Assembly: GCF_004343035.1 (NCBI RefSeq)
Contig: NZ_SMCQ01000016.1
Coordinates: 1-64,000 of the forward strand
From: Longibaculum muris
GTDB lineage: Bacteria > Bacillota_I > Bacilli_A > Erysipelotrichales > Coprobacillaceae
DNA length: 64,000 nt
Direction of reading: 5' to 3'
Shown here: positions 1 through 64,000 of the stretch, piece after piece
Layout of the letters: each line of letters begins with the position of its first letter
Position numbering within the stretch: the stretch's first letter is position 1
The notes under the pieces: model-generated
What the model was told of the DNA's origin: nothing
Databases searched by the model: none
What the model saw: the letters and a program-made list of their open reading frames with translations, nothing else
Translations under genes and position numbers: made by a program

Positions 1-57
1 GTCTCATTTTTCTTCTTTTTAAGGCAAAAAAGTTGAAAAAGTTTTTGATACACTCTT

Positions 58-85
58 ATTATAGCACAAAGCAAACATTTATCAA
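58..85 (-). promoter_or_regulatory. Leftward sigma-A promoter for a gene off the left edge
   Basis: On the minus strand a TTGATA -35 (85-80) is followed after 16 bases by a perfect TATAAT -10 (63-58). It points out of the window to the left. A possible ATG lies at 7-5, but its coding sequence is outside the window, so the gene cannot be named. Confidence 0.45.
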
Positions 86-155
86 TTGCTTAAAGTAAAT
101 ATTTCTTGATGTCAATTCTTAAGAAAGGAATATATAAATAAAAATAAATATCTTA

Positions 156-194
156 TTGCGTGTTTAAACACAATCTTGTATAATTGTATACAAT
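156..194 (+). promoter_or_regulatory. Promoter and GntR-type operator of the aconitase operon
   Basis: TTGCGT (156-161), a 17-base spacer and TATAAT (179-184) form the promoter. A perfect 12-base palindrome ATTGTATACAAT (183-194) overlaps the -10 end. TTGTA-TACAA is the kind of site bound by FCD-type (FadR-like) GntR proteins, and such a regulator is the third gene of this operon, so autoregulation is likely. A second perfect palindrome GTGTTTAAACAC (160-171) lies in the spacer and may be another regulator's site. Confidence 0.6.
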
Positions 195-213
195 AAAGGA
201 AGGGTGATAGAAA

Positions 214-2133
214 ATGAATTTAGCATATAAAATTTTAAATTCGCATTTAAAAGAGGGGAAACTTGTACCAGGAGAACAAATTTGTATTCAAATTGATCAA
301 ACTTTGACTCAAGATTCAACTGGAACAATGGCTTATTTACAATTAGAAGCTATGGAAGTTGGACATGTAGCGGTAGATAAAGCAGTAGCATATATTGATC
401 ACAATATGTTACAAACAGGATTTGAAAATATGGATGATCATGAATTTATTAGAAGTGTTGCTAAAAAACATGGCATAACTTTTTCTAAACCAGGGAATGG
501 GGTTTGTCATCAATTACAATTAGAGAATTTTTCTAAACCAGGACAAACTTTAGTTGGTAGTGATTCTCATACACCAACTTGTGGTGCTATGGGGATGATT
601 GCTATTGGAGCTGGGGGATTGGATGTAGCAGTAGCAATGGCAACTGGGAAATATTATTTACAATGTCCATCAGTGATTCAAGTGAATTTAACAGGTAAGA
701 AAGCACCATGGGTCAGTGCTAAAGATATTATTTTAAAAGTTTTACAAGAATTAAGTGTAAAAGGTGGAGTGAACAAAATTGTTGAATATACAGGAGAAGG
801 AATAGCAACTTTATCTTTAACTGATCGTGCAACAATTTGTAATATGGGAGCAGAGCTAGGGGCAACAACTTCTGTTTTCCCAACTGATGAAAGAACTTTG
901 GATTATTTAAAACAACAAGGACGTGAAGCTGATTTTAAGGAAATGAAAGCTGGTGAAGATGCAACTTATGATCAAAGATTAGATATTGATTTATCTACTC
1001 TCGTTCCAATGGTTGCAAAACCACATAGTCCTGATGCAGTTGTTGATGTGAAAGAATTAGAAGGGATGCACATCAATCAAGTTGTGATTGGTTCATGTAC
1101 AAACTCATCTTTTGCTGATATGATGCGTGCAGCTAAAATTTTAAAAGGAAGAAAAGTCGCAGAACATGTTTCTTTGGTTATTGCGCCAGGATCGTCAAGT
1201 ATTTTAGCGATGTTATCAGAAAATGGTGCATTAGCAGATATGATTCATGCCGGGGCAAGAATTCTTGAATGTGGATGTGGACCATGTATTGGAATGGGGC
1301 AAGCGCCTTTATCAAAAGGGATTTCTTTAAGAACTATTAATCGTAATTTTAAAGGACGTTCAGGAACAAATGATGCAGGAGTTTACTTGGTATCACCTGA
1401 AATTGCTGCTTTATCTGCAATTAAAGGATATTTATCATGTGAATTTGAAGATGATATGTATTTAGATGAAGTGCCAAGCACACCATTTATTAAGAATACA
1501 AATTTCTTTATTAATGAATATGATCCACAAACTGAAGTTTATATGGGGCCTAATATTAAACCAGTGCCTAGAGGGGATAAATTAGTTAATGAAATCAAAG
1601 GGAAAGTTGTTTTAAAAGTTGGAGATAATATCTCAACTGATCATATTGTTCCTTCTGATTCTAAATTATTGCCATATCGTTCAAATGTGCCACATTTAGC
1701 AAAATTCTCTTTCTGTAAAGTTGATGATCAATTCTATAATCGTGCAATTGAAAATGGTGGTGGATTTATTGTTGGAGGAGATAATTATGGACAAGGGTCT
1801 TCTCGTGAACATGCGGCTTTAGTTCCTAATTATTTAAAGATTAAAGCAATCTTTGCATTATCTTTTGCCAGAATTCATAGATCAAACTTAATTAATAATG
1901 GGATTTTACCATTGGTTATTGATCAACAAGGCTACGATTTCTTTAATGATCAAGATGAATATATTTTATTAAATGTTAAAGAAGCCGTAGAACAAGGAAA
2001 AGATGTTGTTGTGAAAAATCAAACAACAAATGAAACAATTACAGCCAAATTAACATTAGCACCAAGAGAAAAAGTCATGATTCTACAAGGTGGTTTGTTA
2101 AATGCTATTAAAGAGTTAGGGGGAGATTTTTAA
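214..2133 (+). CDS. acnA: Aconitate hydratase
   Basis: This 639-residue protein is predicted to interconvert citrate and isocitrate through a [4Fe-4S] cluster in the cytoplasm. The three cluster cysteines are visible: Cys295 in GSCTN, and Cys355 and Cys358 in ECGCGPC. The C-terminal swivel domain carries the substrate motif GQGSSREHAA. The length fits the short, mitochondrial-like aconitases of Clostridia and relatives rather than the ~900-residue AcnA type, so the symbol is used loosely. The start follows a GGAAGGGTGAT ribosome site. The stop codon overlaps the isocitrate dehydrogenase start (TAATG), so the two are translationally coupled. No citrate synthase lies in the window. The pair probably supplies 2-oxoglutarate for glutamate. 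Homoaconitase or isopropylmalate isomerase is less likely, given the IDH neighbour. Confidence 0.9.
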   Translation: MNLAYKILNSHLKEGKLVPGEQICIQIDQTLTQDSTGTMAYLQLEAMEVGHVAVDKAVAYIDHNMLQTGFENMDDHEFIRSVAKKHGITFSKPGNGVCHQLQLENFSKPGQTLVGSDSHTPTCGAMGMIAIGAGGLDVAVAMATGKYYLQCPSVIQVNLTGKKAPWVSAKDIILKVLQELSVKGGVNKIVEYTGEGIATLSLTDRATICNMGAELGATTSVFPTDERTLDYLKQQGREADFKEMKAGEDATYDQRLDIDLSTLVPMVAKPHSPDAVVDVKELEGMHINQVVIGSCTNSSFADMMRAAKILKGRKVAEHVSLVIAPGSSSILAMLSENGALADMIHAGARILECGCGPCIGMGQAPLSKGISLRTINRNFKGRSGTNDAGVYLVSPEIAALSAIKGYLSCEFEDDMYLDEVPSTPFIKNTNFFINEYDPQTEVYMGPNIKPVPRGDKLVNEIKGKVVLKVGDNISTDHIVPSDSKLLPYRSNVPHLAKFSFCKVDDQFYNRAIENGGGFIVGGDNYGQGSSREHAALVPNYLKIKAIFALSFARIHRSNLINNGILPLVIDQQGYDFFNDQDEYILLNVKEAVEQGKDVVVKNQTTNETITAKLTLAPREKVMILQGGLLNAIKELGGDF

Positions 2134-3125
2134 TGAAAGCTGTATTAATACCAGGGGATGGAATTGGTCCAGAAATCGCTAAGAGTGTCGAAAATATTAC
2201 CCAGGCAATGAAACTTGATATTGAATGGGTCACATATCGTGCTGGGGCAGAATACGCTGCCAAAACAAAAGAAGTTTTTGAACCAGGATTGGTAGATGCC
2301 ATCAAAGAATACAAATGGGCATTAAAAGGTCCAACAGCAACACCAATTGGAACAGGATTTAGAAGTGTCAATGTCGCATTAAGACAACAATTTGAAACTT
2401 ATGCCAATGTTAGACCAATCCGTTCATTTAAGGGAATCAATTCTAAATATGAAAATATTGATTTGGTTATGATTAGAGAAAATACTGAAGATTTGTATAA
2501 AGGCATTGAATATATGATTAATGATAATATGGCAAATGGTGTGAAATTAATTACACGTGAAGCAAGCGAAAAGATTTGCCGTTATGCCTTTGAATATGCT
2601 AAAATAAACAACAGACATAAAGTAACAGCTATTCATAAAGCTAACATTATGAAATATACAGATGGACTCTTTTTAGAAGCTTTTAGAGATGTAGCAAAAT
2701 GTTATCCAGAAATTGAAGCTCAAGAAGTCATTGTGGATAATATGTGTATGCAACTTGTTTTAAGACCCGAAACATTTGATGTTTTGGTTGCTCCTAATTT
2801 ATATGGAGATATTGTTTCTGATTTATGTGCTGGATTAATTGGAGGATTAGGTTTTGCACCAAGTGGAAATATTGGTGATGAATATCGTATATATGAAGCC
2901 GTTCATGGAAGTGCTCCAGATATAGCGGGAAAGAATATTGCTAATCCAAGTGCTTTATTATTAGCTTTTGCATTAATGTTGGAAGATTTGGGAAAATTAG
3001 AAGAAGCAAATCGTTTGAGAAATGCTTTAGCTGCAGTTGTAGAAGAAGGTCATACGATTACACCAGATATTGGTGGAACAGCATCAACCAGTGCATTTAC
3101 CCAAGCGATTATTGAAAAATTATAG
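2133..3125 (+). CDS. icd: NAD-dependent isocitrate dehydrogenase
   Basis: A 330-residue member of the isocitrate/isopropylmalate dehydrogenase family. It shows the substrate motif around [10 protein letters not shown], the arginine pair in [13 protein letters not shown], the metal-binding stretch [13 protein letters not shown], and the cofactor loop [15 protein letters not shown], whose aspartate/isoleucine pattern favours NAD over NADP. It oxidises isocitrate to 2-oxoglutarate and CO2. Coupling to aconitase by a one-base overlap supports IDH rather than isopropylmalate or homoisocitrate dehydrogenase. It is followed 12 bases later by the operon's GntR regulator. Confidence 0.88.
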
Positions 3126-3137
3126 GAGGAAAGTCGC

Positions 3138-3818
3138 ATGCCATCTCATAGTCTGTTTGATCAAGTAACACATGGTTCATTGGGAAATAAGATTTTTGAT
3201 ATTTTAAGGGATCGTATTTTAAATGATGAATATGAACATGGACAAAAATTAAATGAATTAGCTTTAGCTAATGAGTTGAAAATAAGTAGAACACCTATTA
3301 GAGAAGCTTTAAAACAATTAGAATTAGAAGGTTTGGTTGAAAGTATTCCTAACAAAGGTGTTTATGTAAAAGGTTTTTCACCAAGAGATATTGATGATAT
3401 GTTTGAAATTCGTTTGGCTTTAGAAGGGCTTGCTATTCAATTAGCCATTGATCGCATGGATGAAGTTCATCTTGCTAAGATTAAAGATGTTTTTGAATTA
3501 ATGGAATTTTATACAGGTAAAAATGAACAGGATAAAATTAATGATTTAAATATTCTTTATCATGAAACTATTTATCAGGCAACTCAATCACAATACTTTG
3601 AACAATTATTAAAAGATGTTCACTATTATGTTTCAGTAACAAGTCGTCACTCTATTACTCAACCAGAAAGATTAGAAACAGCTTTAAAAGAACACCGAGC
3701 AATCTTACATGCAATCATGGCTGGGGATAAGGAACAAGCTAAAGAAACAATTCAAAAACATATTCGAAAAACACAAGTTTTAGTTCGTAAATATTATGCA
3801 CAAAAGAATAAAAAGTAA
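3138..3818 (+). CDS. GntR-family regulator, FCD domain
   Basis: A 226-residue regulator with an N-terminal winged helix (about residues 15-80, with the family-typical ISRTPIREALKQLELEGLV recognition region) and an all-helical FCD ligand domain (about 90-220). Histidines in the second domain (HETIYQAT, SRHSIT, KEHRAIL) fit the usual metal/ligand site of FCD proteins, which often sense carboxylic acids. It is the last gene of the aconitase/IDH operon, preceded by GGAGGAAAG. It probably binds the ATTGTATACAAT palindrome at 183-194 and responds to citrate or a related acid. The ligand is inferred from context only. Confidence 0.85.
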   Translation: MPSHSLFDQVTHGSLGNKIFDILRDRILNDEYEHGQKLNELALANELKISRTPIREALKQLELEGLVESIPNKGVYVKGFSPRDIDDMFEIRLALEGLAIQLAIDRMDEVHLAKIKDVFELMEFYTGKNEQDKINDLNILYHETIYQATQSQYFEQLLKDVHYYVSVTSRHSITQPERLETALKEHRAILHAIMAGDKEQAKETIQKHIRKTQVLVRKYYAQKNKK

Positions 3819-3819
3819 A

Positions 3820-3859
3820 AAATAAACCCAAAAGATGAAATACGCTTTTGGGTTTATTT
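3820..3859. terminator. Bidirectional terminator between the GntR and MATE genes
   Basis: A perfect 15-base-pair inverted repeat (3820-3834 with 3845-3859, core AACCCAAAAG / CTTTTGGGTT) has a 10-base loop and A/T flanks on both sides. It serves both convergent genes, and the right arm overlaps the last codons of the minus-strand MATE gene. Confidence 0.85.
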
Positions 3860-5185
3860 GAAATAAGCTTTTATTTTCACACGATAACTGATATAAAGTA
3901 AGATGGCAGCCCCACTCCAGGCAAATACTTCTGCATAATAAATACCATCTTGTCCAATAAATAAAGGAAGAAATAAAGCAATACCAATTCGCATGATTAA
4001 TTCAACAATTCCTGATAACATTGGAATAAATGTATTTTCCATGCCTTGTAAAGCACTTCGATAAGTATGTAAGACATAAAGAATAGGGAGACATATAGCC
4101 ATAATTGATAAGTAACGAAAAGCAATAGAAAGGACAACTTCGATTTGATGAACACTACCAGAAATAAAGAGTAATAAGATGGATTTACCAAAAATTAACA
4201 TCATAATAGAGATAATTAAAGAAGTCGTAAGGGATAATAAATTGGCTTGAAAAACACCATGTTTCATACGTTCATATTGTTTAGCTCCTAAGTTTTGACT
4301 ATTGAAAGTTGTAATTGCATAACCAAATGATATAGCAGCAACTTCTAATAATCCATAAAGTTTATTGGTTGCTGTAAAACCAGCAACAAATAAGAAACCA
4401 AAACTATTCACAACGGATTGAACAACGATACCTCCAGCAGAAATAATGGCATTTTGAAAAGCTAAAGGTGTGCCAATTTGAATGAGTCCTTTCATTGTTG
4501 GATAATCAAAAGAAAAACTTTCTTTATGAATTGTAAAAGGAAGTTCTTTTTTTAAAACATCATAACAATACAAAGCGGCAGCCATTTGCGCAATCAAAGT
4601 TGCAATGGCAGCACCAGCAATCCCAAAATGAAAAACACAAACAAATAATAAATCTAAAATAATATTGATAATAGCTGCACTCACCATAGCAATCAATGGT
4701 GTATGACTATTTCCTAATGCTCTTAAAATACATGAAAAACAGTTATAGAACATAACAATCAATACTCCAGCTGACATAACTCTTAAATAAGTTATAGAAC
4801 CTTCTATAATATTATCCGGTGTTTTGAGTAAATGAAGTAATGGAGTAATAATAACTTGAACACCAATTGTTAATATAATTCCTAAAACAAAACAAGCTAT
4901 TAAAATCATTGCCATAATTTTTTCCATACGTTTAAAATCTTGAGCACCATAAGCATAAGAAATACGAATAGAAAAACCTTGAGTAAAACCCATGACAATG
5001 CCTAACATAGCCCAGTTAATCCAGTCTGCAGCTCCTAAACTTGCTAAAGCATCAACCCCTAAAAACTGTCCAACAATCATTGTATCAACAAGGGTATAAA
5101 GTTGTTGTAAAATATTTCCTAACATCAATGGCATGGCAAATAAGAAAATCAATTTCATTGGTTTTCCAACAGTCATATTCTTCAT
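3854..5185 (-). CDS. MATE-family multidrug/toxin exporter
   Basis: A 443-residue integral membrane protein with about 12 hydrophobic segments in two homologous halves, typical of MATE (DinF/NorM-like) cation-coupled antiporters. The N-terminus runs MKNMTVGKPMKLIFLFAMPLM, and the first half has the characteristic QQLYTLVDTMIVGQFLG stretch. The start follows a GGGAGGAAT ribosome site. It is transcribed alone. The exported substrate cannot be read from the sequence. Confidence 0.85.
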   Translation of the reverse strand: MKNMTVGKPMKLIFLFAMPLMLGNILQQLYTLVDTMIVGQFLGVDALASLGAADWINWAMLGIVMGFTQGFSIRISYAYGAQDFKRMEKIMAMILIACFVLGIILTIGVQVIITPLLHLLKTPDNIIEGSITYLRVMSAGVLIVMFYNCFSCILRALGNSHTPLIAMVSAAIINIILDLLFVCVFHFGIAGAAIATLIAQMAAALYCYDVLKKELPFTIHKESFSFDYPTMKGLIQIGTPLAFQNAIISAGGIVVQSVVNSFGFLFVAGFTATNKLYGLLEVAAISFGYAITTFNSQNLGAKQYERMKHGVFQANLLSLTTSLIISIMMLIFGKSILLLFISGSVHQIEVVLSIAFRYLSIMAICLPILYVLHTYRSALQGMENTFIPMLSGIVELIMRIGIALFLPLFIGQDGIYYAEVFAWSGAAILLYISYRVKIKAYFK

Positions 5186-5253
5186 GTTTCATTCCTCCCG
5201 CTTTTTTGTAAAAATAATCTATCATAATAAGAAAACGAAGTCTATAAAAAAAT

Positions 5254-5274
5254 AAAAACAGTTAAACTGTTTTT
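5254..5274 (-). terminator. Terminator of the UTRA regulator gene
   Basis: The near-perfect inverted repeat AAAAACAGTT / AACTGTTTTT is followed on the minus strand by a T-rich tract. It overlaps the stop codon of the upstream minus-strand gene. Confidence 0.65.
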
Positions 5275-5974
5275 AGATTTTGTATTGGATTTGATAATTG
5301 TGAATGCGCGTATTATAACGGGCATGAGAGACTTCAACGACTTTTCCATAAATATCATGAGAGATTCTCTTTCTACCTAAAACTGGACCATTTTCTAAAT
5401 GTAAAGCCTTTAAAATATCAAGGGGTGGAAATTCTACAAAGAAATCATCGTTAAAATCAGCAACCGAATGATTATGTTGATAAAGATACATATATAAAGA
5501 AAAATCATTCAGTTTTTGTTGATCAGGAACTTGAATATCACCAGGGAGATAATGTGTAAAATGAATATATGGTTCTCCATCCAAGTAATAACAACGACTA
5601 ATCTTTAAACATTGTCGTCCATAATATTGGAATAAATCATCTTGAGGATTGAGTGTGATATATTCAAATTCAGTATTTTCTTTAGTCACTTGATAACCTT
5701 GTTGATTTAAGATTGATGAAAATGATTGTCCATTAGATAATTTATTAAATATACTATTACTAATCACTGTGGTACCTTTACCACTTTTTTTTGTAACATA
5801 ACCATCATTCTCTAATAATTCAATAGCTTTTCGAATTGTTATTTTACTGACTTTAAATTGCTGTTCAAGTTCAGTTTCAGTAGGTAAAAATGAACCAATT
5901 GGGTAGATTCCATTAATAATAGAATCTTTAATCACTTCCATAATTGAATAATATAAAGGGACTTTTTCGTTCAT
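5273..5974 (-). CDS. GntR-family regulator, UTRA domain
   Basis: A 233-residue HutC/GntR-type repressor. The N-terminal winged helix (about residues 8-70) includes the motif LEQQFKVSKITIRKAIELLE. The C-terminal UTRA domain (about 90-230) usually binds a sugar phosphate or a similar metabolite. It is transcribed divergently from the PTS/amino-sugar-acid operon at 6128, and the shared intergenic region holds paired palindromes (6053-6088). It is therefore the likely repressor of that operon, relieved by a phosphorylated substrate. On its own side an extended -10, TGTTATAAT, is visible (6014-6006 minus). Confidence 0.85.
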   Translation of the reverse strand: MNEKVPLYYSIMEVIKDSIINGIYPIGSFLPTETELEQQFKVSKITIRKAIELLENDGYVTKKSGKGTTVISNSIFNKLSNGQSFSSILNQQGYQVTKENTEFEYITLNPQDDLFQYYGRQCLKISRCYYLDGEPYIHFTHYLPGDIQVPDQQKLNDFSLYMYLYQHNHSVADFNDDFFVEFPPLDILKALHLENGPVLGRKRISHDIYGKVVEVSHARYNTRIHNYQIQYKI

Positions 5975-6052
5975 AAATATATCTTCCTTTCACTTAAGTA
6001 AACCTATTATAACATAGAAAAATATAAAAATGGTAAAAATTATAAAAAATAT

Positions 6053-6093
6053 AACATTATAATCTTTACAAATAAACATTATAATGTTATAGT
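6053..6093 (+). promoter_or_regulatory. Promoter with paired operators of the PTS/amino-sugar-acid operon
   Basis: TTTACA (6065-6070), a 17-base spacer and TATAGT (6088-6093) form the promoter. A perfect 14-base palindrome AACATTATAATGTT (6075-6088) fills the spacer. An imperfect copy beginning AACATTATAAT starts exactly 22 bases upstream (6053), two helical turns away. This is a strong candidate for cooperative binding by the divergent UTRA-GntR protein. Confidence 0.65.
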
Positions 6094-6127
6094 GTATACG
6101 TAAACAAAATAGGCGAGGAGAAATAGT

Positions 6128-7426
6128 ATGGAAAAGTTTATGAAAATGATTGAAGAAAAATTGATGCCTGTGGCGCTTAAGATTAGTGGGCAGCGTCATA
6201 TGCAAGCGGTAAGACAAGGGGTTGTCGCAACTTTACCGTTAACGATTGTAGGGTCTTTCTTTTGTATCCTATTGAATATTCCAATTGATGGTTATTCAGA
6301 ATTTATTGCCCCATATCTTAACATTATTGATGTTCCATTTCGTTTTACTGTAGGGATCTTAGCATTATATGCAGCTTATGGAATTGGAGCTTCACTTGCT
6401 AGATATTACAAACTTGATCAATTAGGTTGTGGTATGTTAGCGACTGTTGCTTTCTTGGTTTCAACAGTTGTTCCAGTAAAAGTGACTGCTGGTATGCCAG
6501 AAGTTATTGCAGATGGAAGATATTTATCAATTGGTGCATTAAGTGCAAGTTCTTTGTTTGGAGCTATCGTCGCATCATTGGTTGCTGTAGAAATTTATCG
6601 TTTATGTAAAGAAAAGAATATTGTGATTAAAATGCCTGATGGAGTACCACCTGAAGTTGCTAATTCATTTAGTGCTTTAATTCCAGCAGCAGTTGTTATT
6701 CTTTTATTCTGGGTTATTCGTTATGTCTTTAATTTTGATATTAGTGCAACATTAAGTAATTTGTTAATGCCATTAAAAGATACTTTATCTGGTAACAGTT
6801 TAATTGGTGGATTGATTACAGTTACATTAATTACTTTCTTCTGGGTACTTGGGATTCATGGTCCAGCTATCATGTCACCAGTTATTAGACCAATTTGGGA
6901 TATGACAATTGCTGAAAATATGGAAATCTTTGCTGCCGGAACAGCAGCTAGCCAATTACCAAATATCTTTACTGAACAATTCTTACAATGGTTTGTATGG
7001 ATTGGTGGTGCAGGAGCAACACTTGCATTGGTATGTTTATTCTTAAGATCTAAATCTCAATATATTAAGAGTTTAGGTAGATTATGTTTAATTCCTGGTA
7101 TCTTTAATATTAATGAACCAGTTATCTTTGGTGCACCAATTGTTATGAATCCAATCTTAGCAATTCCATTTATTGTCGCACCAATCATTATGACAATTGT
7201 TTCTTATTTATTTACAGTTTCTGGTTTAGTTCCATTAATGATGGCCAAATTGCCATTTACTTTACCAGCACCATTAGCAGCAGTCATGTCAACAGATTGG
7301 TCAATTATGGCTGGTGTCTTAGTTATTATTAACTTTATTATTGCATTGGTTATTTATTATCCATTCTTTAAAATGTTTGAAAAACAACAATTAGAAAAAG
7401 AAGAAGCATCTTTAGAAAAAGCATAG
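6128..7426 (+). CDS. PTS sugar permease EIIC, lactose/cellobiose family
   Basis: A 432-residue membrane permease domain of a phosphotransferase system. It has about ten hydrophobic segments and the family signatures GIHGPAIMSPVIRP and GIFNINEPVIFGAPIVMNP, which line the sugar site in lactose/cellobiose/chitobiose-type EIIC. No EIIA or EIIB is attached or adjacent, so phosphoryl transfer must come from components encoded elsewhere. Co-transcription with 6-phospho-glycosidases indicates that a disaccharide is imported and phosphorylated at the non-reducing end. The start has a GGCGAGGAG ribosome site. Confidence 0.87.
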   Translation: MEKFMKMIEEKLMPVALKISGQRHMQAVRQGVVATLPLTIVGSFFCILLNIPIDGYSEFIAPYLNIIDVPFRFTVGILALYAAYGIGASLARYYKLDQLGCGMLATVAFLVSTVVPVKVTAGMPEVIADGRYLSIGALSASSLFGAIVASLVAVEIYRLCKEKNIVIKMPDGVPPEVANSFSALIPAAVVILLFWVIRYVFNFDISATLSNLLMPLKDTLSGNSLIGGLITVTLITFFWVLGIHGPAIMSPVIRPIWDMTIAENMEIFAAGTAASQLPNIFTEQFLQWFVWIGGAGATLALVCLFLRSKSQYIKSLGRLCLIPGIFNINEPVIFGAPIVMNPILAIPFIVAPIIMTIVSYLFTVSGLVPLMMAKLPFTLPAPLAAVMSTDWSIMAGVLVIINFIIALVIYYPFFKMFEKQQLEKEEASLEKA

Positions 7427-7457
7427 AAAGGAAAGACATTGTCTTTGGTAAAGTAAA

Positions 7458-7724
7458 ATGATTCAAATCTCAACATTTATTGGTATATTAGCTTGTTTCT
7501 TTATTACAACATTATTGAGTGAAAAATATTATCAAAAGCATCAAGTTCAAACCAGATTATTAAAAATGATTCTTTATATTATGTTATATATGTTCATCTT
7601 ATTAACTGTTGTTGTTTTATTCCCACAATGTTTTATTATTCTTGTTTATGGAAGTGTCATTATGGCAAGTTATTTCAATATTTATAATCGTCATCGTAAG
7701 ATTCCTGGGGAGGTGGAAGCATGA
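7458..7724 (+). CDS. Small membrane protein of unknown function in the PTS operon
   Basis: This 88-residue protein is not recognised. It has an N-terminal hydrophobic segment (about residues 3-20) and a second hydrophobic region (about 35-72) separated by the basic, Gln-rich stretch SEKYYQKHQVQTRLLK. It ends four bases inside the GH170 gene (ATGA-type overlap), so it is translated as part of the operon. It may be a partner of the EIIC permease, but nothing in the sequence shows this. The ribosome site is weak. Confidence 0.6.
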   Translation: MIQISTFIGILACFFITTLLSEKYYQKHQVQTRLLKMILYIMLYMFILLTVVVLFPQCFIILVYGSVIMASYFNIYNRHRKIPGEVEA

Positions 7725-8809
7725 AAAGGTCATTAGGGATATCTATCTATCCTGAACACAGTACTGTAGAAAAAGATAAAGCTTATTTAAAGTTAGCCAG
7801 TGAATATGGTTTTACAAGAGTCTTTACTTGTTTATTGTCAGTTAATAAACCAAAAGAAGATATTGTTCGTGAATTTAAAGAGATAATTGAATATGCGACT
7901 GATTTAGGATATGAAGTTATTTTGGATGTTGCTCCAGCAGTCTTTGATCAACTAGGAATTTCATATGATGATTTAAGTTTCTTTCATGATATGGGAGCCA
8001 CTGGGATTCGTTTAGATGTTGGGTTTGATGGAGCCAAAGAAGCTATGTTAACATTTAATCCTTATGAATTAGCGATTGAAATCAATATGTCAAATAATGT
8101 TGCTTACTTAGATAACATTTTGACATATCAGCCTAATGCTCCATTTTTATATGGATGTCATAACTTCTATCCTCAAAAAGGAACAGGTTTAGATTATGAT
8201 TTCTTTGTCAAGTGTTCATCACGTTTTAAAAAACATGGTATTAGAACAGCTGCTTTTATAAATTCTCATAGTGCAACCCTTGGTCCTTGGTCAATCAATG
8301 ATGGATTATGTACATTAGAAATGCATAGAGATTTACCCATTGATGTACAAGCCAAACATTTATTTGCAACAAATTTAATTGATGATGTGATTATTGGAAA
8401 TGCTTATGCATCACGTGAAGAATTAGAAGCTTTATCAAAAGTCAATCGTTATCAATTAGAGTTAAGTGTTGAAGTTTTAACAGATTCATCAACGATTGAA
8501 AAAGATATTATGTTCAATGAACAACATTTTAGACGTGGTGATATGACTAAACAAGCAGTGCGTTCAACTGAAGTGAGAAAGAAACATACTCAAAGTGATA
8601 TACCACTTCATGATCATATGCAGACTTTTCAATGTGGAGATGTTGTGATCGGGAATAATAATTTTGGGAAATATAAAGGAGAACTTCAAATTATCTTAGA
8701 AGAATGTTATGATGAACGTAAGAATAAAGTGGGAAAAGTTGTTGATGAAGAATTATTTTTACTTGATTTTGTAGATGCATGGACAAAATTTAAATTGAAA
8801 GAGAAATGA
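7721..8809 (+). CDS. DUF871/GH170 6-phospho-glycosidase (MupG-like)
   Basis: A 362-residue cytoplasmic protein of the DUF871 family. The N-terminus RSLGISIYPEHS begins a TIM barrel, with family-typical GIRLDVGFDG, GCHNFYP and HDHMQTFQCGD segments. The barrel covers about residues 1-240 and a cyclophilin-like domain about 255-360. The characterised member, Staphylococcus aureus MupG, cleaves the 6-phosphorylated PTS product MurNAc-6P-GlcNAc. No MurQ etherase is present here, so the substrate probably differs. It overlaps the genes on both sides by 4 bases and has a GGGGAGGTGG ribosome site. Confidence 0.82.
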   Translation: MKRSLGISIYPEHSTVEKDKAYLKLASEYGFTRVFTCLLSVNKPKEDIVREFKEIIEYATDLGYEVILDVAPAVFDQLGISYDDLSFFHDMGATGIRLDVGFDGAKEAMLTFNPYELAIEINMSNNVAYLDNILTYQPNAPFLYGCHNFYPQKGTGLDYDFFVKCSSRFKKHGIRTAAFINSHSATLGPWSINDGLCTLEMHRDLPIDVQAKHLFATNLIDDVIIGNAYASREELEALSKVNRYQLELSVEVLTDSSTIEKDIMFNEQHFRRGDMTKQAVRSTEVRKKHTQSDIPLHDHMQTFQCGDVVIGNNNFGKYKGELQIILEECYDERKNKVGKVVDEELFLLDFVDAWTKFKLKEK

Positions 8810-9918
8810 TGAATGTGAAAAATTATGTAATCAAACAAGCAAAATTAGTCAATGGAAAGAGAATTGATATTTTAGTTGAGAATGGAATCATTAAAGAAGT
8901 GGCTCCACATATTGAATCAAACTATGAAATCCTTGATTTTCAAGATGATTATGTGAGTGCAGGGTGGATTGATATCCATACCCATTGTTTTGACAAATTT
9001 GAAATCTATGGGGATAAGCCTGATTTAATTGGCTATCCTCATGGTGTTTGTACGGTAGTAGATGCTGGGACTGCAGGCAGTGATACAATTGATGAATTAT
9101 ATCAACAAGCCCAAAAGGCAAAAACTAGAGTATTCTCTTTATTGAATATTTCTTGTACAGGAATTTGTGCACAAAATGAGTTATCTGATTTATCTCGTTT
9201 AGATAAGAATGCGATTATCAAAGCATATCAAAAATATCCTGATTTTATTGTTGGTTTGAAAGCTAGAATGTCTAAGAGTGTATTAGGCGATTCTGGAAAT
9301 CAACCATTAGTATTTGCGAAAGAAATGCAAAAGCAAGTTCATTTACCATTAATGGTGCATATTGGAACAGCACCAAGTTTATTAGAAGATGTTGTTAATA
9401 TGTTAGATGCTAAAGATATGATAACGCATATTTTTAATCCTAAAGATAATGGGATTTTGAAGAATCATCAAATTAAAGATTGTGTATATCAAGCTAAGAA
9501 AAAAGGTATTCTTCTTGATTTAGGACATGGTAGTGATAGTTTTTCATTTGAAGTTGCATCAAAAGCTTTTGAACAAGGTATTGAAGTCAATACAATTAGT
9601 AGTGATATTTATTTTAGAAATAGATTAAATGGTCCTGTTTATAGTCTAGTGACAACTATGAATAAGATGTTATATGTAGGTTATTCATTGGATAAAGTTA
9701 TAAATTGTGTGACTCATAATGCAGCAAAGGCTTTGAATTTATTAAATTTAGGTGATATAGAGGTTGGAAAAATTGCTGATTTTACAGTTTTTAAAGTTGT
9801 TGATCAAGATGTGAAATTAGTTGATTCAATGAAACATGAAGTGATATCACATCAACAAATTATTCCAACACATACAATTGTAAAAAATGAAATCTATACA
9901 ATTGGGGAGGAAGAGTAA
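8806..9918 (+). CDS. Amidohydrolase-superfamily metallo-deacetylase (EF_0837-like)
   Basis: A 370-residue amidohydrolase. Metal ligands are visible: HTH in GWIDIHTHCF, a probable carboxylated lysine in VGLKARM, His in LMVHIGTAP, His in THIFNP, and the catalytic Asp in SSDIYF. The family holds deacetylases of small N-acetyl acids that often sit beside DgaE-type genes. The order here (deacetylase, ammonia-lyase, aldolase, kinase) suggests removal of acetate from an N-acetyl amino-sugar acid such as N-acetyl-D-glucosaminate. ATG codons at 8806 and 8809 are both possible. The start overlaps the GH170 stop and the stop overlaps the next start. Confidence 0.8.
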   Translation: MMNVKNYVIKQAKLVNGKRIDILVENGIIKEVAPHIESNYEILDFQDDYVSAGWIDIHTHCFDKFEIYGDKPDLIGYPHGVCTVVDAGTAGSDTIDELYQQAQKAKTRVFSLLNISCTGICAQNELSDLSRLDKNAIIKAYQKYPDFIVGLKARMSKSVLGDSGNQPLVFAKEMQKQVHLPLMVHIGTAPSLLEDVVNMLDAKDMITHIFNPKDNGILKNHQIKDCVYQAKKKGILLDLGHGSDSFSFEVASKAFEQGIEVNTISSDIYFRNRLNGPVYSLVTTMNKMLYVGYSLDKVINCVTHNAAKALNLLNLGDIEVGKIADFTVFKVVDQDVKLVDSMKHEVISHQQIIPTHTIVKNEIYTIGEEE

Positions 9919-11009
9919 TGAATATTTATTCAAAATATCATGTGAGTCGTGTGATTAATGCTTCAGGAAAAATGACTATATTAGGTGGTTCACGTGTTCA
10001 AGATAAAGTCATTGAACAATGTGGAATAGGCGCTGGTAACTTCTTTGAAGTCAAAGATTTATTAGATAAAACTGGTGAATATATTGCGAATTTGTTAGAT
10101 GTTGAAAGCAGCTATATTGTTAATAGTGCTTCTGGAGGAATTGCTCAAGCGATTGGCGCAGCCATCTGCCAAGATAACTATCAAAAGATTATGAATCTTT
10201 ATGATCCGACAAACAATAAACGTGAAGTTGTGATTTGTAAAGGACATAATGTGAATTATGGAACAGCAGTTGAGGTGACAATGCGTTTAGGTGGAGCTAA
10301 AGTTGTTGAAGCAGGTTATGCCAATGAATGTACATTAGATAGTATTAAAGCTTGTATTAATGAAAATACAGTGGCTTTATTATATATTAAGTCACATCAT
10401 TGTGTCCAAAAAGGAATGCCTGATGTTCAAGAATTCATTGACTTAGCCCATGCCTATGATTTACCGGTTATTGTTGATGCAGCAGCTGAAGGTGATTTAA
10501 AGAAATATTATCAAATGGGGGCTGAATGTGTTATTTATAGTGGAACAAAAGCATTATGTGGTCCAACTTCTGGATTGATTGTAGGTAAGAAAAGTTATAT
10601 TGATCTGATCAAGAAACAATATGCTGGAATTGGAAGAATCATGAAAGTTGGTAAGGAAAACATTATTGGACTTACTTATGCGATTGAAGAATATATGAAT
10701 CAACCACAATTAACAATTGAACAACAAAAAGATCGACTTAAAGAGTTTAATCATTTGTTAAATCAATTAGATGGTGTACAAGCTAAGTGTGTACAAGATG
10801 GTGCTGGTAGACCAATTATAAGAAGTGAAATTACCTTTACTCATCAAGATGCAAAGAAGATTGCACAAAGTTTAAAAACGGGTGAAGTGCATATTTATAC
10901 ACGTGATTATAAAGCAAATCTTGGACAAATAGAAATTGATATAAGAGATGTTGATGATGAGGAATTGATGATTATTTATCATCGTATTCAAGAAATTTTG
11001 GAGGCATAG
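9918..11009 (+). CDS. dgaE: DgaE-type PLP-dependent D-glucosaminate(-6-P) ammonia-lyase
   Basis: A 363-residue fold-type-I PLP enzyme of the SelA-like DgaE group. The Schiff-base lysine is in the motif SGTKALCGPTSG, and the aspartate that contacts the pyridine nitrogen is in VIVDAAAEGD. DgaE of Salmonella converts D-glucosaminate-6-phosphate to 2-keto-3-deoxy-6-phosphogluconate and ammonia. Here a separate sugar kinase follows, so the substrate could be unphosphorylated D-glucosaminate. It overlaps the deacetylase stop by one base and sits one base ahead of the aldolase gene. Confidence 0.82.
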   Translation: MNIYSKYHVSRVINASGKMTILGGSRVQDKVIEQCGIGAGNFFEVKDLLDKTGEYIANLLDVESSYIVNSASGGIAQAIGAAICQDNYQKIMNLYDPTNNKREVVICKGHNVNYGTAVEVTMRLGGAKVVEAGYANECTLDSIKACINENTVALLYIKSHHCVQKGMPDVQEFIDLAHAYDLPVIVDAAAEGDLKKYYQMGAECVIYSGTKALCGPTSGLIVGKKSYIDLIKKQYAGIGRIMKVGKENIIGLTYAIEEYMNQPQLTIEQQKDRLKEFNHLLNQLDGVQAKCVQDGAGRPIIRSEITFTHQDAKKIAQSLKTGEVHIYTRDYKANLGQIEIDIRDVDDEELMIIYHRIQEILEA

Positions 11010-11010
11010 A

Positions 11011-11751
11011 ATGGAAAAGAAACCAAATTATTTAAATGATCGTATTTGTTTAAATGTTTTAACAAATAGTTTAGAAAATGCAAAAGCATTATATGATATA
11101 ACAGAAGGACATATTTTATTAGGATTATTATCTAAAAACTATCCTGATAATGCATCAGCAATTGAAGATATGTTAAAATATGCTGCTATTACTGATAATT
11201 GTATTTCTGTTGGTTTAGGAGCAGGGGATCCTAAACAATCACAAATGGTAAGTGAAATTTCAAAATATATTCAACCACGTCATGTGAATCAAGTTTTTAC
11301 AGGAGTTGGAACAACTCGTGCATTACTTGGACAAAATGATACAGTGGTTAATGGATTAATTTCACCAACTGGAACAGTTGGAATGGTTAAGATTTCGACA
11401 GGTCCATTAAGTAGTGAAGGACAAGATGCGATTGTGCCAGTGGATACAGCAATTATGATGTTAAAAGATATGGGATGTTCATCAGTTAAATTCTTCCCAA
11501 TGAAGGGTTTGTCAACAAAAGAGGAATATAAAGAAGTTTGTCTTGCTTGTGTTAGACAAGATTTTATGTTAGAACCAACTGGTGGAATTGATTTAGATAA
11601 CTTTAAAGAAATTTGTGAAATTGCTTTAAATGCAGGAGTAAAAAAAGTTATTCCTCATGTTTATTCATCAATTATTGATAAAGAAACAAAACAAACACGT
11701 AAAGAAGATGTTAAAAAATTATATGAAATCATGAAAGAATTAACAAAGTAG
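11011..11751 (+). CDS. dgaF: DgaF-type 2-keto-3-deoxy-6-phosphogluconate aldolase
   Basis: A 246-residue TIM-barrel aldolase of the KDGP family, predicted to split 2-keto-3-deoxy-6-phosphogluconate into pyruvate and glyceraldehyde-3-phosphate. The Schiff-base lysine is probably in SSVKFFPMKG, and the phosphate-binding loop near the C-terminus is EPTGGIDLDNF. It directly follows DgaE, as in Salmonella and Enterococcus dga-type clusters, with a GGAGG site inside the dgaE 3' end. Confidence 0.85.
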   Translation: MEKKPNYLNDRICLNVLTNSLENAKALYDITEGHILLGLLSKNYPDNASAIEDMLKYAAITDNCISVGLGAGDPKQSQMVSEISKYIQPRHVNQVFTGVGTTRALLGQNDTVVNGLISPTGTVGMVKISTGPLSSEGQDAIVPVDTAIMMLKDMGCSSVKFFPMKGLSTKEEYKEVCLACVRQDFMLEPTGGIDLDNFKEICEIALNAGVKKVIPHVYSSIIDKETKQTRKEDVKKLYEIMKELTK

Positions 11752-11760
11752 GTGAAGATA

Positions 11761-12756
11761 ATGAAGATATTAGCATTTGGAGAAGTTATGATGCGCATGA
11801 TGCCATCGGACTATAAAACGTTAACTCAAGTCAATGAATTAGAATTTTTGTTTACTGGAACAGGCGTTAATATTTTATCAGGGTTATATCAAATGGGTGA
11901 AGATGTTTCACTTTTAACAAGATTACCTGATAATGCAGTAGGCAAAGCGGCCAGTGCTAATATTCGTAAGCTTGGTATCAATGATCACTATATTGTCTAT
12001 GGAGATAATCATATAGGAATCTATTTTTTAGAAAAAGGGATTGGAAATCGTGCGAGCCAAGTGACTTATTTGAATCGAAAGGATAGTTCTTTTGGACATA
12101 GTCAACTATCAGATTATGATTTATCTTGTTTAGATGGTCAAGATGCACTTCATATTTGTGGTATTTCATTAGCAATGAATAATAATGTTAGAGAAGTTGC
12201 TTTTAAACTTGCAAAAGAGGCGAAACGTAGAGGCATCAAAGTTATTTTTGATTGTAACTTTAGACCAAGTTTATGGAATGAAAATGAAAGAAAAAATGTG
12301 AAAAGTATTTATGAAGATATGTTACAGTTAGCTGATATTGTATTTGCTGGATATAAAGATGCGACACTTTTGTTAGAAATGAATGTTGATCATAACCTCC
12401 CTTTGAAACAACAATTAGAATTGCTACTCAAACAAATGTGTCATGATTATCATATTGAAGCTATCTTAGGAACGATTCGTCAAGATGAAACATTATCTGG
12501 TTATATGATGTCAAAAGATGTTTTTACCATGAGTCAAGAATATTCATTAACTGTTTATGATCGTGTTGGTGGAGGAGATGGCTTTGCAGCAGGGGCTATT
12601 TATGGTTATCTTCATAATATGCCAAGTGCTAAATTGGTTGATTATGCGACTGTTAGTGGTGTTTTAGCGCATACAACATATGGTGATAGTCCTATTGTTA
12701 GTCGAGAACAAATTATTGATTTTATGGAAAATGGAAGATCCGATATTAAAAGATAG
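11761..12756 (+). CDS. kdgK: PfkB-family sugar kinase, probable 2-keto-3-deoxygluconate kinase
   Basis: A 331-residue ribokinase-fold kinase. It has the N-terminal GEVMMRMMPS strand, the substrate-site segment GTGVNILSGLYQMG, and the catalytic motif DRVGGGDGFAAG with its base aspartate. It most likely phosphorylates 2-keto-3-deoxygluconate for the aldolase encoded just upstream. The ATG at 11761 is chosen because AGGTGA (11750-11755) is correctly spaced. An in-frame GTG at 11752 lies inside that ribosome site. The gene ends inside the left arm of a terminator, so the operon stops here. Confidence 0.8.
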   Translation: MKILAFGEVMMRMMPSDYKTLTQVNELEFLFTGTGVNILSGLYQMGEDVSLLTRLPDNAVGKAASANIRKLGINDHYIVYGDNHIGIYFLEKGIGNRASQVTYLNRKDSSFGHSQLSDYDLSCLDGQDALHICGISLAMNNNVREVAFKLAKEAKRRGIKVIFDCNFRPSLWNENERKNVKSIYEDMLQLADIVFAGYKDATLLLEMNVDHNLPLKQQLELLLKQMCHDYHIEAILGTIRQDETLSGYMMSKDVFTMSQEYSLTVYDRVGGGDGFAAGAIYGYLHNMPSAKLVDYATVSGVLAHTTYGDSPIVSREQIIDFMENGRSDIKR

Positions 12757-12780
12757 CAGTGACTATCTTTTTATTTTTTG
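12748..12780 (+). terminator. Terminator of the amino-sugar-acid operon
   Basis: The hairpin AAAAGATAG / CTATCTTTT has a six-base loop and is followed by TTATTTTTT. The stop codon of the kinase gene lies in the left arm. Confidence 0.8.
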
Positions 12781-12917
12781 ATTATAAGTCATTTTAAATG
12801 GATATGATGATTATATAAGTTAACGTTTTAAAAATATTTTCAATTGATGAAAATAATGTGCAATTTTTTAATCAAGGCTTTATACTGTAGATGTAAAAAA
12901 CAAGGAGGACGAATTCA

Positions 12918-14318
12918 ATGGAAAAGAAACCTGTAAAAATTGTAACAATTGGTGGAGGAAGTAGTTATACTCCAGAATTAATGGAAGGATTTATCAAAAG
13001 ATATGATGAACTTCCAATCAGAGAAATCTGGTTAGTAGATATTGAGGACGGAAAAGAAAAAATGGAAATCGTTGGGGCAATGGCTCAACGTATGTGGGAT
13101 GCATCTCCATATGATGTTAAAGTTCACTTAACTTTAGATCGTAGAGAAGCATTAAAAGATGCAGACTTCGTTACAACTCAATTCAGAGTTGGGTTATTAA
13201 ATGCTCGTATCAAAGATGAAAGAATCCCATTCTCTTATGGAATGCTAGGACAAGAAACAAATGGTGCCGGAGGAATCTTCAAGGCATTCAGAACAATCCC
13301 AGTAATCTTAAGTATCGTAGAAGATATGAAAGAATTATGTCCAAATGCATGGTTAATCAACTTCACAAATCCAAGTGGAATGGTAACCGAAGCAGTCATG
13401 AAATATGGTAAGTGGGAAAAAGTGATTGGATTATGTAACGTACCAGTTGGAGCTATGATGAAAGAACCAGAAACAATTGGAAAGACATTAGATCAATTAA
13501 CTTATAAGTTTGCTGGATTAAACCATTTCCACTGGCATAAAGTCTATGATGAACATGGAAATGAAGTGACTCAAGATATCATTGATGCAATGTATGAAGG
13601 AAAAGATGGAGGGCTACCAGCTAATATCGCTGACGTACCATTCTTCAAAGAACAATTAGATACAATGAAGATGATTCCATGTGGATATCATAGATACTAC
13701 TATCGTCAACAAGAAATGTTGGCACATGGATTGGAAGAATTCAATGATCCAGAAAAAGGAACACGTGGACAACAAGTAAAACAAACAGAAGCAGAATTGT
13801 TTGAATTATATAAAGATCCAAACCTAGATCATAAACCAGAACAATTGGCAAAACGTGGAGGAGCACATTACTCAGATGCAGCATGTGAAACAATCGCATC
13901 AATCTATTCAAATGCCAATAGACACATCGTCGTTACAACAAAGAATAATGGAGCAGTCCCAGATTTACCAGCAGACTGTGCCGTAGAAGTTTCAGCATAC
14001 ATTGGAGCAACAGGGGCAAAAGCCATAGCTTTTGGAGAATTACAACCAGCTGAAAAAGGATGGTTACAATGCATGAAGAACATGGAACACTGTGTAGAAG
14101 CAGCAGCAGTTACAGGAGATTATGGAATGGCATTACAAGCATTTATCTTAAATCCACAAATTCCTGCTGGAACAAATGCAAAACGTGTATTAGATGAGTT
14201 GTTAATAGCACATAAGAAATACTTACCACAATTTGCTAAAAAGATTGCAGAACTAGAAGCAGAAGGTGTTACAATCAAAGATGATGTAGCAAGAGAATTA
14301 ACTGAAAAAGGTTTATAA
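12918..14318 (+). CDS. GH4 6-phospho-glycosidase
   Basis: A 466-residue NAD- and metal-dependent glycosidase of family GH4, acting on 6-phosphorylated disaccharides from PTS uptake. The Rossmann loop IGGGSSYTPEL is at residues 10-20. Metal ligands Cys173 (LCNVP) and His203 (GLNHFHW) and the segment TNPSGMVTEA are present. Overall features fit the 6-phospho-beta-glucosidase branch, but the exact sugar and anomer cannot be fixed. It has its own transcription signals: a TATACT -10 near 12881, an AAGGAGG site, and terminators on both sides. Its codons end in C more often than its neighbours' (ATC, TTC, AAC), suggesting high expression. Confidence 0.87.
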   Translation: MEKKPVKIVTIGGGSSYTPELMEGFIKRYDELPIREIWLVDIEDGKEKMEIVGAMAQRMWDASPYDVKVHLTLDRREALKDADFVTTQFRVGLLNARIKDERIPFSYGMLGQETNGAGGIFKAFRTIPVILSIVEDMKELCPNAWLINFTNPSGMVTEAVMKYGKWEKVIGLCNVPVGAMMKEPETIGKTLDQLTYKFAGLNHFHWHKVYDEHGNEVTQDIIDAMYEGKDGGLPANIADVPFFKEQLDTMKMIPCGYHRYYYRQQEMLAHGLEEFNDPEKGTRGQQVKQTEAELFELYKDPNLDHKPEQLAKRGGAHYSDAACETIASIYSNANRHIVVTTKNNGAVPDLPADCAVEVSAYIGATGAKAIAFGELQPAEKGWLQCMKNMEHCVEAAAVTGDYGMALQAFILNPQIPAGTNAKRVLDELLIAHKKYLPQFAKKIAELEAEGVTIKDDVARELTEKGL

Positions 14319-14326
14319 TAATAAAT

Positions 14327-14363
14327 AACTATTCATAAATAAAACTTATGAATAGTTTTTTTG
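14327..14363 (+). terminator. Terminator of the GH4 gene
   Basis: A perfect 12-base-pair stem AACTATTCATAA / TTATGAATAGTT with a seven-base loop is followed by seven T residues. Confidence 0.88.
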
Positions 14364-14526
14364 TTATATAGGTTTTCTATTCACTTGGGATAAATGTGCT
14401 TTGAATAACTATTTACTAAATGTAATAACTGGTGTAAGAAAAATCCTTGATATCATCAGTCTTAAGGTTAAGAGTTTTTTCATATGAGTATGTGAATGTG
14501 AAAATTGAAATCAAGAGACCCACCAA

Positions 14527-14751
14527 ATGTATGTATTTATAACGGTGTTGAATATAGGACAAATGGGAAAGACAAGATGGAAAATAGAAAACAAAAGTTC
14601 TAATGATCTTAAAAATCATGGACATTATTTGAAACATGCATTCAGCTATGATGAAAATGCAGTGAAGGTCCATCTTGCGATAGTCCTCATATCACAGCTG
14701 ATTATAAAGTTGGTGGAGCATTATCAAAAAAATCAAGATTTGAGACAATAA
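14527..14751 (+). pseudogene. Transposase C-terminal remnant
   Basis: The open stretch encodes a fragment with GKTRWKIENKSSNDLKNHG and a following HAFSYDENAVKVHLAI segment. This matches the well-known RWxIE(N)..LKNHG..H....NA.K.H end of DDE transposases found in many Clostridia. No upstream catalytic part is present. The remainder up to 14880 contains stops and is degraded. It marks this interval as a former insertion site. Confidence 0.6.
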
Positions 14752-15084
14752 GACAACTTGGTGAGGAAATAAAAAAAACTTAGAAATGCTTCTAAGTGGA
14801 ACTGATATAAAACTGGTTGTCCCATGCTGATATTATAGAACATATAGACAAATGATGAATTTTAAAAAAATAAGATTTTTATGTGCTTTAAAATCATAGT
14901 TAAATGTAAAAAGAGATGTATGATGAAAAAGCTTGGAAAAGAAAATTTAATCTGTAGTGCTGAGCCCTTTTATAAGAACTTGAAGCATTCAAAATTTAAT
15001 GCTATACTTGATTAAAGGATGATTCATTTATATTGGTGGTGAAATATTATGTGTATCAATAAGAAAAGGAAAAATAAAGTATGG
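14752..15084. other. Gene-poor degraded spacer
   Basis: I see no convincing gene here. A 31-codon open stretch from 14922 (starting MMKKLGKENL) has no ribosome site and no recognised relatives. The sequence is AT-rich and probably decayed transposon material continuing from the transposase remnant. Confidence 0.4.
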
Positions 15085-15162
15085 CTCCATGCAAAGCCAG
15101 TATAATGAGCGACATTTGCATGGAGTAAATATAAGTCGCTAATATAATGTTGCTGGCTTTGC
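15085..15162 (+). promoter_or_regulatory. Mutually exclusive hairpins upstream of the CD3324-family gene
   Basis: CTCCATGCAAA (15085-15095) is the exact complement of TTTGCATGGAG (15115-15125). The overlapping GCAAAGCCAG (15091-15100) is the exact complement of CTGGCTTTGC (15153-15162). The same left strand can therefore form either of two stems, as in attenuators and leader-controlled genes. The second stem ends 18 bases before the AAGGAGG ribosome site of the next gene. Confidence 0.5.
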
Positions 15163-15197
15163 TACTTGACTTTATCAATCAAGGAGGAAGCCTGCAT

Positions 15198-15461
15198 ATG
15201 AAATACATTAATGCAAATACAATTCTGCCTGACGCATTGATCGAAGAATTGCAAGAATATGTGCAAGCTGGTTATATCTATATACCTGCTAAGGACGAAC
15301 AACATAAATCTTGGGGAGAATTGTCTGGTTATCGAAAAGAACTTTATGAACGAAATGAAATCATCATAAAGAAATATAAAAATGGTGTTTCGATTGAGGA
15401 ACTTGCGGAGGAATATTATCTTTCGGTATATGCCATAAGGAAAATAATATATCAGAAATGA
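15198..15461 (+). CDS. CD3324-family HTH protein
   Basis: An 87-residue protein beginning MKYINANTILPDALIEELQ, typical of CD3324-family (Mor-activator-like) proteins. The middle has WGELSGYRKELYERN. The C-terminal helix-turn-helix is ISIEELAEEYYLSVYAIRKI-like (about residues 62-82). It is probably a small DNA-binding regulator. The ATG at 15198 is chosen for the AAGGAGG site ten bases upstream. An in-frame ATG at 15147 is unsupported. A dedicated terminator follows, so it is a separate unit from the acetyltransferase. Confidence 0.72.
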   Translation: MKYINANTILPDALIEELQEYVQAGYIYIPAKDEQHKSWGELSGYRKELYERNEIIIKKYKNGVSIEELAEEYYLSVYAIRKIIYQK

Positions 15462-15467
15462 TTATGA

Positions 15468-15496
15468 AGAGCTGCTGAAAAAGTAGCTCTTTTTTC
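15468..15496 (+). terminator. Terminator of the CD3324-family gene
   Basis: AGAGCTGCT / AGTAGCTCT pairs over nine positions with one G-U, has a five-base loop, and ends in a run of T. Confidence 0.8.
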
Positions 15497-15589
15497 TACT
15501 AATTGTTTCTGTATTGTTTGGTGTATTGAGAATAGTTTTGTTGATGCGTAAAATTATAATATAGTATTTTCAACAGGAGGATTACAAAA

Positions 15590-16222
15590 ATGACGAACAC
15601 TAAAATTTTATATCCACGAACAGGTGATATGCAGACTATTTATTTAAAAAATGCAATTACCAATTCAAGCATTACCGTGGGAGATTATACCATGTATAAC
15701 GACTTTGTGAATGACCCTACAAATTTTGAAAAGAACAATGTTCTTTATCACTATCCGATTAACCACGATAAACTCTTTATAGGAAAGTTTTGTTCGATTG
15801 CTTGCGGTGCAAAATTTCTTTTTAATAGTGCAAATCATACAATGGCTTCTTTATCCACATATCCGTTTCCCTTGTTTTTCGATGAGTGGGAACTTGAGAA
15901 AACAAATGTCATGGATGCGTGGGATAACAAAGGAGATATTGTTGTCGGCAATGATGTATGGATTGGTTATGAAGCGGTTATTTTGGCAGGTGTTACAATT
16001 GGTGATGGTGCAGTTATAGGTGCTCGTGCTGTCGTTACGAAAGATGTACCGCCTTATACCGTTGTGGGAGGAGTACCAGCAAAGCCTATCAAAAAACGGT
16101 TTAATGATGAAACCATTACAGAATTACTTAAATTGAAATGGTGGAATTGGTCAGAAGAAAAAATTTCTCAGAATATTAAATCAATACAATCCGGAAATAT
16201 CGAACGAATTAGGAGGATATAA
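15590..16222 (+). CDS. Vat-like xenobiotic O-acetyltransferase
   Basis: A 210-residue left-handed beta-helix acetyltransferase of the Vat/CatB xenobiotic group. Hexapeptide repeats run from about residue 60 ([13 protein letters not shown]) to 165. The catalytic histidine is in NSANHTMAS, matching the NGANHRMDG motif of Vat enzymes, and the loop [17 protein letters not shown] and C-terminal WWNW are family-typical. Vat proteins inactivate streptogramin A antibiotics by acetyl-CoA transfer. Whether this one confers resistance is not shown. A TATAAT (15555-15560) and an AGGAGG site precede it. It sits two bases before the Ntn hydrolase gene. Confidence 0.78.
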
Positions 16223-16224
16223 TT

Positions 16225-16965
16225 ATGTGTACAAGATTTGTTCATAATGGAAATGATACCATTGTAGGATTTAATTTTGATATAGATCTTACAGTTTGGA
16301 CACATACCGTTATTAGAGAAAAAGATAGATTTTACATTGGTATTAAAATGCCAGATGGCAATTATCACTCCTTTCATGGAATAAATAAAAATGGAAATGT
16401 TGGTACATTGCTCTATGTAAATGGGAATGAGAATGGGAAATATATTGCTAACAAAAAATGCTGTACTATTTCAGAACTGACCGAAAGTTTTATTAAAGGT
16501 GCGATTACGCTTGATGATGCACTTAATATAGTGAAAAACAATAAGATTGTATATGCTCCTGATGCCACGATGCAAGCTATGCTTTCGGATAAGTATGGGC
16601 GTGTACTTATTATTGAGCCAGGATTAGGATACCGATTAGAACAGACACGATATTCACTTATTACTAATTATTCTGTATTAAGACCTGAAATAACAAAACC
16701 TTATATCGTACCTGGTGATGATAGATTTGAAAGAGCTGACGAACAGCTTAAAAAATGTGGAGATAACTTTTCAGTTGTTGAAGCCTTCCACATATTAAAA
16801 TCCGTAAAACAAGAAGGAATTTGGGCGACAAGAGTCTCTTTTGTATATTCGGTTAGCGAAAACAATGTTTGCTATGTTCTAAATAATGATTTTGAACACA
16901 TTTTAGAATATCAATTCAAAAAAAACCAGGATTGTTCTGATATCTCAAAGAAAAAGGTTAAATAA
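16225..16965 (+). CDS. Choloylglycine hydrolase/penicillin acylase-type Ntn hydrolase
   Basis: A 246-residue linear-amide C-N hydrolase of the Ntn superfamily. Removal of Met1 exposes the nucleophile Cys2 (MCTRFVHN). The Asp in GFNFDID and the Arg in ATRVSFVYS fit the family active site. It lacks a signal peptide and is shorter than classical bile-salt hydrolases (about 320 residues), so the amide it cleaves (an N-acyl amino acid, lactone, beta-lactam side chain or similar) is unknown. An AGGAGG site lies inside the end of the Vat-like gene, so the two form an operon. Confidence 0.78.
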   Translation: MCTRFVHNGNDTIVGFNFDIDLTVWTHTVIREKDRFYIGIKMPDGNYHSFHGINKNGNVGTLLYVNGNENGKYIANKKCCTISELTESFIKGAITLDDALNIVKNNKIVYAPDATMQAMLSDKYGRVLIIEPGLGYRLEQTRYSLITNYSVLRPEITKPYIVPGDDRFERADEQLKKCGDNFSVVEAFHILKSVKQEGIWATRVSFVYSVSENNVCYVLNNDFEHILEYQFKKNQDCSDISKKKVK

Positions 16966-16990
16966 CAAGAAAGATAACGATGGAGAACCA

Positions 16991-17114
16991 ATGGATAATC
17001 TGCTTATATTACAAAGGTAAGACCCATGATAGAATAAGAGAGGATATTGTTGTGATAAATTATCCTCTCTATTGTTCGAAATGCAGGAAGGAAATATTGA
17101 TTAAAAAGAATTAA
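16991..17114 (+). pseudogene. Broken Cys-rich KTR-type small protein gene
   Basis: The frame from 17019 to 17114 encodes THDRIREDIVVINYPLYCSKC-like sequence (the typical KTR core with its C-x2-C pair). The N-terminal part beginning ATGGATAATCTGCTT at 16991 lies in another frame and hits a stop. Intact KTR proteins are about 60-70 residues and commonly sit at the edges of conjugative or resistance modules in Clostridia. This copy is frameshifted and truncated. Confidence 0.6.
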
Positions 17115-17204
17115 CAAGTAACAATTATTAACGAGTTAGACACGTTAGATACAGAGTCGATGAACTTGTGAGTAATCATAGTTTGTCAGCTCTTTTTATA
17201 TAAG

Positions 17205-17286
17205 AAAGGCCCAAATGGACGCATTTGAGCCTTTGTCCATAAGTTTAGTTTGTCAAAAATATTATAAGTTAGGAATTTATGGACAA
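17205..17286. repeat. Hairpin plus transposon-end-like inverted repeat
   Basis: A 13-position hairpin with one mismatch (17205-17217 with 17222-17234, AAAGGC...GCCTTT) is followed by a perfect 10-base inverted repeat TTGTCCATAA (17233-17242) / TTATGGACAA (17277-17286). Between its arms lies TTTGTCAAAAATATTATAAG, which recurs in reverse orientation at 20677-20698 and 29711-29732. This looks like the end of an insertion element. No matching transposase is intact here. Confidence 0.5.
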
Positions 17287-17515
17287 TATCTATTTTAATA
17301 AAATTAGTTTAAATAACAATGAGTTTTTATTTTATTGAATAGTTGTATTCAAAATTTTGTAATAGATATCTTCGATCTGTAATAAAAAAATCAATATCAT
17401 TATCATCATTAATATAAAAATAAAAGATATTATTTTACTTTTGATTAGTTATTGTCAAATAAAAATTTATAAAAATATAAATACAGCATAAAAAAACCAA
17501 CCACTTAATCAGCAA
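17287..17515. other. AT-rich spacer without a gene
   Basis: This is a very AT-rich stretch with several ATTATCATC-like short runs (about 17395-17412) and no open frame of note. It probably separates the accessory patch from the next PTS gene. Confidence 0.4.
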
Positions 17516-17543
17516 TTGATATCAAATATATGAACGATATAAT
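17516..17543 (+). promoter_or_regulatory. Promoter of the first tandem EIIC gene
   Basis: TTGATA (17516-17521), a 16-base spacer and TATAAT (17538-17543) precede a GAGGAG site. The geometry is the same as at the promoters of the next two EIIC genes (16-base spacer). Confidence 0.6.
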
Positions 17544-17575
17544 GTAAGAGAACATATTGAAAGAGGAGAAAACAT

Positions 17576-18940
17576 ATGGATGCTTTTGCTGATAAGCTAG
17601 GGCGAATTGGAGCATGGTGTGGCCAAAATAAATATTTAGGTGCCATTAAAAATGCTTTCCAAAATTTTATGCCAGCAACAATTGCTGGAGCAATTGGTGT
17701 TTTATGGTCTAATGTTATTGTTAATGCAGATACAGGACTTGGACAAATATGGTCACCAATTATGGGATTAGAATTTCTTAATCCAATTTTCAATGCTATT
17801 AACTTTGCAACAATTTCATGTATTTCTGTAGGTATTGTTATGCTTGTAGGACATGAAATTGCTACAGCTAATGGTGAAACTGGAGCTTTTCCAGTGGTCT
17901 TATCTTTTATTTCATGGCTTGTTGTTACACCTACAAATTTCTATTTTTGGGAAAAAGTAGGGAGTGAAGGAACAACAATTGCTAATGGAGCTGTTTTACC
18001 ATCAGGTAGTGAAGCAATTACAAATTTTACAGGAATTGGTTCAAATTATTTAGGAGCTACAGGACTCTTTACAGCTTTGATTGTGGGTATTGTAGCAATG
18101 GAAATATTTGGCTTTTTAAGAAAACAAGACGCTTTGAAAATCAAGATGCCAGAACAAGTTCCACCTGGAGTTATGCGTGCTTTTGAGGTATTAATTCCAG
18201 CTTGTATTATGTTAGTTATTGTGGGTGCTATTGGACATTTCATTTATTTGGGTACTGGCTTATATTTGAATGATTTAATTAGTACTTATATTCAAGGTCC
18301 ATTAATGAAAGTTGTTGGAGAGAATATTATAGCTGTTTTATTTTTATATTTACTTGTTTCATTATTCTGGTTAGTTGGAATTCATGGTGCAAATATGATT
18401 TCAGCTGTTAAAGATCCATTCTTTAGACCATTACTTATTGCTAATATGACAATGTTTCAAGAAGGTGCTAAATCAGGATATCATACAATTAACGTAACTT
18501 TCTTACAAATGTTTGGAGAAATGACTGGTTCAGGAATTACTGGGGCACTAGTAGCTGCTATTATGATTTTTGGAAAAAGAGAGGACAATCGTGCAATTGC
18601 TTCATTATCTCTTGTACCAGGTTTATTTAACATTAATGAAACTGTGGTATTTGGAATTCCAATGGTTTTAAATCCTATTTTAGGTATTCCATTTATTCTA
18701 GCTCCACTAGCTAGTCTTTTGGTTGGTTATTTCTTAATAACTATTGGATTCTGTCATCCAATAGTTATTGAAGCACCTTGGACAACGCCACCACTCTTAT
18801 TTGGTTTTATTGCAACTGGTGGAAGTATAACTGGAGCTATTACACAATTAATTAGTTTTGTTACTTGTATATTTATTTATACACCATTCTTAATATTCTA
18901 TGAAAGATATCAAAATAAACAAGCTAATTTAGTTGAATAA
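17576..18940 (+). CDS. PTS permease EIIC, lactose/cellobiose family (first of three)
   Basis: A 454-residue EIIC beginning MDAFADKLGRIGAWCGQNKYLG, with about ten membrane segments. Family motifs include IKMPEQVPPGVMRAFEVLIP, LVGIHGANMISAVKDP and LFNINETVVFGIPMVLNP. It is clearly homologous to the next two genes but shorter by 23 residues and more divergent, mainly in the loop around residues 115-150. No EIIA or EIIB is nearby. With the adjacent RpiR regulators and secreted beta-helix protein it probably imports oligosaccharide breakdown products. Confidence 0.85.
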   Translation: MDAFADKLGRIGAWCGQNKYLGAIKNAFQNFMPATIAGAIGVLWSNVIVNADTGLGQIWSPIMGLEFLNPIFNAINFATISCISVGIVMLVGHEIATANGETGAFPVVLSFISWLVVTPTNFYFWEKVGSEGTTIANGAVLPSGSEAITNFTGIGSNYLGATGLFTALIVGIVAMEIFGFLRKQDALKIKMPEQVPPGVMRAFEVLIPACIMLVIVGAIGHFIYLGTGLYLNDLISTYIQGPLMKVVGENIIAVLFLYLLVSLFWLVGIHGANMISAVKDPFFRPLLIANMTMFQEGAKSGYHTINVTFLQMFGEMTGSGITGALVAAIMIFGKREDNRAIASLSLVPGLFNINETVVFGIPMVLNPILGIPFILAPLASLLVGYFLITIGFCHPIVIEAPWTTPPLLFGFIATGGSITGAITQLISFVTCIFIYTPFLIFYERYQNKQANLVE

Positions 18941-18980
18941 AATGATATCAATATATTTGCAATTGAATGAAATCATTCAA

Positions 18981-19007
18981 AAGATGCCAGTAATGGCATC
19001 TTTTTTT
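18981..19007 (+). terminator. Terminator/leader hairpin upstream of the second EIIC
   Basis: AAGATGCC - AGTAAT - GGCATCTT is a perfect eight-base-pair stem followed by TTTTT. It lies 117 bases before the second EIIC start. An equivalent hairpin with compensatory base changes lies 117 bases before the third. Confidence 0.75.
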
Positions 19008-19033
19008 GCATGGAGTAGCTAAGAGGGTGTGAC

Positions 19034-19080
19034 AATATTGATGTCTATTAGCAAGGGTATATAATAATCGTATCAATATT
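19034..19080 (+). promoter_or_regulatory. Promoter and flanking inverted operator of the second EIIC
   Basis: TTGATG (19038-19043), a 16-base spacer and TATAAT (19060-19065) are bracketed by AATATTGAT (19034-19042) and its exact inverse ATCAATATT (19072-19080). The arms overlap the -35 and the likely transcription start, so a dimeric regulator binding both would block the promoter. The nearby RpiR proteins are the obvious candidates. Confidence 0.65.
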
Positions 19081-19097
19081 ATAAGGGAGGAAAAAAT

Positions 19098-20531
19098 ATG
19101 GATACTTTTGCTGATAGGCTAGGGCGAATAGGTGCATGGTTTGGTCAAAACAAATATTTAGGTGCCATTAAAAATGCATTCCAAAACTTTATGCCTGCGA
19201 CAATTGCAGGAGCAGTCGGTGTTTTATGGACAAACGTTTTAGTTAATGATACGGTTGTTCAAGGAAATGCCCAAGGATTAGGTGGTATCTTTAAACCAAT
19301 TATGGTTTTAGCACCAATCAATACTGTATTCGCTGCAATTTCATTTTGTACAATTTCCTGTATTTCTGTAGGAGTTGTCATGTTAGTAGCCCAAGAAATA
19401 GGTGAAGCTAATGGTGAAACAGGGGCTTTCCCTGCAGTACTTGGCTTTATTGCTTGGGGTGTTGTTACACCAACTGCACATGCAGTAACGACTTTAGCGA
19501 GTAGTTTAACTGATAGTGCAGGTAATGCAATTGCTATTGGTGATGTTTTAACAAAGGGTGGTGTTGCTGATCTTAGTAAAGTTGGTACTTTCACTGGATT
19601 TGGTGCTGATTATTTAGGAGCTACTGGTTTGTTTACAGCACTTATTGTAGGAATTGTAGCATTGGAAATTTATAATGCATTCCGTAAGATGGATTCATTA
19701 AAAATCAAGATGCCTGAACAAGTTCCACCTGGTGTATCTCGTGCATTTGAGGTTTTAATTCCAACATTTTTAACTTTGGTTGTGGTTGGTCTTATTGGTT
19801 GGCTTGTTCAAATTACAAGTGGTCAATATGTTAATGATTTAATTAAGACAGCAATTCAACAACCATTGTTAAATATTATTGGAGATAACATTGTTGCTGT
19901 TATGTTTATGTATGTTTTGATTTCATTATTCTGGTTAGTTGGTATTCATGGTAATAACATGTTATCTGCTGTTAAGGAACCAATCTTCCGTCCAATGTTA
20001 TATGCCAATACTGCATTATTCACAGAAGGAAAGACAATTGCTTTGACACCTGAAATTAAAGCACATGGATATTACACAATGAACTTAACGATGATGCAGA
20101 TGTTTGCTGAGTGGGGAGGTTCTGGAGTTACTTTAGGTTTAGTAATTGCTATCTTTATCTTCTCTAAACGTGAAGATAACCGTGCTATTGCAACTTTATC
20201 AATTGTTCCTGGATTATTTAATATTAATGAGACAGTAACATTTGGTATTCCACTAGTATTGAACCCTATTCTAGGTATTCCATTTATTTTAGCACCAGTT
20301 GTTTGTATCTTTGTTGGTTGGTTATTAGTAACAATTCATTTCTGTCCGTATATTGTTCTAGAAGTGCCTTGGACAATGCCACCAATTCTATTAGGATTCC
20401 TAGCAACTGGAGGAAGTATTATGGGTGCTATTTCACAGATTATTGTTATTGTTGTTGCGACATTAATTTATATTCCATTCTTATTGGTTTATGAAAATTA
20501 TCAAAATAAACAAGCAAGTCAAGCAAGTTAA
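19098..20531 (+). CDS. PTS permease EIIC (second of three, tandem copy A)
   Basis: A 477-residue EIIC starting MDTFADRLGRIGAWFGQNKY. Motifs include GEANGETGAFPAVLGFIAW, IKMPEQVPPGVSRAFEVLIP, LVGIHGNNMLSAVKEP and LFNINETVTFGIPLVLNP. It differs from the third gene at only a small fraction of positions, and the two starts are exactly 1834 bases apart. The substitutions concentrate around residues 125-155 (the loop after GVVTPTAH) and near residues 345-355. It has its own promoter, a GGGAGG site and a terminator. Confidence 0.86.
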   Translation: MDTFADRLGRIGAWFGQNKYLGAIKNAFQNFMPATIAGAVGVLWTNVLVNDTVVQGNAQGLGGIFKPIMVLAPINTVFAAISFCTISCISVGVVMLVAQEIGEANGETGAFPAVLGFIAWGVVTPTAHAVTTLASSLTDSAGNAIAIGDVLTKGGVADLSKVGTFTGFGADYLGATGLFTALIVGIVALEIYNAFRKMDSLKIKMPEQVPPGVSRAFEVLIPTFLTLVVVGLIGWLVQITSGQYVNDLIKTAIQQPLLNIIGDNIVAVMFMYVLISLFWLVGIHGNNMLSAVKEPIFRPMLYANTALFTEGKTIALTPEIKAHGYYTMNLTMMQMFAEWGGSGVTLGLVIAIFIFSKREDNRAIATLSIVPGLFNINETVTFGIPLVLNPILGIPFILAPVVCIFVGWLLVTIHFCPYIVLEVPWTMPPILLGFLATGGSIMGAISQIIVIVVATLIYIPFLLVYENYQNKQASQAS

Positions 20532-20537
20532 ATCATG

Positions 20538-20570
20538 AAGAATCTCTCTATTTTTAGAGAGAATTCTTCT
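20538..20570 (+). terminator. Terminator of the second EIIC
   Basis: TCTCTCTA / TAGAGAGA with a TTTT loop is extended outward by GAAGAA / TTCTTC with a one-base bulge. A T-rich tail is nearby. Confidence 0.6.
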
Positions 20571-20653
20571 TATTAAGAAGTTTTTATGATTATTTGTTGT
20601 CAATACAATGAAAAGATGAAATGTTATATGAATATTTCATGATTTATAGTGAA

Positions 20654-20710
20654 TCAAATGTCGTCTATAAATAAGACCCTTAAAATATTTTTGACAAAGA
20701 TATAAATTTA
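20654..20710 (+). repeat. Dispersed transposon-end-like repeat, copy 2
   Basis: The core TTAAAATATTTTTGACAAA is the inverse complement of the repeat in 17233-17286 and closely matches 29711-29732. Similarity extends left over TGTC..ATAAA and right over ATAAA.TTAT. It sits in the 400-base gap between the tandem EIIC genes. The remainder of that gap up to 20814 shows no gene. Confidence 0.45.
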
Positions 20711-20814
20711 TTTTGATTTTCTAGTTATGATATTTTAATATTCTACCATCTTATCCTTATCATTTTATTGAAGATATAAGATATGATTCATTCTATGAAT
20801 GATATCTAGCATGA

Positions 20815-20840
20815 AAGATGTCAGTAATGACATCTTTTTT
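20815..20840 (+). terminator. Leader hairpin upstream of the third EIIC
   Basis: AAGATGTC - AGTAAT - GACATCTT is a perfect eight-base-pair stem with a T tail. Compared with the copy at 18981, one base pair has changed on both sides (C-G to T-A), so pairing is kept. Confidence 0.75.
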
Positions 20841-20866
20841 GCATGGCTAAACCAACAATTTCAAGG

Positions 20867-20913
20867 AATATTGATGTCTCTATGAGGGGGTATATAATGA
20901 TGATATCAATATT
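20867..20913 (+). promoter_or_regulatory. Promoter and flanking inverted operator of the third EIIC
   Basis: TTGATG (20871-20876), a 16-base spacer and TATAAT (20893-20898) are bracketed by AATATTGAT (20867-20875) and ATCAATATT (20905-20913), as at the second EIIC. The spacer has diverged while both arms are unchanged, which supports a protein-binding role. Confidence 0.65.
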
Positions 20914-20931
20914 ATAAGGGAGGAAAGATTT

Positions 20932-22365
20932 ATGGATACTTTTGCTGATAGGCTAGGTCGTATTGGGGCATGGTTTGGTCAAAATAAATATTTAGGTGCC
21001 ATTAAAAATGCATTCCAAAACTTTATGCCTGCAACTATTTCTGGAGCTATTGGTGTTTTATGGACAAATGTTTTAGTTAATGATACAGTTGTTCAAGGAA
21101 ATGCTCAAGGATTAGGTGGCCTTTTTAAACCTATTATGGTTTTAGCACCAATTAATACTGTATTTGCAGCTATTTCATTTTGTACAATTTCTTGTATTTC
21201 TGTAGGAATTGTTATGCTAGTTGCTCAAGAAATAGGTGAAGCTAATGGTGAAACAGGGGCTTTCCCTGCAGTACTTGGTTTTATTGCTTGGGGTGTTGTT
21301 ACACCAACAGCACATGTGGTAACTGGTTTAGCAAGTAGCTTAACGAATGCTGCTGGAGATGCTATTTCCATTGGAGATGTTTTAACGAAAAGTGGTGTTA
21401 CTGATCTTAGTAAGGTTGGAACTTTCACAGGATTTAGTGGTGATTATTTAGGAGCCACTGGTTTATTTACTGCACTTATTGTAGGAATTGTGGCATTGGA
21501 AATTTATAATGCATTCCGTAAGATGGATTCATTAAAAATTAAGATGCCTGAACAAGTTCCACCTGGTGTTGCAAGAGCTTTTGAGGTTTTGATTCCAACA
21601 TTTTTAACTTTGGTTGTGGTTGGTCTTATTGGTTGGATTGTTCAGACTATAACTGGTCAATATGTCAATGATTTAATTAAGACAGTGATTCAACAGCCAT
21701 TGTTAAATATTATTGGAGATAATATTATTGCTGTTATGTTTATGTATGTATTGATTTCATTATTCTGGTTAGTTGGTATTCATGGTAGCAATATGTTAGC
21801 AGCTATTAAAGAACCAATCTTCCGTCCAATGTTATATGCCAATACTGCATTATTCACAGAAGGAAAGACAATTGCTTTAACACCTGAAATTAAAGCACAT
21901 GGTTATTATACGATGAATGTAACAATGATGAGTATGTTTGCTGAGTGGGGTGGAGCAGGAGTTACTTTAAGTTTGATTATTGCTATCTTTATTTTCTCTA
22001 AACGTGAAGATAACCGTGCTATTGCAACTTTATCAATTGTTCCTGGATTATTTAATATTAATGAGACAATGACATTTGGTATTCCACTAGTTTTAAATCC
22101 AATTCTAGGTATTCCATTTATTTTAGCACCAGTTGTTTGTATTTTTATTGGTTGGTTATTGATTAATATTCATTTTTGTCCATATATTGTTCTAGAGGTT
22201 CCTTGGACAATGCCACCAATTTTAATGGGATTCTTAGCAACAGGTGGTAGTATTATGGGAGCTATTTCACAGATTATTGTTATTGTTGTTGCAACATTGA
22301 TTTATATTCCATTTTTGTTAATCTATGAAAGATATCAAAATAAACAAGCCAATGAAGCACAATAA
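20932..22365 (+). CDS. PTS permease EIIC (third of three, tandem copy B)
   Basis: A 477-residue EIIC almost identical to the preceding gene, with the same length and the same MDTFADRLGRIGAWFG start. Family motifs are intact (PGVARAFEVLIPTFLTLV, LVGIHGSNMLAAIKEP, LFNINETMTFGIPLVLNP). Differences include SNMLAAI for NNMLSAV next to the GIHG motif, which is near the sugar site in this family and could alter specificity. The copied unit includes promoter, operator arms and leader hairpin. A terminator follows and is shared with the convergent RpiR gene. Confidence 0.86.
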   Translation: MDTFADRLGRIGAWFGQNKYLGAIKNAFQNFMPATISGAIGVLWTNVLVNDTVVQGNAQGLGGLFKPIMVLAPINTVFAAISFCTISCISVGIVMLVAQEIGEANGETGAFPAVLGFIAWGVVTPTAHVVTGLASSLTNAAGDAISIGDVLTKSGVTDLSKVGTFTGFSGDYLGATGLFTALIVGIVALEIYNAFRKMDSLKIKMPEQVPPGVARAFEVLIPTFLTLVVVGLIGWIVQTITGQYVNDLIKTVIQQPLLNIIGDNIIAVMFMYVLISLFWLVGIHGSNMLAAIKEPIFRPMLYANTALFTEGKTIALTPEIKAHGYYTMNVTMMSMFAEWGGAGVTLSLIIAIFIFSKREDNRAIATLSIVPGLFNINETMTFGIPLVLNPILGIPFILAPVVCIFIGWLLINIHFCPYIVLEVPWTMPPILMGFLATGGSIMGAISQIIVIVVATLIYIPFLLIYERYQNKQANEAQ

Positions 22366-22418
22366 AAAAGAAGATTTCTCAATATAACAATGAAGCTATA
22401 AAGAGAAATCTTTTTTCT
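22366..22418. terminator. Bidirectional terminator between the third EIIC and RpiR
   Basis: AAGATTTCTC (22371-22380) pairs with GAGAAATCTT (22403-22412), and both ends are flanked by A/T runs. Two convergent genes end here. Confidence 0.75.
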
Positions 22419-23202
22419 ATGAAACATTTCTAGATAAAATTAAAGCATATATTAAATCAATAATATATTCACTCGCAAATACTTTATCAATAGGATTAAC
22501 TTCATGATCCTTGTTTGTAGAAAATACCAAACTATCACTACATATGTCCACTAAGCTATTATCATCTTTACTAGTAATTGAAACTGTATAAGTATGATGA
22601 TTTGATAAAATTTCTGCTATTCTTATCATACTTTTATTAAATGGTGTCAATGAAATCAGAATAGAAACATTATTTTTAATATCAAGTTTATCAATATAAT
22701 CAATATTAAATCCATTTTGATAAGAACAGTTAAGACCTAAAGATTGTAAATGAAAGGCCATTTGTTGAGCAATTGTATTAGAAGAACCAATTCCATAAAC
22801 ATGAATAGAAGAAGCACTCATAATACGGTTACATATTCTAATGACTTTATTTTTATCTAATAAAAGATTTGTATTAACCATTGTTTCAAAATATAAAGAA
22901 GAAATGGTAGTTTGGGTATCTTCATATGATGAATAAAGATGAGAAGTAAGAGGGGTCGTAAAGTTTAATGTTTTAAAATATTCATTTCTTTCAATCATAA
23001 GACTAGTTAAAAATTCACGAAAAGTAATAAATCCTAATTTCTTACATAAACGACTGACTGAAGATTGCGAGGTGAAACTGACTTTTCCTAGTTCTTCACA
23101 AGTTAATTGATTAATATAATGGGATTTTTCTAAGAGATAATGAGCAATTTGTTTTTCAGATTCAGTTAAATTTTTTTCATCTAATAGTTTTTCTATTATC
23201 AT
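22417..23202 (-). CDS. MurR/RpiR-family regulator A
   Basis: A 261-residue regulator with an N-terminal HTH_6 domain (about residues 1-75, SFTSQSSVSRLCKKLGF recognition region) and a C-terminal SIS domain (about 110-250, with VYGIGSSNTIAQQMAFHL at its phosphosugar site). RpiR proteins sense phosphosugars and control sugar operons. It is convergent with the EIIC array and divergent from the second RpiR gene, so it probably binds the ATCAATATT operators at the EIIC promoters. Confidence 0.83.
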   Translation of the reverse strand: MIIEKLLDEKNLTESEKQIAHYLLEKSHYINQLTCEELGKVSFTSQSSVSRLCKKLGFITFREFLTSLMIERNEYFKTLNFTTPLTSHLYSSYEDTQTTISSLYFETMVNTNLLLDKNKVIRICNRIMSASSIHVYGIGSSNTIAQQMAFHLQSLGLNCSYQNGFNIDYIDKLDIKNNVSILISLTPFNKSMIRIAEILSNHHTYTVSITSKDDNSLVDICSDSLVFSTNKDHEVNPIDKVFASEYIIDLIYALILSRNVS

Positions 23203-23407
23203 TTTATCACTTCTTTCAAGATAATATTTTTAATCCAAATTTATTATATTCTTTTTTATAGAATTATCTACTTTGATGATTATAAGGTAAGATTTTTTTG
23301 TTTTATAAGTGTCCATCTATTGTCTTTTTTAGTATAATAATAAATGGAAATATTGGTAAAAGATGAGGGACTACTATTTAGAAAATGATAAGAAGGGAGT
23401 GAGTGAA

Positions 23408-24175
23408 TTGTTGTTTACTTATAAGCAAATTGCAAGTCTTAATGAAACAGAAACACATATCTATCAATATGTAATAAAAAATATTCCAGAAGTTATAAAG
23501 ATGAGTGTGAGGGATATTGCAGATGAAGCACATGTTTCAACTGCGACAGTGATTCGTTTCTGTCAGAAATTAAATTGTCAGGGGTTTGTAGAATTTAAAA
23601 CAAAATTAAAGTTGTTTCATGAGGGAATGATATTACCACATACTGATGATGAAATTGATATGATCCTTGATTTCTTTGAATATGCAAAGAGTCAAGAATT
23701 TCAAAATAAGATTAAAAAATTTGTTCAATATGTACAAAAAGCCGATTCTATTTTCTTTTTAGGAATTGGAACAAGTGGTTTATTAGGAAAATATGGGGCA
23801 AGATATTTTTCTAACATTGGTTATTTTAGTCATGGAATTGAAGATCCTTATTATCCTCCACCAATTGATAATGGACGTAATTTATTATTGATTGTCTTAA
23901 GTGAAAGTGGGGAAACAAGGGAAATTATTGATCAATTAAAAATGTATCAAGCTAAGAATATAAAAATTGTAGCAATAACAAATAAAGCTGGTACCACAAT
24001 TGATCAAATGGCGGATTTTAGTATTTATTATTATGTTAAGGATATGATATTACCTCAAACATATAATATTTCAACTCAAGTACCAGTTTTATATATCTTA
24101 GAAAGGGTAACAAGAGAACTACAAAACAGTGAAGAAAAGGCTTTACCACTTAAATTTTCAAGTAGGAATATTTGA
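23408..24175 (+). CDS. MurR/RpiR-family regulator B
   Basis: A second RpiR-type regulator with an HTH (about residues 1-75, motif HVSTATVIRFCQKLNC) and a SIS domain (about 110-250, motifs FFLGIGTSGLLGKYG and LIVLSESGETREI). The start is uncertain. TTG at 23408 is preferred because GGGAG lies eight bases upstream and the protein then begins LLFTYKQIASLNETE as in relatives (255 residues). An in-frame ATG at 23363 would add 15 residues but lacks a ribosome site. It lies directly upstream of the secreted beta-helix gene and may control it through the GTTACAT boxes. Confidence 0.8.
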   Translation: MLFTYKQIASLNETETHIYQYVIKNIPEVIKMSVRDIADEAHVSTATVIRFCQKLNCQGFVEFKTKLKLFHEGMILPHTDDEIDMILDFFEYAKSQEFQNKIKKFVQYVQKADSIFFLGIGTSGLLGKYGARYFSNIGYFSHGIEDPYYPPPIDNGRNLLLIVLSESGETREIIDQLKMYQAKNIKIVAITNKAGTTIDQMADFSIYYYVKDMILPQTYNISTQVPVLYILERVTRELQNSEEKALPLKFSSRNI

Positions 24176-24190
24176 TTAAAAATAGAAATT

Positions 24191-24275
24191 GTTACATAAA
24201 ATGTAACCCGTTACATTTTACTTCTTCCTCATAGTCATAGAAAATATTTTGTGATATTTTATATGTAGATGTAAC
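24191..24275 (+). promoter_or_regulatory. Cluster of alternating GTTACAT / ATGTAAC boxes
   Basis: GTTACAT (24191-24197), ATGTAAC (24201-24207), GTTACAT (24210-24216) and ATGTAAC (24269-24275) occur in alternating orientation. The middle pair extends to perfect 10-base arms AAAATGTAAC and GTTACATTTT separated by CC. The cluster lies between the second RpiR gene and the secreted protein gene. The central pair could also act as a terminator, but the extra copies favour an operator. Confidence 0.55.
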
Positions 24276-24381
24276 CGCATACATAAATATATATTGTGAT
24301 TAGATACAAAGAAGAATTGGCCACTTTTCTTTGCGTCGAAAATAATAGCGGTTGTCAAATATGAGGAAAGGAAGAACATAA

Positions 24382-27300
24382 ATGAAAAGGAAACTTTTTA
24401 AAAAGTTAAGTGTATCATTGTTGACATTAACAATGATGGTTGGAATGGTTGCTCAAACTCCTGTTTATGCTGCTAATGAAGCATTAGATATTAAGGATGA
24501 AAGCACTTATGCATTAGTTGATGTAAAAAGTCAATTAGCTTTAAATGTAAAAGAAATTGGCTGGCAAACACATACAACTGTAAATGGAGAATTTATTGAA
24601 GAAGGCAGCAAGATAACTAATGCTGAATTATTTCAATTTGTCAAAGTTTCTGATCAATCAGGGTTAGAAGCTGATGAAGTGAGAGTTAAGATGAATTATG
24701 TTGGACAAGAGAATGCAGTTTATCCAATGAGATCTGAAAGTGAAAATGATTTCTTATTTGCTGATTCAGATAAACGTCAAGATTGTTGTGAATATATTAT
24801 TAAAAAAATTGGTGAACAATTAGGAACAATCAGAGATACGTCTAGAAATTATTATTTTAGTATTGGTGATGCTCATAAAATTAAGCGTGTTGCTGATGAA
24901 AAAGAGGCACTAGTTTTCCGTTTTGTAGAAAATCCTACAGTTACTGATTTTAGTTTATATATTGAACATGTAGAAACTGGAAATTACGTCAAGGCCAATG
25001 GCGTTGATACTGCTTTAACAGTGGATGGTAAAAAAGTAGATGGAAAGATTGCTGATGATTTAAGATGGACTCCAGTTTTTGGTAACTGGAATGGGCCAAG
25101 TGTCACTTTTAATTCTAAGCAATATCCAAATACTCGCTGGAAAAGTGGAAGTGTTTCTGAAGTTAAACAAATTGCTGGTGCTGAACATGGTGGTTGGGAA
25201 TCTATTAGAGTTGTACCTAATGGTAATGGAACAATTTCATTTAAAGCAACAGATGATGGAAAATATTTTACTGTTAGCGATAATAAGATTGTTAAAACAG
25301 GTAATGCTGAAGAACATGATAAACAAGGTGAATTTATTATTCGTACTGTTGATGCTCCAAAAAAGGTTGAAGATGTTAAAGTCAGCCAAATTACGGATAC
25401 AGAAGTCACTGTTTCTTGGAAAGACGTTCAAGATACTTTCTATACTGGTTATAAAGTTGTAGCTACACCTTCAGTGACATCTTCAAGTGATGTTGTGACT
25501 TCAAAAGAAACAACTGATACATCATTAAGATTAACTGGATTACAACGTGGTGTTGAGTATACAATTACTGTTCGTACAGTGAATGCAGATGGACCTTTTG
25601 CAACAAGTGAAAGTGTAAAGATTCAAACTAAGAATGGACCTTTACCAGCACAAGTTGTTGGATTAGATTGTCATAAAAAGGATAATGATATTCAAATTAC
25701 ATGGAATAAGGTTGAAAAAGCAACTGCTTATGATATTTATCGTGCACGTTCAGCTTTTGATAAAGATGGTTATCAAAAAGTTGGACATGTTGAAAATGTT
25801 ACAGAATTTATTGATAAGACAGCAAATGAAAATCAATATGAAAATTATTATAAAGTTGTTGCAATTAATGAAAATGGTGAATCTGATATTTCAGATGAAT
25901 ACGTTTCATTAGAAACTCAATTATTTGGTGAAAATGTATTTATTTTAGCTGAATATGATGATACAGCTAAGATTGATGCATTAGTACAAAAAATATTTAT
26001 TCAACAAAATGATTTATCAAAAGATGCACAGTTTAATACAAATAGATATTCAATTTATTATAAACCTGGAAACTATGTTGATACATCTTGTGTACCAGTT
26101 GGTTTTTATACACATATTGGTGGACTAGGAAAAACACCTTATGATGTTAAATTAAATAATATTGAGGTACCAGCTTACTTAGATGGAAGAAAAGGCAGCG
26201 GAAATTATTGGGATGATGGTTCAACATGGCGTAATGCAACTTGTAACTTCTGGCGTTCTGCTGAAAACTTATCAGTAGTTGGTACTGGAAAAGCAACAAC
26301 TGTTCCAGAAACAACACCACTTTGTCCAGGTGCTTCAAACTGGTCAGCTGATGCTTTTAGTTGGTCAGTAGCTCAAGCTGCTCCACTTAGAAGGGTTTAT
26401 TCTACTCGTAATGTGAAATATGATTGGTCTTTTGGATGGGCTTCTGGAGGCTATACAGCTGATTGTTATTTTACAGGTAATGCAGATACTGCATCAGGAC
26501 AACAATATTTTACAAGAAATTCAATAATTAATGGAACACTTGATGGAACAACATTGAATAACTTTAATATGGGTGTTCAATCAGATAATTTACCAACAAC
26601 AAGTCCTTTAGTTAAAGGAAATGGTTATTCAAATTGGGGAGAAGGTGAAATTGGTAAAGCTCAAAAAGTACTAACAAATGTCGAAAAGACACCTAAAGTT
26701 AGAGAAAAACCTTTCTTATTCTTAGATGATGATGGTGAATATAAGATTTTTGTCCCAGCTATTAGAGAAAATAGTAGAGGTATTAGTTGGGGTGAAGGTA
26801 AAGCTAATGACGGTATGGGAGAAGGTAAAATATTATCATTAGAAGAATTCTATATTGCTAAAGAGGGAGATAGTGCGGCTAAAATTAATGAACAGTTGAA
26901 AAATGGTATGAACATCTTCTTTACTCCAGGAGTTTATCATGCTGAGGAAGTTATTAAAGTCAATAATCCAAACACAATTTTATTAGGTACAGGAATGGCT
27001 TCAATTATTCCTGATAATGGTGAAGGAGCAATGAAAATTGCTGATGTTAGTGGTATCATAGTTTCTGGATTTGTTTTTGATGCTGGGGCTTCTTCTCAAT
27101 ATTTATTAAAAGTTGGTGATGAAGGAAAGCATACAAATCATTCAGCTAATCCAACTTTACTTTCTGACTTATTCTTTAGAATTGGTGGAACGACTTCAGA
27201 ATTAACAAAAGCAGAAGATGCTTTAATTATTAATAGTGATGATGTTATTGGTGATCATTTCTGGATTTGGCGCGCTGATCATGGTGCAGGTGTTAAATGG

Positions 27301-28596
27301 TATGGAAATGAATCACAACACGGATTAATTGTTAATGGTGATAATGTGAATTGTTATGCATTATTTAATGAACATTTCCAAAGTTATCATACTTTATGGA
27401 ATGGGGATAATGGAGCAACTTATTTCTATCAAAATGAAACAGCTTATGATCCAATAAGTCAAGAAGCTTGGATGTCACATGAAGGTACTGTTAATGGATA
27501 TTCTTCATATAAGGTAGCTAATAAAGTTAATAAACATTATGCTGTTGGTTTAGGTATTTATAATGTATTTATTAATACAGGTGAAGATTATGATTCTTCT
27601 AAAGTACAAATTCAATTAGACAATGCAATTGAAGTTCCAAATAAGAAAGATGTATTAATTGAAAATGCATGTGTCCAAACATTTGCAAATGATGGTAGTG
27701 CACTTCAAAAGATTAATTCTATTGTAAATGGTGTTGGTAATGGAGTAAGTAGTGGTATTGATAAAGATACAGGAGAAAAAGGAGAAGGTTGGTCTAGACA
27801 ATTCTTATTAAGTTATCAAAATGGTACTGCTACATTTGGTGCAAAACCAGATGAAGGTCAAAAAGGACAATTTATTGGTCTTGTTACAAAGGATAATATT
27901 CCTCAACCAATGAATGAACCTGGTGATGTTGATTTTAGTGTATTATTAAAATTAGTTGATGAGGTTAAAGAAAATTATCATAAAGAAAATTATACAACTG
28001 AATCTTGGGCAGCTTTACAAGATGCTTTAGCATTAGCAAGAGTACAAATAGAAGATCGTGGAGAACATTGGGCAATTCAGTCTGAAATAGATGCTACGAT
28101 AAAAGCTATTCAAGATGCTGTAGAGGTATTAGAATTACTTCCTGTAGATTTAACTGATTTAGAAGAACTTTATAATCAAAATAAAGATAAAAAAGAAGAA
28201 GATTATACTGTTGAATCTTGGAAGGTATTCAAGGATGTTCTTGAAAAAGTAAAGGTTGTATTAGCTGATCATGAAAATCTAACAAGTTTAGAAGTTGAAA
28301 GTTTATTAAAAGAATTTGAAAATGCAATTGATCAGTTAAAATTAGTAGAAAAAGATAATTCTAATGGAGAAGATCAAGATAAAGAAGAACCTAATGGTGG
28401 AAATCAAGATAAAGATGATGATATTAATAGTCAAGTAACACCAAATAACCCTGATAAAAATGAGCCATCAGGAGTAAATCCAGATAAATCACAAGGTGTT
28501 GAGACGAAAGATGCAACATTTATTCTTCCATATGCTATTTTAGGAGTATGTGCTGCATGTGCATATGTATCTATTAAAAAATTTGAACACAGATAA
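24382..28596 (+). CDS. Secreted multidomain beta-helix protein with FN3 and FIVAR domains
   Basis: A 1404-residue surface protein. A signal peptide ends near residue 31 (TPVYAANE). Residues about 35-330 look like beta-trefoil or lectin-like folds. Two fibronectin-III domains follow (about 333-420 and 425-510). Residues about 515-1170 form a parallel beta-helix region with the stretch FFTPGVYHAEEVIKVNNPNT and the motifs NSDDVIGDHFWIWRADHG and LWNGDNGATYFYQNE. This matches large actinobacterial secreted proteins usually labelled coagulation factor 5/8 or adenylyl cyclase and related to GH55-type glucanase helices. Two FIVAR-like helical repeats (about 1195-1325), an Asn/Asp/Lys-rich linker and a C-terminal membrane segment with KKFEHR follow. 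No LPXTG is present; VETKDAT precedes the anchor. Context suggests action on beta-glucan or another glycan. No catalytic residues are assigned. Confidence 0.75.
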   Translation: MKRKLFKKLSVSLLTLTMMVGMVAQTPVYAANEALDIKDESTYALVDVKSQLALNVKEIGWQTHTTVNGEFIEEGSKITNAELFQFVKVSDQSGLEADEVRVKMNYVGQENAVYPMRSESENDFLFADSDKRQDCCEYIIKKIGEQLGTIRDTSRNYYFSIGDAHKIKRVADEKEALVFRFVENPTVTDFSLYIEHVETGNYVKANGVDTALTVDGKKVDGKIADDLRWTPVFGNWNGPSVTFNSKQYPNTRWKSGSVSEVKQIAGAEHGGWESIRVVPNGNGTISFKATDDGKYFTVSDNKIVKTGNAEEHDKQGEFIIRTVDAPKKVEDVKVSQITDTEVTVSWKDVQDTFYTGYKVVATPSVTSSSDVVTSKETTDTSLRLTGLQRGVEYTITVRTVNADGPFATSESVKIQTKNGPLPAQVVGLDCHKKDNDIQITWNKVEKATAYDIYRARSAFDKDGYQKVGHVENVTEFIDKTANENQYENYYKVVAINENGESDISDEYVSLETQLFGENVFILAEYDDTAKIDALVQKIFIQQNDLSKDAQFNTNRYSIYYKPGNYVDTSCVPVGFYTHIGGLGKTPYDVKLNNIEVPAYLDGRKGSGNYWDDGSTWRNATCNFWRSAENLSVVGTGKATTVPETTPLCPGASNWSADAFSWSVAQAAPLRRVYSTRNVKYDWSFGWASGGYTADCYFTGNADTASGQQYFTRNSIINGTLDGTTLNNFNMGVQSDNLPTTSPLVKGNGYSNWGEGEIGKAQKVLTNVEKTPKVREKPFLFLDDDGEYKIFVPAIRENSRGISWGEGKANDGMGEGKILSLEEFYIAKEGDSAAKINEQLKNGMNIFFTPGVYHAEEVIKVNNPNTILLGTGMASIIPDNGEGAMKIADVSGIIVSGFVFDAGASSQYLLKVGDEGKHTNHSANPTLLSDLFFRIGGTTSELTKAEDALIINSDDVIGDHFWIWRADHGAGVKWYGNESQHGLIVNGDNVNCYALFNEHFQSYHTLWNGDNGATYFYQNETAYDPISQEAWMSHEGTVNGYSSYKVANKVNKHYAVGLGIYNVFINTGEDYDSSKVQIQLDNAIEVPNKKDVLIENACVQTFANDGSALQKINSIVNGVGNGVSSGIDKDTGEKGEGWSRQFLLSYQNGTATFGAKPDEGQKGQFIGLVTKDNIPQPMNEPGDVDFSVLLKLVDEVKENYHKENYTTESWAALQDALALARVQIEDRGEHWAIQSEIDATIKAIQDAVEVLELLPVDLTDLEELYNQNKDKKEEDYTVESWKVFKDVLEKVKVVLADHENLTSLEVESLLKEFENAIDQLKLVEKDNSNGEDQDKEEPNGGNQDKDDDINSQVTPNNPDKNEPSGVNPDKSQGVETKDATFILPYAILGVCAACAYVSIKKFEHR

Positions 28597-28601
28597 CAAC
28601 A

Positions 28602-28631
28602 AAAACGTGGTGTGATATTACGCCACGTTTT
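28602..28631 (+). terminator. Terminator of the beta-helix gene
   Basis: AAAACGTGGTG pairs with CGCCACGTTTT (one G-U) around an eight-base loop and is followed by TCATTTTT. Confidence 0.8.
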
Positions 28632-28967
28632 CATTTTTAATGATTGATAGCAATCGATGGAAGTATCACAGCTTATATATTAAATCCAATGAACATTTTA
28701 TTGAAATTATAAAAAACAAGTATTATAATATTGGATATTTTATCAAATGGAAAGAAACTGGCTGCATGAGCTACTCAAATATACCATGGAAAATAATTTT
28801 CATTGTTAATACTGGAAGTTGAACTTATCAAAAAGCACTTTATTCATTAGATGAAAATGCATAGTATACTAATTGACAAGCTATAACAGGTTCTCCAAGT
28901 TTTTTGTTATATTATAGCAATTAATGATTTGATATATGGTTAGAATGGTTAAAGGAGGAGTTAAAAC
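28632..28967. other. Intergenic stretch, no clear gene
   Basis: A 60-codon open frame from 28640 lacks a ribosome site and resembles nothing I know, so I do not call it. TTGACA near 28872 and TATATTAT near 28909 may belong to the acetyltransferase promoter, but the spacing is not standard. Confidence 0.4.
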
Positions 28968-29531
28968 ATGACTGAATTAGAAAAAATGAAGCTAGGGATG
29001 TTGTATGATGCAAATAATAATCCTGAAATTGTAAAGAAAAGATATGAGGCATTTGATTTGTGTTTTTATCTTAATCAAACATTACCAACAGATATGGAAA
29101 AGAAAAATAATCTTATTAAACAAATACTTGGTTATTTACCAGAAAATCTAGAAATAGTTACACCTTTTTATTGTGATTATGGGAAAAATATTCATTTAGG
29201 AAATGATGTATTTATTAATTTGCAATGTTATTTCATGGATGGAGCTGATATTACAATTGGAAATCATGCCTTTATTGGACCATACTGTGGATTCTATACA
29301 GCTGCGCATCCTATAGATTATTCAAATAGAAATAAGGGCTTAGAAAAAGCATTGCCAATTGTTGTTGGAGATAATTGTTGGTTTGGGGCCAATGTCTCAG
29401 TGATGCCTGGTGTCACTATTGGTTCAGGTTGTGTTATTGCAGCAGGTTCAGTCGTCACACATGATATACCAGAAAATAGTATGATTGCAGGAGTTCCAGC
29501 AAAAGTTATAAAAACAATTATTCAAGAATAA
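28968..29531 (+). CDS. maa: Maltose/galactoside O-acetyltransferase family
   Basis: A 187-residue hexapeptide-repeat acetyltransferase with the N-terminal Mac domain (MTELEKMKLGMLYDANNNPE) and the left-handed helix (about 55-180). The catalytic histidine is in YTAAHPIDY. Conserved segments include GDNCWFGANVSVMPGVTIG and the terminal GVPAKVIK. It transfers acetyl from acetyl-CoA to a sugar hydroxyl, probably for detoxifying non-metabolised sugars. It is a single-gene unit with a strong AAGGAGG site. Confidence 0.87.
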   Translation: MTELEKMKLGMLYDANNNPEIVKKRYEAFDLCFYLNQTLPTDMEKKNNLIKQILGYLPENLEIVTPFYCDYGKNIHLGNDVFINLQCYFMDGADITIGNHAFIGPYCGFYTAAHPIDYSNRNKGLEKALPIVVGDNCWFGANVSVMPGVTIGSGCVIAAGSVVTHDIPENSMIAGVPAKVIKTIIQE

Positions 29532-29576
29532 AAAGATATTTTTGTGTCCAGTCTATATAATAATAGAATAATATTT

Positions 29577-29639
29577 TTTAACCAAAATTGTTCAATAATT
29601 GTCAAAAAAATAAAAAAGAACAATGAGATTTTGGTTAAA
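29577..29639. repeat. Long imperfect hairpin in an intergenic region
   Basis: TTTAACCAAAAT (29577-29588) pairs perfectly with ATTTTGGTTAAA (29628-29639), and inner TTGTTC / GAACAA add six pairs with an asymmetric gap. The loop is A-rich. It could be a small mobile-element relic or a regulatory RNA hairpin; I cannot tell which. Confidence 0.4.
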
Positions 29640-29692
29640 TTATTCATTATTACCAATAGATATTGTTTTGAAGTCAATAATTCACTAGAATA

Positions 29693-29745
29693 TGATTTGT
29701 CAATAGAGTTCCCTTAAAATGTTTTTGACACAACTGATATAAAAA
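29693..29745 (+). repeat. Dispersed transposon-end-like repeat, copy 3
   Basis: The core TTAAAATGTTTTTGACA, preceded by TTGTCAATAGAG, matches the repeats at 20654-20710 and (inverted) 17233-17286. It is one of three related copies in the window, all in gene-free gaps. Confidence 0.42.
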
Positions 29746-29761
29746 TAACTTTATTGATACT

Positions 29762-29789
29762 CCAAATGTTAAACATTTGGTCTTTTTTT
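29762..29789 (+). terminator. Intrinsic terminator-like hairpin upstream of the phosphatase gene
   Basis: CCAAATGTT / AACATTTGG forms a nine-base-pair arm with a small loop, followed by TC and seven T. It may end transcription from the acetyltransferase side. Confidence 0.7.
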
Positions 29790-29857
29790 ATTTTGATTAT
29801 GAGCCTTTTTTAAATAAGATATTATCTTTCTTATTTGGAAAAGGTTTATAAATTATG

Positions 29858-29877
29858 ATATAGTATATATACTATAT
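29858..29877 (+). promoter_or_regulatory. 20-base perfect palindrome, likely operator
   Basis: ATATAGTATATATACTATAT is a perfect palindrome ending 16 bases before the phosphatase start codon. It includes possible -10 sequences. Palindromes of this kind are bound by small dimeric repressors such as YtrA-type GntR or PadR proteins. The partner is not evident in the window. Confidence 0.5.
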
Positions 29878-29893
29878 TTAAGGATGTGATAAT

Positions 29894-31003
29894 GTGATAA
29901 CTCCATATCATTTAAATAAGACAATTAAAGGCGATTATCGTATGATTGTTATTAGTGATATACATGGACATTTAGATCGATTTAAATCATTACTACAAAA
30001 AGTAAAATATACACCAGAGGATTATTTGATTATTTTAGGTGACTTTGTAGAAAAAGGTGATCAAGTGATTGAAACAATTCATTATGTAGAAAGGTTAAAA
30101 CAAAATCCTCGAACTTATGTTCTTATGGGAAATTGTGAATGGGCATTAGATGCATTATTGACAATTCCTGAACTTGCTAGTCAAATTCCTCAATATCTGA
30201 AACGTATTTCAGCTAATGGTTGTATTAGAGAGGTTTATCATAAACTTCATTTAGATGATGGAAAAGAAACGATGCTTGGTGTTCAAAAGCAAATTGCTGA
30301 ATATTTAAGTGAAGAATTGAAATTTATTTCTCATTTACCAGTTACTTTAAAAATAAATCAATTTTTATTTGTTCATGCAGGTATTGAAAAAAGAAAAGAT
30401 TATAAGAATAGTTCATTATCTTCATTGTTAGAGATGCAATATTTTCTTGACCAAGGACATGTCTTAAATGAAATGGTTATTGTTGGACATTTACCAACCT
30501 CTAATTATTCAACTCATACAATTGATAATCAGATTATTATAGATGAAAAGAAAAAAATAATATCAATAGATGGTGGAACAGGAGTTAAATCAATATCTCA
30601 ATTAAATGCCCTTATTATTGAAAGTAAAGATAACCAAATAACCTATCAAAAAGAATATGTTCAACCTTTACCTTATTCCCTTGTTTATCAAGAAATACAA
30701 CAAGAAGCTCATGATATTCATAAAATATCTTTTCCTTATTTTGAAGTTCAAATTCAAAAAAGAGAATCACAATTTAGTCTTTGTTATCAAAAAGAAACAA
30801 ATCAAACTTTATGGATAAAAAATGAATTCTTATATCGTAAACATGGAAAAGATTATTGTTTAGATGATTATACTGATTGTATGTTGTCAATACCTAGTCA
30901 AGCTAAAGTAAAAGTTATTGGGATTTATGATAAGTATGCATATGTGATTTATCAAGATCAAGTTGGTTGGATAGAATTAAAATATTTATGTATGAAATCA
31001 TGA
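29894..31003 (+). CDS. PPP-type metallophosphoesterase with C-terminal SH3-like domain
   Basis: A 369-residue protein. The calcineurin-like phosphoesterase domain covers about residues 15-240, with all metal motifs: SDIHGH, GDFVEKGD, GNCEW and a VHAG histidine site. The motif set resembles bacterial serine/threonine protein phosphatases and diadenosine-tetraphosphatases. The last ~60 residues, ending KVIGIYDKYAYVIYQDQVGW, look like a bacterial SH3-type barrel. The start is GTG at 29894 with AAGGATG upstream. The ATG at 29942 is inside the conserved domain start and too late. It is followed by a small helical-bundle gene. The substrate is unknown. Confidence 0.78.
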   Translation: MITPYHLNKTIKGDYRMIVISDIHGHLDRFKSLLQKVKYTPEDYLIILGDFVEKGDQVIETIHYVERLKQNPRTYVLMGNCEWALDALLTIPELASQIPQYLKRISANGCIREVYHKLHLDDGKETMLGVQKQIAEYLSEELKFISHLPVTLKINQFLFVHAGIEKRKDYKNSSLSSLLEMQYFLDQGHVLNEMVIVGHLPTSNYSTHTIDNQIIIDEKKKIISIDGGTGVKSISQLNALIIESKDNQITYQKEYVQPLPYSLVYQEIQQEAHDIHKISFPYFEVQIQKRESQFSLCYQKETNQTLWIKNEFLYRKHGKDYCLDDYTDCMLSIPSQAKVKVIGIYDKYAYVIYQDQVGWIELKYLCMKS

Positions 31004-31033
31004 TTTTGGTAAAAACTATATATGGTGATGAAA

Positions 31034-31441
31034 ATGAATGAAGAAACATGTATAGAAGAATTGTTGAATGGTTTAAATATGGGGATGATAGCAATTGATC
31101 ATTTACTTGATAAGATAGAAAATGAGAAATTAAGAGAAATTGTTATTCATCAAAGAAAGAATTATGGTGATTTAAAAAATAAGGTTCATCAAACTTATCC
31201 TCATGCTGAGGATAAAACAAAACGAAAGTTTATGTTAGAATCAATGATTGAAATGAAAACATTATTAACTGATGATGCAAAAATAGCCAAGATGTTAACT
31301 GAAGGAAGTAATCAATCAGTTATGACAATGACGCATTTATTAAATAGAGAACAAGATATTGATCAGACATTAAAGAGTTATTGTGATGATTTTGAAGATA
31401 TTTCAAAAAAATACATAGAAGAATTGAAAGAATTTTTATAA
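31034..31441 (+). CDS. Helical-bundle (ferritin-like, DUF2383-type) protein
   Basis: A 135-residue, almost wholly helical protein without membrane segments. A four-helix-bundle pattern with two similar halves can be made out (LLNGLNMGMIAIDHLLDKI and VMTMTHLLNREQDIDQTL). It resembles DUF2383/ferritin-like stress proteins, but I do not see a complete set of di-iron ligands. The ATG at 31034 follows GGTGATG. An ATG at 31022 is also in frame. Function unknown. It is probably transcribed with the phosphatase and is closed by a terminator. Confidence 0.6.
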   Translation: MNEETCIEELLNGLNMGMIAIDHLLDKIENEKLREIVIHQRKNYGDLKNKVHQTYPHAEDKTKRKFMLESMIEMKTLLTDDAKIAKMLTEGSNQSVMTMTHLLNREQDIDQTLKSYCDDFEDISKKYIEELKEFL

Positions 31442-31468
31442 AAAAGAACAAATTTGTTCTTTTTTTTA
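31438..31468 (+). terminator. Terminator after the helical-bundle gene
   Basis: AAAAGAACAAA / TTTGTTCTTTT forms an 11-pair symmetrical stem followed by a T run. Confidence 0.75.
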
Positions 31469-31476
31469 TTATGGGG

Positions 31477-31534
31477 TTGTAAAAAATAGTCAATGAAGTA
31501 CAATTAAAATATAGCCATTGACCAAATGAGTCAA
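31477..31534 (+). promoter_or_regulatory. Promoter and TetR-type operators of the ABC operon
   Basis: TTGTAA (31477-31482), a 16-base spacer and TACAAT (31499-31504) form the promoter. GTCAATG (31489-31495) in the spacer and CATTGAC (31516-31522) after the start form an inverted pair. The imperfect palindrome TTGACCAAATGAGTCAA (31518-31534) reaches the ribosome site. This fits autorepression by the TetR gene that follows. Confidence 0.55.
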
Positions 31535-31547
31535 AAAGGAGAAAGGT

Positions 31548-32168
31548 ATGGAAAACAAGTTCTTAGAATTGCCAAAAGAAAAGCAACTTCGTATCATTAA
31601 TGCTGGAATGGAGTACTTTGGACAATATGGTTATAAGAATGCCAAAACAGATGATATTGCTACAAAAGCAGGGATATCAAAAGGGCTATTGTTTTACTAT
31701 TTTAAAAATAAAAAGAGTTTTTATTTGTATTTATATCATTTTTGTGAAAAGGTATTGAATGATTATATTGAAGATGAGTATTTGAATCAATTAACTGATT
31801 TTTTTGATATTATTGATTATGGAGCAAGAAAAAAATTAGAAATGCTTACAGAGTATCCATATATCAATCATTTTATAATGGAAGCTTTTTATTCACAAAA
31901 AGAAGCTGTTAGTGAAGAAGTTCAGCAGTTAATTCAAAAAACTATGAATCAAGCATTTGATCAGTATTTTCATAATGTTGATAAAAGTCGTTTTAAAGAT
32001 GGGATAGAGTTTAAAGAAATTTATCAGATGCTTGTATGGATGAGTGAAGGTTATCTATTAGATAAAATGCGTACAAATGAAGCTATTGATATAAAATTGA
32101 TGATGGAAGATTTTAAAAAATGGGAAATCATGTTTAAAAAGATATGTTATAGGGAGGAATATCAATGA
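31548..32168 (+). CDS. TetR-family regulator
   Basis: A 206-residue TetR-type repressor. Residues about 10-55 form the HTH (TDDIATKAGISKGLLFYYFKN). The rest is a helical ligand domain with no recognisable specificity. It overlaps the ABC ATPase gene by four bases, so it is the first gene of a regulator-ATPase-permease operon and probably controls its own promoter through the TTGAC sites upstream. Confidence 0.86.
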   Translation: MENKFLELPKEKQLRIINAGMEYFGQYGYKNAKTDDIATKAGISKGLLFYYFKNKKSFYLYLYHFCEKVLNDYIEDEYLNQLTDFFDIIDYGARKKLEMLTEYPYINHFIMEAFYSQKEAVSEEVQQLIQKTMNQAFDQYFHNVDKSRFKDGIEFKEIYQMLVWMSEGYLLDKMRTNEAIDIKLMMEDFKKWEIMFKKICYREEYQ

Positions 32169-33046
32169 GTGTTATAAAAGTGAGTCATATAACTAAGGAT
32201 TATGGGAATCAAAGAGGTGTCTTTGATGTGAGTTTTGAAATGAATGAAGGGGAAGTCTTAGGTTTTTTAGGACCTAATGGAAGTGGGAAAACAACCACGA
32301 TTCGTCAATTAATGGGATTTATGAAACCGGACCAAGGTGAAGTGACAATACTTGGAATGGATTGTTTTAATGATTCAGCGAAGGTTCAAGAAAAGGTTGG
32401 ATATCTGCCAGGAGAAATTGCTTTTATGGAAGATATGAGTGGTTTAGAGTTTATTCGTTTTATGGCTAAAATGAAAAATATGAAAGATATGAGTAAAGCT
32501 GAAGAATTGATGAAATTTCTAGAATTAGATGCTCGTGGAAAAATGAAACGTATGTCTAAGGGAATGAAGCAAAAGATTGGTATTGTGATTGCGTTTATGC
32601 AGGATACGCCGATTTTGATTTTAGATGAACCAACTAGTGGATTGGATCCATTAATGCAAAATAAGTTTGTTGAATTAATCCAAAATGCTAAAAAAGCAGG
32701 CAAGACGATATTGATGTCCTCACATATTTTTGAAGAAGTTGAAAATACTTGTGATAGAGTGGTCATGATTAAAGAAGGACATATTGTTGCGACTAAGACA
32801 ATGGATGATTTGAAAAAGAATCGTTTAAAACATTATGAAATTCATTTCTTTGATGAAAGTGAAGCAATTGCTTTTAGTCAAAAATATCCACAAAGTCAAA
32901 GAGATAAAAAAATTATTCATTTAATGTTAAAAGGACATACAAATCAATTATTACAAGATTTAAGTGAATATGATATTGATGATTTTAATGCAAGACCACA
33001 GTCTTTAGAAGAATTGTTTTTACATTATTATGGGGGTGAACAATAA
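32165..33046 (+). CDS. ABC exporter ATPase subunit
   Basis: A 293-residue ABC ATPase. Walker A is GPNGSGKTTT (about residues 37-46). The signature is MSKGMKQKIG, a variant of LSGGQ that is usual in this class. Walker B is ILILDEPTSGLDP, followed by an H-loop histidine in SSHIF. The C-terminal ~70 residues form the extra domain of drug/antimicrobial-type exporters. It overlaps the permease start by one base. The substrate is not evident; TetR control suggests a toxic compound. Confidence 0.87.
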   Translation: MSVIKVSHITKDYGNQRGVFDVSFEMNEGEVLGFLGPNGSGKTTTIRQLMGFMKPDQGEVTILGMDCFNDSAKVQEKVGYLPGEIAFMEDMSGLEFIRFMAKMKNMKDMSKAEELMKFLELDARGKMKRMSKGMKQKIGIVIAFMQDTPILILDEPTSGLDPLMQNKFVELIQNAKKAGKTILMSSHIFEEVENTCDRVVMIKEGHIVATKTMDDLKKNRLKHYEIHFFDESEAIAFSQKYPQSQRDKKIIHLMLKGHTNQLLQDLSEYDIDDFNARPQSLEELFLHYYGGEQ

Positions 33047-33843
33047 TGTCAATGGTATTGTTTAAAAGAGAATGGAAATCTAATTATAAGATATTTTTAA
33101 TTTTTATAGCAATTATGACATTGTATGAATCAATTATTGTAGCTATGTATGATCCAAAACTTGGAGAAAGTTTAAATATGATGGCAGAATCGATGCCCCA
33201 ATTATTTGCAGCTTTTGGTATGACTGATCCTGGTTTAACTTTATTAGATTTTCTAACGAATTATTTATATGGTTTTATTTTAATTATTATCCCCCTTGTT
33301 TATATCATGATTATGTGTCATCGTTTAATGGCAAGATACATTGATAAGGGATCTATGGCTTATTTACTAGCAACCCCACATAAGCGAAGTGATATTTTTA
33401 TAACTCAATTATGTGTTTTATTAAGTGGGGTTATAGGTTTGATAGTTTATTCAGTTGTTTTGATTTTAGGGTGCAGTTCAATGATGTTTCATGAATCCAT
33501 TGATATAGCGAAGTTCTTAATGACAAATGTTGGTTTATTAGGAGTGCATTTCTTTTTTGCTAGTTTTTGTTATTTAACAGCATGTAGCTTTAATGAAGTG
33601 AAGTTATCTATTGGAATTGGAGCTGGGGTAGGAGTCATTTCTATTCTTATTCAAATGTTATCACAAGTAAGTGATAAAATAGAATTTTTAAAATATTTCA
33701 CACCTTTGACATTGTTTGATGCGAAGGGGTTACAGGTTTATGATCAGCAATCATTGCTTTGTATGGCTGGATTATTTGCTTTAGCGGTGATATGTATTGT
33801 GATTGGATGTATGAATTTTTCTAAAAGAGATTTACCATTGTAA
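33046..33843 (+). CDS. ABC exporter permease subunit
   Basis: A 265-residue ABC-2-type permease with six predicted membrane segments. The N-terminus reads MVLFKREWKSNYKIFLIFIAI. A large extracytoplasmic loop (about residues 40-72) follows the first segment. It is coupled to the ATPase. A single permease gene means the transporter would be a homodimer of permeases. Confidence 0.82.
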   Translation: MSMVLFKREWKSNYKIFLIFIAIMTLYESIIVAMYDPKLGESLNMMAESMPQLFAAFGMTDPGLTLLDFLTNYLYGFILIIIPLVYIMIMCHRLMARYIDKGSMAYLLATPHKRSDIFITQLCVLLSGVIGLIVYSVVLILGCSSMMFHESIDIAKFLMTNVGLLGVHFFFASFCYLTACSFNEVKLSIGIGAGVGVISILIQMLSQVSDKIEFLKYFTPLTLFDAKGLQVYDQQSLLCMAGLFALAVICIVIGCMNFSKRDLPL

Positions 33844-33881
33844 AATAGCATAACAAATAGGCTATGATATTTTTAGTCAAA

Positions 33882-33912
33882 AAAACCAGAAGGGAGCTTC
33901 TGGTTTTCTTTT
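33882..33912 (+). terminator. Terminator of the ABC operon
   Basis: AAAACCAGAAG / CTTCTGGTTTT is a perfect 11-pair stem with a GGAG loop and a T-rich tail. Confidence 0.85.
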
Positions 33913-33965
33913 GAAAATAAATCACAATAACATCTTATTTAAGAAATAGGATAGAAATAAATGAA

Positions 33966-33986
33966 AAAACTCCAATGAGGAGTTTT
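33966..33986 (-). terminator. Terminator of the purine nucleoside phosphorylase gene
   Basis: AAAACTCC / GGAGTTTT with an AATGA loop overlaps the stop codon. On the minus strand it is followed by a short T-rich tail (TTCATTTATTTC). Confidence 0.7.
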
Positions 33987-34797
33987 ACATATCAGCAATA
34001 ATTTGTTTAACAAGTTTTACAAGATTTTCTTCAGCATTATTAGCAGCTTCCATCACTTCTTTATGATCAAGTTCACTATTTCCAAGTCCAGCAGCTTTAT
34101 TTGTGACTAAAGAAATTCCTAAAGTTGTCATCCCAGAATGTCTTGCAACAATAGCTTCAGGAACAGTTGACATTCCTACCATGTCTGCACCAATTGCTTT
34201 TAATGCTCTAATTTCAGCTGGGGTTTCAAACATAGGTCCTTTAAAGAAGCAATAAACACCTTCTTTAAGCTGAACATTTGTTTTTTGAGCAGCAGTTTTA
34301 GCAATCGCTTGTAATTCTTTTGAATAAACTTCAGTCATATCCTTGAAACGAGGACCAAATTCATCAAGATTAGGACCACGTAAAGGACTAGGTGCCATAA
34401 ACCCAATATGGTCAGAAATAAGTGTAATTTGACCAGGATTTAAATCATCTCTAATACCACCACAAGCATTAGTAACAAATAAATATTTAATTCCAAGTTT
34501 GGCAAATACACGAACTGGTAAAGTGACAATATCCATATCATGTCCTTCGTAATAATGGAAACGTCCTTTCATGGCACAAACTGTTTTTCCAGCAATTTTC
34601 CCAATATAAAGCTTTCCTTCATGACCAGGAATTGTAGATTTTGGAAAGAAAGGGATATCTTGATAATCAATAATAACTGGATTTTCAATTTCATCAGCCA
34701 AAGGTCCAAGTCCAGATCCTAAAATAATTGCAATATCAATAGGGTGACTGTATTGTTCAAAAATATACTTGTATGCTTCATTAATTTGTTTATACAT
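33985..34797 (-). CDS. punA: Purine nucleoside phosphorylase (trimeric type)
   Basis: A 270-residue enzyme that phosphorolyses inosine and guanosine nucleosides for purine salvage. Visible signatures are the phosphate loop ILGSGLGPLADE, PGHEG, GRFHYYEGHD (phosphate/ribose contacts), the base-site region FFKGPMFETPAEIRA with its Glu, and GMSTVPEAIVARH. The C-terminal TNKAAGL stretch carries the base-binding residue. Length and motifs fit the trimeric PNP class rather than hexameric DeoD. It is a single-gene unit with a ribosome site CCTAGGAGG. Confidence 0.92.
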   Translation of the reverse strand: MYKQINEAYKYIFEQYSHPIDIAIILGSGLGPLADEIENPVIIDYQDIPFFPKSTIPGHEGKLYIGKIAGKTVCAMKGRFHYYEGHDMDIVTLPVRVFAKLGIKYLFVTNACGGIRDDLNPGQITLISDHIGFMAPSPLRGPNLDEFGPRFKDMTEVYSKELQAIAKTAAQKTNVQLKEGVYCFFKGPMFETPAEIRALKAIGADMVGMSTVPEAIVARHSGMTTLGISLVTNKAAGLGNSELDHKEVMEAANNAEENLVKLVKQIIADM

Positions 34798-34844
34798 ATA
34801 TACAAAACCTCCTAGGCTATATTATAACAAAATATTTATATAAA

Positions 34845-34866
34845 AGAAAAGACCTTTCGGTCTTAT
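34845..34866 (-). terminator. Terminator of the ferritin gene
   Basis: AAGACC / GGTCTT with a four-base loop is followed on the minus strand by TTCTTTTAT. Confidence 0.78.
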
Positions 34867-35381
34867 TCTGTCATTAAAATAGAAGCTTGTGTATATGTTC
34901 TTGAAAGTAATTCATTATTTAATGAATATAAGGATTTAGGATCGTGTCCAAACAACTCAAATTGAGTTAATAAATCAGTCGCATTCTTTTCTTCTTCACC
35001 TTGTTCACTGACATACCAATCCAAGAATTTCATTGTACGATAATCTTTAACTTGGTGAGCAGCATCATAAATATTATGAATAAGACTTGTTACATATCTT
35101 TCATGTTCTAATCCAAATCTTAAAGGATCATCAAGCTTATCTAAAACTTTATCTGGCTTATCAATGGCTGACAAAGTCACCTCAAAATCATTATCTTGTA
35201 AGTATTGTAAAATACCTATAGCATGATCCATTTCTTCTTTTGCCTGAACATTATACCAATTGGCATAACCATTTAAACCTTTATGAGCATAAAAATTCGC
35301 AAAATCTAAATACAAATAAGCAGAATACATTTCTTTATTGATTTGATCATTTAACAAATCAGCAACTTTACTATCTAACAT
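34863..35381 (-). CDS. ftnA: Ferritin
   Basis: A 172-residue iron-storage protein of the bacterial non-haem ferritin group. The ferroxidase residues are in place: Glu in INKEMYSAY, the EEMDH pair (AKEEMDHAIG), Glu in GLEHERYV and the Gln/Glu cluster SEQGEEEKNA. It self-assembles into 24-mers, oxidises Fe(II) and stores iron. The promoter carries a PerR/Fur-like box (35422-35436), so induction under peroxide or changed metal status is likely. Confidence 0.92.
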   Translation of the reverse strand: MLDSKVADLLNDQINKEMYSAYLYLDFANFYAHKGLNGYANWYNVQAKEEMDHAIGILQYLQDNDFEVTLSAIDKPDKVLDKLDDPLRFGLEHERYVTSLIHNIYDAAHQVKDYRTMKFLDWYVSEQGEEEKNATDLLTQFELFGHDPKSLYSLNNELLSRTYTQASILMTE

Positions 35382-35401
35382 ATCAAATCCTCCTTTTCTA
35401 T

Positions 35402-35436
35402 ATTGTACACCTTCTAAAAAATTATAACAATGATAA
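35402..35436 (-). promoter_or_regulatory. Ferritin promoter with PerR-like box
   Basis: On the minus strand TTGTTA (35430-35425), a 17-base spacer and TACAAT (35407-35402) form the promoter. TTATAACAATGATAA (35422-35436) matches the PerR consensus TTATAATNATTATAA at 12 of its 14 defined positions and covers the -35, a repressing position. Related Fur boxes are close variants, so the exact regulator is inferred. Confidence 0.6.
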
Positions 35437-35497
35437 TGCTGTTTCGATAGACTTCTTCCTTATAAGTTTGGTAAAATAGAAGAAAGAGGTGATATTT

Positions 35498-36763
35498 ATG
35501 GGCTTTAAAGAATCTTTCTCATTAAAGGATAATGAACTCAATGAAAAAAGAGTTTTTAGAGATGCTATTCATGATTATATTCATGTTGATCATTTGATTA
35601 TTTGGCGTTTAATTAATTCTCAAGAGGTTCAAAGATTAAGGAGAGTTAAACAATTAGGTGGAACTTATCAAGTTTTTCAAAGTGCTGAACATTCACGTTT
35701 TGTTCATTCTTTAGGTGTTTATCAAGTTGTAAGAAGAATGTTAGAAACAGAATGTTTAGATGATGTGCTAAGTGATTATGATAAATTATGTGTGATGTGT
35801 GCTGGTTTATTACATGATATTGGTCATGGGCCTTTTTCTCATTCTTTTGAAGGTGTTTTTCAAGGAAATCATGAAGATATGACAGTGAGAATTATTTTAG
35901 AAGAAAGTGAAGTTCATGATATTTTAGCATCGGTTGATGAAAGTTTGCCTCAAGATGTTGCTTCTATTATTCAACATACTCATCCTAATCAAATTCTCAT
36001 CCAAATGGTTTCAAGTCAATTAGATGCCGATCGTATGGATTATTTATTACGCGATTCATATATGACAGGAACAACTTATGGGAAGTTTGATATGTCAAGA
36101 ATTTTAAGAACAATGCGTATATGTGATGGAAAAATCGTTTATAAAGAATCTGGTGTACAAGCGATTGAGAACTATATTTTAGCAAGATATCATATGTATT
36201 GGCAGGTTTATTATCATCCTACAGCAAGAAGCTATGAACATTTATTACAAAGTATTTTTGCGCGTGTAAAGGATTTGTATGCACAGAAATTTGAATTTAA
36301 GACAAATTTACATTTTTTAATTCCTTTTTTAGAAAATAATATTACAGTTGAGGCTTTTACAAAATTAGATGAGGCTGTTGTTTTATATTATTTTAGTGAA
36401 TTTATGAATGAAGATGACTTTATATTAAGTGATTTATCAGCACGCTTTTTAAATCGTCATTTATTTAAATATAAAGAATTGAAAGATATGACTAAATTAG
36501 CTAAAATAAAGGCATTAGCTGATTCATTGGGTTATGATTCACATTACTATATTATGAGTGATAATCAAAAACAAGTTCCTTATTTACATTATGGGGAAAG
36601 TGGAGAATTAAGTGAAATTGAAATCTTAGATCGCGAAGGTCAACTTTCACCATTACCTAGTAAATCAGAGATTGTTTCAGCTATTTTAAATTCAAAGAAA
36701 TTTAAGTCAGATCAAAAAGTATTTTTCCCAAAGGAGATTAAAGATGAAGTATCAGTTTTATGA
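35498..36763 (+). CDS. HD-superfamily phosphohydrolase (YwfO-like, dGTPase-related)
   Basis: A 421-residue HD-domain enzyme. The metal site is recognisable: the His in EHSRFVHSLGVY, the HD pair in GLLHDIGHGPFSHSFE, and the distal Asp in SSQLDADRMDYLLRDS. The family includes B. subtilis YwfO and relatives of deoxynucleoside triphosphate triphosphohydrolases. It is probably a nucleotide-pool or (p)ppGpp-linked hydrolase; the substrate is not provable here. The ATG at 35498 is used because AGAGGTGAT lies just upstream. An in-frame GTG at 35489 is part of that site. The 3' end overlaps the GNAT gene by 20 bases. Confidence 0.82.
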   Translation: MGFKESFSLKDNELNEKRVFRDAIHDYIHVDHLIIWRLINSQEVQRLRRVKQLGGTYQVFQSAEHSRFVHSLGVYQVVRRMLETECLDDVLSDYDKLCVMCAGLLHDIGHGPFSHSFEGVFQGNHEDMTVRIILEESEVHDILASVDESLPQDVASIIQHTHPNQILIQMVSSQLDADRMDYLLRDSYMTGTTYGKFDMSRILRTMRICDGKIVYKESGVQAIENYILARYHMYWQVYYHPTARSYEHLLQSIFARVKDLYAQKFEFKTNLHFLIPFLENNITVEAFTKLDEAVVLYYFSEFMNEDDFILSDLSARFLNRHLFKYKELKDMTKLAKIKALADSLGYDSHYYIMSDNQKQVPYLHYGESGELSEIEILDREGQLSPLPSKSEIVSAILNSKKFKSDQKVFFPKEIKDEVSVL

Positions 36764-37157
36764 AAATTTACCAGCTCAAGCTAAGCTGATTAGAGAAAAG
36801 GTTTTTGTTGAGGAACAAGGCTTTGAAAATGAATTTGACAAAAGAGATTCAGCATGTTTACATCTTGTTGTTTTTAAGGATGATAAGGCAGTTGGATGTG
36901 CAAGAATGTTTGATGATCATGGTCAGATGACATTAGGAAGAATAGCTGTTTTAAAAGAAGCAAGACATTTACATATTGGTAGCTTTATCTTGCAAACATT
37001 GGAATTAAAAGCGAAAGAGCTTGGTTATCATGAGGTTGTTTTATCAGCACAATTACGTGCTAGTGATTTTTATCGTAAAAATGGCTATATAGCTTATGGT
37101 GATGAATATCTTGATGAACATTGTCCACATGTACAAATGAAAAAAGAAATAGCATAA
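36744..37157 (+). CDS. GNAT-family N-acetyltransferase (ElaA/YjcF-like)
   Basis: A 137-residue GCN5-related acetyltransferase. The N-terminus has REKVFVEEQGF, typical of the ElaA/YjcF group. The acetyl-CoA loop is LGRIAVLKEARHLHIGSFIL, with a variant of the R/QxxGxG/A motif. The end carries YRKNGYIAYGDEYLDE. Its start lies inside the HD gene with AAGGAG upstream, so it is co-translated. The acceptor substrate is unknown. Confidence 0.83.
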   Translation: MKYQFYENLPAQAKLIREKVFVEEQGFENEFDKRDSACLHLVVFKDDKAVGCARMFDDHGQMTLGRIAVLKEARHLHIGSFILQTLELKAKELGYHEVVLSAQLRASDFYRKNGYIAYGDEYLDEHCPHVQMKKEIA

Positions 37158-37190
37158 AAAAGCAATCAAATTATTCCGATTGCTTTTTTT
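37156..37190 (+). terminator. Terminator of the HD-GNAT operon
   Basis: AAAAAGCAATC / GATTGCTTTTT with a 10-base loop is followed by a T run. Confidence 0.85.
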
Positions 37191-37203
37191 GCGAAAAGAA
37201 ATA

Positions 37204-37250
37204 TTGACTTTGAAAGAGAAGTATTATAAAATATATCCGACATATGTCGG
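37204..37250 (+). promoter_or_regulatory. Promoter and palindromic operator of the DUF134-NifX gene
   Basis: TTGACT (37204-37209), a 17-base spacer and TAAAAT (37227-37232) are followed by the perfect 14-base palindrome CCGACATATGTCGG (37237-37250) at the expected start site. This G+C-rich palindrome stands out from its AT-rich surroundings and is probably bound by the DUF134 domain encoded downstream. Confidence 0.65.
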
Positions 37251-37268
37251 TAATAAGGAGGACAAGAG

Positions 37269-37991
37269 ATGGCAAGACCAAAGCGTTGTCGTAGAGTTTG
37301 TTTTGAACCTGTATTTAATCAATATGGACCTTATGGCATGAAGGATAATGAAGAATTGATACTCAATGTTGATGAATTTGAAGTTATTCGTCTCATTGAT
37401 TTTGAAAAAAAGACCCATGAGCAATGTGCGAAACAAATGGATATTTCTCGAACAACTGTTACTGAGATTTATGAACAAGCACGTTATAAGATTGCAGATA
37501 GTCTTGTCAATGGAAAATGCCTTCATATTACAGGAGGACATTATCGATTATATGAAGATTTAATGAAAAGAAAAGGAGAACAAATTATGAGAATTGCAGT
37601 GACTTATGAAGATGGAAAGGTTTTTCAACATTTTGGACATACTCAACAATTTAAAATCTATGATGTTGATAATCAAAAAGTTGTAAAAAGTGAAGTTGTT
37701 GATACTATGGGAAGTGGTCATGGAGCATTAGCTGGTTTTTTAACAAATTTAAATGTAGATGTTTTGATTTGTGGAGGAATTGGTCAAGGAGCTAAAAATG
37801 CTTTAGCATCAATGAATATTAAGTTATATGGTGGTGTATCAGGAGAAGCTGATGATGTTGTTGAAGCGTTATTAAATGATCAATTAGAATATAATGAAAA
37901 TGTGCAATGCAGTCATCATGAACATGGTCATGATCATAGTTGTGGAGAACATCATTGTGGAGAAGATAAACATCATTGTTCAGGGCATTAA
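37269..37991 (+). CDS. DUF134 DNA-binding / NifX-like fusion with His-rich tail
   Basis: A 240-residue fusion. Residues 1-100 are a DUF134 (UPF0251) domain: MARPKRCRRVCFEP, then a sigma-like HTH (CAKQMDISRTTVTEIYEQAR). Residues about 110-215 are a NifX/NifB-type (dinitrogenase iron-molybdenum cofactor) domain (MRIAVTYEDGKVFQHFGHT through ICGGIGQGAKNAL). The last ~27 residues are rich in His and Cys (HHEHGHDHSCGEHHCGEDKH) and should bind metal. These domains are usually separate proteins in Fe-S/Mo-related clusters. The fusion suggests a metal- or cluster-sensing autoregulator. No target gene other than itself is seen. Confidence 0.82.
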   Translation: MARPKRCRRVCFEPVFNQYGPYGMKDNEELILNVDEFEVIRLIDFEKKTHEQCAKQMDISRTTVTEIYEQARYKIADSLVNGKCLHITGGHYRLYEDLMKRKGEQIMRIAVTYEDGKVFQHFGHTQQFKIYDVDNQKVVKSEVVDTMGSGHGALAGFLTNLNVDVLICGGIGQGAKNALASMNIKLYGGVSGEADDVVEALLNDQLEYNENVQCSHHEHGHDHSCGEHHCGEDKHHCSGH

Positions 37992-38018
37992 AAAATGAGA
38001 GGATTTCCTCTCATTTTT
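37991..38018. terminator. Bidirectional terminator between the DUF134 and ATPase genes
   Basis: AAAAATGAGAGG / CCTCTCATTTTT is a perfect 12-pair stem with an ATTT loop serving two convergent genes. Confidence 0.87.
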
Positions 38019-40590
38019 ACTTTGTTAGCATTTTTCTAGCTTGAATAATAATAGTTGGTAATAAAGCAAAACTATAAATACATAATAATTGAGTAAAAGA
38101 GATTGTATGAATCATAAATAAACTATGCATGAATGGAACAAATAAAATAATGTGTAATAAAGTAAATCCAATAATAAATGCACCAATACTTGCACGATTT
38201 GAGAATAAACCGATTTTTGTTAATGGTTGATCACTACGACAATTGAAGCCATGTAATAAACGTGCTAAACAGATTGTTGCAAAAGCCATTGTTGAAGCAG
38301 TTAGAGGATCACCTTTTAATCCCATTAAATAGGCACACATTGTACATAAGGCAATAATAATACCTTCATAGCTAATTTGACTTAAAGTTTGTTTATTTAA
38401 AATAGAATCATTAGAATTTCTAGGTTTTTCTTTTAAAACATCATTACGACTTGCTTCCATTCCTATTGCAATTGCAGGTAAAGAATCAGTAATCAAATTC
38501 ATAAACAATAAATGAACAGGGAAGAATGGTGTTGGTAGTAATAATAGTGATGCAATAAATACACAGATAATTCCTGCGAAGTTACCAGACAATAAGTAAT
38601 TAATTGAGTTTTTGATATTACGATAAACATTACGACCAGTAATAACAGCTTTAACAATCGTTGAGAAGTTATCATCCGTTAGAATCATACTGGCAGCATC
38701 TTTAGAAACTTCAGTTCCTGTAATTCCCATTGCCACACCAATATCACTTTGTTTTAAAGCTGGGGCATCATTGACACCATCACCTGTCATCGCAACAATA
38801 TCGCCACGTTTTTGCCATGCTTTAACAATACGGATCTTATGTTCAGGAGCAACCCTCGCATAAACACTAATACGTGTTAATTTTTCATCTAACTCAGTTT
38901 CACTCATTTTTTCTAATTGTTGACCTTCAATTGATAAATCACCATCTTCATAAATACCAATTTTTTTCGCAATACTTCTTGCTGTAACAACATGATCACC
39001 CGTAATCATAATAGGTTTAATACCCGCCATTTTACATTTTGCTACAGCATCACCACTTTCTTCGCGAGGTGGATCCATTAATGAAATTAAACCAATAAAT
39101 GTTAAATCATGTTCATCATCTAAAGTTACTTGAGTTCCCTTATAATCTTTATAAGCAAAACCTAATACACGTAAACCTTCATTAGCATATTCTTGATTTT
39201 TAGCAACTATTGCATCCATATGTCTTTTTGAAAGAATTTCTTTATGTCCATTAATTAAAATAGTTGAACATCTTTGTAAAATAACATCAGGAGCTCCTTT
39301 TGTATAAATATGATTCAATGAAGAAATACTCATTAATTTACGATCTGAATCAAACGGAAGTTCACTTTTACGAATTGCTGTATTTTTAAAGCTTGTATCA
39401 TTTTGGGTATGGGCATTCACTAAGTCAATTAAAGCAAGTTCAGTAGGATCACCAATTCTTTGTTCTCCATTAATAACAGAGTTGTTACAAAGTAAGCAAG
39501 CTTTTAATAAAACATTATGATCATGATTATGACTATCTAAATCTTTGATTTCTAATAATTGATTATAAACATAAATTGTTTGAGGTGTCATTTTGTTTTG
39601 AGTTAAGGTTCCGGTTTTATCACTACAAATCACAGAAACACAACCTAAACTTTCCACTGAATTTAAATTCTTTATAATCGCATTTTCTTTAACCATCTTT
39701 TGAGTGCTCATTGATAAAACAATTGTGACAATAGAACTTAATGCTTCAGGAATTGCTGCCACGGCTAAAGCTACTGCTATCATCAATGAATCAAGTAAAG
39801 ACTGTTTAGCTAAGAAAAGATTTAAGGCTAAAACAATTGCACAAATGAACATAATCGCAATAGATAACTTCCCACTAAATTCATCTAAACTCTTTTGTAA
39901 AGGTGTTTTTCTTTCTTTCGCTTCATTTAACATAGAGGCAATTTTTCCAATTTCGGTTTGCATACCAATGCTTGTGACGACATAACGTCCTGTTCCATTT
40001 GTTACTAAACTTCCAGAAAAAGCCATATTCTTTTGATCACCTACAACGACATCCTGATGAATGGTATCCGTTATTTTATCCACACTTTCAACTTCACCAG
40101 TCAAAGCACTCTCGTTAATTTGTAATGAAGATGATTCAATAATACGACCATCTCCACTGACAATATCACCAGCTTCAATTTGAACAATATCACCAATTGT
40201 TAAATCAGTTGAATCAATTTCTTGTAATTGACCTTGACGAATGACTTTAACTTGAGGAATAGAAAGCTTTTTTAAACTTTCTAGTGACTTTTCAGCTTTT
40301 AATGTTTGAACTGTTCCTAAGACAGCATTAACAAAAATCACAACAACAATAACTAAGGCGCTTTCTAATTGTCCACTAATTCCTGAAACAATTGCTGCAA
40401 TAATTAAAATAATAACTAATAAATCTTTAAATTGTTTAAGAAAAATCATTAACGGACTATCTTTTTTCTTTTCATCTAATTCATTTTTACCAAATTGTAA
40501 ATGACGTTTATCAACTTCCTCTGGTGATAATCCTTGTTTAGATGTTTGACATTCTTTTAATGTCTGTTCAATGTTTTTTTGATAATACAT
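38017..40590 (-). CDS. P-type cation ATPase (PacL/YloB/YoaB-like)
   Basis: An 857-residue P2-type ATPase with ten membrane segments. The phosphorylated Asp is near residue 324 in CSDKTGTLTQNKM. The TGE loop is in ALTGEVESV, and the hinge is MTGDGVNDAPAL. The ion-site helix is VAAIPEALSSIVTI (a P-E-A/G-L motif of Ca/Mn-type pumps). By sequence it would be called a calcium pump, but the leader carries a probable Mn(II) riboswitch, which points to manganese export. The ribosome site is GGAGG next to the ATG. Confidence 0.87.
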   Translation of the reverse strand: MYYQKNIEQTLKECQTSKQGLSPEEVDKRHLQFGKNELDEKKKDSPLMIFLKQFKDLLVIILIIAAIVSGISGQLESALVIVVVIFVNAVLGTVQTLKAEKSLESLKKLSIPQVKVIRQGQLQEIDSTDLTIGDIVQIEAGDIVSGDGRIIESSSLQINESALTGEVESVDKITDTIHQDVVVGDQKNMAFSGSLVTNGTGRYVVTSIGMQTEIGKIASMLNEAKERKTPLQKSLDEFSGKLSIAIMFICAIVLALNLFLAKQSLLDSLMIAVALAVAAIPEALSSIVTIVLSMSTQKMVKENAIIKNLNSVESLGCVSVICSDKTGTLTQNKMTPQTIYVYNQLLEIKDLDSHNHDHNVLLKACLLCNNSVINGEQRIGDPTELALIDLVNAHTQNDTSFKNTAIRKSELPFDSDRKLMSISSLNHIYTKGAPDVILQRCSTILINGHKEILSKRHMDAIVAKNQEYANEGLRVLGFAYKDYKGTQVTLDDEHDLTFIGLISLMDPPREESGDAVAKCKMAGIKPIMITGDHVVTARSIAKKIGIYEDGDLSIEGQQLEKMSETELDEKLTRISVYARVAPEHKIRIVKAWQKRGDIVAMTGDGVNDAPALKQSDIGVAMGITGTEVSKDAASMILTDDNFSTIVKAVITGRNVYRNIKNSINYLLSGNFAGIICVFIASLLLLPTPFFPVHLLFMNLITDSLPAIAIGMEASRNDVLKEKPRNSNDSILNKQTLSQISYEGIIIALCTMCAYLMGLKGDPLTASTMAFATICLARLLHGFNCRSDQPLTKIGLFSNRASIGAFIIGFTLLHIILFVPFMHSLFMIHTISFTQLLCIYSFALLPTIIIQARKMLTK

Positions 40591-40624
40591 ATATATCCTC
40601 CTTCATTTAGAACCTCAGCAAACA

Positions 40625-40752
40625 AAAAAGACAAGCTCGCTAAAGATTCCATTATCTTTAACGAGTCTTGTCTTTAAGATGCACCAGAATAGTTTTCTAT
40701 CCGCGATTGTTGATGACATCACACATATTGTGAGACTACTCCCTCATTAGCC
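40625..40752 (-). ncRNA. Probable yybP-ykoY manganese riboswitch with terminator
   Basis: Read on the minus strand, the leader begins near 40752 with GAGGGAGTAGTC, contains GTCATCAACAATCGCGG, and leads into a very long terminator stem (about 40675-40625, arms AAAGACAAG / CTTGTCTTT with inner CTCG and TAAAGAT pairing) ending in TTTTTT. GGGAGTAG followed by a GTCxTCAA element is the hallmark of yybP-ykoY (Mn2+) riboswitches, which precede YoaB-type P-ATPases in Lactococcus. Mn2+ would stabilise the aptamer and allow read-through. I cannot fold it formally. Confidence 0.7.
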
Positions 40753-40754
40753 TT

Positions 40755-40783
40755 ATATTAACATACTCGTAAAAATATGTAAA
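40755..40783 (-). promoter_or_regulatory. Promoter of the riboswitch-ATPase unit
   Basis: TTTACA (40783-40778), a 17-base spacer and TAATAT (40760-40755) on the minus strand place the transcription start just ahead of the aptamer. Confidence 0.6.
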
Positions 40784-40881
40784 TAGCGAATATTTATCTT
40801 TTTTTTGTTTATATAATAATAAGTATGCTCATTTTAACATAGCTAAAACGCGAATGCTGTAAAACGAAAGGAGAATTTTTA

Positions 40882-41493
40882 ATGCAAGATTGGATTATGA
40901 TGCTGATGGAAGAATATGGTTATATCAGTTTGTTTCTATTGATGATTATCGAAAATGTCTTTCCACCCATTCCTTCAGAAGTTATTCTTACTTTTGCTGG
41001 ATTTATGACTTCGATGACTTATTTGAGTATTTTTGGAGTGATCATTGTAGGAAGCTTAGGTTCATTTATTGGTGGATTTTTATTATATTTAATTGGGAGA
41101 TTATTAACTCCTCAAAGGTTAACTCATCTTTTAGAAAGTCCTTGGATTAAATGGTTGCATTTTAAAAGTGAAGATATTTATAAAACACAAGGTTGGTTTG
41201 TTAAACATGGGAAAAAAGCAGTATTTTTTGGTAGACTTGTTCCAATGATACGAAGTTTAATCTCTATTCCGGCAGGGATGGCACAAATGCCGGTCATTAC
41301 ATTTTCCCTTTATACGCTTTTTGGAACATTGCTTTGGGATACGATTCTTGTTTTATTAGGAACTTATTTAGGGGCAAATTGGTCTTTGATTTCGATGTAT
41401 ATGAATAAATATGATATGATTTGGAAGGTTATTTTAGTTGCTTTAATACTTTATTGGATATTTAAAAAAGTTTCACGTAAAGATAAATCGTAA
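40882..41493 (+). CDS. DedA-family membrane protein
   Basis: A 203-residue DedA/SNARE-associated (VTT) protein with about five membrane segments. The family motif ENVFPPIPSEVILTFAGF is near residue 23, and FGRLVPMIRSLISIPAGM lies in the middle with its essential arginines. DedA proteins act as lipid scramblases or flippases (for undecaprenyl phosphate or phosphatidylethanolamine) and support membrane potential. It is a single gene with an AAAGGAGA site. Confidence 0.87.
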   Translation: MQDWIMMLMEEYGYISLFLLMIIENVFPPIPSEVILTFAGFMTSMTYLSIFGVIIVGSLGSFIGGFLLYLIGRLLTPQRLTHLLESPWIKWLHFKSEDIYKTQGWFVKHGKKAVFFGRLVPMIRSLISIPAGMAQMPVITFSLYTLFGTLLWDTILVLLGTYLGANWSLISMYMNKYDMIWKVILVALILYWIFKKVSRKDKS

Positions 41494-41554
41494 TCACATA
41501 ATTTTCACACATTTTACTTGTAGAATAGAAAACATCATGTAAGGAGGAAAGTTC

Positions 41555-41929
41555 ATGAAATTAAAGGAAAAGAAAATCTCAAAAATGAGTATTGCATTTT
41601 ATATTGTAGCAGGATTATTATTTGTAAGTTTTTTATTAACAATTTATAATGTTTCAACTTATATCATGCAATTATTAGATTCAGGACAAGTGACATTGAC
41701 AGATAGTTGGTTAGAAGTGATTTTATATTATGTCAATAATACTGCTGTATTTTTAGGATTGAGTGTTTTGGTTTTTGGTTGTGGATATATTATTCAATTA
41801 TTAAAACAAAAGAATGTTCAAAAACAAGAAAGTTTAGAAGCAGAGGAATTGATTGAAAAAGTTAATCAAGATGAAGAAAAAAGCACTGAAGATGAAGAAG
41901 CTGTTAAAGAAGAAGTGTTAAGCGAGTAG
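41555..41929 (+). CDS. Small two-helix membrane protein with acidic tail
   Basis: This 124-residue protein is not recognised. It has a basic N-terminus (MKLKEKKISKMS), two membrane segments (about 12-32 and 62-84) and a cytoplasmic tail (about 90-124) that is very rich in Glu and probably coiled. A strong AAGGAGG site precedes it. The sequence resembles unannotated proteins of related gut Bacillota only in general character. Function unknown. Confidence 0.68.
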   Translation: MKLKEKKISKMSIAFYIVAGLLFVSFLLTIYNVSTYIMQLLDSGQVTLTDSWLEVILYYVNNTAVFLGLSVLVFGCGYIIQLLKQKNVQKQESLEAEELIEKVNQDEEKSTEDEEAVKEEVLSE

Positions 41930-41933
41930 TGAA

Positions 41934-41958
41934 GGGAAAGATATCTTTCTCTTTTTTT
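41934..41958 (+). terminator. Terminator of the small membrane protein gene
   Basis: GGGAAAGAT / ATCTTTCTC pairs with one G-U and runs into seven T. Confidence 0.72.
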
Positions 41959-42030
41959 GATTGAAAGATTATTGAGGGCTTCTTGAAATGTTGAAGTTTA
42001 TAACAATTTAATTTCAGAAAATAAATTTAA

Positions 42031-42067
42031 AGACCAATAAGCATGTATACTTATTGATCTTTTTTTA
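42031..42067. terminator. Hairpin at the 3' end of the XRE gene
   Basis: AGACCAATAAG pairs with CTTATTGATCT (one G-U) around an eight-base loop. A T run follows on the plus side and an AT-rich tail on the minus side. It overlaps the XRE stop codon. Confidence 0.6.
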
Positions 42068-42440
42068 ATGGATTGATTTGATTTTTGTTTTGTTCTTTTT
42101 GTAAATCTAGTAATGTATTGGCACGTTCAAGGAGACGGATTTTATTAGCTAGATTTAATTCATCAGCGATGTTATAGATTTTAAAATGATAGTCATCTAA
42201 GAATTTAATTTGGTTATTTTTAGATAGAGGAGCACTATTGTTTGTACGACATAATAAATAATCAGTGGTTGTATCTAAGACATCAGCAATCTTGGAAAGG
42301 ATATCTGCTTTAGGAATATTGATATCATTTTCATACTTAGAAAGCATAGATTTTGTAATACCAATTTGGTTAGCTAAATCACTTTGTTTTATGTCTTTAT
42401 CTGCTCTTAGATTAAGAATTCTAGAACCAATTGTATTCAT
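42051..42440 (-). CDS. XRE-family HTH regulator
   Basis: A 129-residue Cro/C1-type regulator. The helix-turn-helix is in residues 8-62 (KQSDLANQIGITKSMLSKYE). The C-terminal half has a helical stretch (about 80-118) that may mediate dimerisation. It is transcribed divergently from the cohesin-type surface protein gene and is the only regulator next to it, so it may control that pair. This is positional inference. Confidence 0.82.
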   Translation of the reverse strand: MNTIGSRILNLRADKDIKQSDLANQIGITKSMLSKYENDINIPKADILSKIADVLDTTTDYLLCRTNNSAPLSKNNQIKFLDDYHFKIYNIADELNLANKIRLLERANTLLDLQKEQNKNQINPLKKDQ

Positions 42441-42598
42441 TATATCTCCTCCTTATCTATCTATGGATATTATATAAGAATTTCATGTAAACACTTTAAA
42501 AGTATCTTAAATTACGTTTTTGTTGTTATGCAGTTTCTAAAATTATTCCAAAAAATCACAGGAAAATAACAAAAAATAATAAAAATAGAAAATATTTA

Positions 42599-42627
42599 TT
42601 GTTAAAGTTTCTTAAAGTATATATAAT
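42599..42627 (+). promoter_or_regulatory. Promoter of the cohesin-type surface protein gene
   Basis: TTGTTA (42599-42604), a 17-base spacer and TATAAT (42622-42627) lie 70 bases before the start codon. Confidence 0.6.
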
Positions 42628-42697
42628 TATGATGAGAGGTATAAAAATAGAAATATTTTATGTTATCTTTTGTGAGAATAGAAACAGGAGGGAAAGT

Positions 42698-45600
42698 ATG
42701 AAGACGAAATGTCAGAAAATATGGGGACTCGTTTTGTCATTGTTGTTAGTTGTTCCATTAATAACAATGAATCCAGTAAAGGCAGAAAATGTTTCCCATA
42801 AAGTATTTGAATTATCAGCACCTGAAAAGGCAAGTGTAGGGCATACTATTGATGTCGATTTAAGAATGTATCCTAAAGATAAGTTTGCAGCATTTGATTT
42901 GTATATTAATTTTGATGAAGAAGCTTTAAAATATAAGTCTGCAAAATTAGGTATGGGTAGTTTGGGAATTTCAGTGGAGTATAATCAAGTTGCACCTGGA
43001 AAACTTAAAGTTGCAGTTGCTAAAGGTGATGAATTTGAAAGTAATATAGACGATTCTATTTTAATAACTTTTAAAATGGAAGTCTTAAATACAAAAGAAG
43101 CAGTTGGAACTCATGGTATTCAATTAGAAGTTTATAAATCAACTGATGTTAATGGTGGAAAGCTTGATTTTGTTAATGAAATTAAGAATACACAAATAAC
43201 AATTGATGCACCATTAAAACAAATATCATTAAATAAAAAAAGTTTAGTGATGGATAAAGGGAATACTGAGACATTGGTTGTGAGTAAAATTCCTGAATTT
43301 ACAACGAATACTGATGTTGTTCAATGGTCAAGTGAAGATAGTGAAATTGCAAGTGTTGATCAAAATGGAAAAATTACTGCCCACAAAGGTGGAAAAACAA
43401 CAATTAAAGCAGCTATTGGTGAATTTGCAGCAACTTGTGAAGTGACTGTTACAATACCTTTAGAAAGTTTGTCTATAGATAAGCTTGATAGTGCTATTGA
43501 TGTTGGAAGTAAACAACAGTTAGTTGTAAAATATTTACCATTAGATACAACAGTAAATAAAAAAGTAACATGGAAAAGTTTAGATACTACGATTGCTACT
43601 GTAGATGAAAATGGAATTGTTACAGGAGTGAAACGTGGAACTGCAACTATTCAAGCAACAATGGCGGGTATGAGCACTACTGTTGAAGTAAAAGTAAAAC
43701 AGCCATTGGTTGGAATTAAAATTGATCAATCAGATTTTACTCTGATTAAAAATAAAGAAAAGGCTTTAACAGTGAGTGAGGATCCATCAGTTCATGATGA
43801 TGTTATTGATCAAAAAGTTTGGAGTTCTTCTGATGAAAAGATTGCAACTGTTGATCAAAATGGAAATGTAAAAGCAATAAAAGAAGGGGTAGCTGTTATT
43901 TCAGTAACATATTATGTTGGAAATAGAACAGTAACTTCTTCTGTAAAAGTAGAAGTTAAAGAAATTCATGTTACAAGTGTGAGCTTAGACAAAACAAAAG
44001 TTGAATTGATTAAGGGTGATGAAGGTGATTTAAAAGCCTCTTATGCACCACTAGACACTACTGATGATACAACAATTCAATGGAGTTCATCAAATGATAA
44101 GATTGTTACAGTTGATAAAAATGGACATATCAAAGCTATTGCTGGGGGAAAAGCAACAATTACGGCAGTAATTGCAGGTAAGAAAGCAACTTGTGATGTT
44201 GAAGTGAGTGTTCCTTTAAAGGGAATTACTATTGAATGTAAAGCGAATGTAATGGAAGTTAAAGATACACAAACATTGACTGTTAAATATGATCCAACAG
44301 ATACAACAATAGATAAAACAATTACTTGGAAATCAAGTGATAAATCTATTGCTACAGTGGATCAAAAAGGTGTAGTTACTGCGTTATCAAAGGGAACAGT
44401 TGATATTATTGCAACGGTTGCAGATAAAACAACAAATATAACATTAACGATTAAACAACCATTATTAGAAATTCAGATTGAACAAAATGATTTTACACTT
44501 ATTAAGAATGAGACAAAAGAACTAACAGTTAAAGAAAGTCCTTTAAATCATGATGATAAAATTACTAAAAAAGAATGGTCAACTTCTGATGCAAAAGTTG
44601 CAAGTGTTGATCAAAATGGTAAAGTAACAGCATTGAAAGAAGGAAAAGCAACAATTACGGCTACTTACTATGTAGGGGAAAAGAGTTATAAAGCAACAGT
44701 TATTGTAACTGTTAAAGAAATTCATGTAGAAAAAGTTATCTTAAATAAAACAAACTTAAATTTAGGAAAAGGTGAGAAAGCTACATTGACTGCTACATAT
44801 ACACCACTTAATACAACAGATGAGACAGTAGTTAAATGGACATCATCTGATTCAAGTGTTGTAAAAGTCAATCAAAATGGTGAACTTGAAGCAATTAAAG
44901 GTGGAAAAGCAACAATTACAGCTACAATAGCTGGACAAAAAGCAGAATGCCTTGTTAAAGTTAATGTTCCATTAACAGGTATTGAATTAAATGGAGCCAA
45001 GACAGTATTAAAAGGACAAACTGCACAATTAACAATTCAAAAAAATCCTAGTGATGCAACTGATGAATTAACAAATATTCAATATCAAACAAGTAATGCA
45101 TCGATTGCTAAAGTTGATCAAAATGGAAAAGTAACTGGTCTTAAAGAAGGAACTGCTGATATAAGCGTTATTGGATATGTTGGAAATAAACGTTTTGAAG
45201 CTATTCATACAATAGAAGTGAAAGAAATTAAATTAGAATCTATTGAAATTAATATAGATTCACCAAGAATTGTTATAAATGAAGCAAAACAAGCGGAAGT
45301 TAAATATAATCCTAATGATACAACTGATGATAAAGCTGTCATTTGGTCTTCATCTGATGAAAAAATTGCTACTGTTGATCAAAATGGAAAGATTAAAGGA
45401 TTAAAAGTTGGTAAAGCAATTATTCAAGTTGTTTCTAAATTTAATGATGAAATTTTTGATGAAATGGAAATAGAAGTTTATGAAATTCCAATGGAATCAA
45501 TTCAATTGGATAAAGAATCTATAGAATTAACAGTTGGTGATTCATATCAATCTTATGTAACAATTTTACCTGAAAATACAACTGATTCTAAAAAATTAAC

Positions 45601-46384
45601 ATGGTTATCTTCTGATGAAGAAATTGCTACAGTTGATTCAAAAGGAAATATCAAAACACTTAAAAAGGGAAATGTTGTTATCACAGTATCTGCAAAAAAT
45701 GGTGAGATTGTTGCAACCTTAAATGTTAAAGTTGTTAACAAAAAAGGAAAGCCATCTTACATTGTTGATAATCAAGATATCCAATTATCTGTACCTCAAG
45801 ATCAACTTCAAGACATTTATCAAAATGTTCCAGAAGAATTTAAAGAAATTGTAAATGATGGTGGAAAATTAGATATTATTGTTAAATCTCAAAAAGTTGA
45901 AAATAAAGAAGCTCAAATACAATTAAATAATCAATTATCTCAACAAGGACTTCTTAAAGAATATCAAGTAGGAACATGGTTGAATATTGATGTTTTAGCT
46001 CAAGTAACTTCATTTGATGGAGAAAAACAAAGTGATGAATTAACAAATTTATCTAAACCATTAAAAATAACAATTGAGATTCCAAAAGATCTTCTTGGTA
46101 AGAATCGTGAATATACAATTGTTAGAATTCATGATGGAAAAATAGAAGTTTTAAAAACTCAATTATCTGCTGATAAAAAATATTTAACATTTGAATCAGA
46201 TAAATTTAGTGAATTTGCTATTTTGTATAAAGATGTAGAAATAAAAGAAGAAACAAATTCACAAAAAGAGAATGATAAAGCAGTTCATACTGATGATACG
46301 ACACTTATTGGTATGGAGTTAATGGGAATGGTTATTTCAGGAGTAGTTATCGCATTAAGTTATAGAAAGAAAAAATATTTATAA
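42698..46384 (+). CDS. Membrane-anchored surface protein with cohesin-like domain and ten BIG2 repeats
   Basis: A 1228-residue protein. A signal peptide ends near residue 29 (NPVKAEN). Residues about 32-165 form a cohesin-like domain (FELSAPEKASVGHTIDVDLR, FAAFDLYINFDEEALKY, DDSILITFKMEV). Ten bacterial Ig-like BIG2 repeats (about 170-1010) follow, each with a WSSSDEKIATVDQNGK-type core. They fall into a higher-order order in which an A-B-C block of roughly 250 residues is duplicated. A mixed domain (about 1020-1175) and a C-terminal membrane segment with YRKKKYL follow. VHTDDTT precedes the anchor; there is no LPXTG. The ATG at 42698 has GGAGGGAAAG upstream. An earlier in-frame TTG lies within the promoter. 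It is probably the anchored receptor for the dockerin protein encoded next. Confidence 0.82.
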   Translation: MKTKCQKIWGLVLSLLLVVPLITMNPVKAENVSHKVFELSAPEKASVGHTIDVDLRMYPKDKFAAFDLYINFDEEALKYKSAKLGMGSLGISVEYNQVAPGKLKVAVAKGDEFESNIDDSILITFKMEVLNTKEAVGTHGIQLEVYKSTDVNGGKLDFVNEIKNTQITIDAPLKQISLNKKSLVMDKGNTETLVVSKIPEFTTNTDVVQWSSEDSEIASVDQNGKITAHKGGKTTIKAAIGEFAATCEVTVTIPLESLSIDKLDSAIDVGSKQQLVVKYLPLDTTVNKKVTWKSLDTTIATVDENGIVTGVKRGTATIQATMAGMSTTVEVKVKQPLVGIKIDQSDFTLIKNKEKALTVSEDPSVHDDVIDQKVWSSSDEKIATVDQNGNVKAIKEGVAVISVTYYVGNRTVTSSVKVEVKEIHVTSVSLDKTKVELIKGDEGDLKASYAPLDTTDDTTIQWSSSNDKIVTVDKNGHIKAIAGGKATITAVIAGKKATCDVEVSVPLKGITIECKANVMEVKDTQTLTVKYDPTDTTIDKTITWKSSDKSIATVDQKGVVTALSKGTVDIIATVADKTTNITLTIKQPLLEIQIEQNDFTLIKNETKELTVKESPLNHDDKITKKEWSTSDAKVASVDQNGKVTALKEGKATITATYYVGEKSYKATVIVTVKEIHVEKVILNKTNLNLGKGEKATLTATYTPLNTTDETVVKWTSSDSSVVKVNQNGELEAIKGGKATITATIAGQKAECLVKVNVPLTGIELNGAKTVLKGQTAQLTIQKNPSDATDELTNIQYQTSNASIAKVDQNGKVTGLKEGTADISVIGYVGNKRFEAIHTIEVKEIKLESIEINIDSPRIVINEAKQAEVKYNPNDTTDDKAVIWSSSDEKIATVDQNGKIKGLKVGKAIIQVVSKFNDEIFDEMEIEVYEIPMESIQLDKESIELTVGDSYQSYVTILPENTTDSKKLTWLSSDEEIATVDSKGNIKTLKKGNVVITVSAKNGEIVATLNVKVVNKKGKPSYIVDNQDIQLSVPQDQLQDIYQNVPEEFKEIVNDGGKLDIIVKSQKVENKEAQIQLNNQLSQQGLLKEYQVGTWLNIDVLAQVTSFDGEKQSDELTNLSKPLKITIEIPKDLLGKNREYTIVRIHDGKIEVLKTQLSADKKYLTFESDKFSEFAILYKDVEIKEETNSQKENDKAVHTDDTTLIGMELMGMVISGVVIALSYRKKKYL

Positions 46385-46394
46385 TAACAGGCTA

Positions 46395-46426
46395 GGGTAG
46401 GAAACTACCCTCCCCTATATGGGAGG
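46395..46426 (+). promoter_or_regulatory. Two hairpins in the cohesin-dockerin gap, one covering the ribosome site
   Basis: GGGTAG / CTACCC with a GAAA tetraloop (46395-46410) is followed by CCTCCC / GGGAGG (46409-46414 with 46421-46426) around a six-base loop. The right arm of the second stem is the entire Shine-Dalgarno sequence of the dockerin gene. There is no T run, so these look like translational control rather than termination. Confidence 0.6.
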
Positions 46427-46431
46427 AAAAT

Positions 46432-49400
46432 ATGAAAAAAGTTATTAGTGTTGCACTTGCTTTCATTATGGTATTGACTTTAGTTCAATTACCAATGAAC
46501 GTCCATGCAAGTGGTTTAGAACCATTAAGTGAAGCAATTGATAGTGAAGAAAAACTTACATTAACGCTTTATGGAGAGTATTTTGATGAAGGTGTAAATC
46601 TTAGCTTAGAAGTCACATCTCGTGATGACTATCAATTAACAGAAGCCAATAGTTCTGGAAATGTAAGTATTACTTTTCAAGATATTGAAACAAAACAAAC
46701 ATATACACAAGAAATGTCATATTATACAAATGATTTAACTTCAAAGATATATGTCAATGGCAAGTTAGAAAAACTTGGATTTGGAGAAAATCGAAATGTT
46801 ATTATATCTGCTATTGAAGTCAATCAGATAAAATATACAAACCTTAATGAAGCACAATTTACTTATTCAGATAGAATCGTACCGCACATTGTATCAATAG
46901 AATTGGATAAGAATAATAAAAGTGTTTATACAGAAACAGGCGAGTATTCATTTATTATTACTACAGATAAAAATTATAATAGATGGCCAAATGCTAATTT
47001 AAATGTTGAAGATGGAAATGGACATTCTAGAAATGTTGGTATGTCTGTAGAGCCTATTAGTGATATACAATATAAATTAACTTATCATATAGATGCTCAG
47101 ACAGCTGTTAAAGGTCAATATTCTTTTGAATCACTAAATTTTGGTGATTTGTATATTGAAAAAAATTCAGAACTTTATCAATCTTTAGGATTAGATAAAA
47201 TCTCTTTTAAAGTTGATTTTGGTAGTGATGATTTTAATGCACCAGAATTTGTTGATATTAAATGTAATTTGGATAATGGCGCAACAGTCACTAAAGGAGA
47301 TAGAGTAATTTATACTATTAAATTAACAAATGATGAGGACATTGATTTAGAAAATTCCTTTATGTGTATATCAGGACGCAATCTGAATTTAAAGAGTATT
47401 GGGAATCATGAGTATACTATAGAATTTATTTGTGATGAAAAAACAGAAGCTGGTGATTACCAATTATCATCATTAAGCTTATGTGATGAAAATGGGAATA
47501 GAAATGATATTGATAGTAATGCATTTGGTAATCCAAGTTTTACTGTTGTTCAAGATTCAGAAGTAACATATGAAGAACTAAAAATGACCAATATAAAAAA
47601 AGAACCTTCTGATTTGATATACCTTAATAAAAACAATCCAGAATATAAAATTACTATCGAATTTAATCATACCATTAGTTATACATATTTAACATTTAAT
47701 TGCATGAATAGTAATCAAACATATCGAGTGGTAGGAGATATTGATGGAAAAACAGCGACATATACAATTCATTATGATGAAAATATGATAGCTGGTTCAT
47801 ATAATATACAACACTTATATGCAACAAATGGATTCCAAGATATAGATAATTATGGTGATAGTGATTTAAGAAATTTAGGATTTATTATTCAAAGTGAAGA
47901 TAGGGCCTATTTAAATTCTTTATCACTTACACAAAATAATAAACAAGTAAAACCAGGTGATAAATTAGATTTCCAATTAGATTTTACAAAATTAGTCAAT
48001 GATGTTAATCTACAATTTGTTAATAAAGATCATCCAAATGTAAGAATTACATTTGATGAATATGATTTTCAAGCATTAAAGGGGACAGTAGAGGGATATA
48101 TCAATGACACTTATGGGAATGGAGTCTATCAATTAGAAAATATAAATTTTAGAAGTAATGGAGAATATTTCAATCTTTCTTCGCATGAAAATATTTGGAG
48201 TTCGTTGAAGTTAGATCAAATTCAATTTGAGATTATTAATAGCCATGATGATTTTGAAGCACCAAAAATAACAAGTGTTCAAATTGATGATTCTCAAGAT
48301 TTTAATATAACTTCAAAAAATGATACTTGTAGTTTTAAAATAACAACAAGTGAATTAATAAATGTAAATAATTCTAATTTCAGTCTTTCAACAAACAATT
48401 CTGAATATTTAGCAAGTCGAATTGAGTTGATTGATGAATCTAAATGTGAATATTTAGTAACAATCTTTACAACAAACCGCTCATTTGATGGGGTTTATTC
48501 GATCAATAATTTTAACTTGAGAGATGCTCATGGAAATGAGAATTATTACTATTCTCATCAAGGTAGTGATGATACCAATATTCAAAAAATATTTGGAATA
48601 AAAGTTAATGTTTCAGCAGGTATTACTGAAATGAACGATGTGAAACTTTCACATTTCAATTATCAAATTCAAGATATTTATTCAAAAAATGGTAAGGTCT
48701 CTATTTCATTAGAAACAGATCAAAGTGTTTCTGGTATAAGTATGAATTTAGAAAATATAACCTATGCAAGATCTAGCTATATAAGTGGAGAGGCAACAAA
48801 TAACGAAAGAACAAAATGGTTATTTGAAATCGATATTAATGAAATGACATTGAATGGTCAATACAGATTAGAAAGAATCAATATTAATCTTAATGATCAA
48901 TCAAATGAAATTTATCGTAGCTCTGAAGAATATTCAGAAGTATTTGAAAAAGTAAAATATTATGTAGAATGTGGACGTCAATATGAAAGAGCTCCAAAGA
49001 TTAAGAAACTTGTTGCTGATAAAAATAATTTGACTAATTATAGTTCAGATGGAAAAGCTATTTTCTATTTAACAACTTCAGCTGATATCAATATAAATCA
49101 TTCAAATATTCAATTTGCAATAGAAGGTTATGTTAATAAATATGTTAATGTAAGTTATAAAATAGAAAAAACAGCAGATAAAGAGTATAAAATTACTTGT
49201 CAAATTGATCATGAAACATTTAATGGTGATTATTATATTCGAAGCATAAATTTGAGTGGTATATATGATAATTCTAATGATTATAATATATATGATAATG
49301 GTAGAGGATATTATTATTTGTCAGGATTAGGATTTAAAGTGTCATGTGGTATATCTGATTTAGATGCACCAAAGTTATTAAAAATGTATGGTCATTCATC

Positions 49401-52400
49401 TAATAAAGAAATATATAAAGAAGCTGGAGAATATACTTATTATTTCCAATTTGATGAGGATATTTCGTTGAATTCAAGTCAATTTGTTTTAGCAGATGAA
49501 AATGATAAAGAATATTGGAATAATTTTATTTCTTTAGGTAATCATTTGTATGCTGTTAAATTATATTTCGGAGAAAATGGTCAATTAAAAAATGGTCAGT
49601 ATCATTTTTCTAATCTTCAAATTAGTGATAAATATGGAAATCATGTGGGTTATCCTAATGATTATGAAAATAATTCAACATTAAATGTATTTGCTAATGA
49701 GTTAGATAGTATTCAATTTAAAGTTGATTTGCCTCAAGAAGAAGTTGAAGAATTAAAAATTATTTCTGTAACTCCTGAAGATAATCTTGTTTTCAATGAA
49801 GTAGGAGATAAACTCATTTTTAAAGCTGTATTCAATAAAGAAGTCGGTTTTAGTAATATTAATTTTATTAATGTGGCTGGTGATTATATTAATGCCTATG
49901 AAATGTCAGTTAAGCCAGTAGAAAATGGTTATGAATATACTTATGGTGTAAATATTACCGATGCTAAAAAACCAGGAGTATATCACATTGATGAATTTGA
50001 GGTTTGGGATGATGGTAAACCTTATCAAGTAGATCCATCTTATTATTCAACTATTCAATTTACAAATAATGTTGAATGTAATATGCCATCAATTGATAAT
50101 GTATCTTCGATTAAATTTAATGGTCCAACAGAATTAAATAATATTGATGAAAAATTATTAGTAGATGTTACTCTTAATAAGAAAATCAATAATTTATCGC
50201 TTGATTTTGAATGGGAAAATATTAATGATGAATATTATACAGATACTTATTCTTCATTGATTAATATGGAAGAAAAAGATGGTTTATACATTTATCATTA
50301 TGAATTTAATGCTTATAATTTTAGTCCATTAAGTCAATATCAATTAAGTAGAATTATCTTTGAATATGATAATGAATATTGTTTTGATATTGATAATCAA
50401 GATACACATTGGAAATTATGGAATCTTGATTCAGTAAAAGTAAAAACATTATATGAAAATGAAAGTCACGATGATGTTGGATTTAATATTACTCCAGTTA
50501 CAACAAATCAATCTATTTATAAAGAAACTGGAACTTATTCATATATCGTTGAATCAGATCAAGAATTTAAATTAACATCAGCAGATATTCGTTCATATAA
50601 TTATAATTTTACAATCCCAGATGTTACAATTCAGCAAATAGATGCACATAAGTGGCAAATAGATGTTGAAATTAGTAGTAATCTTAAAAATGATATCTAT
50701 TATTTACGTTATATAACATATCAAGTTGATGGTGATGAGATGGAATGTAGTTTTGAACCAGAACATTGCTTTGAAGTCGCTTGTGGTATAGAAAATCATG
50801 TACCTTTAAAGGTTGTTAATATTTCTGATATTCAAAATGAAGAAAACTATAATGCTAGTGACAATAAGGAAATTAGTTTTGTAGTAGAATTTAATAAAGC
50901 TATTCAAGATATTAAGGTATATTTTGGAAATTATGAAGATAAACTTTATTGTAGTGAGGTAGCACAATTAGCAGATACAAAATATAAAGTTTATATGAGT
51001 GTTGATGAAACATTCAAAACTGGTGAATATTCATTCTTGTCTTTAAAAGCAACAGATGAAGTGAATGAGTCCATTTATTTAGATGAATATAATGAGTTTT
51101 TACCAGACGGACATTTAGGATTCAATGTTACAAATGAATTAGATCAAACAGAGAGTGAATTAAAGATTGACGTTGTTGGTCAAAAAACAGAATCTAATGA
51201 AACCATTGAAAGAAATGCATGGGCAAATGAAAAAGTAGAATTGAATATTAATATTCAGTCAGATAATGATTCTAAGATCACATATTTAGTGAGCCGAGAT
51301 GGAAAGAATTTTGAAGAATATAATCCAGAAACAGCTATTGATAATGGTGAACATAAACTTTATATAAAAGCTGTAGATGAAAATAATCAAGAGTCAAATA
51401 TTGTTGTTGTGAATGTTAAAGTCGATGAAGAACGTCCTTTATCTGAAATCGTTGATATTAGTCCGAAATTGAGATCAGTGATTCAAAAAGTGGGTAGAAA
51501 GATTAATATTAAAGCAACTGATGAATTAAGTGGTGTTAAGAGTGTTGAATACAAATTAGTCGCTAAAGGTCAAAATGAAGCAAATTGTCCATATACAATT
51601 GGAACAACTGCAACAGTACCTGCTAACTTCGAAGGACAATTAATTGTTAGAGTTACTGATAATGCTGGTAACCAAACAGTTACACCATATGATTTTGAAA
51701 GATTAGCAACATTAGAAATTCATTTAAAAGGTCAAACAGATAAAATTGTTGAAAAAGATCAATTATCAATTGATTTAACAATTGATGATAATGATAATAT
51801 TCAATATGTTGGAATCAAGCGAGATGGTAATGATTATGAAGATATTACTTCATCTTATAAAAATGGTTATGAAGTCACAAAGAATGGTACTTATACAGTT
51901 CGTGTAGTAACTCAAAAGGGTGCCGAAGATGAACAAAAGATAGTTTACAATTGTCTTGATACTAATCCTGTATACTTAACATTAATTGGAAATAATCAAG
52001 ACAAAGTTATGAGTGATCTATTAGAGATTGTATTTAAAAACACAGATATAGTGAAAAAGGTAACAATTCAAAAAGATAATGAAACTCCTCAAGATATTAC
52101 AAGTACTTATCAGCAAAAGCAAACAATCATTGAAAATGGAACATATACAGTTACCGTTACAACAACATCTGATCAAGAATTTACTCAAAAAATCACTTAT
52201 AATAATATCTATGTTCCAGATATGACTTTGAAATTTGATATTGATTCTAATCAAGATGAAGAATATCTTACTGAAGATACAGTATCATTCATTATTAGTC
52301 CTAAAAATACAGTTGTAACTTCTTTAAAAGTTTATAAAGATGACGTATTGGTAAAAGATATTAAAGATTCATACCAAGATGGTTATAAGATTACTGAAAA

Positions 52401-53163
52401 TGGAAAATATGAATTTAAATTAACAACAAGTGATGGTCAAGAAGCTACAAAAGCAATCACTTATACAAATATTGATAATTCACAACCAGAAGTGACTTTA
52501 AGTGGTAATACTGAAAGTACAGAAATGAGAGATAAGCTTACAATTCATGTAAAAGCTGATCAATCAGGAATTGGCCTTGTGAAGATTCAAAAGAATAATC
52601 AAGCTGAAGAAAATATTACTGACAGTTATCAAAATGGATATTCAATTGAAGATAATGGTACATATAAGGTTGTAGTGGTAACAAAATCAGGTAAAACTGC
52701 TTCTGCAACAATTACTTATACAAAATTAACTGCACCATATATTCATTTGAATGAAATGTCACTTCGTTTAAAACCAAATGAAACATTTGAATTAAAGGCT
52801 GAAACAAATATTCCAGATGCAAAATTAATTTGGACAACTTCTGATGATAGAATTGTTAATGTTGATGAAAATGGAAATGTTACTGCCATTGCTAATGGTT
52901 CAGCAACAATTACAGTAGAATGTTCTGGTTATAAAGTTGAAGTGAAATGTGAAGTGGTTGTTTCAGACATTTCATACATGTTAGGAGATGTCAATAGGGA
53001 TGGTGAGATTACTTCAGCGGATGCACAATTAATTTTAAGATACTGTGTTGGAAAAGTTGAACTAGATGACGAACAATTGATATTAGCTGATTTAAACAGT
53101 GATGGTGAAATTACTTCAGCGGATGCTCAAAAAGTATTAAGAATTTGTGTTAATAAAGAATAA
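46432..53163 (+). CDS. Giant secreted Ig-like repeat protein with C-terminal dockerin
   Basis: A 2243-residue protein with a signal peptide (cleavage near residue 25, MNVHASG). About residues 45-1560 hold a long series of divergent ~115-130-residue modules with the recurrent ending GxYxLxxLxLxDxxGN...DxDAPxI, probably Ig- or cadherin-like. Residues about 1585-1760 contain two further Ig-like domains. Then four short modules carry the signature DITxSYQxGYxIxENGTYxVxVxT (about 1765-2085). One BIG2 domain (about 2100-2180) and a type-I dockerin end the protein (two Ca2+ loops, GDVNRDGEITSADAQLILRY and ADLNSDGEITSADAQKVLRI). It has no membrane anchor or enzyme domain. It is probably held at the cell surface by the cohesin of the preceding protein and acts as an adhesin or spacer. 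Confidence 0.82.
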   Translation: MKKVISVALAFIMVLTLVQLPMNVHASGLEPLSEAIDSEEKLTLTLYGEYFDEGVNLSLEVTSRDDYQLTEANSSGNVSITFQDIETKQTYTQEMSYYTNDLTSKIYVNGKLEKLGFGENRNVIISAIEVNQIKYTNLNEAQFTYSDRIVPHIVSIELDKNNKSVYTETGEYSFIITTDKNYNRWPNANLNVEDGNGHSRNVGMSVEPISDIQYKLTYHIDAQTAVKGQYSFESLNFGDLYIEKNSELYQSLGLDKISFKVDFGSDDFNAPEFVDIKCNLDNGATVTKGDRVIYTIKLTNDEDIDLENSFMCISGRNLNLKSIGNHEYTIEFICDEKTEAGDYQLSSLSLCDENGNRNDIDSNAFGNPSFTVVQDSEVTYEELKMTNIKKEPSDLIYLNKNNPEYKITIEFNHTISYTYLTFNCMNSNQTYRVVGDIDGKTATYTIHYDENMIAGSYNIQHLYATNGFQDIDNYGDSDLRNLGFIIQSEDRAYLNSLSLTQNNKQVKPGDKLDFQLDFTKLVNDVNLQFVNKDHPNVRITFDEYDFQALKGTVEGYINDTYGNGVYQLENINFRSNGEYFNLSSHENIWSSLKLDQIQFEIINSHDDFEAPKITSVQIDDSQDFNITSKNDTCSFKITTSELINVNNSNFSLSTNNSEYLASRIELIDESKCEYLVTIFTTNRSFDGVYSINNFNLRDAHGNENYYYSHQGSDDTNIQKIFGIKVNVSAGITEMNDVKLSHFNYQIQDIYSKNGKVSISLETDQSVSGISMNLENITYARSSYISGEATNNERTKWLFEIDINEMTLNGQYRLERININLNDQSNEIYRSSEEYSEVFEKVKYYVECGRQYERAPKIKKLVADKNNLTNYSSDGKAIFYLTTSADININHSNIQFAIEGYVNKYVNVSYKIEKTADKEYKITCQIDHETFNGDYYIRSINLSGIYDNSNDYNIYDNGRGYYYLSGLGFKVSCGISDLDAPKLLKMYGHSSNKEIYKEAGEYTYYFQFDEDISLNSSQFVLADENDKEYWNNFISLGNHLYAVKLYFGENGQLKNGQYHFSNLQISDKYGNHVGYPNDYENNSTLNVFANELDSIQFKVDLPQEEVEELKIISVTPEDNLVFNEVGDKLIFKAVFNKEVGFSNINFINVAGDYINAYEMSVKPVENGYEYTYGVNITDAKKPGVYHIDEFEVWDDGKPYQVDPSYYSTIQFTNNVECNMPSIDNVSSIKFNGPTELNNIDEKLLVDVTLNKKINNLSLDFEWENINDEYYTDTYSSLINMEEKDGLYIYHYEFNAYNFSPLSQYQLSRIIFEYDNEYCFDIDNQDTHWKLWNLDSVKVKTLYENESHDDVGFNITPVTTNQSIYKETGTYSYIVESDQEFKLTSADIRSYNYNFTIPDVTIQQIDAHKWQIDVEISSNLKNDIYYLRYITYQVDGDEMECSFEPEHCFEVACGIENHVPLKVVNISDIQNEENYNASDNKEISFVVEFNKAIQDIKVYFGNYEDKLYCSEVAQLADTKYKVYMSVDETFKTGEYSFLSLKATDEVNESIYLDEYNEFLPDGHLGFNVTNELDQTESELKIDVVGQKTESNETIERNAWANEKVELNINIQSDNDSKITYLVSRDGKNFEEYNPETAIDNGEHKLYIKAVDENNQESNIVVVNVKVDEERPLSEIVDISPKLRSVIQKVGRKINIKATDELSGVKSVEYKLVAKGQNEANCPYTIGTTATVPANFEGQLIVRVTDNAGNQTVTPYDFERLATLEIHLKGQTDKIVEKDQLSIDLTIDDNDNIQYVGIKRDGNDYEDITSSYKNGYEVTKNGTYTVRVVTQKGAEDEQKIVYNCLDTNPVYLTLIGNNQDKVMSDLLEIVFKNTDIVKKVTIQKDNETPQDITSTYQQKQTIIENGTYTVTVTTTSDQEFTQKITYNNIYVPDMTLKFDIDSNQDEEYLTEDTVSFIISPKNTVVTSLKVYKDDVLVKDIKDSYQDGYKITENGKYEFKLTTSDGQEATKAITYTNIDNSQPEVTLSGNTESTEMRDKLTIHVKADQSGIGLVKIQKNNQAEENITDSYQNGYSIEDNGTYKVVVVTKSGKTASATITYTKLTAPYIHLNEMSLRLKPNETFELKAETNIPDAKLIWTTSDDRIVNVDENGNVTAIANGSATITVECSGYKVEVKCEVVVSDISYMLGDVNRDGEITSADAQLILRYCVGKVELDDEQLILADLNSDGEITSADAQKVLRICVNKE

Positions 53164-53202
53164 AAAAGACTTGAGAATGAATAAATCATTCTCAGTCTTT
53201 TT
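53163..53202. terminator. Bidirectional terminator between the dockerin protein and PBP1A genes
   Basis: AAAAAGACT and GAGAATGA pair with TCATTCTC and AGTCTTTTT around a five-base loop with one bulge. It serves convergent genes. Confidence 0.8.
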
Positions 53203-55071
53203 CTATGAATTTTTAAACCAATAAATAATGCCATTTTCCAGATAATCTCCTGAAATAGGATTGATAGGAATCTGTTGTAATTTCTTTGTTGGTTTATACC
53301 AAACATCCTCTTTTTGTAAACTATTTGCCATAGTTTGAAAAATAACCTTAGGAATTTTAGAATCAGATGCCATATTCATTTCACGATTATCATCATAACC
53401 TGTCCAACTTAAAATTGTATAATTGGGATTATAGCCAGCACATAAAGAATCAAAAGAGGTTGAACCTGTTTTCACAGCAAACTTCGTTTTGGTTGGATAG
53501 TTGGCCATTGTTGCTGAAGCATAAGTACTATATCTTTTATCAAAAGGTGCAGTTAATAACTGATTTAAGATTAGACAAGATTCTTTGTTGAGTAATTCTT
53601 TATTTGTTGGTTTATATTCATATAGAATATCTCCATTATTATTTGTAATCTTGGAAATTGTATGAACATCGTTATAAATCCCTTCATTAGCAAAAGTTGT
53701 ATACATCTTAGATAATTCGTAAATATTTGTATTCAATGTTCCTAAAGCTAAAGAAGGATGTGGGGAAATATGAGTAAAACCAAATTTCGATAAAGCATTA
53801 ACCAAAGCCTGTTCACCTAAAAAAATATGTGTTTTTACTGCATAAATATTATCACTCACAGCAATTGCCTGAGCTAAAGTAATATCTTTATAAGCATATT
53901 TCTTATTAAAATTAGTCGGTGAATAAGTTTTTCCATTATCTAATTTAAAAGTTGTAGGCTCACTCTTAAACTTTGTTGTGGGAGAAAAGCCATTTTCTAA
54001 AGCTACATAATAAAGCAAAGGTTTCATAGTTGAACCAATTTGACGGGCTGCATGAGTTGCACGATTGAACTGTGAAGTTTCATAGTCTTTACCACCAATC
54101 ATAGCTAAAACACCTGATTGATGATTGTCAACAATTAAACTCGAAACTTCTAATTCATCACGATCTTTCATTAATTGAGAGACTGTTTGATTTAATTCAT
54201 CTTGTACAGATCTATTTAAGGTTGTTTGAACATTTAAGCCTTGATTAATATAATCTTCACTATAGAAACCTAAATCTTTTAATTCCTGGATAACAGTATC
54301 TTTAAAATAAGGATAAGCATTGATTAAAGATGAAGAACGGTCTTGATTGAGTTGAAATGGGGTTTGTAAGGTTTTACTAGCGACTTGTTGAGTAATATAT
54401 TTTTCTTCAACCAGTCGATCTAAAACAATCTTTTGTCTAGCTTTAGCACGTTTCATATTTTTAAATGGTGAAAAGTATTCTGGACCATTCACAACACCAG
54501 CTAATAAAGTTGATTCATTCAAATCTAAGTCTTTTGGATGCTTATTAAAATAATAACGAGCAGCATTTTTAATTCCATAAATCCCATGACCAAAGTAAAC
54601 CGTATTGATATATCCTTCTAAAATTGTATTCTTATTATAATGTGCCTCTAAACGGGTTGTTAAGAAAGCTTCATTAATCTTTCTTGACCAAGTCTTATCA
54701 TTGGTTAAAAACATTAATCTAGCATATTGCTGACTAATTGTACTTGCTCCTTCAGCCTTCTTGCTTTCTAATAAATTCGCTTTAATAGCACGCATAATCC
54801 CAACCGGATCAAATCCACGATGTTGATAAAAACGATGATCTTCAATCGCTACAATACTTTTAATAAAATCATTTGAAACATCTTTTAAAGTCACATCATT
54901 ACTTTGTTGATTAGACTGATAATAGAGTTGATTTTGATTATCATATAATTTAATATAATGTCCTTGTCCTAGAATTGGAGCAGGCATCATATAACTAGTT
55001 GTGTAGACAATAATCATAAAAACAAAAAAAGCAATGACAATTCTACGTATCCATTTTATAAAAATTTTCAA
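53203..55071 (-). CDS. ponA: Class A penicillin-binding protein (PBP1A-type)
   Basis: A 622-residue bifunctional cell-wall synthase: a membrane anchor (about residues 8-30), a GT51 transglycosylase (about 60-240, with EDHRFYQHRGFDP and TISQQYARLM) and a transpeptidase (about 310-600). The transpeptidase has the active serine in GSTMKPLLYY, SDN in the second motif and KTGS in the third. The start is a TTG at 55071, because AGGTGAT is correctly spaced and the next in-frame upstream ATGs run into the divergent DUF1934 gene. It ends close to the transpeptidase domain with no extra C-terminal domain. Confidence 0.88.
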   Translation of the reverse strand: MKIFIKWIRRIVIAFFVFMIIVYTTSYMMPAPILGQGHYIKLYDNQNQLYYQSNQQSNDVTLKDVSNDFIKSIVAIEDHRFYQHRGFDPVGIMRAIKANLLESKKAEGASTISQQYARLMFLTNDKTWSRKINEAFLTTRLEAHYNKNTILEGYINTVYFGHGIYGIKNAARYYFNKHPKDLDLNESTLLAGVVNGPEYFSPFKNMKRAKARQKIVLDRLVEEKYITQQVASKTLQTPFQLNQDRSSSLINAYPYFKDTVIQELKDLGFYSEDYINQGLNVQTTLNRSVQDELNQTVSQLMKDRDELEVSSLIVDNHQSGVLAMIGGKDYETSQFNRATHAARQIGSTMKPLLYYVALENGFSPTTKFKSEPTTFKLDNGKTYSPTNFNKKYAYKDITLAQAIAVSDNIYAVKTHIFLGEQALVNALSKFGFTHISPHPSLALGTLNTNIYELSKMYTTFANEGIYNDVHTISKITNNNGDILYEYKPTNKELLNKESCLILNQLLTAPFDKRYSTYASATMANYPTKTKFAVKTGSTSFDSLCAGYNPNYTILSWTGYDDNREMNMASDSKIPKVIFQTMANSLQKEDVWYKPTKKLQQIPINPISGDYLENGIIYWFKNS

Positions 55072-55133
55072 CTCTATCACCTCATCTCTCATTTTTAACA
55101 AAAGTATGTTATAATATTCACTGGTGATGGAAA

Positions 55134-55529
55134 ATGTATCAAACAAAAAATATTCATTATAAAGCTATCTTTAAACAAGATGGTCAAAGCGAAACAATTG
55201 AATACAAAGCAAAAGGAATTTTACATAATGGTGAAAAGACATTAGTAAGTTTTGAAACAGAAGCGGGTAAGATAGATATGAGCTATGATGAAAATGGAGT
55301 CAGTTTAAGTCATGGAGATTCTTTATTGTATTTTGATTTTCATAAAGATCATTGGAATCAATACAAATTACCTTATGGTAGTGTTCCTTTAAAAACAAGA
55401 TTGCTTAAATTTGAAGCAAATGAAGAAAGAATCAAGATGAAATATGAATTACATGATCAAAGAGGATTGATTTCAACAGTTTATATTTTAATGACTATGA
55501 TTCCTGATAGTTTTCAGGAGGGTGCATGA
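55134..55529 (+). CDS. DUF1934 (YwiB-like) beta-barrel protein
   Basis: A 131-residue lipocalin-like barrel of the DUF1934 family (B. subtilis YwiB), whose gene is a common neighbour of argS and rpoE in Bacillota, as here. It has no signal peptide and no obvious catalytic residues. Its 3' end overlaps the cardiolipin synthase start by four bases. The start is supported by GGTGATGGAAA just upstream. Function unknown. Confidence 0.75.
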   Translation: MYQTKNIHYKAIFKQDGQSETIEYKAKGILHNGEKTLVSFETEAGKIDMSYDENGVSLSHGDSLLYFDFHKDHWNQYKLPYGSVPLKTRLLKFEANEERIKMKYELHDQRGLISTVYILMTMIPDSFQEGA

Positions 55530-57037
55530 AACTTTTAAAAGTCTTTATCAGTCGTATTTTTATCTTTGGAATGTTGATTATTTTACAAATGATCTGGATT
55601 GTCTTGATGACAAGTAGTGTTTTAGCATCATATCAATGGCTTAATACAGCTTTAAAAGTTTTAAGTATGGCGGTTGTTTTATGGCTTGTCAACAAAGATG
55701 AAAATTCCTCTTATAAATTATCTTGGATTATTCTTATTTTGGTGTTTCCAGTCTTTGGTGGACTTTTATATTTAATGATTGGAAATAAGAAACCAAGTCG
55801 TCGCTTGCGTCATAGGATTCAACATGTGATTGATGATATTCAAGATGAATTGATTATGGAAGATGAAATGAGTGATAAAGATGAACAATTTAAAAAAGAT
55901 GGTTTAACTTATTTAGCTGATTTAGGGTTTGGAACATATACCAATACTCAAACCAAATATTATGCTTTAGGTGATTATTGTTATGTGGATTTATTAAGAG
56001 ATATTATGAATGCTAAGCATTATATTTTTATGGAGTATTTTATCGTTGCTAGAGGGATGATGTTTGAAACAATCTTGGAATTATTGAAACAAAAAGTTCA
56101 AGAGGGTGTTGAGGTACGTTTTATTTATGATGATGTCGGAAGTTTAACGACTGTTTCTTATCGTTTTGAAAAGAAATTAGAACAAGCGGGTATACAATGT
56201 GTTGTTTTTAATCCTTTTGTACCAATGTTGTCAGTTGCGATGAATCATCGTGATCATCGTAAAATTTGTGTGATTGATGGCTATATTGGTTATAGTGGTG
56301 GATTTAATTTGGCCGATGAATATATTAATGCAAAGATGCGATTTGGGCATTGGAAAGATACAGGCATTCGTATAGAAGGTAACGGAGTATGGAATTTAAC
56401 GACAATGTTTTTGACAACTTGGAATGCTTATAAGCATCAAGATCAATCTTATGTTCAATATCGTCCAACTTTTAATCAAAAAGATACACTTTTAAATGAT
56501 GGGTATGTGGTCGCTTATGGAGATTCACCTTTGGATGAAGAACGTACGGGCGAAAACATTTATTTAAATATGATTCAGCAGGCTAAACATGAAATTTTAA
56601 TCATGACTCCTTATTTTATTATTGATGAAACAATGATGAAAGCTTTAATTTTAGCTCGACGTAAAGGAGTCGTAGTAAAAATCATTACCCCTGGGGTTCC
56701 TGATAAGAAAAATGTTTATCGTGTCACGCGTTCTTATTATTACCCATTAATTCAAGAGGGTATTGAGTTTTATGAATATAAACCAGGTTTTTTACATGCT
56801 AAAATGGTTTTATGTGATCAAAGAATTGCAACGGTAGGAACAATTAATTTTGACTATCGCAGTCTCTATTTACATTTTGAATGTAATGTCTTATTAACCC
56901 AAAAACAAACGATTTTAGATATCTCAAAAGATTTTAAAGAAACACTTGCTTTAAGCGAAAAAATAGATTTAAAATATAGTCGACGCTTTAGAGGAATTTA
57001 TGAAGCAATTTTACGATTATTTGCCCCTTTGATGTAA
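55526..57037 (+). CDS. cls: Cardiolipin synthase
   Basis: A 503-residue phospholipase-D-superfamily enzyme that joins two phosphatidylglycerol molecules. Two N-terminal membrane segments (about 8-28 and 38-80) are followed by two HKD sites: a first with HRDHRKICVIDG and GYSGGFN, and a second with HAKMVLCDQRIATVGTINFDYRS. The first motif is the HxRxxxK variant common in Gram-positive Cls. An AGGAGG site lies in the end of the DUF1934 gene. Confidence 0.9.
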   Translation: MKLLKVFISRIFIFGMLIILQMIWIVLMTSSVLASYQWLNTALKVLSMAVVLWLVNKDENSSYKLSWIILILVFPVFGGLLYLMIGNKKPSRRLRHRIQHVIDDIQDELIMEDEMSDKDEQFKKDGLTYLADLGFGTYTNTQTKYYALGDYCYVDLLRDIMNAKHYIFMEYFIVARGMMFETILELLKQKVQEGVEVRFIYDDVGSLTTVSYRFEKKLEQAGIQCVVFNPFVPMLSVAMNHRDHRKICVIDGYIGYSGGFNLADEYINAKMRFGHWKDTGIRIEGNGVWNLTTMFLTTWNAYKHQDQSYVQYRPTFNQKDTLLNDGYVVAYGDSPLDEERTGENIYLNMIQQAKHEILIMTPYFIIDETMMKALILARRKGVVVKIITPGVPDKKNVYRVTRSYYYPLIQEGIEFYEYKPGFLHAKMVLCDQRIATVGTINFDYRSLYLHFECNVLLTQKQTILDISKDFKETLALSEKIDLKYSRRFRGIYEAILRLFAPLM

Positions 57038-57109
57038 GAAAAATGTTGACTATATCGTCAAATATGATATTGTATTTAAAGTATGATAAAAAGCGTAAAG
57101 GAGGATACT

Positions 57110-58771
57110 ATGGCTGTTAATAAAATAGAGCTTTCTTTAAAGAAAGTCTTACAAAAAGCAATTATTGATTTAGGATATGTAGAAGATTATAATCTTGAAC
57201 AAATAGTCATTGAAATCCCAAAAGATAAAGCTCATGGTGATTATTCAAGTAATATTGCAATGCAATTAACAAAAGTCTTAAGAAGAAATCCAAGAGAAAT
57301 TGCTCAAGGGATAGTCAATGCAATTGATAAAGATATGGGGAATATTGATCATGTAGAAATTGCGGGACCAGGATTTATTAATTTGTTTTTAAAGAAAGAT
57401 GCTATGACATCTATCTTAAAGGAAGTTTTACAAGAGAAAGAACATTATGGAGAAACTGATTTTGGACAAGGAATCAAATATAACATTGAATTTGTTTCAG
57501 CTAATCCAACTGGTGATTTACATTTAGGACATGCTAAAGGGGCAGCAGTAGGTGATAGTATTTGTCGTATCATGAGTGCTGCTGGATATGATGTGACTAA
57601 AGAATATTATATTAATGATGCGGGAAATCAAATCACGAATTTAGCATTATCTTTATATGCTAGATATTTACAAGCTTTAGGAATTGAAAAAGAATTACCT
57701 GAAGATGGATATTATGGAAAAGATATTATTGATATTGCTCAAAAGATTAAAGATGAATTTGGTGATAAATTCCAACATGTTGATGAAAAAGAAGCTATTG
57801 CTTATTTTAGAAAAATTGGTACAGAACATGAATTACAAAAGATTAAAGATATTTTAAAAGAATTTAGAGTTGTTCATGATGTATGGTTTAGTGAAACATC
57901 TTTATATGAGGAAAATAAGATTGAACCAACTATTCAAAAGTTAAAAGATCAAGGTTATACTTATGAAGCTGAAGGAGCTTTATGGTTTAAGTCAACTGAG
58001 TTTGGTGATGATAAAGACCGTGTTTTGATTAAATCAGATGGAAGTTATACATATTTGACACCAGATATTGCATATCATTTAAATAAGTTGGATAGAGGTT
58101 ATGAATATTTAGTTGATTTACTTGGAGCTGATCATCATGGTTATATTAATCGTATGAAAGCAGCTATTCAGGCATTAGGATATAATGCTGATCAATTGAA
58201 TATTGATATTATGCAAATGGTCAGAATGGTAGAAAACGGTGAAGTTGTTAAAATGAGTAAACGTACTGGTAATGCTGTGACAATTAAGGATTTAATTGAA
58301 GATATTGGGGTTGATGCAACTCGTTATTTCTTTGTATCTAAGGCAGCAAGTTCACCATTTGATTTTGATTTAGGTTTGGCAAAATCACAATCTAATGATA
58401 ATCCAGTTTATTATGCTCAATATGCCCATGCAAGAATGTGTTCAATTGAAAGACAAGCTAAGCAAGTACAAATTGATGTAGCTGATCATTTTGAATTATT
58501 AGTTCATCCAAAAGAAATTGAACTTGTTAAACATATTAATGAATTTAGAAATGAAATTATTGAAAGTGCAAAACAAAGATCACCTCATAAAATTACAAAT
58601 TATATTCAAAAACTTGCTCAATTGTTCCATTCGTTCTATAATGATTGTTATGTTATAGATGAAGAAAATAAAGAATTATCTTCACAAAGATTAGCTTTAG
58701 TAAAAGCAAGTCAAATGACTTTAAAGAATGCATTAAATTTAGTTGGTGTAAGTGCACCTGAAAAAATGTAG
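57110..58771 (+). CDS. argS: Arginyl-tRNA synthetase
   Basis: A 553-residue class-I aminoacyl-tRNA synthetase. The N-terminal Add-1 domain covers about residues 1-110. The HIGH site appears as HLGH in NPTGDLHLGHAKGAA (about residue 130), and the KMSKS site as KMSKR in GEVVKMSKRTGNAV. The C-terminal DALR anticodon domain starts near residue 440. The ATG at 57110 is chosen for the AAAGGAGGATAC site. An ATG at 57083 is in frame but lacks one. It is followed by the damaged rpoE ten bases later. Confidence 0.93.
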   Translation: MAVNKIELSLKKVLQKAIIDLGYVEDYNLEQIVIEIPKDKAHGDYSSNIAMQLTKVLRRNPREIAQGIVNAIDKDMGNIDHVEIAGPGFINLFLKKDAMTSILKEVLQEKEHYGETDFGQGIKYNIEFVSANPTGDLHLGHAKGAAVGDSICRIMSAAGYDVTKEYYINDAGNQITNLALSLYARYLQALGIEKELPEDGYYGKDIIDIAQKIKDEFGDKFQHVDEKEAIAYFRKIGTEHELQKIKDILKEFRVVHDVWFSETSLYEENKIEPTIQKLKDQGYTYEAEGALWFKSTEFGDDKDRVLIKSDGSYTYLTPDIAYHLNKLDRGYEYLVDLLGADHHGYINRMKAAIQALGYNADQLNIDIMQMVRMVENGEVVKMSKRTGNAVTIKDLIEDIGVDATRYFFVSKAASSPFDFDLGLAKSQSNDNPVYYAQYAHARMCSIERQAKQVQIDVADHFELLVHPKEIELVKHINEFRNEIIESAKQRSPHKITNYIQKLAQLFHSFYNDCYVIDEENKELSSQRLALVKASQMTLKNALNLVGVSAPEKM

Positions 58772-58780
58772 GAGGATATT

Positions 58781-59043
58781 ATGATTGATTATAAACAAAG
58801 TTCAATGGTAGATGTTGCATTTGATTTAATGAAGAAGAAAAAGAAGAAAACGAATCATTATTTTATACTAATATTACTTTAGATGGTCGTTTAATTACAG
58901 TTGGTGAAAATCGTTGGGATTTAAGAAGCCGTCATAAATTTGATGAAGTTCATATTGATATGAATGATATCTATGCTGATGAGGAAGAAGATACATCAGA
59001 TGAAGAAGATGATGATGGATTAGTTGAAGATGATTATAACTAG
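58781..59043 (+). pseudogene. rpoE: RNA polymerase delta subunit, internal deletion and frameshift
   Basis: The gene starts well (GGAGG site, ATG at 58781, MIDYKQSSMVDVAFDLMKKK). It loses frame in the run AAGAAGAAAAAGAAGAAAAC (58832-58851) and stops after 33 codons. The other frame then encodes LFYTNITLDGRLITVGENRW and an acidic tail (DEEEDTSDEEDDDGLVEDDYN), clearly the second half of delta. About 20-25 residues of the HARE-HTH domain that normally lie between these parts are missing. So there is a deletion between AAG-rich direct repeats with loss of frame, not just a one-base slip. The position after argS is the normal one. Confidence 0.75.
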
Positions 59044-59064
59044 AGATGGGAACATCTCTTTTTC
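59042..59064 (+). terminator. Terminator after rpoE
   Basis: AGAGATG / CATCTCT with a GGAA loop is followed by TTTTTC. The rpoE stop codon lies at its base. Confidence 0.82.
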
Positions 59065-59136
59065 TTTTGAAATCATTTGAGTTGTGTTGAAAGTAAAGAC
59101 ATGGTAGAATTGATGCATTATGATGAAAAGGAAGAT

Positions 59137-60474
59137 ATGATGAAGAAAAATAAACATGAAAAATATAGTTTACTTACGGCAATTACAATGATTGTTGGCA
59201 CTTGTATAGGTTCTGGTATCTTTTTTAAGAGTGATAATATTTTAATTGCGACAAATGGTAGTATTATGTTAGGAGTTATTTTATTTGTTTTAGCTGCGAT
59301 TGCAATTATCTTTGGCAGTTTAAGTGTTGGTGAGCTTGCAGCGAAAACAAATGAACCAGGGGGACTTGTGACTTACGCTCAAGAGTTTGTGAATGCTAAG
59401 ACAGCTTGTGGATTTGGTTGGTTTTTAACTTTTATATATTATCCAACGATTGCTGTAGTGGTATCTTGGGTGATTGGGGTTTATGTTGATATTTTATTTC
59501 ATCTTCAAGCCTCTTTAGAATTACAGATGATCATTGGGTTTATCTTTTTAAGCATTTGTTTTGTTTATAACATTTTACTTCCTAAGTTAGGAGCAATCTT
59601 TCAGGATGTTTCAACTTTTATTAAGATGTTACCTTTACTGTTGTTAGGAATATTGGGGATTCTTTTTGGTGATCCTCTGGCAGGACTTGGCGATATTGGT
59701 CCAACTACGCTTTTATCTTCAAGTTGGATTATGGCCTTAGGTCCCATTGCTTATTCATATGATGGATGGATTGTTGCGACTTCTATTGCCCATGAAGTCA
59801 AAGATGCTAAAAAAGCTATGCCCAAAGCATTAACAATTGCGCCTTTAATTGTTTTGGCTATCTATACTCTATATTTTGTTGGAATAACGAGTTATTTAGG
59901 CGTTGATCAAGTAATGGCATTAGGTGATGCACATGTCAGTGTTGCAGCAAGTGCATTATTAGGAAATACATTTGCTAAGATGATTGTTGTTTTTGTGATT
60001 ATTTCGGTAATGGGAACTGTTAATGGACTGGTGACTGGATATATGCGTATGCCTTATTCATTAGCTTTACGTAAAGGAATGTTTCTTTGGGAAGCTCAAT
60101 TAAAGAAGGTTGATGAGAAGTTGGACATTCCTGTTTATTCAGCCATTTTTGCTTTTGTAGTTTGTACAATATGGATGGTCATCCATTATTTATGTACTCG
60201 CTTTAATATATTACCTAATAGTGATGTTTCTGAGATTGCTATTTCGATGGCATATATGCTTTATATTGTTTTGTATTATCAAGTTTATCAATTATATCGT
60301 CGAAAGGAAATAAAAAGCTTTTTTAAAGGTGTGATTTGTCCATTTCTAGCAACATTAGGATCTTTTATTATTTTATCTGGTGGTATGCAAAGTCAATATT
60401 TTATATATTATCTTTTCATATGTGGATTGGTTTATTTGATTTCTCAAGTTTATTATCACTTCCATCAAAAGTAA
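59137..60474 (+). CDS. APC-family amino acid permease
   Basis: A 445-residue transporter with 12 membrane segments of the amino acid-polyamine-organocation superfamily. The family motif TMIVGTCIGSGIFFKSDNI is at the first helix, and helix 6 contains GPIAYSYDGWIVATSIAHE, typical of LAT/YkbA-like permeases. The substrate is uncertain. The start is placed at ATG 59137 (59140 also possible) because AAAAGGAAG lies just upstream. Earlier in-frame TTG and ATG codons lack a site. Confidence 0.83.
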   Translation: MMKKNKHEKYSLLTAITMIVGTCIGSGIFFKSDNILIATNGSIMLGVILFVLAAIAIIFGSLSVGELAAKTNEPGGLVTYAQEFVNAKTACGFGWFLTFIYYPTIAVVVSWVIGVYVDILFHLQASLELQMIIGFIFLSICFVYNILLPKLGAIFQDVSTFIKMLPLLLLGILGILFGDPLAGLGDIGPTTLLSSSWIMALGPIAYSYDGWIVATSIAHEVKDAKKAMPKALTIAPLIVLAIYTLYFVGITSYLGVDQVMALGDAHVSVAASALLGNTFAKMIVVFVIISVMGTVNGLVTGYMRMPYSLALRKGMFLWEAQLKKVDEKLDIPVYSAIFAFVVCTIWMVIHYLCTRFNILPNSDVSEIAISMAYMLYIVLYYQVYQLYRRKEIKSFFKGVICPFLATLGSFIILSGGMQSQYFIYYLFICGLVYLISQVYYHFHQK

Positions 60475-60523
60475 AGATTTATTTCGTGGTATGAAAAGTG
60501 TATAATAGGACAAGGAGGCGGTC

Positions 60524-61213
60524 ATGTTGGATATTTATTATGAAGTTATAGGGGATGGTTTTCCATTGGTTTTTGTACATGGGAATAATGAAGATCATCA
60601 TATTTTTGATCAGGCAGTTCAGATATTATCTCAACAGTATCGCTGTATTTTAATTGATTCACGTTATCATGGTCAATCTATTTGCCAAGGTGAGTTATCT
60701 TATCAACAAATGGCTAAAGATGTGCAAAGTGTGATAACTTCTTTGGCTATTGAAGCTTATGATTGTATTGGTTTTAGTGATGGAGCTATTGTTTCTTTAT
60801 TACTTGGAATGAGTGATCAAAGACTTCAACATATTGTAAGTATTGGAGCGAATACCAAGCCATCAATGATTAAACCATTTTATCGATTGACATTTTATAT
60901 TGAAATGATTTGTTTGTTACCTTTTTGTTTATACAATAAAAAAGCCAGAAAAACATTTCGATTATCTTGTTTAATGTTACGTCAGCCACAAATTTCCTAT
61001 GATGATTTAAAAAATATTCATGTTCCAGTATTGGTTATGGCAGGCGAATATGATATGATAAAAAAAGCTGATACTTTGAAGATAGGAGAGTCTATCCCTT
61101 ATTGTGTTGTGAAAATAATTAAACAAGGGAATCATTTTTTATTAAGGGATTCTTTTCAGCAAACAATAAGAGAAATTGAGCTTTTTTTAAATGCATGTCA
61201 TCAGGAGGAGTAA
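60524..61213 (+). CDS. Alpha/beta hydrolase
   Basis: A 229-residue hydrolase. The oxyanion stretch is VFVHGNNEDHHIF, the nucleophile elbow is GFSDGA, an acid residue lies in VMAGEYDMI, and the histidine is in KQGNHFLLRD. It has no signal peptide. It resembles small-molecule esterases of the MhpC/BioH type, but the substrate cannot be read. The AAGGAGGCGGTC site precedes the ATG. It ends two bases before aroD. Confidence 0.82.
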   Translation: MLDIYYEVIGDGFPLVFVHGNNEDHHIFDQAVQILSQQYRCILIDSRYHGQSICQGELSYQQMAKDVQSVITSLAIEAYDCIGFSDGAIVSLLLGMSDQRLQHIVSIGANTKPSMIKPFYRLTFYIEMICLLPFCLYNKKARKTFRLSCLMLRQPQISYDDLKNIHVPVLVMAGEYDMIKKADTLKIGESIPYCVVKIIKQGNHFLLRDSFQQTIREIELFLNACHQEE

Positions 61214-61215
61214 GT

Positions 61216-61968
61216 ATGAAAGTATGTTGTGTGAAAGATGTCTGTATTGGTGAAGGAAAACCAAAGATTTGTTTACCTATTGTTGGACATAATGATGAAG
61301 AAATCTTATCTCAGTTGGATTCATTTCAAGATTTAACATATGACCTTATTGAGCTAAGAATAGATTATTATCAGGATATGAAAGATAATGAAAAAGTGAA
61401 ATGTTTATTAAGAAAATTACGGGCACAAACTGATGTTCCTCTTTTATTGACTTATCGTTCTTTAAAAGAAGGGGGTTGTATTCAATTAAGTGATCAAGAA
61501 TATAAAAAACTTATTCAAATTGCTTGTGAAAGTCATTGTATTGATTTAGTTGATATTGAATTAATGAGTGGCAATGCTTTGGTTTTTGAACTTGTTGAGA
61601 TAGCTCATCAAAATAAGATTAAGGTTGTTATGTCTAATCATGATTTTCAAGGAACTCCAAGTTCTCATGATATGATGGATAGACTAGAGAAAATGGAAAT
61701 TTTAGGTGGGGATATTTGTAAGTTGGCAGTGATGCCACAAACTTATAAAGATGTCATTAGATTATTAAATGTGACATTAGAAATGTCAGAGCGTTTAAAT
61801 AGACCTGTTGTGACTATGTCAATGGGTGATTTAGGAAAAATATCTCGTATAGCTGGTGAATTAACTGGTTCATCAATAACATTTGCAAGTGGGCATCAAG
61901 CTTCAGCACCTGGTCAAATTCCAGCAAATCAATTGAATGCATTATTGGAGGCGATACATCATGATTAA
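61216..61968 (+). CDS. aroD: Type I 3-dehydroquinate dehydratase
   Basis: A 250-residue TIM-barrel enzyme of the shikimate pathway. Active-site residues are visible: Glu and Arg in LIELRIDYY, Arg in LTYRSLKEGG, the catalytic His in MSNHDFQGTP, the Schiff-base Lys in ICKLAVMP, and the SMGDLGKISR loop. The ATG at 61216 follows CAGGAGGAGTAAGT. An ATG at 61195 lies within the hydrolase gene and is not needed. No other aromatic-pathway genes are adjacent. Confidence 0.92.
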   Translation: MKVCCVKDVCIGEGKPKICLPIVGHNDEEILSQLDSFQDLTYDLIELRIDYYQDMKDNEKVKCLLRKLRAQTDVPLLLTYRSLKEGGCIQLSDQEYKKLIQIACESHCIDLVDIELMSGNALVFELVEIAHQNKIKVVMSNHDFQGTPSSHDMMDRLEKMEILGGDICKLAVMPQTYKDVIRLLNVTLEMSERLNRPVVTMSMGDLGKISRIAGELTGSSITFASGHQASAPGQIPANQLNALLEAIHHD

Positions 61969-62722
61969 TTTTCAAAAGGCAACAGAAGCATTTAAGAAAT
62001 ATATTTCTCAATATGATGAGACAATCCCATCTATTCGTTTAAAAATTGTTCATACTTATGAAGTGATGAAGTGCAGTGATTATTTATGTGAGCAGTTAAG
62101 ATTAAATCAAGAGGATAAGGAGTTAGCTGCATTAATTGCTTTACTTCATGATATTGGTCGTTTTGAACAATGGATGAGATATCAAAGCTTTGCTGATTAT
62201 AAGACAATTGATCATGCTTTATTTTCTAGTCAATTATTGTTTGATGAGGGTTTGATTAGGGAGTTTATTGATGATTCTCAATATGATAGAATTATTAAGA
62301 ATGCTATTGAACAGCATAATAAATATAAAATAGACGAAGGTTTTGATGAAAGAACTTTATTGTTTATTCATATTATTCGTGATGCTGATAAATTGGATAA
62401 CTTTAGAGTTAAAGAGGAAGAAGATCTTGAAACAACAATTTATGTTTCTTATGATGAGGTGAATAAAGAAACAATTTCACCTAAAATATATGATCAATTT
62501 TATCATCAAGAATTAATCTATGGACCAAATAGAATAACTCATTTGGATATGTGGTTATCATATATTGCATTTATTTTTGATCTTCATTTTTTAAAGAGTT
62601 TACAGTATGTTAAAGAAAAAAATTGGGTAAATCGTTCTTTTGATAGAATTAATCCAAGTGATCCAAAGACACATGAACAATATGAGACACTAAGACGACG
62701 TGCTTTGGACTATATTGGATAG
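61961..62722 (+). CDS. HD-domain hydrolase
   Basis: A 253-residue HD-superfamily protein. The metal site is IALLHDIGRFEQW, a following His in DHALFSSQL, EQHNKYKI, and the distal Asp in IRDADKLDNF. It is probably a phosphohydrolase for a nucleotide or phosphosugar; the substrate is unknown. The ATG at 61961 has TTGGAGGCG upstream and overlaps the aroD stop by eight bases. An upstream in-frame ATG at 61937 is less well placed. Confidence 0.8.
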   Translation: MINFQKATEAFKKYISQYDETIPSIRLKIVHTYEVMKCSDYLCEQLRLNQEDKELAALIALLHDIGRFEQWMRYQSFADYKTIDHALFSSQLLFDEGLIREFIDDSQYDRIIKNAIEQHNKYKIDEGFDERTLLFIHIIRDADKLDNFRVKEEEDLETTIYVSYDEVNKETISPKIYDQFYHQELIYGPNRITHLDMWLSYIAFIFDLHFLKSLQYVKEKNWVNRSFDRINPSDPKTHEQYETLRRRALDYIG

Positions 62723-62734
62723 GAAGGAATATGT

Positions 62735-63244
62735 ATGGGGCATAAGAAAACAAGAAAAATGGTTTATATGGCATTATTGAGTGCTATAGCGATTGTTTTA
62801 CATATGACGGAAACGGCTTTACAGTTACCTTTACCACCAGGAATGAAATTAGGGTTAGCTAATATTATTTCTATGGTTGTGATTGAATTATATGGTGTAA
62901 AAGAAATGTTTATTGTTAATTTCTTTAGAGTTGTTGTATCAAGTTTAATGACAGGAATCTTTTTGTCTCACCCATTCTTCATTAGTTGTGGAGGGGTTTT
63001 ATTAAGTAGCCTGGCTTTGGCTGTTTTAAAGAAAGTGACTTCGCTGCCGATTATATCAACATCTATTATTGCTGCTGTGTTCCATAACATTGGACAGGTT
63101 CTTGTTGTAGCATATTTGTTATCTTCGCAAGCTATTATGTCATATATCTTTGTATTATTGGCATCTTCTATTCCTACAGGTATTTTTGTTGGAATGGTAG
63201 CAATAGAAATTTTAAAACGTGTAAAAAAAGAACAATTTCAATAA
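62735..63244 (+). CDS. Gx transporter family (HepI-like, ECF S-component-like) membrane protein
   Basis: A 169-residue membrane protein with five to six segments. MALLSAIAIVLHMTETALQ begins the typical Gx (PF07456, heptaprenyl diphosphate synthase component I) fold, followed by PPGMKLGLANIISMV and FFRVVVSSLMTGIF. The fold resembles substrate-binding S-components of ECF transporters. Such genes often sit with FMN/ApbE-type or quinone genes, none of which are visible here. The real role is uncertain. Confidence 0.82.
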   Translation: MGHKKTRKMVYMALLSAIAIVLHMTETALQLPLPPGMKLGLANIISMVVIELYGVKEMFIVNFFRVVVSSLMTGIFLSHPFFISCGGVLLSSLALAVLKKVTSLPIISTSIIAAVFHNIGQVLVVAYLLSSQAIMSYIFVLLASSIPTGIFVGMVAIEILKRVKKEQFQ

Positions 63245-63268
63245 CAGTGAAAACTGTTATTTTTCTTT
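63240..63268 (+). terminator. Terminator of the Gx gene
   Basis: AATAACAGT / ACTGTTATT with a GAAA loop is followed by TTTCTTT. The left arm covers the stop codon. Confidence 0.85.
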
Positions 63269-63271
63269 ACA

Positions 63272-63300
63272 TTGACATTTACTTTGAGCAAATATATAAT
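63272..63300 (+). promoter_or_regulatory. Consensus sigma-A promoter of the Rpn-type gene
   Basis: TTGACA (63272-63277), exactly 17 bases, then TATAAT (63295-63300): a perfect match to the vegetative consensus. A leader of about 70 bases and a GTAGGAGGG site follow. Confidence 0.8.
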
Positions 63301-63376
63301 AAAAATGAAAAAAGTTGAAAATAAAAAAAGAAAAATGAGACTTTCCTAGCGTATATATAAGTAGGAGGGTTAATTT

Positions 63377-64000
63377 ATGAGTGAAAAAAATTATTATGTA
63401 TCAGATGTCTTTTTTAAACTGACCTTTGGTCAAAATACCAGTGAATCCAAGCGGTTAAGAGAATTTCTTTTGAAAAATATCATTCCCCTTGTCCCAATTC
63501 ACGATTTAAGTGTGGCGAATCCAGAACTAACACCTCAGATGATTCGTATGAAAAACAATATCTTGGATATTCATATGCAAAACAACCAATATGAAATTGA
63601 TATGGAAATGCAGAATTCCAAGATGAGCGTCTTTCTCAATAGACGCTTCATACATTATTCCTGTCGTCTGATTGACTATCAGCTGGAAGCGGGAGATACA
63701 TCAGGAAAACTGAAGGAACTGATTCAGATTGTGTTCATCAGAGATATTGATAAGCGTTGTCCAAGATTGATGGATGATTTCTATGCCAAGAATACATACA
63801 ATATTTCTCAGTTGGGATATCTGCAGACAACAATCTATGTCTATCTTCCTTATGTCAATAAAATAGCCAGTGAAAAAGAATGTCTAAGTGAATTTGAAGC
63901 ATTGATTTATTTAATGGAGAATGGAAATGTAGAAGGAATCAAATATGAAGAAAAGGAAGGGATGATTAAGATGATGAAGAAGAAATACAACAAGTTTATA
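63377..64000 (+). CDS. Rpn-family PD-(D/E)XK nuclease/transposase-like protein, partial
   Basis: The open frame runs from ATG 63377 to the window edge (208 codons) and is incomplete. MSEKNYYVSDVFFKLTFGQN is a typical start of Rpn (recombination-promoting nuclease, PDDEXK_2) proteins. The catalytic pattern is seen as LDIHMQ ... YEIDMEMQ, followed by NRRFIHYSCRLIDYQL. These proteins nick or cut DNA and promote recombination or act like transposases. The gene is visibly richer in G and C (CATTCCCCTTGTCCC, GTGGCGAATCCAG) than its neighbours, which suggests transfer. Confidence 0.82.
   Translation, partial: MSEKNYYVSDVFFKLTFGQNTSESKRLREFLLKNIIPLVPIHDLSVANPELTPQMIRMKNNILDIHMQNNQYEIDMEMQNSKMSVFLNRRFIHYSCRLIDYQLEAGDTSGKLKELIQIVFIRDIDKRCPRLMDDFYAKNTYNISQLGYLQTTIYVYLPYVNKIASEKECLSEFEALIYLMENGNVEGIKYEEKEGMIKMMKKKYNKFI

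Follow-up and report, generated by a model that had tools for sequence, protein, structure and literature searches.

Two neighbouring genes in a 64,000-nucleotide stretch of Longibaculum muris DNA (contig NZ_SMCQ01000016.1, positions 1 to 64,000; hereafter the window) raise the question of whether a giant secreted Ig-repeat protein without an anchor of its own could be held on the cell surface by the membrane-anchored product of the gene beside it. The two genes, ORF1 and ORF2, span positions 42698-53163 of the forward strand, as the initial annotation had placed them; it had read them as a cohesin and a dockerin protein forming a surface assembly without enzymes.

The two proteins of the locus

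ORF1 (42698..46384, + strand) encodes a receptor of 1228 aa that consists of a signal peptide, a cohesin domain, ten Big_2 domains, and a C-terminal membrane anchor. Its start was assigned to the ATG at 42698; since a GGAGGG ribosome site lies upstream of this codon, a longer TTG start turned out to be unnecessary. The cohesin domain occupies residues 31-175 (42788..43222, +). This N-terminal domain scored 32.2 to 33.3 bits against the Pfam Cohesin family (PF00963), above the curated cut-off of 24.1, and its AlphaFold2 model, built from an alignment of 24 sequences, had a pLDDT of 85 and a pTM of 0.81. All of the 12 best Foldseek matches of the model in the PDB were cohesins, the top ones being Clostridium perfringens modules (2vo8, E 4e-9), and the non-cellulosomal cohesin 2xdh of Archaeoglobus fulgidus was matched by both Foldseek and VIA. 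The best VIA alignment with a cohesin extended over 133 residues, with a Z of 15.3 and an rmsd of 2.2. As modelled, the N-terminal domain of ORF1 is a cohesin jelly-roll; the initial annotation had staked its reading on this fold, and on this point the AlphaFold2 model and the PDB matches agree. No BLAST-level relative of the domain was found in 60 related genomes, or in a single scan each of the genome contig and viral contig collections.

The cohesin is followed by the stalk of ten Big_2 Ig-like repeats recognised by Pfam (43214..45742, +, outer limits approximate), by a C-terminal region, and, at 46301..46381 (+), by a C-terminal hydrophobic anchor with an RKKK tail and without LPXTG. An LPXT[GAS] motif, i.e., the canonical sortase signal, was absent from both ORF1 and ORF2, and no SLH anchor was found in the pair.

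ORF2 (46432..53163, +) encodes a secreted protein of 2243 aa, the putative ligand or fibre, with a signal peptide and a total of about 18 Ig-like domains, and without a C-terminal membrane segment. After the signal peptide come 12 or more divergent Ig-like repeats, each about 115 aa long (residues 147-1580; 46870..51171, +), for which Pfam has no model and which were found with an iterated HMM, then further Ig-like domains, one Big_2 domain (residues ~2105-2170; 52744..52941, +; PF02368, 26.1 bits), and a type I dockerin with two Ca2+ loops (residues 2184-2243; 52981..53160, +). The dockerin matched Dockerin_1 (PF00404) at residues 2184-2235 with 44.8 to 49.9 bits (cut-off, 22.9) and PDB dockerins with an E of 3e-5. 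It has the duplicated F-hand Ca2+ loop with helix that characterises type I dockerins, the two canonical DxNxDGxxxxxD loops being DVNRDGEITSAD and DLNSDGEITSAD, identical to each other at 17 of 23 positions. ORF2 had no relatives among 295 genomes of the order, and neither Pfam nor NCBIfam detected a catalytic family in ORF1 or ORF2. The domain compositions given in the initial annotation, including the absence of a catalytic domain from both partners, were thus borne out by Pfam and the sequence, and for ORF1 by the model as well.

The two genes are separated by a 47-nt gap containing a GGGAGG ribosome site (46385..46431, +), and the pair is closed by a terminator-like hairpin readable from both strands (53171..53195, +). 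Regulation through short hairpins between ORF1 and ORF2 was considered and rejected, the fold z of -1.47 not being significant. Likewise, an invertible promoter upstream was not retained, as merely short, mostly imperfect inverted repeats were seen there. The receptor gene comes first in this pair, while the dockerin gene comes first in most pairs found elsewhere.

Dockerins and their neighbours in this and other genomes

A profile search of the whole L. muris genome revealed one PF00963 cohesin and three dockerins. The other two dockerin proteins, C1 and C10, have a metallo-beta-lactamase fold and a glucosaminidase, respectively, and the gene directly 3' of each encodes a protein that has a signal peptide, a cadherin-like domain, and a C-terminal anchor. 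When a cohesin profile built from relatives was used, cohesin-like domains were found at exactly three places in the genome, each beside a dockerin: in the C10 receptor (E 1.9e-8), in the C1 receptor (weakly, E 0.03), and in ORF1, which was itself part of the profile. The three dockerins were identical to one another at merely 15-17 of 40 loop positions, and their recognition positions differed (SA/QxxLR, PS/VxxRR, and TS or SR/LKLEK); these are the positions known to determine specificity in cellulosomes. Such differences are expected if the pairs are separate. Since there are three ligands and three receptors, all adjacent, ORF1 is the likeliest partner of ORF2, and the survey of other dockerin proteins that the initial annotation had called for produced no better partner. 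The genome does not resemble that of a cellulosome producer: instead of a scaffoldin with several cohesins there is one cohesin-like domain per receptor protein, and instead of many dockerin-bearing plant-wall or glycan enzymes there are three dockerins in all, on an Ig fibre, a metallo-beta-lactamase fold, and a glucosaminidase.

We then determined how often dockerin genes have such neighbours. A gene was counted as an adjoining receptor gene if it lay within 200 bp on the same strand and encoded a signal-peptide protein with a single C-terminal membrane segment. ORF1, which in addition has its N-terminal cohesin, stands in this relation to the dockerin gene ORF2. In the bacterial family, 22 of 39 dockerin genes adjoined an anchored-protein gene, against a background of 3/198 for other genes at the same loci having that anatomy. 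Dockerin-receptor neighbours are therefore common in the family, and they usually bear enzymes. When the receptor family by itself was searched for in all genome contigs, 80 loci were obtained, distributed among Erysipelotrichia, other Bacilli, Lachnospiraceae, and other Clostridia (Massilimicrobiota, Candidatus Stoquefichus, Traorella, Merdibacter, and Longicatena are among the named members). A dockerin gene was paired with the receptor at 56 of the 80 loci, adjacently at 48 of them; at the remaining 8, the matched gene itself bore the dockerin and the receptor then followed. Among the pairs are giant ones, such as a 1328-aa ligand with NPCBM and F5/8 type C domains beside a 292-aa anchored cohesin (L044) and a 1706-aa M60 peptidase ligand beside a 236-aa receptor (L056). 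In another genome, at locus L057, five dockerin genes stand in an operon-like row that ends with one anchored cohesin, and three or more of the five have leucine-rich repeats; cohesin-dockerin assemblies without detected enzymes are thus not confined to ORF1-ORF2. It follows that the initial emphasis on the lack of enzymes holds in part: none was detected in this pair, but the arrangement as such is common and the leucine-rich L057 row shares the feature.

The N-domains of many receptors matched PF00963, including all 24 members of one alignment (A3; ORF1 included), with an E of 0.1 or better. In many receptors, including those of both enzyme pairs of L. muris, the presumed dockerin-binding slot is taken by a domain, often a small one, that escapes the Pfam cohesin model. 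Profile comparison of the small receptor domains with few cohesins gave a probability of at most 25%, and with more intermediate sequences the probability rose to 97.5%. The AlphaFold model of one such domain, taken from a relative, matched Ig domains of intimin and of GH2 enzymes, with no cohesin among the structural matches listed. The cohesin label for the small domain was dropped, as its model folds as an Ig domain; the domain may be a cohesin in reduced form or a dockerin receptor of a separate kind.

Matched variation of dockerin and receptor

The relation between dockerin and receptor was determined in 15 orthologous glucosaminidase-dockerin/receptor pairs by comparing the pairwise distances of four parts. 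The distances of the dockerin correlated with those of the receptor N-domain (r 0.77), and the correlation persisted after removal of the catalytic and rest-of-receptor distances (partial Mantel r 0.75, p 5e-5), while the dockerin showed no correlation with the C-terminal part of the receptor (r 0.06 given the catalytic part). In 45 further pairs from public genomes the relation was replicated (r 0.50, p 1e-4). The effect is well seen in loci L066 and L069: their identity reaches 87% for the catalytic part and 84% for the C-terminal part of the receptor, yet falls to 46% for the dockerin and 20% for the N-domain.

When the dockerin gene comes first, dockerin and N-domain lie close to each other in the DNA, and linked replacement was considered as the source of the covariation. 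It leaves the dockerin of a GH25 protein unexplained. In one genome the gene for this protein is about 4 kb from the receptor gene, and in a second genome the two are on different contigs; its dockerin gave values of 0.80 and 0.67 against the local glucosaminidase dockerin and of 0.58 against its own ortholog, the GH25 proteins being 86% identical outside the dockerin. That an unlinked dockerin matches the local type indicates that the ligand tags follow the receptor type. The matched variation argues indirectly that neighbours of this class bind each other and, by extension, that ORF1 and ORF2 do. It comes from other, mostly enzyme-bearing pairs, ORF1-ORF2 being an orphan pair without orthologs in the genomes compared; the specificity of ORF1-ORF2 is probably kept by a co-varying docking interface as well.

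Proposed docking of ORF2 and its relation to known systems

From these sequence data we consider it likely that ORF1 is a membrane-anchored receptor that holds ORF2 non-covalently on the surface via a matched cohesin-dockerin pair. The ten Big_2 domains of ORF1 would carry its single cohesin outwards from the cell, over roughly 40 nm if the stalk is extended and the domains are of typical Ig length. ORF2 would be exported separately, and this cohesin would then catch it by the C-terminal dockerin, a step predicted to depend on Ca2+ by analogy with known dockerins; the approximately 18 Ig-like domains of ORF2 would reach further out, with the N-terminus at the tip. By analogy with such fibres, for which adhesion is the usual role, ORF2 may be an adhesin; its target is perhaps a glycan or protein of host or dietary origin, or else another cell. 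ORF1-ORF2 would then be one of three private receptor-ligand pairs in the genome and would belong to a widespread gut-Firmicutes class defined by adjacent genes for a secreted protein with a dockerin tag and for its anchored, cohesin-like receptor.

It is unlikely that the ORF1 cohesin also or mainly holds the glucosaminidase and metallo-beta-lactamase proteins as part of a small shared display system. The genome does encode these two other dockerins, and one receptor seems to serve at least two dockerin proteins at L064, L057, and L063; however, dockerins that apparently share a receptor are 67-86% identical, while the three dockerins of L. muris agree at only 15-17 of the 40 loop positions and have dissimilar motifs, and each of the other two has an adjacent anchored receptor of its own. 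Nor do we give much credence to a released ORF2 that would dock afterwards and bridge ORF1 cohesins to another ligand, such as mucin or a sibling cell. Such a role would suit a protein without its own anchor, and very long Ig-repeat proteins are usually adhesive, but nothing in the sequence favours release over direct capture, and the 47-nt spacing of the genes suggests co-production and capture on the same cell. The divergence of the ORF1 cohesin, which lacks a BLAST-level relative in the 60 related genomes, could also mean that cohesin and dockerin are vestigial, mere extra Ig and EF-hand modules that do not bind each other. This we regard as very improbable, given the intact Ca2+ loops, the confidently predicted cohesin fold, a neighbour arrangement far above background, and the matched variation in relatives. 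Conceivably, the partner sits on another cell or is encoded by a gene missing from the assembly, which comprises 56 contigs.

Beyond this locus, we lean slightly towards a general, sortase-independent display code in gut Firmicutes, in which each dockerin-tagged secreted protein (autolysin, peptidase, hydrolase, or giant fibre) would have a membrane-anchored receptor of its own, encoded by the neighbouring gene, to hold it. The docking domains would be hypervariable and swapped between species as matched alleles, and the non-cohesin slot domain would perhaps be a new dockerin receptor. Docking of cohesins and dockerins is known chiefly from cellulosomes, where it serves as the glue; in gut bacteria it would be an everyday means of fixing single secreted proteins, such as wall hydrolases or a giant fibre, to the membrane. 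The pairs would offer ready-made orthogonal couples testable one by one, and their matched variation between species is a natural data set for docking specificity, which raises the question of why the pairs change so fast. Non-cellulosomal pairs are known, and in the literature searched, largely outside subscription papers, we found no description of side-by-side pairs in Erysipelotrichaceae, of matched variation, or of an enzyme-free cohesin-dockerin fibre; a matched hypervariable receptor-ligand system thus appears, tentatively, to be undescribed.

The system of Archaeoglobus fulgidus resembles ORF1-ORF2 in having neighbouring genes for a single cohesin and a dockerin, and no cellulosome. 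It differs in being archaeal, and that pair is not known to have a ten-domain Ig stalk or a giant Ig-repeat ligand of the ORF2 kind. Descriptions of cohesins and dockerins outside cellulosomes go back to 1999 (Bayer 1999, cited in PMC9012536), and archaeal cohesin-dockerin pairs were shown to bind (PMC9012536). The solved cohesins closest to that of ORF1 belong to the X82 cohesin/FIVAR-dockerin system of C. perfringens (2jh2, 2vo8), likewise a gut bacterium with a single cohesin per protein and no cellulosome. There, glycoside hydrolases are joined by single cohesin-dockerin contacts and all the cohesin proteins bear a glycoside hydrolase domain (PMC12997984), whereas no catalytic domain was detected in ORF1 or ORF2. 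In the anchoring scaffoldins of the Clostridium thermocellum cellulosome (SdbA and OlpA type), a cohesin fixed to the cell surface retains a secreted protein that bears a dockerin (PMC5817068), as proposed here for ORF1. Unlike the systems of that type, ORF1 has one cohesin and no SLH anchor that we could find, and is accompanied by neither a repeated-cohesin scaffoldin nor plant-wall enzymes. Finally, ORF1 and ORF2 share their signal peptides and stacked Ig-like domains with the Big_2-type fibrillar adhesins of Gram-positive bacteria. The long adhesins of this type are known as one-piece proteins with their own anchor, whereas here the stalk and the fibre are two proteins, joined by a predicted docking pair.

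The intergenic gap and other genes of the window

Two short abutting hairpins (window 46389-46426) occupy the gap between ORF1, the predicted membrane-anchored cohesin receptor, and ORF2, the secreted Ig-repeat protein with a C-terminal dockerin, and the second of them covers the ribosome site of ORF2. The fold of the gap hairpins was not significant compared with shuffles (z -1.47). Divergent from ORF1, on the minus strand, lies a small gene for an XRE-type regulator (window 42051-42440). The window also encodes a 1404-aa protein (24382-28596) with fn3, weak FIVAR, and weak GH-associated domains, possibly another surface or glycan-active protein.

Variation of the docking parts within a genus

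Among the orthologous enzyme-receptor pairs, the dockerin-bearing glucosaminidase and the C-terminal parts of the receptor were often 80-90% identical within one genus (L066, L068, L069, and L072; L063, L074, and L078), and in these same loci the dockerin and the N-domain of the receptor differed in type. The pattern looks like an exchange of docking cassettes whose two halves fit each other.

Other arrangements of cohesin and dockerin

At L057 (1-12038), a row of five dockerin genes, at least three of them with BspA-type leucine-rich repeats, is followed by one anchored cohesin protein of 267 aa; this locus appears to be a case of a single receptor with several ligands in which catalytic domains were not detected. 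Long proteins of one genus, g4, carry cohesin domains (L047, L048, L049, L050, and L051), with Pfam cohesin matches in two genomes. Some combine these domains with dockerin-like loops, an architecture that recalls the glycoside hydrolases of C. perfringens.
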